Under the pieces are notes generated by a model. That model did not search any database and was not told where the DNA came from. It saw only the letters and a list, made by a program, of their open reading frames with translations. A stretch of DNA of 64,000 bases from Paralichthys olivaceus (taxonomy: Eukaryota; Chordata; Actinopteri; Pleuronectiformes; Paralichthyidae): assembly GCF_024713975.1 (NCBI RefSeq), contig NC_091099.1, forward strand, positions 15,295,501 through 15,359,500, read 5' to 3'. This document shows, piece after piece, positions 1 through 64,000 of the stretch (position 1 is its first letter; each line of letters starts with the position of its first letter). The position numbers and the translations under genes were made by a program.

Positions 1-64
1 GTTTTTATTGACTACAGTATTTTATGAAATAGGACTGATTCAGAGGCATGATGGTGAAACCTAC

Positions 65-194
65 CTTGAGCCTGCCGGAGTCTAAACGTAGCGCAGACAG
101 AAGTGGATCGAGACAGTCAAACTCTGCCAGCACCTGACCGTGGTTCTCTGGAATGACTGGTATCAGAGACATCTTCACTGGTGATCCTCCACCA
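65..194 (-). CDS. hps5: hps5 first coding exon (partial gene, continues off left edge)
   Basis: HPS5 is a subunit of BLOC-2 (with HPS3 and HPS6), a cytosolic complex that directs cargo to lysosome-related organelles such as melanosomes. Only the first coding exon is present. The start codon lies at 172-170 on the minus strand, after an acceptor (upper exon edge 194), and the exon ends at a GT donor at 64-63. The 36 residues read [19 protein letters not shown] and then [16 protein letters not shown], which closely match the N-terminus of vertebrate HPS5 as I recall it, just before its WD40-type propeller. The remaining exons lie to the left of the window. The 5' UTR must be spliced from an upstream exon near 1734-2200. 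The assignment rests on about 36 residues, but they are distinctive. Confidence 0.88.
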
Positions 195-990
195 CTGAGA
201 GAGAATAAGACGGTCAGGAGACAATTAAAAAAAAGTGTGTGACTTCAAGAGTGACTACCCTGCATACCACAGCTCTCACACACTTACATTGTAGCCTCCT
301 CAACACACTTTAATTCATGTATAACTCGTGGGTGTTAAAGCAAACCTCACTTACTGGATCTGTTGTCATTTAGCAAAATTGACTAATGTTTAGTTATGAT
401 CAACACGAGAAAGGAACCATTGTTGCTAAATTAATTATTTAATTCAAAAGATTCTGCTTTAGGCCAAGGATTTAATGAAAAAAATATAATCATCTCTTGT
501 GAAAATGTCTCTGTTCCTGGAGCTGTCAGTTATTATTGTCACTGCTTTGGTAGGGCCAAAGAACAACACTGAGCTCAAAATACAACACAACACACTGTAG
601 TTTGATGTCACTTTATTGGGTTGTGTTATGGTTTTACATACGAAGCAGAAGCAAAACTACAGATGCAGATCAACCATATACTGAAGGTATTTCATTGGGA
701 ATGCCAGAAAAACTACTAGAACATAAATGCTGGTAGATACTTGCTTCTCAATAATGTAGTTGACATAAGAACCTCAGAAGAAGGTGAGAAGAAACAGTCA
801 ACTCTGACCTCTGACCTTTTATTTGTTCACTCTGCTGCAACAACAACGCATTCTACATAACTTTACAGATACTATAAAGTGGAGGCCTTTAATGCAGAAC
901 TCAGTTGCACAAGTCCATGGAGTATTTTCACTTGTGTTTACAGCTGCAATTAACAATGACTCTTATCAGCAATTAACCTGCCAAATATTT

Positions 991-1330
991 TAGAGCCCGA
1001 TCGATTAATCAGTTGGCCAATAAATTCAGTTTATATGAACCTTTCACAGACATGTTGGCCAATAATAAATTCCCACTGATCAATGTGATAGCCTCAGATG
1101 TCTTGTATTGTCTGGTCACCAATTCAAAATGTAAATGTACTTTCACATTACAAGTGTGTGACAAAGAAAAACATCAAATCCTCATATTTCTGGAGCTAGA
1201 CACAGCAAACAGCTATCAACCCTCCATATATGCAGCTGTCATTTTACATAAAACGTTACAAAATCATCAATTTTGTAGATCGATGAATCGTTGCAGCGAT
1301 ACTAAATACCATGAACTGTTGGTGGAGGTT
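991..1330. repeat. Degenerate dispersed repeat (copy 1) in hps5 intron 1
   Basis: It begins with a GAGCCCGATCGAT-type end followed by a GGCCAATA-type core, as in a common fish element whose ends read like 'GAGCCCGACCGATATATCGG'. A related degenerate stretch lies at about 44660-45015. The 130-codon open frame inside (1013-1405) has no recognised similarity and is probably chance. Edges are approximate. Confidence 0.35.
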
Positions 1331-1733
1331 GTAAGTGATTTGAACAACGTGCATAGTGTTGTTTTAAAGACTGATATTAAATCAAGTTGTAAGCTTAATG
1401 TCTGAAGGTACAATGTTGATTAGTTGAGTAACTGCAGCAGAGACGTCTCATCTGACGTGTGAGGTGATAAAGTGTGAGGTGGAATGAGCTGGAAATACCC
1501 AAGTACCCCAGATGTTGGATGAGCTCAGCAGTGGCACTGTGTGGATGTGATGACACCAGGGCCCCTTTACCAGACATCGTAAACAACCATTACTGTACAA
1601 ACATCCGTCGTTTTCGTGGAGCGACATATAAACCGTTTACACTGTTAGTTAGCCTTGCGGCTCATTTACAATTCGGCTTAGCTAGCATTAAAGCTACTGC
1701 TCCAGTCACGTCGGTGTGACCGGGTAAACTCAC

Positions 1734-2200
1734 CCCAGCACAGCAGCGCCGCGGGGCTGCGGCAGCGGGATGGACCGACTCCCTGCATCACGAGACCAGT
1801 CTGCTGACACTGATGCTAACGTTTCTGTCAAAACTACCGGGAACAGCTCAAGCTAATAAAAAAACCTAATGAATTAGCTCAAAACTGCTGAAATAAACAT
1901 GTCTGAGGTTAAATAAATGTTTAACGATCAGGTTCAACGACTTCTCGCTCCGGTGTCGTGATATTAGCGGTGACACTTAAGCTACCAGCATGCTAGCTCC
2001 GACAGACAGGAACTCACCTGGTGGTGAAAGTGACACTCCGGCCTGTTTATCTCATGTAAACCCGCAGCACAACAGCGTGCCACGTCCCGGGTTAAGTTTA
2101 GTTTGGGTGGTGTTGTTGGAAGAAGTCGGCGGTGGGTGTCACGCCTCTGTGGCGGCAGAGAGTCGACCTGTCACGGCTCCTCTCTCCGCTGCTGTGAGGA
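1734..2200 (-). promoter_or_regulatory. hps5: Probable hps5 promoter and non-coding first exon(s)
   Basis: This is a relatively GC- and CpG-rich stretch upstream of the hps5 coding exon. Two good minus-strand donors are visible, with exon lower edges at about 1734 and 2018, both followed by GTGAGT. Either could be the last base of a non-coding first exon spliced to the acceptor at 194, so alternative first exons are possible. The transcription start itself cannot be fixed from sequence. Confidence 0.45.
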
Positions 2201-2711
2201 CATCTCCTCACTTCCTGGAGGCGTAAACACACCAACTCTGCTACTACACACTGAGTTTACCACTGTGGCCACGCGATCACTTATTAGACTCTTACTTATG
2301 GTATATATTGTTTAAATCTAATCTTTGAGTGACATTTGACTTTAAAACATTTTATTATATATTTCACAGTTGAAAATCCTTATAAACTTGGTGATTCTGT
2401 GTGGTGAAAACATTTCCCATCCATAAATGCAAACTGGCAAAAAAAAAACCCTCATATTTCACAGGATTTCTTTGTGAATTCAGATATATATATAATATTT
2501 GTATCTTACAAACACTGAAAAAGTATCAAAACTATATTTCTTATGAGCAATAAAAAACACTTTCCTTTCCCCCCTCCTTTGTATTTACATTAATCTTTTG
2601 AGACAATACATTTTATCCTAATTAATACTCATTTATCCAGGTGACTTGTTGATTTATTTGTACTGTCACTTAAGCTGAATGTTTTGTGTTGTTCACATAT
2701 CTGCATGTTTG

Positions 2712-2716
<5 letters not shown>

Positions 2717-2753
<37 letters not shown>
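2717..2753. repeat. (TA)n microsatellite
   Basis: An uninterrupted run of alternating T and A of about 36 bases lies between hps5 and gtf2h1. Apart from this tract and the presumed gtf2h1 3' UTR near 3300-3626, I see nothing gene-like in 2250-3620. Confidence 0.9.
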
Positions 2754-2760
<7 letters not shown>

Positions 2761-3626
2761 GTACACATTTTCTAATTAGTTGTGAAAATGTTGTAGCTTT
2801 TCCCAGTGGCTGCACTGGATGCTCAGATTAGTCTTAAGAAAACTAACTTAATGTAGGAAGCCAACAATACACAGCTCCATATGCTGTATTTTATAATGTA
2901 ACATGGTATCAAAAACAATCCGTCTTATAAAAACAGGGACAAATGACCTGAAACATGAATAAGTGGAGGTGCGCAGGCTTGATGAAATATTGCAGTTTGA
3001 TCAGACATGTGGACATGAACAAAAGCTTCACTTTAATTCACTTACATTTTTGTCTCCAGTGCAGACAGAAGGTGCAGACATTACAAACCAGTGACAGTGT
3101 GAGTTCACTTACACACATTAATGCACTCAAGTGTGAAACGTCTTTACAGTATTGCTATATTCACTTCCCCCTGTTTTTCGCTTCAGATTTTCCTCCACGA
3201 AGCGAGCCGGCGTTATCCTCCTCGTCATGTCCAAGCTCTCCTCTCCGTCTCTGTTGGCAGTCTTCCGCTTGCATCTCACACCTCAGCTTGTTTTCCTGAG
3301 AGCCTTTTTTTAAACGATTTCCATCTGCAGTTTGGTCATGTTACACCATTTTAAAAGTCCTGTTCAACCATCAGTCTCTCAAACACTGAGGAAACAAACT
3401 AAGGAGAAGGTAACTAATTACAGTTTTTTTTTGTGACTGAGAGGCAACTAGTCTGTTGAGCATCTGAGGATGTGGCAGCGTCCATCTACATCCCCTCATT
3501 AAGTCCCAGTGGACTGTGTCCCATCAGGCTGTGCCCTCTTCACAGCAGTCTGCAGGACCTTCACAGGTCACATGTCCGTACACTTTAATGACTTTCTGGT
3601 CCTCTTTGTTGACAAGCCATCAGACC

Positions 3627-7813
<4,187 letters not shown>

Positions 7814-8321
7814 CTGAGAGAACAAAAGATGTCTTATGTACTTTACACTGTGTCACAGATAAAAGAGCGAATAGGAGATTACAAAAAAGAATGTTACTCC
7901 TCCAAAATATATTTCTGAGGCTTTGACAAAACCACACAATTGTTTCTTGACAGGTGCAGAATCAACAATGAGGAACATTATGGTGATAGATGAAACACTT
8001 TGTCTGAGACACAAGAACAAATTCCGCTAAAAGCAAGTTCACGTCCTGTTTCCTACAAATCCTTTATCCTGTGATAGATAGTACAATAGACTATAGGAGC
8101 CTGCTGAGGTTTCATCACATCAACTTAGCTAACCAGTTAGCCGCAGCTCACAGTGAAGAGGAGAAAATGCCTGAGGGGAAGTGGCCAGAAAACTTACTTT
8201 ACCTCCGAATAAACCAACACAGCAGTCAACAACCTCCGCCTGTCCTCAACGCATAATCTTTAACGGATGTACACCAGAGTATAAAAATGACAGAGGCTCT
8301 TATTTCTGACTCAATCCTCAC

Positions 8322-8470
8322 TACATGAACACTGGACGCCCAGAGCCCAGCGCCGACATGACTGCCATGCTGAGCGCCACACTCAAAACGTTCCGGCGAG
8401 GTTCAGCGGCGAGGACAATGAGTTCCGGTCAGAGCAGACATCAGAGAGGCTGTTTGCGGCACATTGCTGC
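8322..8470 (-). promoter_or_regulatory. gtf2h1: Probable gtf2h1 promoter and non-coding exon 1
   Basis: This CpG-containing stretch upstream of the coding exons has a consensus minus-strand donor (exon lower edge about 8322, then GTGAGG) that can join the acceptor at 7813. A CCGGAA (ETS-type) match lies near 8425. The start site is inferred. The intervening 7814-8321 is intron with nothing else recognised. Confidence 0.5.
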
Positions 8471-8622
8471 CCCTCTCAGGCTGGCACTGGAATTGCAGTT
8501 CGAAGTGATTCAATATAAATACGTGCAATCCATAATGTATAAAAAAGTATGATTTTGTCTCTGCTACTAATTCAAGATCGTTTTTACACCAGGTTGTGAT
8601 TCTGCAGAGCATAACCCAATAT

Positions 8623-9169
8623 TTAAAGGGGTAGTTCACCTAAAAATGAAAATTCAGTCATTCTCTACTCACCACTTTGTTGATGGATTATTGTATTTTT
8701 GTTTTTTTGTATTTTTTGTATTTTTAGTTACTCTTAATTTATTATTTTTCTGACACTATTACATGTTGAGCTGCTTGAGGTGCCTGGGATTTAGTATTTT
8801 CATTGCCAACATGTTCGCTGTATCTGTTGTGCAGATGACAAATAAAACCTTTGAACCTTTGAACCTTTGATGGAGGGGTGGGTGAAGTGCTTGAGTCCAT
8901 AAAACACTTCTGGAGTCTCAGGGGTAAAAAGCGTTGCAGCCAAATCCAACACAATTGAAATAGATGGTGACCACGTCTTCAAACGTAACAACAGAATTTT
9001 TTTTTTACAATTTTCAGTTGATTTTTTTACGTATAAGAAGTGGTCGCATCTGTATTGGATTTAGATTGGATTGAATAGTGTTTACCCCTGAAACTCCAAA
9101 AGTGTTTTGTGGACGTCATGTGAGTACATAATGAGTGAATTTTCATTTTTGGGTGAACTATCCCTTTAA
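8623..9169. mobile_element. MITE with long terminal inverted repeats and TTAA target duplication
   Basis: The left end reads TTAA then AGGGGTAGTTCACCTAAAAA; the right end, reverse-complemented, reads AGGGATAGTTCACCCAAAAA and is followed by TTAA. The inverted similarity continues inward through 'ATGAAAATTCA' and, beyond an internal insertion, through a second block containing 'AAAACACTT' and 'CAGGGGTAAA'. The whole element is therefore a near-hairpin of long TIRs. There is no transposase frame. Ends of this kind are common in fish non-autonomous DNA transposons. Confidence 0.85.
8688..8867 (+). mobile_element. LINE-like 3' fragment nested inside the MITE
   Basis: This segment of about 180 bp ends in a tandem CTTTGAAC-type tail (three near copies, 8849-8868), preceded by 'GACAAATAAAAC', as in fish non-LTR retrotransposon 3' ends. 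It is flanked by a 7-bp direct repeat TGATGGA at 8681-8687 and 8868-8874. It interrupts the left inverted repeat of the surrounding MITE and is therefore the younger insertion. Confidence 0.6.
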
Positions 9170-9335
9170 GAATTTTTAAAAATCAAACCTCAATATATAT
9201 GTAATGAAGTGTCTTTCAGTTTTGCTAATTTATTTTAGATTTAGTTTTTTTATAATGAAAGTCACTATCACAATCATACACATGATATTAGAGGGACATT
9301 ATTACTTATGTCAAGGGTGTGGTTATTTCATTCCT

Positions 9336-9540
9336 GTTCATTTGTATGTTTGTTGGTTTGTTTGATTGTGAGTAAGATTACACAGAAACAAAGGAACGCA
9401 TCACTGCGGAACTTAATGGAAGGATGTGGTCTGGATCAGGGAGGAACCCATTAAATTATGCTGTGAATCCAGATCTGCATTTAAAATTGTGAGAGGGTTT
9501 TTCAACATTAAGAAATCAGGCACATTTAGGGAATTTAGGA
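9336..9540. repeat. Dispersed repeat family A, copy 1
   Basis: The segment starts in a T/G-rich 'TTTGTTGGTTTGTTTG' tract and continues to 'GGAGGAACCCATTAAAT'. It is related to the stretch at 13146-13330, which has the same order of landmarks (GTTTGTTTG, ACACA.AAAC, GGAAGGATG, GAACCCATTAAA). No coding capacity was seen. Confidence 0.5.
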
Positions 9541-10281
9541 GACTAATATATATATGCATGTGTGAAATAAACTTGCAGCTCGATTTAATTTAAGGTGACT
9601 GTTGGGCCTTGGTGGAGGTATGATCTCAACTCCTCCCACTTTTATTACTTCCTTTGGTCCCTTTGCTAGTTCACAGATACCCAAAGTAAACTGACTATTT
9701 TCCTTCAGAAAATTCTGTCGGTCACTCATGGACACAACAGAGACTTAAAACTCAGCCAATGCTGCCTGTTTATTTAACACAAAATCATAAGAAATACACA
9801 AGATATGAACAAATATTGAATGCATGATCATTAGTAGTTTTAATAGCACTGAAGATTTTCATATTTGACAGAAGTGTATGTGACACATTAGATGTTGGAA
9901 AATCCTTTCACCAAAAACATAAACACTGCAAAACATCTTTCTTCATTCATGCAGTATACTGTCAATCTGAAGCCCTTCATATATATGTTTTGTCTCATTA
10001 GTTATTTGCATTGAAAGAAAGACCCTCATGGGCTGAAAACATCACATTGCCATTGGAAAAAGTTAAAAGAGTACATGATACCAGCCTGTGCAATCATCAT
10101 GACGCCAGAGCTGCCACACTGACAGTCATGATGACCTTCAGGTAAAGGTAAAGGTTCAAAGATCCAGTGTCTTAAATGTAGGAAACATTTTCATCATCCT
10201 TGGAAGACATGAAACATAAAGGTCTAACAGCTCGAAGTAAAGCTCTTTTTGGATGAAAAACATTTCTGGAGTTTTTCAAAA

Positions 10282-10680
10282 TCAAGGTTGAGTGAGATTG
10301 GTTTCCAGTTTCAAACTTTTTCCATTAGTCTGTGGTGTTTCAATACATTCAGCGACTTGACAGCCGCACTTGTCAACTGAAATGTAAGAGTGCTTCTGCC
10401 TGCTGCCATCAGAGCAGATCATCTCCACTTCCTTCTTGCTGGTGGCCATTTCTTTACAGCATGAGCATGCATGTGTCAAACTGTTGCTCTCTGCAGAGTA
10501 CCTGTAAATAATAGATCAGACAAGCTCAGAGTCAGTCAGCTGCTGTGCAATGTTAACAAACACTTGTCCTGCCAATGCAATTCCTATTCCTTCTCATGCA
10601 TCTCACATTGATGAGGATGCTCCACAGGATCCTTCACAGGCTGTCATTTCCACCAGCACAACTGACTTGCAATTCTTTGT
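10282..10680 (-). pseudogene. Relic mucin: C-terminal cystine-knot (CTCK) exon pair
   Basis: Exon 10617-10680 reads [19 protein letters not shown] and exon 10282-10501 reads [18 protein letters not shown] through [11 protein letters not shown] to a TGA stop. The cysteine pattern (CxGxC, CSCCK, CGC) matches the CTCK domain that dimerises gel-forming mucins and VWF. Both exons are open with good splice signals. The first is about half the length of its counterpart at 15353-15476 (64 against 124 bp). A TTTATT (minus-strand AATAAA) lies near 9769-9774, about 510 bp downstream. Confidence 0.75.
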
Positions 10681-11177
10681 CTGCAGATGGGTGGTGGTGT
10701 TGTGCATTTGACAGATGGGAGGATGATTGCCTGTGAATGACATATGGATGGGTTTTTCATATCTTTAAATAAAAAGACTGGGTTATTTGAACAGAGATAA
10801 AATAATAATAAAAAATATCTTGTGATATGTCGACAGGAATTTGATGGTTTACAACCATTACAAATGTAGCAGGTCAGGATTAATTGTAAAAACAGCGTAA
10901 TGAAGCTTCACGTACAATTGTTTGGACTAGATGAGAGTAATCATCCTATCATGAGAACCCTTCTCACAATATGGCTTTTCCTTAACTTGTACATGCCAGT
11001 GATTGGCCATCTCAGAGCATGAGGAATGAATCATGGCATTTGGTAATCTGCAGTCATTTTTCTTGTTATTGTCACAGGTACCTTATTGTAAAAGTAAATA
11101 TCAACAGGACAAATATTAAATTGGCATTTTCTGTTTTCAACTGATGTACTCTGCCAACAATCCAATGATTAACTTAC

Positions 11178-11944
11178 CACATTGTCCCTCTGTGTTATTG
11201 TGGAAGAGTGCAAATGGCAAATCAATGCTGAATAAAAGTCCTCTGAATGTCACAACTGCTTCAATTGCTGGGATTGTCAAATGCAGCTCGATCCCTGAAC
11301 TTGTAATGCTGAGGTCCTTATTAGAGTAGGTTGGGAATACCTGCTTGCCGTTGATGTAGACCTGCACAATATCAACATTTGTAACAGCATTTTCAGCATA
11401 CATAACATTTTCTACAGACCCTCACTGTATATAATTTAAACACACTATTCAAGTAAAATAATTAGAATAACTCTCATTTGATTGTTGTGATAATTACCCT
11501 GTTTACGGTCTTGGGAATCCTCTCTTGTGTGAGAATAATTTCATAGTCTTTGTAAGACACATTCAGGGCTTTAGGGCAGGTCACAGCTCCAGAGCTGTCA
11601 CAGTTTTCATTGTCAATAAGAATCTTTAAACCATATCTGGGAATGATCTCTTTGAACAGCACGTATGTGCAGTTTTTCTGGAAGCTGTAATATTGGCCAT
11701 CAAATGTAATAAAATGAGGATCTCCCCAGCCACTGCAGACACCTGCAAGTATAGAATTAGAGATTATATTTTGCTGATGTATTTTAAGTAGCTGCTTGAT
11801 TTCTCTTTTTTTCAATTTGAGTTGTGCTTACATCTGCAGTCGTAGTGAAAACAGCAGCCCGTTTCATCATAGATCGCAACTGGCTGTAACCCATTTTCAC
11901 AGATAGGTTTGGTCACTGGTACACATTTTCCTTTAAATAATCTA
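11178..11944 (-). pseudogene. Relic mucin: D4 (VWD) exons
   Basis: Three consecutive exons (11832-11944, 11498-11742, 11178-11361) are open and correctly phased by eye. They encode a cysteine-rich segment ending GCCFHYDCRC, a VWD domain with the GDPH motif, and its second half ending TEGQC. They correspond to parent exons 18891-19065, 18551-18798 and 18250-18433. The neighbouring C8 and TIL exons of the parent have no counterpart between 10681 and 11177. Confidence 0.78.
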
Positions 11945-13145
11945 CTAAAACAATAAAAATTACATTTCCCAGGAGCATTTTGTTAAATTAAATATAAATC
12001 TATAATTTATGACATTGAGGGAATGAGGAAAGAATTTCACACAGAAATAATGCTTAGTTGAAATGCAGCATTTGTTTTGTTGTTTATTTATGTGTATTAC
12101 TGTTTCTCATTGTGTGATTTTGTATGTCGTCATGGTGTATGTGAATGCGTTTTTTATATTTTATGTATCTTACTTGTTAGACTGGATCTGTGGAAGAATA
12201 TCCTCAGTTTTGGTTAAGGTAACTAAGACCTTAAGGTAACTAAGACCTGTAATATTGTTTTGTTTATATATTTCATTAATAATTGAAAGACCAATGAGCG
12301 TATGCAAAGTATATGTTATAAGCATCTTCACTTTATCCAAAGTAATCAAAGACCTTGTTTTGACATTTTAATTGAGATAAATCTTAACTACAATTTTCTG
12401 TAGTGTGGTAAAAAAAATTAAATTGTTTAATCAACAAGAAACATTTTATAGTTAATTAGAGTGAACCATAAAATAGACTACTTTTTACCATTTGTTTTTG
12501 CAGCATTACTGTGACTTGAGTCAGGCAAGTTGATTTATCTGATTTTTCACATCTGAACAGGTCACCGATGACACTGAAAGTCCCATTAGTTTCCTACAGT
12601 CAAGAAAATAAAAATACATTTGATTACAACCTGCTCTCCAACTCTCATTTACCCCTGCTGTGATTATCTTTGTGAGTGAATAAACAAATTTGAGCTTTAA
12701 TTCCTTACTTTGGAGAAAACGTAAGAGCATTCTCAATGAAATGTGTATGTTTTGTCATCATAGGTGGAGATGTGAGAGCCTCCCAGGATGGAGCAGATAG
12801 TGGGACAGTCCATGTCCTGACATTTCCATTCACCAGAGATATGGTTAAATCGACTTGACAGACTGGCTTATTTAAACATGTTGTGAATATAAGAACCAAA
12901 GTGATTACCATTTACGACATGCCCTTGAGTATGATTTCCCTGGTCCGTATGACTTGCCATTGTGCAAACAGGAGCACTGGTATATGGCAACACACCCACT
13001 CTGTGTGATATCATCAAAGAGGCTCCCTTGAGAGAAACATGATGACAATTAGTTTTAGAGCAGTAAAACAATGCTAACTCTGAAAAAGCTATATATGTGT
13101 AGGAATGAGAGTAAAAAGTGTTCACCTTTTCAAGTGTTCAACTTT

Positions 13146-13330
13146 TTTCATTTGTTTGTTTGACTGTTAGCAGCATCACACAAAAACTAATCCAGATTAC
13201 CATAAAACTTGGAGGAAGGATGCGATATGGGTCAGTGAAGAACCCATTAAATGAAAAGTTTGGATTTAGATGATCATAAAAAAATTTTTTTTTCCAGGAA
13301 GTTATTCATGGATCTTGATGATTAAATTAA
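13146..13330. repeat. Dispersed repeat family A, copy 2, inside the mucin relic
   Basis: It shares landmark order with 9336-9540 (TTTGTTTGTTTGACT, ACACAAAAACTAATCC, GGAAGGATGCGATATGGGTC, GAACCCATTAAA). It sits in what would be an intron of the relic mucin, between the D1 and D2 segments. Confidence 0.5.
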
Positions 13331-13999
13331 GCACATCTGGAGGACTCATATGAGGGTGTGAAATTTGATGTGATTTGTCACAGGGTGCGAAAAAACAACA
13401 GTCACAAAGTCAATACATGGGTGTAAAAGATTCCCAAATCTAATGAGATCATTGAGATCATCGACTTTCCAGACCACGACGAAATCTTCAGTAGCAGCCC
13501 CTTATTCAAGAAGAAAAAGAGATTTTTTTACAAATGTGAGGACTAATTTTGTGTGATTTGGTTAGTTTTAAGCTCTATTATTTAATATTTACCCATTTTG
13601 ATGAACTCATCAGAAACCTGGATTCCATTGAAGTCACCACACAGGCCACATGTCTGATTCCTGTATCTTGAATCCAGCTCAACCTTTATACCAGGGGAAA
13701 TTTATAAATTGCAGTAATGAAAAAATAATTTAACTGAAACTAATATTATAAAAAATTTTTCCCGATGAAGGTCTGATGAAGCTGCACTTGATTTTGTTCA
13801 ACCATATTAGACAAGAATGGAAGGTTAGATAACCCACATGACACCTTGACTAATAGCATCTGGGCATTTGATTCATGCCAGACTAACTGGACGTTGAGTG
13901 AATATTTTCTCCAAGAATGAATATTTCTGTGTCTGTCCATTCCCCTTGAGAGCCACTGGTTGTGGATGTCTCTCTTTAACATTTTAATTTAATGTCTTT

Positions 14000-14460
14000 T
14001 CCCAGTACTTTGAGTGTTTGTGTTTTCTTATTCTCATGAGCCTGACCAGGCCGACCACCCCTTAATGAGAAGCAAGTTGGACCTGAAGGCCCACAGGTAC
14101 AATTCATGGCTCGGGTTGAGCAGAATATTTCACCAAGCTTGAAATATGTCTGAGAGGTTTTCCTCACAGATTGGTGTAATAGTGTAAGCGCAGCAAGAAT
14201 CGTGAGGGTCCTTAGATGCAACATGCTGGACTTCAACCTGAATGATAGTGAAGAAGCAGCATATCTTTCAAGTTTGTGCAAAAAGCGCCACCTAGTGGCA
14301 CATGCATACATTTTGTAGTGGCATCATGGCAAAACGAAATGCTCAAGTTTGGTGACAATCAGACAGACCAATATAAAGATATAACCCCACTATGTATCTT
14401 TCTTTTAGGGTGTATGGCCAGAATGAACTAGACAGAAACATGAATGCTTAAAGTTCCATT
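14000..14460. repeat. Probable repeat-derived spacer between mucin relic and intact mucin
   Basis: It contains the phrase 'GCGCCACCTAGTGGCA' (14287-14302), a self-complementary-looking motif often found at the ends of fish interspersed repeats, followed by 'TTGGTGACAATCAGACAGAC'. No convincing exon was seen; the open minus frame here lacks cysteine-rich mucin signatures. Confidence 0.3.
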
Positions 14461-14747
14461 CAGACTCGGGTAGAGGTGCACTTCAGCCTCTTGTCACCAC
14501 AATCAGTAAGAGACTGTAAAAGAAAACTTAAAAACTGATCCTGGCAAAAATAAATAAATACTACAATATGTAAATAATATTTATCACATTCAGAATGTGA
14601 TGGACGTAACAACACAGTGACTTTGAACTTGTGTTTAATTATTCCTACCACCCCTGTGTATTTAGTCTTTGTGCTCTCCTGTCTCCTTCTGTCTGTTACA
14701 ACACAAGCAGGTAAACATCCCTCAAACCTCTCAAATTAGAGTGCTGC

Positions 14748-14753
14748 TTTATT
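14748..14753 (-). terminator. Candidate polyadenylation signal of the intact mucin
   Basis: TTTATT on the plus strand is AATAAA on the minus strand, about 250 bp downstream of the mucin stop codon at 15003-15001. Its use is inferred. Confidence 0.4.
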
Positions 14754-15000
14754 TATGTTATAACAACATTGTTTCATATCAAAGCTGAAAGTTAGTCCAG
14801 CAACAATAAACTGTAATGTTATTCATGGCAGCACCAGCCGGGTTGGCACAAACAAAGTATGAGACTGAACAGAGTTGCAACCTTTTAATTGATAAACACT
14901 TGCATGACAATGACAATTGTTTTGTAAGAGGTGTAATGATTGGTAGAACTATATGGGAGTAATCTTTACATCCAACATCTGTTAAAGTGATGATTTTTTA

Positions 15001-15837
15001 CTACACAAATGGGAAGCTTCGCCTCCTGCGTGCAGATTTTCCAGGAGGACTAGTGCAGTCAGTGTGGCCACAGCCACAATGCTCCACATATGTGTATGTG
15101 TAGGGAACCACGTCTCCATCCATGCACTTCAAGTCCACAGTGCGTCTGCTGGCACGAGTCTCCTTACAGCAGGAGCAGGAGTGCTGCAGAGCAGCTGCCA
15201 CCTGGGAGTACCTGAGGAAACAAGAGGCAGGATGATAAGTAAGTGAATTAAACATCTGCAAAAACTGCACCTATGCATTTTTAACTTTACAAATGTATGT
15301 GGGTTTGTGACTGTCCACAAGACTGATGACCTTTCCACAACCTCAGACTTACTTGGTGAAAGTATTGCAGGATCCTTCACAGTACGGCATATCTATCTTC
15401 TCAGAAGACTGACAGCCGTTGTGCAAAACCTGGATTTTCATGGATACTAACTTGCAGGCTTTCTCCCTCTCCTCACCTTTTCAGAAAATACACAAAACAA
15501 TTAGCCTGTTCTCATACAAAGTCTTTATACCTAAAAGTGAGGAAACTGTCCAACTTACAAATTTTACAACAGCCATTGGCTGCAGTCTGAATTGTATCCT
15601 AAGGAGGACAATAAACAGCATTATCATTTGCTTTAGTTTACGCCTTCGCAGACACAGTCGATCCAGATTCACCAGATGACAGTGATACTTACAGGTTGGC
15701 AGTTGCTCTGTTGGAAAGGCGGGCACACGATATGTGCACTGGTCGTTGATAAAGTGTCACCGGTCTTAATACAGTTGTAATGCTCACACCTGCTCTCAGG
15801 TGGTGACCAGGTTTCTCCTGGCTGGAGAGCGAGCGCG

Positions 15838-15872
<35 letters not shown>

Positions 15873-18156
15873 AGACACTGAGGTACTTCAAGGTATTATA
15901 CTTCCAACACTCATGAATCACAGTCCATCACTTACCATCAACAGGTGCCTGGTATCGTTCAGACTGAGGATACAATGTGTCTGTACACACTTTCCACAAC
16001 ATTTTGCTGGATCCGTTTTCACATATTCATATCCCTGAGAGAAAGAGGAGAGTTACGTCCCCAAATTCGAAGTGTACACTAGTTCTGAGGAAACACTGTG
16101 AACAGAACAAGCAGCATTTTCATGTGAAGAATAATCAGTTATATTTCTCTTACCGCGTCACAGTTTTCTTGACATTGCCGAGGCCGACAAATTACTTTGA
16201 AAAGACCAGTACCAGGGTCCACGGTATTACTACAGGTACAGTCTTGACAAATCTGAACGGGAACTGTAGAACCAGGCTTGCAAACAAAAAGGAAATGTGT
16301 TTTTGGCCATCCAGAATTCAAAGTGCAGTGGAATTCATTTGACAAAAAAAGTGATATTTTAACAAATGATTGGACAAATCATCCTCTTATTTCCATTTCT
16401 TGTTTACCTGGTACTCAGTCTCTTTGTGGACACAAACTCTTTTAGGCTCTAGAAAGGAATAAGACAACAAACATTACACAAAAATGTCTCTATGGTCATT
16501 TTTTATATAAATTCAAACTGAATTTATGAGCTCACCACATTTATGTTCTAAACAGCATTTCCCCTCAGGGACACTGGCGACTGGCAAATATCCAACTGGA
16601 CACTTCATGTAATTAACTGGGCAAGTGCTGCTTTGACATTCTGTGGAGATGTTAAATGATGATAGTAAATGATAAAGAGCCATCCAGAAGAATCCTTATT
16701 ATTTTAGAACATGGAAGACAAATGTGCACTGATGCTGACTGTCTTACGGCAAACAAAGTTATAACAGCAGCTGTCGGACGGATTCGTTTGGTTGACAAGG
16801 ACGAACCCTGGACCAGTACAGTTTGCTAAAGATGGTTTTGGGCAAACTTTGGGTTTACAGGTCACGGTCTTAGTGGACTCCTCGCAGATGCAGTTTTGGC
16901 ATTTGTACTCAAACTGCTCATTGAACTGAAAGAAAGAAAGAGCAGCATTATTTGAATTGTGTCTTCTAAGGAAACAATACAGGTTTGGATTTTAGCTGAG
17001 CTTGAACAGAAGACTTGGCTCACCTCACGAGGAATACCCTCAGGATCAAGACATCCTGTTGGAAAATAAGCAATCCTGTAGGACTTCATGATTGAAACAA
17101 CACATTCAGCTCATCAATAAGACTTTGAAGATAATCACGACACCTACCACACTTATCAACACACACGCCAGACTCTTTGTTGAAGAGTTTCATTCCATCT
17201 GGACAAAAGCAGCCCTCGGTAGTGAAGTTCATCATTACTTCATTAGGACTGTTATATTTGATCAAGACGACAGATAAGTTAAGTTTCATAATCTCTTCAG
17301 ATCAATTAAACAGAGTTTAATACTTCTACTGTTGTTAATAACAAATATTGATCACCATATCCCGTTAGGCTCTCACTCACTGGAATGTGCAGAGTGACCC
17401 ATAAAAAGACTACAAACCTTTGTTGTTAAAACTTACTTTTCTTCACAGGTGGTCTGTTCTGCAGGACCACATGGCTTGTAAACTTTGTCTGATGAGCAGT
17501 CACTTGCTGTTGGTGAAGAAAATAAATCAATTGGTTCTTTTTAAGTATATGCATATGTACGGCAACTAATAAAATACCTAACAGAGTAGTAGTGTTGAAC
17601 ACAACAAATCCAATGTGATTCTCGTGATTCCCTAACACTATCAAATTATGACATACCACACAGTGTGGTGTGATTCCTCCAGTGAAGGCAAACCCCAGCC
17701 TGGGCACAGGCAGCAGCATAAGTCTGCAAACTTGTGCACTCCACTGCTGGGTTTGGAACATGACAGCTATCAAAAACACAACCTCGGTAGAAATTCTCAG
17801 GGGAAACAACTGGGTGGCACTCTGCAAAGATGCTGTGAAAGTAAAACCAACAAAAACACAAATCTCAAAACTCTTTTGAATATTGATGGAAATATGTCAA
17901 AGTTCAAGAATGTTTATGAACGACAGTGTATAACAGAATGCCTACCTGCTTGTAAGCAGGTTGCACATTGTGTCCGGATTGCATGGAGTTAAGGTTGGTG
18001 GAGGTGGCGGTACTTTGGTGGGCACCACAGATGGTACCTCACAGCTCGGTTGGTAAATGTCTTTTGCAAGCCAAAAGTCGGCCATCACTTCACAACTTTC
18101 AATCAGCTGGCCTCCAGGCAACCTGCAGTCATCGGCCTGGTTGTTGTTACATGTTC
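15001..18156 (-). CDS. muc2-like: Mucin C-terminus: C8, TIL, VWC-like exons and CTCK
   Basis: Fourteen small cysteine-rich exons follow D4. C8 is in 17657-17832 (CVFDSCHVPNPAVECTSLQT), TIL in 17437-17506 and 17148-17248 (GCFCPDGMKLFN), VWC-type segments in 16748-16925 and 15936-16263, and the cystine knot in 15353-15476 (MPYCEGSCNTFTK) plus 15001-15211 (HSCSCCKETRASRRTVDL, EHCGCGHTDC). The CTCK mediates C-terminal dimerisation in the ER. The exon at 17024-17055 is only 32 bp, and those at 15559-15598 and 16408-16448 are 40-41 bp, but all have clear splice sites. Confidence 0.88.
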
Positions 18157-21100
18157 CTGACAAGTGAGTAACAAAAAAAGTTAGAACAACAATCTGACCT
18201 CATACTAAAGATTTTCTAATATGAAAACCGGAGAGTGAGAAGCTCTTACCACAATGGCCCTGAGTGTTTTTGCCAAAGTATTGAAATGGAAGGGTAACGC
18301 TAAAGCCATTTATTCCAAATGTTATGACCACTTTTAAACGAGGGATCTCCAAAACCATGTTGAGGCCAGAATTTAAAATCTTAACGCCATGTCGTGAATA
18401 AGGTAGTTTCAGACGTACTCCATCTTTCAGAGCCTAGAGTGAAAATAAATATATGAAATGATATGACAGAATACCAACACTAAAATTTCAGTGACAATTG
18501 AGAGATATTCAGAACATGACATAAAATGCCTTAATGCCATTTTTATTTACCTCCAACTGTGCTGCTCCCATAAGGTTATGATTTATAAGTGTGAAAGCTT
18601 GCGATTCATATGATATAATCAATGATCGCGGACAAGAAACATCTTCAGTTGGATCACAAAAGACATTGTCAATATAAATCTTCAGCTTGTGGTTTGGTAA
18701 AATCTCTTCCATCAAAATGTAAGTACAGTTTCCTTGGTAACTGTAGAACAATCCATCAAATGTGATGTAATGAGGATCTCCCCAGCCTTCACATACACCT
18801 AAAGACAAACGAGAAAAAGTTCAAAATCGAAAACTCATTTACCGGAGTAAAGAAACATGTTATACATCCTTAAACCGCTGAATGGCTTACAGTCACAAGC
18901 ATAATGTTGGCAGCAGTGGTAGTCGTCATACACAAGAACTGGTTTCTTTCCGTTGGTACAAGTGATAGGCTCGATGGGTGGACATTCATATGGAACAATT
19001 ACAATTGTATTGTTCTCAACGCATTTGGCCATGGTGCAGTTGCAGAAATAGAATGTCTCATTTTGCTATGGTAGAGAGAGAGAGAGAGAGAGAGATAGAG
19101 AGAGAGTGAGAGAGAGAGAGAGAACCAAATAAAATCAGCGATATTTTGAATTATTATGCTAAAAATGGAAGAAAGCCTGTTTTCTTTTACAGTGAAAATG
19201 TTCTTACATGTTATTAAATGTACTTAAAATATACAAAACCATTTTGATAACATTATTCACTGTATATATTAAGTTAAAATAAGAAAGTTCTTACTGCTAC
19301 ATCCCATTCAGGACAGGTAGGTACAGGAGGTTTTGTTGTAGGTGTAGGTGTAGGCACAGGCGTGGTGCACATTTCTGTATTGTTGTGAATCTCGCAAATG
19401 TCAGAACATATCATTGTGAGACATACACCTGATCCAAGGTGCTCCCTGTCAAATATGACCTCCCCTAATGGTGAAAATAAAAATGAATAATAGTTAAACA
19501 GTGAAACATTTTAAAATACATAATATAATTACATAATATTTTAAGGATTTAATGTAGTTGTGAAAAGTAAATGTCTTTACTGACCTGGCTTGTATTGCTT
19601 TCCATTAACTATGCAGAAGCATTGTGTGGTCACGCTTACTGTGGTACTTCTTGTCTGTGTCTGTGTTGTTGTAGGAGGTTCTGTTGTTTGGGTCGTAGAC
19701 TTTGTGGTTGTGGTTGGCCCTGGAGTTGTAGTAGGTGGTTCGGTTGTTGGGGTTGTGGACTGTGTGGTAGTTGTTGGCCCTGGAGTTGTTGTAGGGGGTT
19801 TGGTTGTTGGGGTCGTGGACTTTGTGGTAGTAGTTTGCCCTGGAGTTGTTGTAGGTGCTTGGGTTGTTGGGGTCGTGGACTGTGTGGTAGTAGTTGGCCC
19901 TAGAGTTGATGTAGGTGGTTCGGTTGTTAGGGTTGTAGACTTTGTGGTAGTAGTTGGCCCTGGAGTTGTTGTAGGTGGTTCGGTTGTTGGGGTCGTGGAC
20001 TGTGTGGTAGTAGTTGGCCCTGGAGTTGTCGTAGGTGGTTGGGTTGTTTGGGTTGTGGACTGTGTGGTAGTTGTTGGCTCTGGAGTTGTTGTAGGTGGTT
20101 GGGTTGTTGGGGTTGTAGACTTTGTGGTAGTAGTTTGCCCTGGAGTTGTAGTAGGTGGTTCGGTTGTTGGGGTTGTGGACTGTGTGGTAGTTGTTGGCCC
20201 TTGAGTTGTTGTAGGGGGTTTGGTTGTTGGGGTCTTGGACTTTGTGGTAGTACTTGGCCCTGGAGATGTTGTAGGTGGTTCGGTTGTTGGGGTTGTAGAC
20301 TTTGTGGTAGTAGTTGGCCCTGGAGTTGTAGTAGGTGGTTCGGTTGTTGGGGTTGTGGACTGTGTGGTAGTTGTTGGCCCTGGAGATGTTGTAGGTGGTT
20401 CGGTTGTTGGGGTTGTGGACTGTGTGGTAGTTGTTGGCCCTTGAGTTGTTGTAGGGGGTTTGGTTGTTGGGGTTGTAGACTTTGTGGTAGTACTTGGCCC
20501 TGGAGTTGTTGTAGATGGTTTGGTTGTTGGGGTTGTAGACTTTGTGGTAGTAGTTGGCCCTGGAGTTGTCGTAGGTGGCTTGCTTGTTTGGGTTGTGGAC
20601 TGTGTGGTAGTTGTTGGCTCTGGAGTTGTTGTCTGTGTACCTTCTGATGTTGTAGTTGGACTTCCACCGTCCTTACGGGCAGTCGATTTTGATGCTACTG
20701 GAGGACCAGTGACAACTGACTCATCAGTTTTTGAAGTTGTGGTAGTTGGTCCCACAGTTGTAGTAGGAGGTTTGGTTGTTGTAGGTGGTTCGGTTGTTGG
20801 GGTAGTAGACTTTGTGGTAGTAGTTGGCCCAGAAGTTGTCGTAGGTGGTTCGGTTGTTGGGGTCGTAGACTTTGTGGTTGTAGTTGGCCCTGGAGTTGTT
20901 GTAGGTGGTTCGGTTGTTGGGGTCGTAGACTTTGTGGTTGTAGTTGGCCCTGAAGTTGTTGTAGGTGGTTCGGTTGTTGCGGTCGTAGACTTTGTAGTAG
21001 TAGTTGGCCCTGGAGTTGTTGTAGGTGGTTCGGTTGTTGGGGTCGTGGACTGTGTGGTAGTTGTTGGCCCTGGAGTTGTTGAAGGGGGTTTGGTTGTTGG

Positions 21101-24100
21101 GGTCGTGGATTTTGTGGTAGTAGTTGGCCCTGGAGTTGTTGTAGGTGGTTGGGTTGTTGGGGTTGTAGACTTTGTGGTAGTTGTTGGCCCTGTAGTTGTT
21201 GTAGGTGGTTCGGTTGTTGGGGTCGTAGACTTTGTGGTTGTAGTTGGCCCTGGAGTTGTCGTAGGTGGTACGGTTGTTTGGGTCGTGGACTGTGTGGAAG
21301 TTGGTGGCTCTGGAGTTGTTGTAGGTGGTTGGGTTGTTGGGGTTGTAGACTTTGTGGTAGTTGTTGGCCCTGTAGTTGTTGTAGGTGGTTCGGTTGTTGG
21401 GGTCGTAGACTTTGTGGTTGTAGTTGGCCCTGAAGTTGTTGTAGGTGGTTCGGTTGTTGCGGTCGTAGACTTTGTGGTTGTAGTTGGCCCTGGAGTTGTT
21501 GTAGGTGGTTCGGTTGTTGGGGTCGTGGACTGTGTGGTAGTTGTTGGCCCTGGAGTTGTTGAAGGGGGTTTGGTTGTTGGGGTCGTGGATTTTGTGGTAG
21601 TAGTTGGCCCTGGAGTTGTTGTAGGTGGTTGGGTTGTTGGGGTTGTAGACTTTGTGGTAGTTGTTGGCCCTGTAGTTGTTGTAGGTGGTTCGGTTGTTGG
21701 GGTCGTAGACTTTGTGGTTGTAGTTGGCCCTGGAGTTGTTGTAGGTGGTACGGTTGTTTGGGTCGTGGACTGTGTGGAAGTTGGTGGCTCTGGAGTTGTT
21801 GTAGGTGGTTGGGTTGTTGGGGTTGTAGACTTTGTGGTAGTAGTTGGCCCTGGAGTTGTCGTAGGTGGTTCGGTTGTTTGGGTCGTGGACTGTGTGGTAG
21901 TTGTTGGCTCTGGAGTTGTTGTAGGTGGTCGGGTTGTTGGGGTTGTAGACTTTGTGATAGTAGTCGGCCCTGGAGTTGTTGAAGGTTGTTTGGTTGTTGA
22001 GGTCGTGGACTGTGTGGTAGTAGTTGGCCCTGGAGTTGTTGTAGGTGGTTGGGTTGTTGGGGTTGTAGACTTTGTGGTAGTAGTTGGCCCTGGAGTTGTA
22101 GTAGGTGGTTGGGTTGTTGGGGTCGTGGACTGTGTGGTAGTAGTTGGCCCTGGAGTTGTTGTAGGTGGTTGGGTTGTTGGGGTTGTAGACTTTGTGGTAG
22201 TAGTCGGCCCTGGAGATGTCGTAGGTGGTTGGGTTGTTGGGGTTGTAGACTTTGTGGTAGTAGTAGGCCCTGGAGTTGTTGTAGGTGGTTTGGTTGTTGG
22301 GGTCGTGGACTGTGTGGTAGTAGTTGGCCCTGGAGTTGTTGTAGGTGATTTGGTTGTTTGGGTCGTGGACTGTGTGGTAGTTGTTGGCTCTGGAGTTGTT
22401 GTAGGTGGTTCGGTTGTTGGGGTTGTGGACTTTGTGGTAGTAGTTGGCCCTGGAGTTGTAGTAGGTGGTTCGGTTGTTGGGGTCGTGGACTGTGTGGTAG
22501 TAGTAGGCCCTGGAGTTGTTGTAGGTGGTTTGGTTGTTGGGGTTGTGGACTGTGTGGTAGTAGTTGGCCCTGGAGTTGTTGTAGGTGGTTTGGTTGTTTG
22601 GGTCGTGGACTGTGTGGTAGTTGTTGGCCCTGGAGTTGTCGTAGGTGGTTGGGTTGTTGGGGTTGTAGACTTTGTGGTTGTAGTTGGCCCTGGAGTTGTA
22701 GTAGGCGGTTCGGTTGTTGGGGTTGTGGACTGTGTGGTAGTTGTTGGCCCTGGAGTTGTTGTAGGGGGTTCGGTTATTGGGGTTGTAGACTTTGTGGTAG
22801 TAGTTGGCCCTGGAGTTGTTGAAGGTGGTTCGGTTGTTGGGGTTGTAGACTTTGTGGTAGTAGTTGGCCCTGGAGTTGTTGTAGGTGGTTCGGTTGTTGG
22901 GGTCGTGGACTGTGTGGTAGTAGTTGGCCCTAGAGTTGTCGTAGGTGGTTTGGTTGTTGGGGTTGTAGACTTTGTGGTAGTAGTTGGCCCTGGAGTTGTC
23001 GTAGGTAGTTTGGTTGTTTGGGTTGTGGACTGTGTGGTAGTTGTTGGCTCTGGAGTTGTTGTAGGTGGATGGGTTGTTGGGGTTGTAGACTTTGTGGTAG
23101 TAGTTGGCCCTGGAGATGTTGTAGGTGGTTCGGTTGTTGGGGTTGTAGACTTTGTGGTAGTAGTTGGCCCTGGAGTTGTTGTAGGTGGTTCGGTTGTTGG
23201 GGTCGTGGACTGTGTGGTAGTAGTTGGCCCTAGAGTTGTCGTAGGTGGTTCGGTTGTTGGGGTTGTAGACTTTGTGGTAGTAGTTGGCCCTGGAGTTGTC
23301 GTAGGTGGTTTGGTTGTTTGGGTTGTGGACTGTGTGGTAGTTGTTGGCTCTGGAGTTGTTGTAGGTGGATGGGTTGTTGGGGTTGTAGACTTTGTGGTAG
23401 TAGTTGGCCCTGGAGATGTTGTAGGTGGTTCGGTTGTTTGGGTTGTGGACTGTGTGGTAGTTGTTGGCTCTGGAGTTGTTGTAGGTGGATGGGTTGTTGG
23501 GGTTGTAGACTTTGTGGTAGTAGTTGGCCCTGGAGATGTTGTAGGTGGTTCGGTTGTTGGGGTTGTAGACTTTGTGGTAGTAGTTGGCCCTGGAGTTGTT
23601 GTAGGTGGTTCGGTTGTTGGGGTCGTGGACTGTGTGGTAGTAGTTGGCCCTAGAGTTGTCGTAGGTGGTTCGGTTGTTGGGGTTGTAGACTTTGTGGTAG
23701 TAGTTGGCCCTGGAGTTGTCGTAGGTGGTTTGGTTGTTTGGGTTGTGGACTGTGTGGTAGTTGTTGGCTCTGGAGTTGTTGTAGGTGGATGGGTTGTTGG
23801 GGTTGTAGACTTTGTGGTAGTAGTTGGCCCTGGAGATGTTGTAGGTGGTTCGGTTGTTGGGGTTGTAGACTTTGTGGTAGTAGTTGGCCCTGGAGTTGTT
23901 GTAGGTGGTTGGGTTGTTGGGGTCGTGGACTGTGTGGTAGTAGTTGGCCCTGGAGTTGTTGTAGGTGGTTGGGTTGTTGGGGTTGTAGACTTTGTGGTAG
24001 TAGTAGGCCCTGGAGTTGTTGTAGGTGGTTTGGTTGTTGGGGTCGTGGACTGTGTGTTAGTAGTTGGCCCTGGAGTTGTTGTAGGTGGTTTGGTTGTTTG

Positions 24101-27100
24101 GGTCGTGGACTGTGTGGTAGTAGTTGGCCCTGGAGTTGTTGTCGGTGGTTTGGTTGTTGGGGTCGTAGATTTTGTGGTCGTAGATGTAGTAGGAGGTTCT
24201 GTTGTAGATATTGTTGTTGTCTCTTTTGTACTTGAAAGTGTAGTTGATGGAGTTGTTTCACAACATACTCTGATCTCATAGTCGCGACACTTTCTTGGAG
24301 GTCTCAACTGCTCCTCTTGTTTGCATATTAAACCAATTCCCACATCACAAGTGACAACTTGTTCCGATTGACTCCGATAGTCATCGAAGTCCATGTCAGG
24401 ATAAAGTTTTGCTCTACAGTCAATTTCTTCAGGTCTTTTGCAAATTTCTTTTCCACTATTTGTTATATTCTCATATGTTTCCCAGTCACTTTTGTCTGTT
24501 GTTGGGTCATGCACATTGTACCATTCTGACCACTCACACTTACTGCCAGATGTGGTTGTGGTTGGCCCCATAGTTGTCGTAGGTGGTTCGGTTGTTGGGG
24601 TTGTAGACTTTGTGGTTGTAGATGGACCTGGAGTTGTCGTAGATGGTTTGGTTGTTGGGGTAGTGGACTGTGTGGTAGTTGTTGGCCCTGGAGTTGTTGT
24701 AGGTGGTTTGGTTGTTGGTGTCGTGGACTGTGTGGTAGTAGTTGGCCCTGGAGTTGTTGTAGGTGGTTTGGTTGTTTGGGTCGTGGACTGTGTGGTAGTT
24801 GTTGGCTCTGGAGTTTTTGTAGGTGGTTGGGTTGATGGGGTCGTGGACTGTGTGGTAGTAGTTGGCCCTAGAGTTGTTGTAGGTGGTTCGGTTGTTGGGG
24901 TTGTAGACTTTGTGGTAGTAGTTGGCCCTGGAGTTGTTGTAGGTGGTTCGGTTGTTGGGGTTGTGGACTGTGTGGTAGTTGTTGGCCCTGGAGTTGTTGT
25001 AGGGGGTTTGGTTGTTGGGGTCGTGGACTTTGTGGTAGTAGTTTGCCCTGGAGTTGTTGTAGGTGCTTGGGTTGTTGGGGTCGTGGACTGTGTGGTAGTA
25101 GTTGGCCCTAGAGTTGATGTAGGTGGTTCGGTTGTTAGGGTTGTAGACTTTGTGGTAGTAGTTGGCCCTGGAGTTGTTGTAGGTGGTTCGGTTGTTGGGG
25201 TCGTGGACTGTGTGGTAGTAGTTGGCCCTAGAGTTGTCGTAGGTGGTTCGGTTGTTGGGGTTGTAGACTTTGTGGTAGTAGTTGGCCCTGGAGTTGTCGT
25301 AGGTGGTTGGGTTGTTTGGGTTGTGGACTGTGTGGTAGTTGTTGGCTCTGGAGTTGTTGTAGGTGGTTGGGTTGTTGGGGTTGTAGACTTTGTGGTAGTA
25401 GTTTGCCCTGGAGTTGTAGTAGGTGGTTTGGTTGTTGGGGTTGTGGACTGTGTGGTAGTTGTTGGCCCTTGAGTTGTTGTAGGGGGTTTGGTTGTTGGGG
25501 TCTTGGACTTTGTGGTAGTACTTGGCCCTGGAGATGTTGTAGGTGGTTCGGTTGTTGGGGCTGTAGACTTTGTGGTAGTACTTGGCCCTGGAGTTGTTGT
25601 AGATGGTTTGGTTGTTGGGGTTGTAGACTTTGTGGTAGTAGTTGGCCCTGGAGTTGTCGTAGGTGGTTCGGTTGTTGGGGTCGTGGACTGTGTGGTAGTA
25701 GTTGGCCCTAGAGTTGTCGTAGGTGGTTTGGTTGTTGGGGTTGTAGACTTTGTGGTAGTAGTTGGCCCTGGAGTTGTCGTAGGTAGTTTGGTTGTTGGGG
25801 TTGTGGACTGTGTGGTAGTTGTTGGCTCTGGAGTTGTTGTAGGTGGATGGGTTGTTGGGGTTGTAGACTTTGTGGTAGTAGTTGGCCCTGGAGATGTTGT
25901 AGGTGGTTCGGTTGTTGGGGTTGTAGACTTTGTGGTAGTAGTTGGCCCTGGAGTTGTTGTAGGTGGTTTGGTTGTTTGGGTTGTGGACTGTGTGGTAGTT
26001 GTTGGCTCTGGAGTTGTTGTAGGTGGATGGGTTGTTGGGGTTGTAGACTTTGTGGTAGTAGTTGGCCCTGGAGATGTTGTAGGTGGTTCGGTTGTTGGGG
26101 TTGTAGACTTTGTGGTAGTAGTTGGCCCTGGAGTTGTTGTAGGTGGTTGGGTTGTTGGGGTCGTGGACTGTGTGGTAGTAGTTGGCCCTGGAGTTGTTGT
26201 AGGTGGTTGGGTTGTTGGGGTTGTAGACTTTGTGGTAGTAGTAGGCCCTGGAGTTGTTGTAGGTGGTTTGGTTGTTGGAGTCGTGGACTGTGTGTTAGTA
26301 GTTGGCCCTGGAGTTGTTGTAGGTGGTTTGGTTGTTTGGGTCGTGGACTGTGTGGTAGTAGTTGGCCCTGGAGTTGTTGTCGGTGGTTTGGTTGTTGGGG
26401 TCGTAGATTTTGTGGTCGTAGATGTAGTAGGAGGTTCTGTTGTAGATATTGTTGTTGTCTCTTTTGTACTTGAAAGTGTAGTTGATGGAGTTGTTTCACA
26501 ACATACTCTGATCTCATAGTCGCGACACTTTCTTGGAGGTCTCAACTGCTCCTCTTGTTTGCATATTAAACCAATTCCCACATCACAAGTGACAACTTGT
26601 TCCGATTGACTCCGATAGTCATCGAAGTCCATGTCAGGATAAAGTTTTGCTCTACAGTCAATTTCTTCAGGTCTTTTGCAAATTTCTTTTCCACTATTTG
26701 TTATATTCTCATATGTTTCCCAGTCACTTTTGTCTGTTGTTGGGTCATGCACATTGTACCATTCTGACCACTCACACTTACTGCCAGATGTGGTTGTGGT
26801 TGGCCCCATAGTTGTCGTAGGTGGTTCGGTTGTTGGGGTTGTAGACTTTGTGGTTGTAGATGGACCTGGAGTTGTCGTAGATGGTTTGGTTGTTGGGGTA
26901 GTGGACTGTGTGGTAGTTGTTGGCCCTGGAGTTGTTGTAGGTGAAGTGGTGAAAATTGTTGTTGATGAAGTTGACGGTGGGACAGTTGAAGTGACGCAGG
27001 TTTCATTTTCAATTTTCACTGTTGCATTGATGCAAATTGCATAGTAGCACTTTCCCACATTATCAGTCACATTGTAAATGACATCATTTTCTTCATATCT

Positions 27101-30100
27101 GGTCCCATTGTAAAAGCAACCTTCACATTCCTGTACACAAATCTGGTGTTGCTCATCATATATGGGCTTATCTTCTGGGCATACAGGGTAACAGCCTATA
27201 AAAATCACAAAATAAAATATCATAATATTATAAATGGAAAATCTTTGTATTTAAGTTGCTCTTATAATGAAGACTGAAGCCATGAATTGAAGCTGTATTG
27301 TTATTTTGTCACATTAAGTAAGCCATGTTAATCAGAGGTATGTTCACTGTGAGAAAACAGCTTACCTTCCAGATTTGGTATAGGGTTACTACAAATTCCT
27401 TGTGGATTCAGACAGGTCTTGTAACAAGGCGTGTGACAAGGGTTGTAATGCCACTTGCAGTCATCTGGGCTGTTGTAATAATCACAAAAGACAGCTAGGA
27501 AGAAAAGATGCAAGCTACATCATGAATTTGGAGTAAAGGATGTGTTACTACATTAAGTATCATGAGGTTAACAAGAACTCAAACCTGAACCTGTTTAGTT
27601 TTAACTAAATGACAAATCTCTAAATGTCTAAAAGCCGGGGCTTAAGAACTTTGGAATTAAAAAGAGATCAATGGGCCAGAAAAGGCTGAAAACATCAGTT
27701 TAATAACTTAAGGGTAAAATTGTTGTTTACTTACGACAGATGTCTGGAGTTCTCCATGCAACACAGACATCAGCCTCATTACAAGCTTGGGCATAAGCTG
27801 TGACTGCTGTGCAGAAACACTCACAATCTCCTCCAGTGTCACAGGCACACGAGTCTTTCACGCAGTTTTCATAAAATGGAAGGGGGTCTACCTGCTCAGT
27901 AATTGAAAATTGATGCATTTAATATTTCCAACGACAGAACTTTATGTGATGATGAATTCGAAACAACTCTTATCACCTTATTGTGGCAGCCTTTGAATGT
28001 TGGCCCGGTTATAATGCTACACATCGCTTTTGCCCAGTGATGTCGATTGGGCGTCGCTGTGCAAGCGTCAACATTTGCTTCCGCATCAGGGCAGCTGCTG
28101 GACACTTTCCAGCTGTTTGCAAATTCTGTGGGACTGCTGACCTCCAGCTGACCCTGGGTCGTGAAGTCGTTCTGGACATCACCGTCAAAATTTCCGCACA
28201 GGCCACATACGTTTCCCTGCACAAACAACAGGAGTCAGTGATTTCTTTTACATGGCGACGATATTACAAATGAATGTTCTTCATATTGAGCATTAACAAG
28301 GAGCAAACCTTTTCTGGGCTTAAATATATTTTTATAGTATAATACTTTATTGAATCATGAGATTATTATGCCTCAACTACCTTTAGAGCATTTGTAGTGT
28401 ATAGCAATATCATTATTTTCCCATAGTGGTGTTGATCTACAAACTTAGCTTCACTACAGATGAAGAAAAAGTGTACACTATATGAAAACTCCAGCTCTTA
28501 TCTGTTACCATGAGAGATTTCAGTCATCATCACTACTGTGACTCACGCTGTGCTGTGTTTCCAGGAGGATGCGAACAGTTGTTTTGCGATCCCACATCAC
28601 TGCCACACCAATGGCAGATTCAACCACCAGGTACAAGCCGACCTTTCTTATTTTGAACGGAATATAAGGGCCATTGCCCAGTTCGTTCGTTTCATTTTTA
28701 CCCTTTGATAGCTTGATTTCCATTCGCTGTAGGGTTAAAGAGATTTATGTTGCTTTCACTGTCACGCAAAAAACTGCAATTTGATTTGACAAATGTTTTA
28801 AATATGAAATGTCAAGGCCAGAAAACATGGTGCTGTTTTGGGATCTTACCCCAAGTTGGATCCTGACAGTTTTGGTGCAGGTGGTGCCTGTAGATCCACA
28901 TGGTACATTTTCTGTGGTAACTCTAAAGTTGTCTGCTGCTGTTTTATTCCCGCATTTACTCTTAAAAAAGAAAGATGCATGACATATTTTTTGCTTCATA
29001 CAGAGACACCATTGAACAAATCACACTGTCAGTTTATACGTTTCTAGAATACATTTAAATTGTTAAAGAACCACGGAAAGGTAAATAGGATAAAAGTAAA
29101 TTTGATCCCCAGGAGAGTGTACTGTGCTGTATACTGTAGTTATCTGCAGTTTTCATTGACATTCCTTATTGTGACATGCAGATATCTTAAAATCAATGGT
29201 GGTAAACATATTATAAATCTTTTTAAGCATCATATATTGACTTTTAAAACTGATGTTAAAGTTTATCAATGACATGAAAATTGTATAAAAGCCATATCAA
29301 TGAATTTCTGGGACAAGAGCCTACATTATAGAATAAGTTAAGCATCTTGGCTGTGTCCAAAATCACTTGCTATTTATATTTATAGTTCATTACATGTACT
29401 TTTGATCTGGATATCTCTAGTATGATGTAGAAATAATAAAAAAGAATGTGTGAGGTCTTAACAGTCTCTTCTGAGTAGAGTTTTGCCATCACTGTCTCGA
29501 ATGAATCGCCTAAGGTTGTCTGAGACGCTGTTTTCTTTAACTCTCAGCAAAAAAAAATTTCAGAGGGCAGATTCCTGAATTTACTTAGGATGCCAGATTA
29601 CTATTATTCTTTTATCTCTATCATTATTATTTATTTACCCTCTGCTGTGTATTAACCAATAGTTTTCTATTGTGCAGTACTTTGAATGTCAACCATTTGT
29701 TTTCTTGTTATGCAGCACTTTGTACTTTGTGTCGAAAAGTGCTCTATAAATAAAGTTATATCATTATTAGTAGTATTTTTGTATTAAAGTACTGAGATCC
29801 TGCTGGAAAGAAAGAAGTGAATGAGTGAATAAGGCAGGGATTTCCATCACATTATGTCATTCTGATGATGTTCACATTCTTTATTTACCGTGACAGCAAT
29901 GTAGGCACAATGTCCTTGAAAGGCAAATGTCTGCTGATCAAATGTAGAGTGGTGACCACTCCCATAGATAATACAAGTTCCTGGACATTTTTTGTCTGTG
30001 CACTCCCACTTTCCGCTCTTGCAGGTACTAGATGTATAAGAGATAGTTAAATACAAAACAGGGCAATCAAGTGAATTAAAAAGACAAATAACACAAAATG

Positions 30101-33100
30101 TGTTAATATGTCTAGTAAAAACAAGGTCATACCACATGTTACACTTGTTAGGGATTTGTGCTCCTGGGGCATACAGATGCCCGTCATGCTGACATGGACA
30201 TTCGTTTTCTCTCACACAGGAACCTTTGCCATCGTCAATGAGGCCACTGGGACACCGGCAACCAGATTCACAGTCTGTGAAGTCCTGGGAAGGAAGAAAC
30301 ATCACGACTGTCAGGAAACGACCATAGACACTAGCGCTGTGTTACATATCCAAAGTAAAGTACTTTAAATGAATGTTACATCTTTTATTTGAGACTGAGA
30401 GGTCAGATTCAATACAGCAGAAAAACAACTCACACAATCATTGTTGTCTAGATTCAAACAGGTTCGAGCACACTGGACTCCGATCTTTCCTGTGCCCGGT
30501 GTGGAGCAGTTGAAAAACTCTTTTGGAAAAGGGCATGCTGTGACAGAGGGAGTACCGATTCAGTCTACACATTAAACACATTATTACACAAATGTGTGTT
30601 GAGGAGGAAAAAAAAAAGACATACATGATAAGCGGGTTCTCCAAGAACGACAATGAAGCATCCCGTTGGTGCAAACACTAGAAAAGACACCAGAGATAAA
30701 AGATGGAATGCATGGGTATTTAAAAACTATTCAGTCAGGACAAACATTATAAACAATAAAAAACACCTAAGATAATAAAGGCAAATGTCAACAAAATTAA
30801 AATAATTTTTTCACCAGTGTTCGTCCTTGATGCTGATGGACTTCCCTGACTTGATGTAGGCTTCGTCATAGTAACAGGGACACTTTGCCATGGGGACGCA
30901 GACGCCTTTTTCATTCAGGTAGAGACCCTCAGAACAGGAGCAGCCATCCACGGGCAGGAAGTCAGAGGAGCAGCTTGGCTGATTTGAGCCCAGCGATCTG
31001 CAGGTCAACTGGCATCTCTGATGTTTGTAAGAGAAGGTCTGAGACGCCGCACAGCTCCTTGTGTATTTGTCTGTTTTGTGCACAACACGAGGATGGTTAC
31101 TGGGAAAGGGATATTGTGAATTCAGAATGCATCACCTCAGCATTAAGAACGAGATCCTTACCACACACGTTCTCTCTCCAGTCTGTTAAGAACACTCCCT
31201 TTGCTGCACAAGCCCGCGCGTAAGAGGAGAAGACGCCACACAAGCAGGCCTCACTCTTCTCACAGTTACAGCTTGCATAAGTGCATCGCTGCACAAGAGA
31301 AATATTTTTTTAAAGGACTACAGTCACATCAAAGTGTAATGTCATTTAATTAAAACTGATAGAAAGATTTGTCCTGTACCTTGTAGTACATCTCAGGATC
31401 CACCGCTGAGCGACACTGTGCAAAGGTGCTGTTTGGTTTCAGCAGCAAGGCACACCAGTGTTTGGCGTACAGCTCTGAGAATGAAGAAACAGCAACCTTT
31501 TAACTTTTATTTTCTACAACTGTGTAAAATTCTCTTGTTGCCTGAAATATAACTTATACGCAGACAAAAAAACATTTGATGGAGGCTGCAAATCAATCTA
31601 AAAAAACACATGTGACAAAGACTACTGTTTACCATTCTCTACACTGAGGGAACAGGGGTCGTCAAGTCTTTCCGTTCTGTCTTGACACATGAGGTTGGCC
31701 TTCCAGGAGTTACTGAAAGTGACGGCTGTTCCTTCCACGATCCCCTGAGGTGTCTTCATATCGTCAGACAGGACCATGTTGTAGTTCCCACATAAACCTG
31801 AAGACACAAAATATTTTAGAAGTCAAAACAGAATGATTAGAACCATTAATGGAGCAATGCCTGTGAGCTACTACAAGCAGCCAACTCGGACATGAAGTCG
31901 GAGCCTAGACGCCAAACAATAAATAATTTGAAATGTGAAATATCATCATCATATTATTATGTTGAATAATATGAACAGATTTAATTATTGTATGCTACAA
32001 ATAAACCACATTTAGACTCCTACAAGAGTGTTTTTTATCACATGTGTAAGACTGAGCTTTCACAGACTGATTCTACTTTAGCTTTGGGCATTTTTTCAGT
32101 TAAGTCTGTCAGTTAAATTCATTCACTTTGCAACTTTAAAGGATAAATTAGGTTCCAAATACCTAATAATTTAACATTACTGCTGTCATCCTCTCAACTC
32201 ATCAGATGATAGTGTGTAATAACTAATGATCCATTGTAAATGTATTGTATTCTCATATGTTTTGATGATGAAAATGTGCCATGTAAAGAGGAATGTTAAA
32301 CTTACCTCGTGTATGTCCTCTGTAGCTTGGATCCAGACTGACATAGACTTGCATGATGGGCACATGCTGGATCTGAATCTGCAACCCAAAACTGGTCTGG
32401 AGCAAAATGTGAAAGGAAGAAGCATGGAAGATGTTGATGCCACCTATGAATAAAGGAACAGAAGATGATTAATGTGTTAAATCACATCATAAATAAAATT
32501 AGACAGTAAAATGTTGTATTCAGAGTTTATTATGGTGTGACCCACCTAGAGCCTGGTATGGTAAACTGATGGTCTGTGTGTTCTGCTTCACTTTTCCGTC
32601 TGAAGTGAACATTAATACCTGAATGAGAACAGATTGAATCAGCTGAGTGTTGCAGATATCAGTGTGAACTAATGAATGACTATAGTCTTCTGAGCCAACA
32701 GAGTTAAACTCACATTGTTTCTGTCATTGTTCAGCAGGATTTTCAGGGTTTTAAGACAAGTATCAAACTCTTGGTCTACACAAGGCACCAGCTGGACCAG
32801 GATGGTAAACTTTGGACTTGTGTCGTTCTACAACATAAAGCGAAACAACATATTCTTGTTATTAGTTATTACTTTACAGCAGGTGATTTAGTTTTTTGTG
32901 CCATTTAGTTGTTCAGAGCAGTAACTCGGTCACCTTGCTGTCCACCTTGGCTAAGACGTAATAACAATCTCCATGGAAGGTGAAGGTTTTCCCATCGAAG
33001 GTGGTGACATGTGAACCCTCCTCGACTGCACATGTAGCAGGTGTTTGGAGGCTCTTACAGGCCCATCTACCCTCCAAACATGTACTGAAATAACACAAAT

Positions 33101-36100
33101 GATTCAAAACCAACGAAAAACACGGCCCAAAATAACTCATTATGTTTACACCATGAAATAGAACATACCACTCAGATCGGTCCTGTCGGTAAACCTGGCT
33201 GGAGTTATAGACCTTGTCATGTTTGCACTGACATGCAGATTGAATGACACACCCTCTCTTGGAAATATCATCAAACACAGTTCCTGAAGCAAACGGTTTT
33301 ATCAAATGATAAGTATAAGCGAAACTGTGGAACTGTTAAAAATATGTGGCAAGACACATGTGAAGAGCACTGACCAGGAGGACAGAAGCAACCGTCCATT
33401 TTGTGGTCCTCACACAGTGAACTTGTGTCCTGATGTGAGCAAGTGTCCATACAAGGTGAACCGCTCTCCTCATAAACCATGTTGAAGGGGCACTGCTTTG
33501 CTGTGAGGACGTGGTACAATTGAAATGAACAGAGGTAGGAAGTGACTCGCTTGTATTCATCTCTAAAGTGTAACAAAAGTAGCTTTTTATGCATTATTTG
33601 ATTGGCACTCATTAAGTTTTATTTAAATCAATCACACATTACATAAGTGTATATCATAGACTATGTATAAAAATGGACGATAATACAGCTCCCCAAAAAG
33701 TGAGGCCAGATAATCAGTTTCGCCCCCTGGTGGCTGGCTGCAGTATAAGTCATAAAGCCCACCTCGCCCATGTTAGTCACAAATATTTAGATTCAAGTGT
33801 TTGTGTTTTCTGATCTTTTTTACATGATAGATTATAACTAATCCTCTCACACTAGAGCAGCACCAACATGAATGATCTCGGCCATGTTTTCCAAGTTAGA
33901 GCCACTCAGAGGGCAAAGGTCATATTAGCAGACCCTCGACACCCTATTCATGCAGAATTTCAAGTTCTGCCATCAGGAGGGACAGACAAAGGGATATTTG
34001 AGATCTTTTGTCCCCTCAGCTGTTGTTCACTTAAACAAGCTGTCAGCCTTGCTGATATTAGACACACATGTTTTAACAAAAGGCTAAAAGACTCTTGCTT
34101 AAAAAAAAACTTATTTCAATGATGGCTGCATGTTCTGTATATGTATTAATGTATTTCATGTACTATTATGATGTGTATGGATTGTGTAACTACTGTTTGC
34201 AAACCAAGTTGCCCCTCAGGGACAATACAGATTACACCTTAAATAGAAAATATAATCATTTTCAGAGAGTTACACAGTACCTTCTTTCAAATAGCTATTT
34301 AAATGAGTTTTACAGCTGATTTCTGTATTTATACTCTCTCCAGACCAAACAGCAAAATATAAACACAGAAGAGAGAACAACAAACATTACCACAGAACTG
34401 AGGTGTCCTCCAGGTGGGAGGCTGCCCTCCTGCATGGGAACACTGTCGAGAGAACTCAGACAATGTGCTGCAGACACAGAAGTCCTTTGTTCTGTTGGTG
34501 CAGCCACACATGTCCTGCACACAGGCCTGGATGTAAGGTTCAGGGTCAATCAGTTTGATGCAGGAGCTCCAGGACTCTGAACGCAACATCTTGTCACAGG
34601 TGGTTTGCTGAAAGGGAAGAGATGACAGAACCAGAGATACTCTGTTGAAAATGCTGCATATTAATATAACTACTGCTAAAATGCAGTGGATAATAAACTC
34701 ACAAACGTCTTGCATGAATCCGGCACATTCTCAGCGTCCAGTGATTCATAATCCTCTTCAAACGGGTCCTCGCAATCTTCGTTTGGATTATGGACTCTCT
34801 GTTTGTTGCCAAACTCAATTGGGCTGATTTTGCGACCTGAATTTAATTATGTTACATTTTGTCAAATACAAGAAGGTTCGGCGGGCAACTGACGAAATGA
34901 GTACATACATGAAGTGAACAGCATGTATACCATTGTGAATGAACTCATCGTAGACTGAAACACCGTTGAAGTCTCCACAAAGTCCACAGGTTTGATTAGC
35001 ATAGTCGCGATCCAGTTCCACCTGTAGCAAAACATTATGATAGGCTTTTTCACAAGGGAATGAAAGCAGCATCATCCTCACTATTATAATTTCTGTTATT
35101 TAAAGGTAAAATAGTTGCAGTGTTGCCTTAAACCATTTTAAATAACTTTGATACTCTATTAGACACACAAACAAAACAAATGCAGATTTGAATGACCTCA
35201 TCAAGTGACATAAATGGTGTGATTTTGTATGATTTATATGATACGAGTGTGAATGAGAAGAAGAAACAAGAAGAAAACTAAAGGATGAGCTAATTTAACA
35301 TAACTGTAACCTTATGAGGTCGGTTTGTTCTGTTATTAAAAGATAAGCATGTTCCTATACACAATAGGCTTCCTTGAATTAAATAAAGGAGTTTAAATGC
35401 ACCCCTTGATCTCTTTTATGAATTATACAGGAGACCTGAAGTTGTACCTGTGTGGGTGTACTTATATCTGATGTATCACAGCATCAGAGCTCTAAAGATG
35501 CAACAATCAATTTTTTTTACCATGACTGCATCGTCACTGTTCCACATGACCGTGATGCCGACTTTGGACTGGAGTTTGATGTAAATAAAGTTTTTTTCCA
35601 CTTGGACCCCTGCCTTGTGGTATGGCAGCTTGACACTGGGAAAAGAGAACGTGTTTTATTATTATGATGTACAGCTTCTTTCAGAGGCTTCATGGATTCT
35701 TTACTTACGGCTCATTGTTCACAGTGACCAGCGTCTTGCTGAGATGGAATGACAGGTCACTGATGGTGACCACCACGTAACTGATGGTGGGGTCTCCGTC
35801 ATCCTCCCTCCTCTTTATGTGCACTGAGAACTCCTGGTAGGACTCGTGGCAGTTAGAGACCAGATTGTATTCACACATGGAAGGAAACTGGAACACGTCA
35901 CCGTCAAATGTCTTGAAGTGCTCCCGGCCCCACGTGCTGCAGATGCTGCTGACATGGTTGAGAACTGAGGAAAATACAAAGTGCACAAAATAGTTGAAAT
36001 TATTAAATGTTCTAGATGAGATCATTCAAGTATAATAATCCATTTGCACAGCCCTGAAAACAGTCTTACCCTGTCTGGCCTGCACATCAACAAAAACAAC

Positions 36101-36142
36101 AGCCAGCGTAAGGAAACACAGCCCCACACAGCTCCACCTCAT
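15001..36142 (-). CDS. muc2-like: Secreted gel-forming mucin, MUC2/MUC5 type (complete, ~44 exons, ~4,530 aa)
   Basis: This is a polymeric gel-forming mucin secreted by goblet-type cells. The start is 36142-36140 with a signal peptide (MRWSCVGLCFLTLAVVFVDV); the stop TAG is 15003-15001. The order is D1, D2, D3, short Thr-rich stretch, CysD, PTS, CysD, PTS, D4, C8/VWC-like cysteine-rich exons and CTCK. Exons were placed by GT-AG and phase: 36070-36142, 35709-35964, 35521-35635, 34931-35021, 34703-34836, 34391-34607, 33375-33500, 33169-33283, 32934-33084, 32714-32827, 32546-32618, 32306-32443, 31633-31797, 31380-31474, 31162-31288, 30815-31099, 30625-30677, 30434-30564, 30133-30284, 29889-30027, 28850-28970, 28547-28736, 27977-28216, 27735-27891, 27366-27494, 19585-27195, 19295-19464, 18891-19065, 18551-18798, 18250-18433, 17946-18156, 17657-17832, 17437-17506, 17148-17248, 17024-17055, 16748-16925, 16536-16640, 16408-16448, 16154-16263, 15936-16034, 15693-15817, 15559-15598, 15353-15476, 15001-15211. 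The sum is one base off a multiple of three, so at least one edge needs a 1-nt correction. Two CysD domains favour MUC2-like over MUC5-like; the orthology is not certain. Confidence 0.9.
15838..15868. repeat. (CA)n microsatellite in a mucin intron
   Basis: A run of alternating A/C of about 30 bases about 20 bp upstream of the acceptor of exon 15693-15817. Its proximity to the acceptor could affect splicing if its length varies. Confidence 0.9.
18250..19065 (-). CDS. muc2-like: Mucin D4 domain with GDPH motif
   Basis: Exons 18891-19065 (ends QHYACDC), 18551-18798 ([20 protein letters not shown]) and 18250-18433 (ends KNTQGHC). GDPH is the autocatalytic Asp-Pro cleavage motif described for the D4 of MUC2 and MUC5AC. 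Cleavage leaves a reactive anhydride able to cross-link. The domain follows the PTS exon, as in mammalian gel-forming mucins. Confidence 0.9.
19072..19120. repeat. (GA)n microsatellite in a mucin intron
   Basis: An imperfect GA tract of about 48 bases lies immediately upstream (on the minus strand) of exon 18891-19065. On the transcript strand it is CT-rich and serves as the polypyrimidine tract. Confidence 0.9.
19585..27195 (-). CDS. muc2-like: Giant mucin exon: ~105 Thr/Pro-rich 20-mers with two CysD domains
   Basis: One open exon of 7,611 bp (2,537 codons). It starts with a cysteine-rich tail (GCYPVCPEDKPIYDEQHQIC) and ends CFCIVNGKQYKPG. The bulk is a 60-bp repeat encoding variants of PTTTTKSTTPTTEPPTTTPG. 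Position 6 alternates Lys/Gln and position 13 varies Glu/Lys/Gln/His. About half the residues are Thr, so dense mucin-type O-glycosylation is expected. Approximate blocks: 19660-20640 (about 16 units), a unique linker 20641-20780, 20781-24175 (about 57), 24560-26410 (about 31) and 26800-26945 (2-3). Copy counts are estimates from block length. No stop interrupts the frame, so repeat number has changed only in whole codons. Confidence 0.93.
20641..20780 (-). CDS. muc2-like: Unique linker inside the mucin PTS array
   Basis: This breaks the 60-bp periodicity with non-repeat coding sequence (KTDESVVTGPPVASKSTARK, then DGGSPTTTSEGTQ), including several charged residues. It separates the C-terminal block of about 16 repeats from the main array. 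There are no cysteines and no recognised domain. It may be a relic of older PTS sequence that escaped homogenisation. Confidence 0.8.
24238..24552 (-). CDS. muc2-like: CysD (WxxW) domain, C-terminal copy
   Basis: The same about 95-residue domain, offset exactly 2,238 bp from the first copy. I saw no difference between the two across the domain, which implies recent duplication or gene conversion rather than two old domains. Confidence 0.9.
26476..26790 (-). CDS. muc2-like: CysD (WxxW) domain, N-terminal copy
   Basis: About 95 residues starting CEWSEWYNVHDPTTDKSDWE and ending RDYEIRVCCE, with the WxxW motif and conserved cysteines of the mucin CysD family. In MUC2-type mucins these domains break up PTS regions and are thought to mediate non-covalent cross-linking. 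It appears identical to the copy at 24238-24552. Confidence 0.9.
27735..31099 (-). CDS. muc2-like: Mucin TIL/D' and D3 region
   Basis: Exon 30815-31099 carries a TIL domain (VDGCSCSEGLYLNEKGVCVP). Exons 30625-30677, 30434-30564 and 30133-30284 form the D' segment (CPSGLIDDGKGSCV). Exons 29889-30027, 28850-28970, 28547-28736 and 27977-28216 form VWD3 with GNVCGLCGNFDGDVQNDF. Exon 27735-27891 is the C8 part (CVKDSCACDTGGDCECFC). The following exon 27366-27494 and the first about 60 residues of the giant exon are the TIL3-like tail. D3 is where gel-forming mucins multimerise in the Golgi (family knowledge). Confidence 0.88.
29640..29765 (+). repeat. Retroelement-like 3' tail in a mucin intron
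   Basis: It ends in 'AAAGTGCTCTATAAATAAAG', the same kind of tail as near 38800 and 57965. Such tails are shared by many fish LINE/SINE copies. The rest of intron 28971-29888 shows no recognisable feature. Confidence 0.4.
31162..33500 (-). CDS. muc2-like: Mucin D2 region (TIL, VWD2 and C8)
   Basis: Exons 33375-33500 (TIL, DGCFCPPG), 33169-33283, 32934-33084 (VWD start, HVTTFDGKTFTFHGDCYYVL), 32714-32827, 32546-32618, 32306-32443, 31633-31797 and 31380-31474, then the C8-like exon 31162-31288 (CTYASCNCEKSEACLCGVFS). The position equivalent to CGLC reads RGLCGNYN here, so the first cysteine of the CxxC is absent in D2, while D1 and D3 keep it. Confidence 0.88.
33657..33785. repeat. Truncated dispersed repeat (one end with 'CATAGACTATG..TGGACGAT')
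   Basis: It starts CATAGACTATGTATAAAAATGGACGAT and continues to 'CGCCCCCTGGTGGCTGGCTGCAG'. The same end motif and the Ctgcagccagccaccagg-type interior (inverted) occur in the element at 43526-43919, so both belong to one fish repeat family. It lies in a mucin intron. Confidence 0.55.
33840..34235 (+). mobile_element. 3' end of a non-LTR retrotransposon (LINE) ORF2, antisense in a mucin intron
   Basis: The plus-strand frame 33868-34122 reads RATQRAKVILADPRHPIHAE and then FQVLPSG. This resembles the C-terminal end of fish LINE ORF2 proteins (family memory; typical pattern is 'A..I..DPSHPLH.EF.LLPSGRR'). It is followed by a non-coding tail ending 'CAGGGACAATACAGATTACACC'. It is 5'-truncated, as is usual for such copies, and cannot be autonomous. 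Confidence 0.6.
34391..35964 (-). CDS. muc2-like: Mucin D1 region (VWD1 and C8)
   Basis: Exons 35709-35964, 35521-35635, 34931-35021, 34703-34836 and 34391-34607. The VWD opens with STWGREHFKTFDGDVFQFPS and contains the CxxC motif in [10 protein letters not shown]. This motif is implicated in disulphide-linked assembly of VWF and mucins (family knowledge). The C8 part follows with CVQDMCGCTNRTKDFCVC. Directly after the signal peptide, this is the expected start of a gel-forming mucin. Confidence 0.9.
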
Positions 36143-36204
36143 GGTTGCGACTGTGGGTTTTCTGTCTCTGAAGCAGGTAACAGTCAGGCGACACTCAGCA
36201 GCCC

Positions 36205-36210
36205 TTTATA
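36205..36210 (-). promoter_or_regulatory. muc2-like: TATA box of the mucin gene
   Basis: The minus strand reads TATAAA (TTTATA on plus), 63 bases upstream of the ATG. This predicts a transcript start near 36175-36182 and a 5' UTR of only about 35-40 nt. It fits a strongly tissue-restricted secretory gene; the housekeeping neighbours gtf2h1 and saal1 show CpG-type promoters. Confidence 0.65.
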
Positions 36211-37449
36211 TTCAGATTGCACAATTCTTTACTCCCACCCTCTTTCTTAGTTTTATTACCAATACATGACAAACATGTGCTGAATGGACGTCCAACACCT
36301 TCACAAGTCCCATATAATCATTACTTTTTCCTTATCTCTCAATTAAACAAACATGTTTGCACTCCAAACATGTAACAGTATTTATTTAGAGATGAGCACC
36401 AATAAAAAAATGTATTTGTTCTGTAATAATACATTTGGGTGAAATCTGATAACTCAGTGTCATAACAAGAGCAACTGCTGTTAAACTGATGATGTGGCAC
36501 ATTTCAGATGTTTCAGCTTATTTAACGCTGATAACAATATCAATGCAAAACAGTATCAAAATAAATAAAACCAAAGCAATAGATATATTTTTGATGAAAA
36601 TAAATAAATGAATCAAGGCAATAACACATACATCAAACTTTCTAATTGTATTCCTATCTATATTTGAATTCATTTCTTTTTTTCATATATCATCTTATAT
36701 AATGTGTTATTTCTAAAGCATGGTGAAATTTGATTTTAATGGCTGTTGACAGTATTTTCTAATTTATCAAGTAATGAAAAGAAATATAAAATATCCTATG
36801 AGTAAAAATCTTTGCTTATACCATGTCAAAAAATGTAACAAGAATTTTGAACCTGGATTTATCCAATGTCCTATTCTGAAACTGTATACAAATTAGACAA
36901 TATGTTATTTGGATACTTCAATACTTTCTAAATTCAACTGGGGAAGTTTCCTTGTAATAAGTATTTGTTAAAATCTTTACCGCATGTCCCTGTAGTGCCT
37001 TGTCAAATAAAGTTTGCATCAAAAGACGTTTCATAAGAAAGGAAATTCATTCATTGAGAAAATAAAAATGTTAAAGTTATTATTATCTTAACATGATTTG
37101 ATAGAGCCATAAATGGTGTTAATTCTTAATGACACAATCATTTATGTTGTTTGAGAATGTTTGTTTTTCGTGGTAACTATAGTTATTATAGTGTAAACTC
37201 GTAAAGTTTACAGTTGCACTAGAAGGGAGGGAATGTTGGAATTTAACAAAATTGAATGAAGTTGCTCTTTGACATTATAACACTGCAAAAAAAGGAATGA
37301 TATTAACTTAATTATTAATGAATTATCATTACTTCAAATATATATATACATATGTACATATTCAAAATGAATGCAGACAATAATTAGTCCAGAATATACA
37401 CAGTCATATACAGAGTGAGAACAACATAGAGGCCTAAATCTGTCATCAG

Positions 37450-37800
37450 TTAAAGGTCCAGTGTGTAAGATTTAGGTAAACGGGATCTACTGGCAGAAAT
37501 TTATTGTAGAATAATCCTCATGATGTTTTCAATAGTTTGTTTCATCTAAATTGTATGAATTGCATTTTTCTTTACCCCAGAAAAGGCCCTTTATATTTAA
37601 ATACTTATATTTTACTTCATGAAAAAAATAGACATCTTTAGGGGAATGATATGAGTGTGTGTCCATATGTGGTTTCTTAGGGGAACTTTTGGACCTCGGC
37701 GTAACATGCTCTCTGCTGAATGCCAGTCTAGTTTTCATTATGAATAAAAAAGTAGATGCAGTTCATACCAGCGGTGACTGCAGGCGGTCCAAGGCAGATG
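37450..37800. repeat. Dispersed repeat ('AAAGGTCCAGTGTGTAAGATTTAG' end)
   Basis: It begins with the phrase AGGTCCAGTGTGTAAGATTT followed by 'GGGATCTACTGGCAGAAATTTATTGTAGAATAATCCTCATGATG', a signature I recall from abundant percomorph repeats. The right edge is uncertain. Confidence 0.5.
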
Positions 37801-38584
37801 GCGACCCATAGTGTCACCCATTCCAGCTGCTTCCAGGCTTCCCTCATGATGCGTGAGTGGTCCTCGTCCTGAGAGAGAGGTTTGTGCCAACCGGTACCAA
37901 ACTCTCTCCTAATATACCTATCAGTGTATTTGCAGTTTAGGAGGGGTAACAGGAAAATATGTTATGTTATGTTAACCCATGCTTCCAAAGATGTTGGTTA
38001 TAACAACACTTCTGTTGCATCTGCAGCCTCTCAAGCTTCATATATCTACTGATTTTGGTCTAAATATTAACACAGATAAAATATTGAGAACAGTATTTTA
38101 AAATCTTAGACTTTCAGTCTAATACACTGCATGTTAGGCTCCAATAAATATAAACTTTATATTTATAAAATGTTGTTTTTTAGTTAAGCAGGATGTTTAA
38201 ACAGGACATAGGTTGTGTGTTTTTCTCCTTTCTGTTAAGTAAACTCATTCTTCACTCCCATCGCCTGTTCCGCTCAGTTGGTTGAGTTTGTAAGTCTTGT
38301 CAAGCTCAGTGCTGGAAAATTCTGACTAATTCTGTCATGCCTGTCTTGTGTGAGCAGTTGTGCCTACTAGAGATATTCACCAGAACAGGATATGTGCTAT
38401 TGTGTCTTCTTCAGCAAAAAGGCCAAATTCATCAATCTTCCACATCCAAAGTCCACTTACTGATCACCTTTTCTTGACTGATAAGTAGCCAGGCAGTGTC
38501 AGATTATCCCAGTATGTGGTTGGGTAAGTTTTTTTTATCCCTACAAACAAAAAGTGTGTGATGTTTTGTTTCATCATTTTGATT

Positions 38585-38830
38585 TCTTTGGGGTAGGGGC
38601 TAGGGCAGTTATCCTCTAACCAGAAGGTCAGTGGTTCGATCCCAGTCTTCCCCAGTCCGCATGCCGAAGTGTCCCTGGGCATGATACTGAACCAAATTGT
38701 CCCTTCTCATAGAAAAAGATGCCCTTTGCGAATGGGTGAATGTAAAACTGTACTGTAATGCATTGTGAGAAGTTCTCACAATTCCTCAAAGTGCTATATA
38801 GATTCAGACCATTTACTATTCATTTATTTA
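38585..38830 (+). mobile_element. tRNA-derived SINE
   Basis: It contains a pol III B-box-like GGTTCGATCCC at about 38634-38644 in tRNA-like context, then 'CCGCATGCCGAAGTGTCCCTGGGCATGATACTGAACC' and a tail ending 'AAAGTGCTATATAGATTCAGACCATTTAC'. This layout is that of common fish tRNA-SINEs. Confidence 0.7.
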
Positions 38831-40116
38831 GTCTTTAATGTGTTATTTTGAAGGAGAAAAAAAGGTGACTTTAGCTTTACTTTTTGTTATATTTCTGTGG
38901 TGTCAGTGTTCGGTAAATACCTGTGCACCACTCCAACACACTCCTTTGTTTTGATAACTTCAGTGAGTTAGTTTTTCAAATGATGACAGGTTTATATCAA
39001 CAAGGAAAACATATGGGACAGTCCCTAAGTCTCTAATAAAAACTCTGGGGAATTCGACAGCGCTCCTTGAATCAACATTCAAATGTCTCCACGGAGAAAT
39101 TCATTCTTCCTTATAAATCTGTCCACCTCTGGAGGTGGCCATTTTTGACATTGGAGGAGTTCACAATGCAGTAGATATTTGAGAACATTTGAAGCTTTAC
39201 AAAGCTAAATGGAGTGGGTTGGGAAACTGGCTACATGATAATCCCATTGATCCCAACTAAACTGCATTACTGGTGTAGTACAATGTGTGTCACTGCAAGC
39301 ATGGTAATTTGAAAAGTAATGAATTCAAACACAGGTTAAATTTGAAATATGATGGTGTAAATGCTTTTTGGACAAGAGGTTATTATTTGCTCCAGCTGTT
39401 GAGTTGGTATTTTACTTGTGTTATCACCTATGACAAAATGTATAAACAGCAGTGCTGTAAACAAGGACTGTAGAACACACAATGTAACTGCAGGTCACTA
39501 ACTTCTGAATATGATTCATTAGAAACTATGGAAGATATTTTATTGATGTCACACCAACATTTACATTTGTAAACCACTTAGCATTGATTTATGTTTTACC
39601 AACTTTTTTTTTTTTTTTTTTACAATATTTTATAAATTTAAAGATATAAAGGCCTGGGACAACCAATCCCAGAGATTAGACCACACCTCTGGACTAGTCC
39701 TGCCTTCTCTGTATATATCATACATTACTTTAATGTACATTACTTTACTTTCAATTCATTTGTTTCTTCCTCTAGTTTCTTTGTTATCATGAGAGGGTGT
39801 TGGGGAGGGTTGGGTGCATATATGTTGTGTTGTGTACTTGTTTTTAAGAGCACTAAAAAACATGTCTTATATTAACATTTCAAATTGACTGTATTGCCAC
39901 TTTATAATTGTAAACTTTTAAGTTATCATAATAAACATAACTGACACCGAGGCTAAATGTAAAAGTGAACAAACTTCACTTGTGAAAAGGAGTAAAAGTT
40001 CCTTACATAACAAACCTTCCGAACAGCTACACTCTGTCGTTCCCCGGACGTCCTGCAGGGGGAAACAGGTTATTTTCCCCTAAAGTGGTCGACCACTAGA
40101 AGAAGTGTACCGCTTC

Positions 40117-40128
40117 TGCGCCTGCGCA
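40117..40128 (+). promoter_or_regulatory. saal1: NRF1-type motif in the saal1 promoter
   Basis: TGCGCCTGCGCA matches the palindromic NRF1 consensus, common in CpG-type housekeeping promoters. It lies 110 bp upstream of the saal1 start codon. A perfect 12-bp palindrome GTGGTCGACCAC lies just upstream at 40085-40096. Confidence 0.6.
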
Positions 40129-40237
40129 CTCAGTGATTCTTGTTAAATGGAGGCTGTTTGTGATGTTTAGAGAAAGAAACACACGAGGACTAACGCCATT
40201 ATTCAGCAGCTAACTTCGTCTGCCTAGAGCGAACACT

Positions 40238-43200
40238 ATGGGTGAGTTTATGAGAAGTTTATGAGTGGGACTGTTTTAATAACAACACAATGCTAACTGC
40301 GACATTTGCTGCTGCTAGCTAAACTGCTAATCGAAAATGATCAAATATTAAAATGATCGTGTACATTTACTGCAGTACCGTTTGAAGGCAGTAACGTATA
40401 AACAGTTTATACTTCTATATACGTCCGCTCCACTATGTTTAATACAATCAAATATTGTATTGTATTGTACTTGTACCTGTACTTTCATTAATTGTGTTTC
40501 AGGACTTCTACTTGTATTTCCACCACTGAGTATATTCAGTAAATAGCTCTCTTACAGTTATAGTTAAACAGCACCACAAAGTGCAACCTCAGAAATTACT
40601 ATGAATTTGAATCACTTTGACTATGACTGATTCGAAACTGCAATACAGTAGCTAACATAAAACTTCAGGATCACAGCCTTATTGTTCTATTGTTCTCAGT
40701 ACTTTACTACAGCTACATAGTAAAGTACTGAGGTTCTCTGTCTGAAACATTTAATTCAAATGCAAAAACTGTGGTGTCACCTTATGTTTTTTCTTTATCC
40801 AACTGCTTTGTCTTTCAGTTTGAGGCAGGAATCGCTCAATTCCCATTTTGTAATGCTTTTACAAAAAAAACCTGCACTCTAATAGCCCCTGCTTGTGCTT
40901 GGATTCACTCTGCTCGTGCTCAAACTTGCACTCTGATATTTTGTTGCTTTGACTGATTTCCTGCGCTTTCAGCTCTTCTCCTCACGCTCCCTCTGTACAC
41001 GCGTGCAAACGGCTGCTCTCGGTTTTCTCCTCTGCTCTTGGATTGTTTCTTCTGTGCTCATCTGTTAAAATCCTCAACTAATAGAATGACAGGCATAGTG
41101 TTGACAAATAAAATTGTCCTGCCCTCATTGTGAGTGCCTTAGCTTTACTTCTATAAGAGTCCCATATAGTTGATTACATTAACTGGGTTCATGCAGTCTT
41201 GCCCTCCATGGCTTTATTTACACACTTAGCTAATGCACCCACAATGAGTGTGTGACAGTTTAATTTGTCAACACTACACCTGGCATTATCATTAATAATA
41301 AGCAGCATTGGCTTTAGTTAAATGTAACTAGAACATATAAATGTATATTCTTAACATCCTGCTACTTGGCTTGGGAACCGGAGGGTGGCCGGTTCAAGTC
41401 CAGCATGGACGGAAGTTGGAGAGGTTCTAGTTCACTTCCTGGGCACTGCTGAGGTGCCCTTGAGCAAGGCACTGAACCCCCCAATTGCTCCCCGGGCGCC
41501 TTCATGGCTGCCCACTGTTCCGTGTGTGGTCACTGTGTGGATTGTGTTCCGTGTGCTCCGTTCACACGGATGGGTTAAATACAGAGGTCAAATTTCCCCA
41601 TGTTTGCATGTTGCATGCTGTGTGTGGGACCAAAAATAGGAATCTTAATCTTAACAGGACCAGACAGGATGTTTTTCTTTTTCTGTACATCAAATACCTG
41701 TCAAATATATCTCATAACTTTGTTGCCTAAATCCTGTATCCAGTTCTTATATAAAGCAGTCCTGCTCAGTGACACTTCAGTACATATTGATGGTTAGCTG
41801 CCTTAATCGCAACAAAATCTGTATTGCTGATAAATCTCCTTATGTTATATAATTATATATATATATAGTCCCCAACTCTAATTTGCACCACTGTTTTTGG
41901 TTGTTGTTGTTGTTTCCTCCCAGAGTTGAGTGATGACTCTACTCTGGAGTCTGGTGACTCTAACGATACAGAGGAGATGGAGAAATGGAGATCGACATCT
42001 CTAACTGCACAGTCCCCTGTAATGGACCGTAACCCATCACCACCCCCAAAGACAGCTGATGGAGAGGAGGATGAAAATGTGGATGCAATTGGAAACACAG
42101 TGTACAGCAAGCTCTGGCTTTTCACCACCCTGAATCGTCTCATCCGTGTAGGCAGGCTGTTGTTAAGAATTTCATAAAACACATAATGGATTTTTACATA
42201 AAAATGTATTAATTTAATAGTTAATATCTTCAATAGAAATCAGAGCAGCAACTAATCTGAACTCATCTAGTAGTGACAACTTAATCCTGAGTTGTATTTG
42301 ATTTCTAGAGCTATTGAACAATATACTTTCCTCATCAGCATATTTAGAGACTACAAATCAAAACAGAAGCTATGACAGATCTTCCAATTACAGTTGATAT
42401 TGATAGCAGCATCTTGACTGTATGTCTTCTGTGCAGTTGCACATCACGTTACAATGTTTGTAAAATGTTTTGCAGTTGATCAAAGATCATTCAGAGGAAG
42501 AAACTGGAGGTCCAATGCAGCTCGAGGATGATGATGAGGAAGATCTATCTAGAGTTTGGGATATGACAATGGACAAGGTCAAGTTCCCATTAACCTTTGT
42601 CCCATAGGCTTCACAGTCTCTCTTTACAAATGCTTTTTTTTTTACCATGTGTTGTTAAGTTAACTGCAGTGCAGTTAATGCTGAATGAGTGATAATTGAT
42701 CAGACATTAAGGTAGAAAATTTGATCATTTAAAAAACAATACAGTGTGTAGATAATTTCCTATTTTGTAGTTGAGTCAGTTCTAAACATTTAAACATTAA
42801 AAAAAAGCACATTTGAAATAAAGTTAAATGATCTATGTACTAGAAGTTGTACTACATACTGTGAATCAAATGATTAAATATGCAGCTGGTATCTTTGTTT
42901 TGTTCATAAAGCATTACCAGTGATTAAACTTAGATGACAGTTTATAACTGTATAAGCTTATAATGTGTAGTTTTTTAAGAAGATGATGTCTTACAAATAA
43001 TAATTTAATTACAACATAAAAACTACTGCCTGATTAAAACTGCTTTAGAGGATTTGAGGATGTTGTTTGTCTTACCCTGGATCTGTATTGGATTATACTG
43101 ACCCGCGTTTCTGTTTTTAGCTTAAGCTCATTGATATTAATGAGGTGAGTGGTGAACAATTGTAAAAGTTTCAATATTTACTAATTACTATTTGTCCTTA

Positions 43201-46200
43201 CCTTACATCTATAGGATGTTGCTGGTTTTATGCTGGAATTTAAAGCCCCTGATGTCCTTCTTGGGATGATTGTCAAATCTAAATGTCCACGACTCACAGT
43301 GAGTAAAATTCCATACAAGGTTTTGCACAGTGTCAAAAATATAATCCAATGTCTATTTCTGAGCTGTGAGAGTTCCCATCAGTTGTCCTAGATTTTTCCT
43401 GTGCTTCTCTAGGAAATTTGTGTGGGAATCCTCGGGAACATGGCTTGTTTTCCAGACACGTGTCTGACTCTCAGCCAAAATGAAGACTTAGTGTAGGTAG
43501 AAGTCATCCTCTGTCTTCGTTGCTTCATAGATTCTGTACATAGAGATGTATATAGAGATGGACGATGTGTCTTCCTCCCGCTATCAAGAAATTAAGTTAA
43601 AATCTACTGGATATGAACGCTGCCATCTTGCACATCCGGCGCCAGAGTCTTAGCAGTAGCCACTTTCAGCTGTCAATCTTCACCTTTTATTTTTATAGCA
43701 TCGAATAACTAATTGAAACCAAACTTACCAGAAAAATCAAAACTTGAGCGAACATTAGTGTGATAAGAACCAAAAATGATGAACTGTTTAAAACATTTTT
43801 TTTGTTGATTTTTTGATTATTATGACCTGGACTGCAGCCAGCCACCAGGTTGTGATTGAAACACTTTGGCCTTACTTTTGGGGAGCAGTCATGTTATCCA
43901 TCTTTATTTACATTCTATGTTTGTGTTCACTACTTTTATTCACGCTATATAATGCAACTGCCTGTGTGTCCACAGAGCTGTGCTGTTGCTTCTTCTTGCA
44001 GACACAGATCCTCCAACCCTTCTGGAAACAAGCAGGTGCAGTTTGCATTTCCTGTCGACATCTGAGATGGAGGGACTGAGAGAGAAGTGTTCACTTTCTC
44101 TGATGATGTTTGCAGGTTGCTGCTGACCTGTCTCTCTCAGAAAGATGTTTGTTCCCTCTGGCTTCATCGAATACGGCAGCAGACATCTGTGCAGTCCAAC
44201 CTCTGCTTCATCATGTGCAGCTCCACCAACAGTACTTTGTTTTTACTCATTTCTTCTATTTATCATTAGCAAAGAAGTTTTACTTTTGTATAATTATAAT
44301 CAGTTTGACATGAGATGAATTACAGTTGCTCAAGTCACAATAAGTTTGATGGTCACTATTTGAAACCTTTGTGCGCTTCCTAAAAAGATGAGATGCTTAT
44401 ATATGTATATTTGTACTGTTTTATAGAGGACCTGCTCGAGAAGGTGGGAGAGCTGGTTGACAAACTGTTTGACCTTGACGAAGAGCTGATGAAGAGTTGG
44501 ATCACAGCTCAGTCTAGTGAGGAGGGGGATGATGCTGAAAGCCGCCTGGATGTGGCCTCATGCCTTCTCGAGGCAGCCAAGCAGCTTAGGTGAGAATCTT
44601 TTAATTCAGGAGAATTATTTAGGTTTTTAATAATGAACCATTTTAATAAGTTTATATTGAAGCCTGACTGAGGTTGATTTATGGCAACTGATTTATGGCA
44701 ACTGATGCTAATATAAAATATAAATAGTAAAAATGTCTGATACTGATATATTGGCCAATATTTCTTTATTGAAATATGTTATATACATATTATTCTAAAT
44801 ATTTCTACTCTAGATGAAAGGACAACACAAATACAACCAAATATATAGAACTTGAGAAAATAAACATTTTTTAAAATATAAAATATAATAACACATCTTT
44901 ACTGCAACGTCAAAATAAAAGTTTTTACATCAACAAACATCAAGGCAGATATCACGTCTGTGAAAGGCTCATATTGACAGATTTATATCAGCCAAATCAT
45001 AAATCGGTCAGGTTGTAGTTTATTGATGGAAATTTGCGAATATGAAAGCCAGTTACACCAGTTGTTATAAATGTTATAAAAACGAATTAATATTCCAGGA
45101 TGCATCTAAAGGCACATAATCAAACTGGTGCACAGTTGTTACTACTAAATATACAATTATTTATTAGCTCTATTAAGTGATATCTTCTCTTTAGGTAGAT
45201 TACTTAGATTAAGAATTATTTTAGCATGATGAGACGCTCACATACTCTTTTCCTTTTGTTTATTTAGCTTGTTCGATGCACTGGTGATTTGCTGTTATTG
45301 ACATTGTTTCATAAAACAAATATATATATATAATGTATTAGTGTTCAGATAAAATAGAGTATAACATAAACACACATTGTTGATAATGTAGCCGAGCCTC
45401 AGCATTCAACAGGACTAACTTTTTTCACAGACCAGAGAGTTCTACTGGCTTAGAGGTTTACCTTCATGCCCTCCAACTCCTCACCACCATAGACGAGGGC
45501 ATTCAGGGTTTCGGTAAGACTGTTCTTTAGCTGTTGTCTCACCATCTCCCACGTTAATGAGTCACTGTCTGCGGTAAGCAGCTTTATGTGATAATATCAT
45601 GTTTACTGTTTCCTCTAGCGTCCCCCGATGGGTCTGGCAAAGCAGTATGGGACTTTGTCTGTGAGATTGTATGTGAAGACCTTTGCCAGCCCGATGATCT
45701 TCCTGTTGTCCTGCAGGAGGAGAAGAAGAAGAGCATTTTGGTTCAGTCACTTTCTGTTCTCCAGGCTCTTTTTAGATGCCAGGATCAGTGGCCCATCAAA
45801 AGTGACACAAGTGAGTTAGTCTAACTGCGTCACTGTTCTTTCTAAATGTATCACATAAACAACCCTGAATGTTTTCTTGTGTGAAGTGGTAACCTGACTA
45901 AATGAAAACTGTCCAAATGCAAAGTGAAAGAATTGTTTAGTACATTTCACTGAAAACTGCTTTGAACTTCTGTATCTTGTTAATGGTGGAGAGAGACTTT
46001 CTAAAACAGTTACGCAAACACTTCTCTATGTGGATCAGGGCAAAACACAAGTGTGTCCTTTAGTGTTTTTGCATAATAAAGAATAACATTGAAAAACATA
46101 GAAACTATAATATGTGCTCACTCAATATTGCCAGTATGAAGGTTCAGCACTTCCTCATGTGCCTGGTTGTAATTAATAATTGAAATGATGGATGTTTTTT

Positions 46201-47044
46201 GTTTTGTTTCTAGGTCTGCCCCTTGTGGACACCATTCTGCGGGTGCTTCAGTTCCACAGTGAACGCAAAAATAATGCCGGCAGTAAGGAAGATGAACAGC
46301 TCCAGACTCTGGCAGAGATCACGGCTGAATTTCTAGCTGATATCTGCAGTCAGATTCCCAAGGTAAAGGAGCACTCTGTTCGAATGCAACAGTTTAAGAA
46401 TCATAAAATAATATAAACCAAAACCTCCTGTTCTCTGTCAAAGGCCACTGAAAGGTCTGTTCTTTGTTCTTCACAGGACACCGTGGCAGATCTGGTGAAG
46501 AAAGGTTTTCTGACAGAGAAGATGTGTCTCACAGCTGCAGAGAGTTTATTTCCCAAGTTTAAAGCTTCAGTAAGTGCTGCCTCCAAATGCTTGATGATTT
46601 TAAAGCTTGCATTACATTCATTTGTTTGGTTAGAGTTCCTCGTATTTATCTCAGTTTCTCGTGGTTTTAAATGGAACTTTTGGGTGTTGGTGTAACAAAA
46701 TGAGCAATTTAAAAATGTTATTGTAGACTTAGGGAACTTGGGATTGGCATCTGTCTTTTTTGGTGCAAAGTAATCAATTTATTTATCGAGTTAATGTGTC
46801 ATTGAACTTGCTAAATTTTTGTTCTGGTAAATGCCATTGTTTCACAAAAGGGGATTTATTTTTAGAGCTGGTGTCAGTCCATGACGTGTGATGGACTGCT
46901 ACCACACACCACCGGCTTCTGTGGAAAATAATATGTTTCCACCCCACTCTTCTTCCTCTTGTGTAGTTTCAGCACCTGCAGCTCATGTTGTCAGAGACTG
47001 ATCCGCAGCTGGCAGACACGATGAGGAGCCAGTTCCCTGAATGA
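40238..47044 (+). CDS. saal1: saal1: serum amyloid A-like 1 / SPACIA1 (complete)
   Basis: SAAL1 is a conserved armadillo-fold protein, reported to promote synovial fibroblast and tumour cell proliferation; it is unrelated to serum amyloid A despite the name. Coding exons: 40238-40241 (ATG plus one base), 41924-42147, 42476-42577, 43121-43144, 43215-43298, 43413-43492, 43976-44035, 44116-44231, 44427-44589, 45431-45513, 45619-45810, 46214-46362, 46477-46569, 46967-47044. The sum is 1,452 nt (483 aa), an exact multiple of three; human is about 474. Landmarks include [57 protein letters not shown] and [13 protein letters not shown]. Only the initiator codon is in exon 1, so the first intron (about 1.7 kb) falls directly after it. 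The 24-nt exon at 43121 is an unusual part of the model. Confidence 0.94.
41365..41665 (+). mobile_element. tRNA-derived SINE in saal1 intron 1
   Basis: A B-box-like GGTTCAAGTCC (41391-41401) is followed by 'CCCTTGAGCAAGGCACTGAACCCCCCAATTGCTCCCCGGGCGCC', and it ends in a short TCTTAATCTTAA tail. This composition is that of a widespread percomorph SINE. Confidence 0.75.
43121..43144 (+). CDS. saal1: Candidate 24-nt microexon of saal1
   Basis: A T-rich acceptor (…TTTCTGTTTTTAG) at 43120 and a consensus donor GTGAGT at 43145 enclose 24 bases encoding LKLIDINE. The insertion is in frame between ...DMTMDK and DVAGFMLEF; in human SAAL1 as I recall it, the two flanks are adjacent (MSMDE-DVALFL). 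The flanking exons also join in frame without it, so it may be optional. Confidence 0.6.
43526..43919. mobile_element. Non-autonomous element with inverted ends, next to saal1 exon 43976
   Basis: The left end has 'CATAGATTCTGTACATAGAG' and 'TATAGAGATGGACGAT'; the right end has 'TTATCCATCTTTATTTACATTCTATG', roughly the reverse complement. The interior contains 'GACTGCAGCCAGCCACCAGG'. It is related to the truncated copy at 33657-33785 and ends 56 bp before an exon. Confidence 0.6.
44660..45015. repeat. Degenerate dispersed repeat (copy 2) in a saal1 intron
   Basis: It contains 'ACTGATATATTGGCCAATATTTC' at its left and 'TATATCAGCCAAATCATAAATCGGTCAGG' at its right, recalling the family seen at 991-1330. 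It is AT-rich with no coding capacity. Confidence 0.4.
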
Positions 47045-47263
47045 GACGACCAGCAGACCAGTATTCAACACGCTCATCCAGACTCTCACCGCTGCTTATT
47101 GTAGTGGACTGTTATTACCTCCCCTAAGATCCTACTTCAAGTCAGACTATTTACATTTCCACTGGGAGGCTCAGATCAGTCTGTAAAAGCAGTAAAAGTT
47201 GTGCTGATGTTTTTAATATTATTTTGATAAGGATATTTTTGTATTGATTTCATTTGATCTTTT

Positions 47264-47269
47264 AATAAA
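47264..47269 (+). terminator. saal1: Polyadenylation signal of saal1
   Basis: AATAAA 220 bp downstream of the saal1 stop codon, in an AT-rich 3' UTR and followed by a GT-rich stretch. Confidence 0.75.
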
Positions 47270-47859
47270 AACTGTTTGTGTTTATAAGCTTTTACTGAAG
47301 CATCATTATGTGGCTGAATGAAGAAACAGCATACAAATAGTGAGAGGCTTAGAGGAATAATACAGTTTTCTAAAAATGGTAAAACCAGTACTCTAATAGT
47401 CTTTATTGGATTATGTTTGGACTAATTAAATGTCTGTGTAAATGTACAGGGTATGTTTTTCTCTTTATTTAAAAATATACAGCTGTAGTTTTATACATTT
47501 TACAACTGGAAATATACACCACATTTTATGATTTAATTATTGTTTTACCATCATTTTTCTGTCCTCGTCTATTTGGCACGTGTCAACAAGTGTCTCTGTA
47601 AAACGTGCATCCAGAAAATGAGATAGACACAAGTCTTCACTGCAGTTGACAAGAGAGACCATTTTAAATAAGATTTTTTTTTATATATGTTTAATTATTA
47701 TTCATGAAATACATTTGTCACAATAAATAAATGATTTCAGTAATTTAAAACTATTTAACTATATATTTTTATAGATCTAATTGCATCGAGTGTCTATTGA
47801 GTCACCTTTTAAAGCATATGAGTAATGGTGCTGATTCTGATGACAACATCAAGTGTTTA

Positions 47860-48220
47860 CCAGAGGGTGACAGTCACTCTGTAAGGACAATAAAATTAGA
47901 TGAAAGGCTTCAGCCCGGCAACAATGAACTCATTTGGTTTCCAAAAGCACCATTTCGCCCACTCACGGGAAAGAGCGGGACGGCCTGCGCATTTCCAGCG
48001 AGCTTACGAAGGCTCTGTGAATATAGCAGCTTTTTAATTAAAGCTTGCATTGATATGGAGAACACTCTTTCTAATGGAAATCCCGAGATGGTCAGAGTGT
48101 ACGTGAGGCAGAGATCACCCTATGGGAAAAAAAACACCTGTTTTTTTAATGCTGCTGCCTGTCGACAAGGTCTGAACCTTGACTGGGCCCATGATGTTCA
48201 TAGGTGGCTGGTGCCTTGAT
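47860..48220. promoter_or_regulatory. Candidate conserved non-coding element (unverified)
   Basis: This stretch is higher in GC than the flanking AT-rich DNA and is free of simple repeats. It is studded with homeodomain-type cores (TTTTTAATTAAAG at about 48030-48042) and CATTGATATG. It happens to be open in one plus frame, but the peptide resembles nothing I know. The texture is that of a developmental enhancer; this is only a compositional impression. Confidence 0.3.
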
Positions 48221-51200
48221 CTGCGAGTCATGTTCTGTTTGTGTTGTAAATGGCTAGAATGATGTGGATGTAATCGTGCTTGGCCTTTCAAGATTGCTTG
48301 TGGCCGGTGACTTGCTCTTTGCGGGCCGCTCTGACTCCGGGCCTCGCTCGTAGGCGCGTCATGTCACAGAGATGAGGGTGAAGCCCAGATGCTTCCTGCT
48401 GCCCTGCCAAACTTCATTGTCAGTCTGCCGGTCTTCACAGGGGCTTGATATGATCTGACTCTGTGAACACAACGCAGCAGGTCGCTCCTCGTGCCACTGG
48501 TGCTTTGTACACATCAGAGAGATGAGGCATGTCAGGCCTGTCTGATGCTGATGCTGGATGTCAGTTTATTCTTGTTCTGTTTACCTCTGCCCACACAACT
48601 AACTTCCTGTTCTTTAAATGACCTGACATTTGCCTGACAGTCAAATTTGTTCTATTTTGGTCTCACATTTGTGTGAAAATGTACACGTGTTCAACGTCCT
48701 GATGTAGCCTGGAAAGAATATAACACGACCTTTCACCTACAGTATATACCCATAAAAATGATATTTAAATTTTGACATTTTATCAAGGTTCATTTTCAGG
48801 CTCTTAAACAGCTCTTCTATATAAACGTGGCAAAATGGGATGAAAATGCATTTTCTGAGGAATTGGATTGGAAGATTTAAACTGATCTCACATGATTTAA
48901 AATTTTTCCAAGAATAAATTTGGCATGCCCTGACACTCAGACTGATTTGCCCTTGATGAAAAAATAATCCCGACTATCTGATATAAGCCGTCCTAAGTGT
49001 GTGTGTGTGTGTGTAAAACCCCTCACACTGGTGTAGTACCTGTTGCTGGGCGAGCAGGAGGGATAATGAAGGGAGGAAGAATGCGTGAGCAGCACCACGT
49101 TCCCCTCTCCTTTGATTCCAAGGCCTGGCCTATTCACAACCACCTGGTCAAGGCGTGTTAATAAAGACACATGATGCTGTTGGGCGCAATCAAAGCCCCC
49201 TTCAGCTCATTTCCTGAGTTCCCTGGCTTTCTATCTCTTGTCAACAGATACACAATGAAACTTTCCTCTTTGTGATCCTCAAATATCAAAGACACTGACG
49301 TTTCCTGCTCGCAAAAAGTGATGTGGTGACGTCTATGTTTGCATTTAACAGCATTTTCTGCTGCTTAGAACCAGTTTATCTGTCAGGATATGGAAAGACA
49401 AAACCAGACAGCATGGATGCTATACAGTGTCTCAGTGGCAAAGCAATAATATTTGTATGTGTTGTCATCAACCCAATGTAATCCACATGTCTTATGAATA
49501 GATAAAGTAAAAGAAAATATGAGGTAAATCTTTTCTGGACATGAGACTTCTAATTCTTAACGTTTGTTTTGAGCTGATCAAATGATGATTTGGTTATTTT
49601 CTTTGCATGACGCTAACAAAAAACTATTCATGAAAAATTGTATCCCTAATTATTTAAGGAATTGATTGAAAATGAACAATATAAGCATTATCTTAAAATG
49701 AATGTCAAGGACAATAATCTTTTGAGGCACTGTGAGAAAGTAGCTTTAATACAGTTCGTTGTTTGAAATGCATCCAGAAATATTTACTATCTGTGATGAG
49801 TAATTACGTGTGATATATATAATCTATGATTAATCATATTACTTTCTTGGATGATTTGTTGATATATTTTAATGTTTTTGAGGTAACGTTGTGCTCTTTA
49901 GTTTCTCCCCCGTCTGATGCTTCATTCACACACAGGCAGGCACACCATTTTCTTTCTTCCTCCTTGTCATGAAGTAGGCCGACTATATTTCTGTATTTCC
50001 ACCCTGTCTTTATTTGTTTGATGGAAGTTTAATTGCGTCCAGCTATCTACTTGCTCTAAACCATAGTCACTTGGTCAGCTGTGATGAGCAATATTATTGC
50101 CATGTACCACACACTCTATATATCACTTCTATATTTAACCTGGCTCATAACGCTGGTAACTAGTCTTGACAGTCCAGATCACTCCACTAATGAGGTATGG
50201 TGGTGAGATGTTGTGACGTTCATAAACAGGAACTTTTCTCTGCAGCAGTGAACTATTATAACTCACTATCTGTAGGATGTACAGTACATTACTGTGGCTG
50301 GAAGCCATAACATGCAGGTACTCTTCACTCCTACACTGGAGTGAGATTTACTTCCCACACACTTGATAAACTACATCCAACCCACACAGGTTACCCACAA
50401 GGCCTTTGTCCTTAAAAGGGGCTACTTGCTACATATTTAAAGCAGGGATTCGATTTTATAATTTTTTTTATAGATTATATTAAAAGTAATTGAGACACAA
50501 TCTGCCACTTCAAAAAAATTGGTGGGGACATATTTCTCCAGCGTAATCTGTGTAAATGACACTTGATTTGCAAATAGACCACTTAGCCCGACAGGTTGAA
50601 CAACAGTAGTCCAAGAATTGATCCCTGGGGGACTCCATATATTTCAACTAATGATCCGCTCAGATTTCTAATTATATAGCAATGTCAAAAAAAGATCCTG
50701 CTCCTGAAATTATGATCTGAGTCAACTGAGGTCTGTGTCAGATAATCCCACCCACAGTGTGATGATGATATCTTGAAAATGAAAGCATTAAAATGGTTTA
50801 TTTAGTTGGTAAGAGGTCTTCAGCAAAATATGGAGGAAGGCTTGGAATTTGGTGAAGACATTTTTACCAAATGCAAATAATATTTTTCAAGAGAAATCAG
50901 GTTGTATTACCAGCTAAATTCATTATTAATTAATACATATACACAAATAGAATTCTGGAATAGCTGTATGATACTTTCAAAGTTATTTTTCTTTTTCTTT
51001 TTTGTTGTTGCATTGTGACATTTCTATTTTGAATGCGGCAGGTGTTTATGGGTGCAGCTCTATCCTGTCCTGTCCTTGTGTACACGGACGCCTGTCACCA
51101 AGCGGCATATGTCGCTGTTTGCTCTGCAATGAAAGAATCGGAGCTAATTAAAGAGACGTAGTCCTGCCACAGGAAGCATACGCAGAACGACCATTCACTG

Positions 51201-52035
51201 TTCTGATTAGTTAGTTGTTCAAACAAGGCTCGGGATCGGGTGAAAGAGTGGAATTCTGGTGATGAAGTGTCGTTAGAAGACCTTGACTTTTCTGGAAATT
51301 CAAACAACACTGGTCAGGAGTGAAAAAGCCACATGATCATTCTACAGAGGTAGAACCACAGGGACTTAAAATGATATGAAATATACTGTATACTCAACAC
51401 TAACATCATCTTACCAATGCACAAAAATAAGTCTCACTCTGAATATACTGTTATCTATTATAGACAACATTTCAGAATTTAATGTCCTTCCTGTTTATTT
51501 AAAGTTGTTTTTGGTGTCTGTTGACACAATAAGTAAAACCAGTGCAACTACTCAGATGTTGTCTGACTTACTATCAGAGATTTATTTTAGCATTGATGGT
51601 AAAGTTGGTTCACTGTAGTGTTTGCATACATTTGATGCTGAACAAATTTATAGGTTTGGTTTTGATCCTCAACTATGATCTTAAAGCAATCTGTACTCAA
51701 TAGATGAGAGAAAAATGAATTAAAGTAATAGACTGATTCCACTGTTTATATATTAATTGTATATTTTTCCTTGTTTGTTCATATAGTTTGTATTTTGCTG
51801 TCATTCCAAACTCTGGCACATCTCAAATGAGATTTCAAGAAGCTGCTATTTATAACAACATGAATTGTTTTGGTCCGTGATCTCAACATTGGGGTCTATG
51901 TGTTGATGCAAATGTCACCCTTTTCAAAAACAACTCAAATTACAGAGTTGAAAACAGTACTACAGTGTGAATGTCAAAACTTCAGCTGGCATCTGCCCTG
52001 CTGAGGCATCTATGAGGAAGACACACACACACACT

Positions 52036-52067
52036 TATATATATATAGATATATATATATATATATA
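52036..52067. repeat. (TA)n microsatellite
   Basis: An interrupted TA tract of about 30 bases. Confidence 0.85.
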
Positions 52068-52313
52068 ATTTCTATGAAAGGCGCTGTGACCTCTGACCTC
52101 CTTGTGGAAATCCCAATAAGTTATTGAAGAATATTAGAGTAGCTTTTCTTCAGTCTCCAGTGGGATTCAGAGCAGTTCTAACACGTTCTAATGCTCATGT
52201 TGGGCAGTTTCCGAGCACCAGGCGTGAGATTAGCCACAGAGATCTCTGGGTGCTCAGACACTGTGAATAAATCCCTCTGATTGAAGTGAACAGAACTGGG
52301 GCAGAGAGGCCGC

Positions 52314-52351
52314 GGTGCAGCTCTCTCTCTCTCACACGCACACACACACAC

Positions 52352-52404
<53 letters not shown>
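52314..52404. repeat. (CT)n(CA)n compound microsatellite
   Basis: A short CT run followed by about 75 bases of almost pure CA. It creates spurious Cys/Val and His/Thr open frames on both strands. Confidence 0.95.
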
Positions 52405-52405
<1 letters not shown>

Positions 52406-52923
52406 TCAGACACATCTGTAACACAGCATCTCTTTCTCACACACCTCCACATAGTAATTAAAACAGAAGACTTTATGTAAGAAATGATTTCATGTAAACG
52501 TTTGAGGAACAACAAGAGAGGTTCCACGGCTGGTTTCCATAAAAGTAGGGTATGTTTCAGCGCTGAGACGTGTGAGTGTATTTATTGAGTGCTCCCATGA
52601 TCTGAGTGCAGTGGAGCATGAAGAGCCTTATCTGCTCCTGCAGGAGATCAATATTAGTATGACTAAATATTTGAGTTAGAGTATATCTAAGGAAAAAATG
52701 TTTACAGTACAAACAAATGTATGTTGATGAATATAAAGAGGGATTGAATTATCTTCTATCTTTACCATTTGAACATCAGCAATTTGACTCAGTAGATTTA
52801 TAAAAGTGAAATGGAAGAATGTCTCTATGACCATGAGAACAACTGAGAACAACTTAAAATGTTCTACTTGGAAAATCTTTGTGAATGGCTGAATTGTTGC
52901 ATCATATTATCTCATCCTTGAAG

Positions 52924-53046
52924 CTAATTATTGCGGTGACGTAAGGTAGCTGCTTCACCAGGACCCTGCACCACAATGAGCCGCACTGTCTCTGCCTTGT
53001 CAAAGTACTTGTTGGCTTCAAAGCATCTCAGAGCATGTGTGTCAAC
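52924..53046 (-). CDS. Orphan terminal exon-like segment of unknown gene
   Basis: A strong minus-strand acceptor (pyrimidine-rich tract ending TTCACAG at 53053-53047) opens 40 codons ending in TAG (52926-52924). The peptide starts VDTHALRCFEANKYFDKAET and continues VRLIVVQGPGEAATLRHRNN. The codon usage and amino-acid texture look like real protein, with a possible helical repeat. I do not recognise the family and found no partner exon upstream on the minus strand (53.1-55.8 kb). It could be the last exon of an unseen gene, an exon stranded by rearrangement, or chance. Confidence 0.4.
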   Translation of the reverse strand, partial: VDTHALRCFEANKYFDKAETVRLIVVQGPGEAATLRHRNN

Positions 53047-54614
53047 CTGTGAAGGCAAAGACAGCACAAGCAGCATCACATTATTTATCACAATCTATAA
53101 CTATTTAAACATATAATTCTAAGTTTTTATAACAAATAATTAAATGAAAGCAGTTTGGATATAAAAGTGATTTGCAATCTGTGTGAAATCTAAAGAGCCT
53201 CTGAATGCGACATTAAACGACAGAGATTTGATCCAGGAGCTGTCGAGACATAAAGGGATCAAACACAGGACCGGAGCAACCGCAGCCTCACAGTGATGTT
53301 CTGAAAATGTATTTGTAAGTGGATTTGGACGAGTTTGATCCTGCTCTGTGGCAGCTTAGTTTAGTGTTTGGGCTTTGTGAAAGGAACAGTTCATTACTGA
53401 GTCCTGAACAATGACTCACTCGTGCCATTCAGTAGCCTTTGTCCTTTTCTTGCTCATTCTTTAGAGAGACACAAGTCTAGAATACCTATTCTAGGAAAAG
53501 GAAAAAATCAAGGCTTTTTAGTCACAGAGTTAATGTGTCTATAAGGTCCACATCGCTGTTTGTTTTGCTTTAGGCAGCTGCAGCCTGGTTAACTCACCGT
53601 GACGCTCACTGACGTATGCTGGTGTCAATGGACAGACGCAGAACCTTATGGAGAGTTTGTTAGACAGAAATCTAATTTTCTTATTCCGTTTCCTTTAGAA
53701 AGACTGAAGATAATAAGGAACGCAACTTCATATTTTATAGGATGTTAAAATAATTGCGTGTTTGTTTTATCCAGGGTCCACCACACTGAGAAAATCTGAG
53801 GTTTAGGCAGCAAATGATGCTGTGATGCTGAAAAATCTGTGAAAATTTAGAAAAATGTCCCAATGGTAAAAAAAAAGAAAAGACTATTCCTGGATCCACT
53901 TCCTGATCCTAATCCTGATCCACACCACACTTTTTGGGTAATCTGCTTACAGTCTAACAAGGGATAAAAGAATAATAACATTATGGTGTAATTGCCTCAG
54001 TTCAGTTTCTGATTTCACTGTTTTAATGATTGTATCCACCTATATTTGTCAAGTATTTTCTCTTTGGCTTTTTTATTTAAAACTGTATTATCGTCATGAA
54101 TCTTTTAGCCGACATAATATCAGATGGTTTAATTTTCCAGATTGGTGACTGCTCGATTTGTCTGATCAACAGTCTGGACGCAATTAAACTTCCATCAAAC
54201 AAATAAAGACAGATCAACATATTCATATTTAATTTACAGATATAAAGCAAAAAAGGAAAGTGTCAAATCACATTGAAAAAGATGGAACCAGGCAATATTT
54301 GAAGTTTGAGCTTGAGAAATAATTGAATTGGCGTGGAGTGAATTGATTCATCCAGTCATCGATTAATCATTTCAGCTGTTATTTAAAATATATAAATGTC
54401 TTTCCATGAGCAGCTTCAGGATGATGCTGCGGTTATTATTTCTAAATGTGACTTACAATAACTGTATGCAGTTGTAACATGTGGGGGTGTGCAAATGTTT
54501 TGTGTTGTTGCTCTGGCGATGTGTAGTATTGTGTTAGTGCATTAAAGCAGAAATGGTTGCCCTCTATGTGGAGGTGATAACAAGAAAGTAAACATCATCA
54601 CTGATCTTAAACTG

Positions 54615-54636
54615 TGTGTGTGTGTGTGTGTGTGTA
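54615..54636. repeat. (TG)n microsatellite
   Basis: Ten to eleven TG units. Confidence 0.9.
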
Positions 54637-54849
54637 GCTTAAAAACTTTATGAGTAATACACCATGGCTCATGTAGTCACTGACTCCTCTGTCAATATGA
54701 ATATGTTGCCAGATGCGTTTCACAGAACCAGAACCAGAAGAGACAGAACAGACAGGCGCCTGTATAATGACTGCTGAATTACGTTTAAGCTGATCTCCTC
54801 TTGCAATGCTTTACCATTTAGAATAAAACATGCATGTGTAATGAAAGCT

Positions 54850-55060
54850 TGACCCTTGCTAACTGCTCTGCCTAACACAATATCTGGGGGCAGACCTGGG
54901 TTCAGCTCCTGGGAGGAGGAAATTCCCCTCACTGCCTTCTCAGGGTTGTGTAAAGCTTCTGCTCATGTCACGGGTGACACAGGCCAGGACCACCTGAGAC
55001 AAGCTGCATGTGCATCAGCCACATGCATAAGAGCCGTGTGCATGGAGACAAAAGTGATGG
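54850..55060 (+). mobile_element. Possible tRNA-derived SINE fragment
   Basis: A B-box-like 'GGGTTCAGCTCC' (54898-54909) follows 'ATATCTGGGGGCAGACCT', in a stretch more GC-rich than its surroundings. No tail or target duplication could be identified. Confidence 0.3.
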
Positions 55061-55780
55061 CTGACCAGACTAAGACACTTCACACTGACCTATTTTGTGA
55101 GGCTTACAGAGAACAGCGTTATCTGTCTAAAGTAATGAGGTTTCTCAGGTTCTACTACTCCATAGTCTTGATTCTGCTCACTGAGGCCTCCGAGGCCTTT
55201 CCCAATGATTGTCTTGATCTTATTTAAAGGCTTACAGAAAAACATGCAGATTATTTCTGTTATGTGCACGAAAACCCAGAGGTGCTTACCGTGCAGGGGA
55301 ATGGATTTCGAAAAGGGGGGTATTCTGGGATCACTGTACAATGAGGGCTGGTGGGTCTGAATCCGCTTACTGCCTGACCTCTTCAAGGTGTCAACAAACT
55401 AGGAGAATTAGAGAGTGGTTCTGGGTCCACTGTGGCTGAAAACAGGTCAAACACAGAATGTTTTTCATATTTTAACAGTTTATTGCAAAAAAGTAAAAGG
55501 AGTAAAGAAGTAAATAATTCCTGCTCATATCTTTTTCCTGCAGGATTCAGAAATGCACTGAAGTAGGTTACATGACCTTAGGAAGGTTTAATCATAGGTT
55601 GTATTCTCTCTGTAAAATCAGACTTTGTGATTGATGTCCTTCATGCTGTTTCAGGACCTTATAGGTGAAATAATTCAATAAAAGATCTCCCCCTTTTTTT
55701 CCCTAATGACGTGGGCGTTGCTGCTCTTTTTCCATTTGCTGTTGTGGCTCAGATTATCGCCCCCTCCTATTTCTCACTGT

Positions 55781-55790
55781 GGTTAAATAG
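55781..55790 (+). promoter_or_regulatory. tph1: TATA-like element of the tph1 upstream promoter
   Basis: GGTTAAATAG lies about 135 bp upstream of the tph1 start codon, so transcription would begin near 55812. A GATTA core (Otx/Crx-type half site) is at about 55752-55756, which would suit pineal or retinal expression. This is motif matching only. Confidence 0.4.
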
Positions 55791-55921
55791 CAAAGCGCGC
55801 TGCTTCCCTGGGTAGACAGCCTACTTTACATAGAGGAGGTTATTGAGATAAACCACCTGTAAAGAGCTATTTTATACATAGGCCACATAAAAAAGACAAA
55901 AAAACGCGATTGAACTTTAAC

Positions 55922-61075
<5,154 letters not shown>

Positions 61076-61434
61076 GTCCCAGTTACAGTGCACGTCTTCA
61101 ACCCCCCCCCCCCCAAGCACCGCTGTACTACTGGTTGTGTATTGTCCTTTGTTGGTGCAATGAATGTGTGCACTGCCTTTGGCTAACTGCTCTGTTGTCC
61201 CCACTGCATGGTATATGGCAAATACAATAGACTGCCACTGATATCGGTACATTACACAAACCCAAAGAGCTGCTTAACTGTTATGCTTCAGGTGTGCGTG
61301 GCTTCTGCATTACGAACAGTTAATACGTCATCATGGTATTTTAAAGCGTCCTCAGCTGTTACATACACAGATGTGGTTTCGTCCTCCTGTTGTTAACTCT
61401 GCTGTTGTATCTGATCATGTGATTTTTTGTTTGT

Positions 61435-61440
61435 AATAAA
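61435..61440 (+). terminator. tph1: Polyadenylation signal of tph1
   Basis: AATAAA 360 bp downstream of the tph1 stop codon. A 12-13-base C run lies in the 3' UTR near 61102-61113. Confidence 0.6.
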
Positions 61441-61449
61441 TCTAATCCA

Positions 61450-62640
61450 TTTAATCTTCCTCACTCCAGTGATATGTATAACATGTTTGTTATCTTTTGG
61501 TGTACATGTATCATGCTCGTCTTTCAGTGTGCTGTTGAGGGAAATTATAAAAGTGAAAACACTTTGTTATAAGAATGTTTTCATGACTGATTATGGCAGA
61601 TTTGGCCCATGTACCACGTGAATATAATTGTAGTGCTCCTGAAATAAAACATTATTTTTCTACTGTAAAGAAATATAGAAATTATGAGTATAGGCTATGT
61701 ATCAAACTATTGAAAAATATAATAAAGAGAAAAGCTCATTGTGTCTTCACAGTGTCTCAGTGGTTTGTTACCTGTTGATTTATTACTTTCTGGTGTCTTC
61801 GGAGTGGTAATTACTGGATGCTGGCAGAGATGCTGACTATGATCCTAAAGATGCAGAATGATGACAGCACAGATCCTTAAAGTTATGGTAAAAGTTGGGA
61901 GATCAGAGATTGTGTAATTCTATACTGTAAGAATAATGATCACTTGTTCATCAATTGTTCTGGGGGCCACATGATGAAATCCACCATAACACACAATCAA
62001 GACTTGATTACTTGGTGACACCTGAAGCTGGTTCATTGTTGAGTTTTTGACTTTGCTGTGTGGACGTTTATGTAATTTATATATAGTTGAATATATATCT
62101 TGAGTGACAAATAGTTTTATTGAAATGCAGGGCTGACAGCTAAGTTTTATGTCCAGTCATGGATCCTCTCTGTCCCACCTCCAGAACATTATTTCACACT
62201 GTGTCACTAATATAAATTAATCATTTCTATACTAAATTGCTATCTTATAACTATGTCAACAAGCTAAGTAATCTGGTTTTAATAAATATTCCCATCACAA
62301 AGGCTGAGGGCTGTAGTTTGTGTTGTTTAGTTGTGTTGAGTTACTAACTAACTCTGATTCATATCTATTGAGGAAAGACTTTGTTAGGTGAGTTTGCCAA
62401 ACTGGCCACTAATTTTTAAAGAGGATTCCCCAAAACCTGGCAACCCAAAAGCTGTTTTAATGGATTGTAATCTATGTATAAAGCATTAGGAAATTATTGA
62501 AGTGAATATTAGAAGGTGAATAAATGTATTCATTACAAGTTCTTAAAACAGGATGTTGCATGTTGTACAGATTGTAAAACCCATGAGACAAATAAGTTAC
62601 TTGTTTTGCTCTGTTTAAAGTTGACTCTATTTCAAGTAGA
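61450..62640. other. Intergenic interval tph1-sergef
   Basis: AT-rich spacer of about 1.2 kb with further AATAAA matches (61643-61648, 61722-61727), which could be alternative tph1 3' ends. No coding or structural feature is recognised. Confidence 0.5.
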
Positions 62641-62659
62641 ATCTAATTTATAAATCAAA

Positions 62660-62850
62660 GCCAAAATCAACTTTATTGTCAATTCTGCCATATGTACAGG
62701 ACATAGACAGGATTGATATGACGTTTCTCTATGATCCCTGGTGTAAACATATAAGTTGACAACATAATAAGTACTCCAAACATAGTACAAAGTACGGCAT
62801 AGTATGCAGTCATAAGGCACACGATGGATATGATGAGAGTAGTGTATATA
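62660..62850 (-). mobile_element. Retroelement 3' fragment (reverse orientation)
   Basis: 'CAACTTTATTGTCAATTCTGCCATATGTACAGGACATAGACAGG' resembles the reverse complement of a common fish LINE/SINE 3' end that finishes in '...GACAATAAAGTTG'. Its left edge is defined by the TTTATTGTC junction and its right edge is vague. Confidence 0.45.
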
Positions 62851-62943
62851 TACAGTATATTTACAGCCAAACATCACAATAGTTGGCTTTACGACAGTGT
62901 CGCAAATCTCTCCGGACTCGCTCGCTGGCAGCTGTAGTGCTCC

Positions 62944-64000
62944 ATGGAAACGAGCTCGCGGCTGGAGTTTTGTTTACGGTCTTGGGTAAGTTTGTTGTCG
63001 TCCCTGTCTTACGGTTGTGTTACACTTGTATGTGTGTGTGGACGTGAAGTCTAACAGATTTAAACACTCACCGCCGGCAGAGACACGCTTGTCTCGGCAG
63101 CTTCAATGTAGCTCTTTGGCTAACGTTAGCATCAGAGTCAGGAAAGGAAGTGCTGCTAAAAGCAGCGTCTGTAAAAGTTTCAGTCGTGAACCCCGCTGTA
63201 AGTGATGGATGTGTTCGGGGTCAGGGGGCCAACAGTCACGGACAGCTGGGACAGGGACATGTGGAGGACCAGCCTCAGCCCCGGCTCTCTGACACCGCGG
63301 CTCTCCAGGACCGGGCGGTCCGGTCTGTGTGCGGAGGTGGCGGTCACTCCGTGTTCGTCACCGGTACGTCCCACTTTCTTCCTTCTTCTTTTCTCGGTTT
63401 ACTGGCGAACGACTTCAGGTGCAAGTGTGTAACATCATGTCATTTAACAAATGTCAAATTCTACCTGTCAGCCCTGTGTCTTTTAAAAAACTAACGAGTG
63501 ACTTCCTGATGTCTCTCAGTCCCTCTCTCCTTCTGTCCCCAAAACCATGAGATCCCTCTCCTGTCCCACGAGATTATAAAAATACTGTATATCAAACATC
63601 AGAGATGTACAGTTCCAGGAAAAACATATATACCTATATACATATATACATAATATACATTTCAAAATAACAATCCAAATAATCTGTAACATTCTTTTAC
63701 TGTGACAGAGATGTTTATTTTAATTCAATTTAATAGTGTAATTTTATGTTTTCAATGTAATGTGTATGTGACTACTGGAAATCTACAGCAATCACATTTT
63801 GTTTTATACATTCATAGTAAGTGTGCTTATGTTTATGTTTATGTTTAAAACATCTATTTTTACTTTTAACGCAGTAAACTCTTGCTTGGTCTTCATGTTT
63901 ATGTTGTATTTTGTCTTTGACAGAAAATGGAGAAGTGTTTGTGTGTGGACAGAATCACAGAGGTCAGCTGGGACTCGGTCATCACGCAAACATCACGACT
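62944..64000 (+). CDS. sergef: sergef (DelGEF): RCC1-like protein, 5' end (partial)
   Basis: SERGEF/DelGEF is an RCC1-type seven-bladed propeller protein reported to bind the exocyst subunit Sec5 and to influence secretion. Three coding exons are visible: 62944-62985 (METSSRLEFCLRSW), 63225-63363 and 63924 to the window end. Joined across introns they give the RCC1 blades WGANSHGQLGQGH ... GGGGHSVFVT and NGEVFVCGQNHRGQLGLGHH, with the repeating GQLGxGH motif. The Trp of the first blade ends exon 1 and its Gly starts exon 2, both in phase 0, which supports the choice of ATG. The gene continues to the right. Its position beside tph1 on the same strand matches the human order. Confidence 0.9.

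Follow-up and report, generated by a model that had tools for sequence, protein, structure and literature searches.

At 10282-13683 of the window, which is the whole 64,000-nucleotide stretch analysed (C7:15295501-15359500), we see the scattered minus-strand exons of a second mucin gene, here called B, beside a neighbouring mucin gene, called A. B is very probably an unprocessed pseudogene of the gel-forming-mucin type, no longer functional, and an old paralog distinct from A. Introns and exon order have been kept and disabling changes are present. Without a signal peptide, assembly domains or a mucin domain it could not make a gel-forming mucin, so B most likely has no function, and it presumably yields no protein. 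An earlier note on this DNA had described a decayed gene of this type, placed head-to-tail after a gene that looks intact, and this description is supported by the exon remnants, their lesions, an exon model of A and Pfam matches.

The neighbour, A, is a MUC2-like gel-forming mucin gene that occupies 15001-36142 on the minus strand in our exon model and groups with human MUC2. Its 25 N-terminal exons (A16 starts at 31070) are in phase without a stop and are joined to a PTS exon that is open down to 19579. Its D4 and CTCK exons carry splice dinucleotides; the phase check covers the N-terminal exons up to the PTS exon, and the exons between D4 and CTCK are modelled in part. A is complete as far as checked, and is apparently intact. 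A TFIIH p62-like (gtf2h1-like) gene lies below B in the window, and a tryptophan-hydroxylase-like gene lies above A.

Exon remains and lesions

Translated exon pieces of A were compared with window positions 9600-14980 using tblastn, which gave nine matching segments on the minus strand, at E-values of 1e-5 or lower for eight of them and 0.005 for the ninth (E10). When the best-scoring partners are taken, 9/9 segments are collinear with A on a single strand, in the exon order that the earlier note had reported. That note also gave the contrast in span correctly (3.4 kb for B, 21.1 kb for A), along with the lengths of E1, E7, E8 and E11, to which we add the equal lengths of E10.

The N-terminal remains begin with E1 (13683-13593), the end of the D1 VWD, which is 91 nt long in both genes, has splice dinucleotides at both ends, matches exon A4 at 3.6e-13 and gives a Pfam VWD match at 1.4e-7. 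A putative E2, from 13500, gave no tblastn match and is weaker than E5. E3 (13026-12909; 118 nt, 115 nt in A) corresponds to the exon preceding the D2 VWD and matches A8 at 9.6e-6. The start of the D2 VWD follows as E4 (12853-12709; 145 nt, 151 nt in A), which matches A9 at 2.1e-14 and carries, in frame, the TGA previously noticed at 12735-12733. E5 (12593-12489; 105 nt, 114 nt in A) is a probable continuation of the D2 VWD, in which 8/35 residues are identical to A10; it gave no significant match of its own in the tblastn search with the exon pieces of A.

There were weaker cross-matches from other VWD units of A, namely A20 to E4 (2.6e-11), A19 to E3 (1.7e-5), A2 to E7 (1.0e-7) and A23 to E1 (0.004). 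As VWD units resemble each other, E3 and E4 could also be the start of D3. An assignment to D2 appears to be favoured by the better scores, by the matches of the mucins on C1 and by exon length, since E3 is 118 nt compared to 115 nt for A8 or 152 nt for A19, and E4 is 145 nt compared to 151 nt for A9 or 139 nt for A20.

The C-terminal remains begin with E6 (11982-11832; 151 nt, 175 nt in A), the exon preceding D4, whose coordinates are counted from the start homologous to the exon of A and which matches the pre-D4 piece at 8.9e-7. This start, CAAAATG, is common to both genes, but the two bases preceding it are 'aa' in B, compared to the acceptor 'ag' in A. An alternative 'ag' at 11946-11945 could serve. 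We weighed whether an open reading frame at 12367-12170 might provide a new first exon, as its end could splice in phase to this alternative start of E6; no match supports it, and it was set aside. The first half of the D4 VWD is E7 (11742-11498; 245 nt, 248 nt in A), which is open, has splice dinucleotides and matches D4a at 2.1e-27. The second half is E8 (11361-11178; 184 nt in both genes), which is also open and matches D4b at 5.1e-11. E9 (11081 to about 10960), the end of the D4 VWD, matches D4c at 8.4e-10; its second half and donor are lost, the similarity to A ends near 10954, and reading continues to a TAG at 10929-10927.

The first CTCK exon, E10 (10730-10607; 124 nt in both genes), matches CTCK1 at only 0.005. 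A wrong-frame chance match was found at the same E-value in the same search, so E10 rests on its position, its equal length and the Cys_knot match that extends over E10 and E11. E11 (10501-10282; 220 nt, 211 nt in A) is the last CTCK exon, ends in TGA and matches CTCK2 at 3.5e-13. In Pfam, the joined translation of E7-E9 matches VWD at 6.8e-32 and that of E10 and E11 matches Cys_knot at 7.5e-12; B thus retains a D4 VWD and a C-terminal cystine knot, as found in gel-forming mucins.

In 9/9 exons with both ends set, counting the starts of E4 and E6 as set by homology, the difference in length between B and A is divisible by three (0, +3, -6, -9, -24, -3, 0, 0 and +9 nt, in gene order), indicating that these exons formerly belonged to a single coding gene. 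The reading frame that remains after splicing is interrupted by the TGA in E4, the loss of the E6 acceptor and the truncation of E9. The previous claim that the D4 and CTCK exons stayed open therefore holds for their codons. It fails for their splicing, as the acceptor of E6 is lost and E9 is truncated without a donor.

Missing exons and the possible ancestor

Outside the nine segments, tblastn of the exon pieces of A against 9600-14980 gave no match below E 1e-3, and we therefore see no trace of exons for the signal peptide, D3, PTS or VWC. No PTS match was obtained in this search, in which the first ~300 nt of the PTS exon served as query, and when 9500-14100 was compared with the region by blastn, with low-complexity filtering, nothing in the PTS/CysD exon was matched. 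Between E9 and E10 there was no match to the C8, TIL or VWC pieces of A. The absence from B of PTS, D3, CysD, VWC and C8, as proposed in the earlier note, is upheld within the reach of these searches. Of the signal peptide and the D1-D2-D'-D3 N-terminus of a gel-forming mucin, only E1, E3, E4 and the weak E5 are left. At the place where the D1 C8/TIL exons are expected there is instead a fragment of a dispersed repeat (13144-13294); comparison of 13050-13430 with a 264 kb region and 13 other loci gave three more copies, 67-74% identical, within the 264 kb.

We propose that B once stood head-to-tail behind A, near the gtf2h1-like gene, and that at least four stretches then went missing relative to A, probably by deletion: the signal peptide with the first D1 exons, the D1 C8/TIL exons, the rest of D2 through PTS, and D4 C8 through VWC. 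Point changes would then have struck the remaining exons, giving the TGA in D2 and the altered acceptor of E6.

Mucin genes pose problems for both sequencing and annotation, according to PMC1552070, and the missing exons might in principle exist, having been lost or misplaced in assembly. We consider this very unlikely. There is no N in the 264 kb examined, a TGA and a lost acceptor are base-level changes and not effects of joining, and searches with the exons of B, which are blind to exons outside the query, gave no second B.

A less drastic alternative, compatible with the remnant reading, is that the ancestor of B never had a PTS exon and that a smaller, ovomucin- or spiggin-like gene was partly lost. 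Relatives of this kind exist: ovomucin is described as Muc2-like without a PTS domain in PMC1552070, a chicken inventory in which the fish homologues are preliminary, and spiggin is a mucin relative in sticklebacks according to PMC2180178. The lack of any PTS trace in B, by tblastn and filtered blastn, also fits. Against this, the gap between E5 and E6, ~510-545 nt in B compared to >13 kb in A, lies where a PTS exon would have been, and PMC2180178 places spiggin in the MUC19 line. We regard a PTS-less ancestor as possible but rather unlikely. The earlier note's idea that B lost its repeat exon is no more than a possibility.

When compared with MUC2/MUC5-type genes, B has VWD, D4 and CTCK exons that are alike in order and near the lengths in A; it differs in that no signal peptide, D', D3, CysD, PTS or VWC was found, an in-frame stop is present and splice signals are lost. 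Ovomucin, according to PMC1552070, is a gel-forming cluster member lacking PTS, as B shows none, but it has four VWD units, unlike B; the likeness noted here is one of domain content. The stickleback spiggin pseudogenes Gaac_spg2 and Gaac_spg6 resemble B in being disrupted members of a tandem array with working ones, and Gaac_spg2 has lost its central region (PMC2180178). Those pseudogenes belong to a lineage-specific expansion at a MUC19-type locus; B, by contrast, is a lone paralog of old origin with a MUC2-like neighbour. As a gene remnant in a mucin array, B is nonetheless an ordinary kind of object. The locus is not named in the literature searched, including PMC5840709 and PMC5728529; subscription papers fell mostly outside this search, and we make no claim of absence from print.

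Kinship with A and other mucins

In the genome searched (588 Mb, 25 contigs), the closest relatives of B are A, an inverted copy of A, and two tandem mucins on C1, called C1a (D4 at 3714939) and C1b (D4 at 3775357). From their order and strand, the D1/D2, D4 and CTCK matches on C1 probably represent two genes. The D4 of B is 43% identical to that of A, 50% to C1a, 47% to C1b and 42% to human MUC2, while the D4 of A is 49% identical to human MUC2. Over its full length, the D4 of B aligns with that of human MUC2 (7qcl; E 3.8e-44); FCGBP (8rde) reached a lower E-value by summing several weaker VWD matches. The CTCK of B matches that of MUC2 (7qcu) at 5.9e-12. Searches of the genome with the exons of B itself gave no second copy of B. 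Besides B itself, matches to its D4 reached at most 54% identity over at least 50 residues, with two short stretches of 29-31 residues at 66% and 60%; matches to its CTCK reached at most 47%, and short D1/D2 matches up to 74%.

It was proposed in the earlier note that B is a duplicate of its neighbour, and a tandem duplicate of A that later collapsed would account for the shared strand, the adjacency, the same exon order and the near-equal exon lengths. However, exon lengths and phases are common to other mucins here, with the D4 exons on C1 aligning exon by exon, and A is therefore not singled out as the source of B. In an unrooted D4+CTCK tree of five sequences, one of them non-fish, A and human MUC2 formed a group (UFBoot 100), and B and C1b were set apart from A, MUC2 and C1a (UFBoot 96). 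We tested 6 of the 15 possible topologies. All three that place A and B as sisters were rejected (AU p 0.0001, 0.0012 and 0.0003), whereas B with C1a stands (AU p 0.075) and C1a with C1b gave 0.033. With CTCK alone, which carries too little signal, the A+B topologies gave AU p 0.016, 0.273 and 0.052.

On D4+CTCK, A is thus not the closest relative of B (AU p<=0.0012), and origin as a copy of A must be given up as very improbable. As A+B sisterhood is rejected, A and B would have split before the line of A split from human MUC2. On sequence grounds, B is firmly placed as not the sister of A, and is an old, separate paralog. The pairs A-B on C7 and C1a-C1b on C1 have the same order and the same direction.

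Age of the loss and reshaping of the locus

The retained codons counted in B amount to 1377 nt with one stop, of which the D4 side contributes 927 nt with no stop; E2, the trimmed exon ends and the E9 and E11 tails are outside this count. If only substitutions are considered, the expectation is 60.5 stops for each substitution per site, and a single stop therefore gives a d of ~0.017 and makes a d above ~0.08 unlikely. The lost acceptor and the truncations do not enter this estimate, which would be lower still if 0.1 frameshifting indels per substitution were allowed for. The single stop suggests a fairly recent loss of B.

We also counted private changes, meaning changes confined to one mucin at positions that are identical in the other three. 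For D4+CTCK these are 5/59 in B, 22/76 in A, 8/62 in C1a and 23/77 in C1b; for D1+D2 they are 10/50 in B (stop included), 8/48 in A, 3/43 in C1a and 7/47 in C1b. The idea that D4-CTCK was spared while D2 decays survives as a tendency only, since the two parts of B differ at Fisher p 0.10 and the difference is carried by the TGA exon E4 (8/25), which was singled out after seeing the data. In the compared stretches, B keeps 24/24 of the cysteines shared without exception by A, C1a and C1b (16/16 in D4+CTCK and 8/8 in D1+D2), and on D4+CTCK it has the shortest of the five tip branches (0.36). By these measures D4+CTCK looks better preserved in B than in the other mucins.

The short branch, the retained D4+CTCK cysteines, the few private changes there, the absence of stops in 927 nt and the joins of E7-E8-E10-E11, which can be made in phase, would also fit a C-terminal piece that is in use, either secreted as a short product or spliced to transcripts of A as an alternative 3' end, with the N-terminal half dead. 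The concentration of private changes in the TGA exon points the same way. However, no signal-peptide exon was found, the acceptor of E6 is lost, E9 is truncated, and no C8, TIL or VWC match lies between E9 and E10. The D4+CTCK and D1+D2 parts differ only at p 0.10, and at a neutral divergence of 0.05, with substitutions alone, the probability of seeing no stop would still be 0.135. Nor does a codon model help, as synonymous change is saturated, with D4+CTCK branch values as high as the bound of 20. For that part, w_B was 0.131 compared to 0.055 (2dlnL 0.86, not significant) and w_B=1 was not rejected (2.23). For D1+D2, w_B was 0.171 compared to 0.219 (2dlnL 0.17, not significant) and w_B=1 was rejected (6.52). 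A D4-CTCK half in use is therefore judged very improbable. We give slightly less credence to a specific form of it, in which this end is a working cassette, serving as an alternative C-terminus behind the transcript of A or as a small secreted protein capping mucin polymers, with the front half decaying. Within the reading of B as a non-functional remnant, B may have died recently, following large deletions, or have retained its C-terminal half for longer.

The surroundings of B have themselves changed. A segment with all of A (14051-37612) is repeated in inverted orientation at C7:15464040-15486014, as found by blastn, at ~98% identity and ~130 kb away from A. The breakpoint of the duplicated segment is ~370 bp upstream of E1, so that B falls outside it; B was sought inside the inverted copy and is not there, as the copy ends at window position 14051 and protein searches gave no second B. 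Over the 25 N-terminal exons, A and its copy differ at dS 0.0095 and dN 0.0065, both without stops, and 143/9629 non-exon sites differ. By sequence divergence, the inverted copying of A is recent. The flanks of the copy (15449501-15459500 and 15489501-15499500) contain pieces of anoctamin and vesicular glutamate transporter genes, named after their closest solved relatives, which does not fix the paralogue. ANO5 and SLC17A6 are neighbours in human, and given this adjacency the location of the copy would be the newer one. A link between the inverted copying of A and the loss of B would be a guess.

Gene loss in mucin arrays is otherwise ordinary. Two features raise the interest of B above the usual: it is a separate paralog of old standing, and a fresh inverted copy of A lies beside it. 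What has been lost here is an old gel-forming mucin and not a spare copy of its neighbour, and the recent inverted copy of A beside the broken B indicates a locus that is still being reshaped. That A precedes B on C7 in the order and direction in which C1a precedes C1b on C1 bears on the origin of the vertebrate mucin clusters.

The mucin-domain exon of A

The MUC2-like gel-forming mucin gene A carries a 7.6 kb mucin-domain (PTS) exon with 60-nt repeats (window 19577-27250). In its open reading frame we see two nearly identical blocks, which look like an internal duplication, each holding one Cys-rich unit that we take to be a CysD domain.

An inverted copy of A and the repeat at its edges

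The whole of gene A recurs as an inverted copy approximately 130 kb away on the same contig (window 14051-37612 against C7:15464040-15486014, C7 being NC_091099.1). The two copies are ~98% identical when repeats are left out, and no stops were found in the 25 N-terminal exons of either. At the outer end of the copied segment lies a dispersed repeat of ~160 bp (window 37451-37611), and the same repeat flanks the inverted copy on both sides in opposite orientations (168541-168703 and 190833-190992, in window-based positions on that contig). This repeat was possibly involved in the copying of A.

Related loci elsewhere in the genome

VWD matches number at least 126 genome-wide, with dense clusters on three other contigs (C13:11.49-11.51M, C21:4.50-4.52M and C22:2.07-2.09M), where some sit in long open frames. 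These clusters match the D4 domain of the decayed mucin gene B only weakly, and our guess is that they are zonadhesin- or FCGBP-like. Two gel-forming-mucin-like genes lie in tandem on a further contig (C1:3688042-3784545). As their order and direction are those of A and B, this suggests an old two-gene mucin block that is present twice in the genome, as the C1 pair and the A-B pair.
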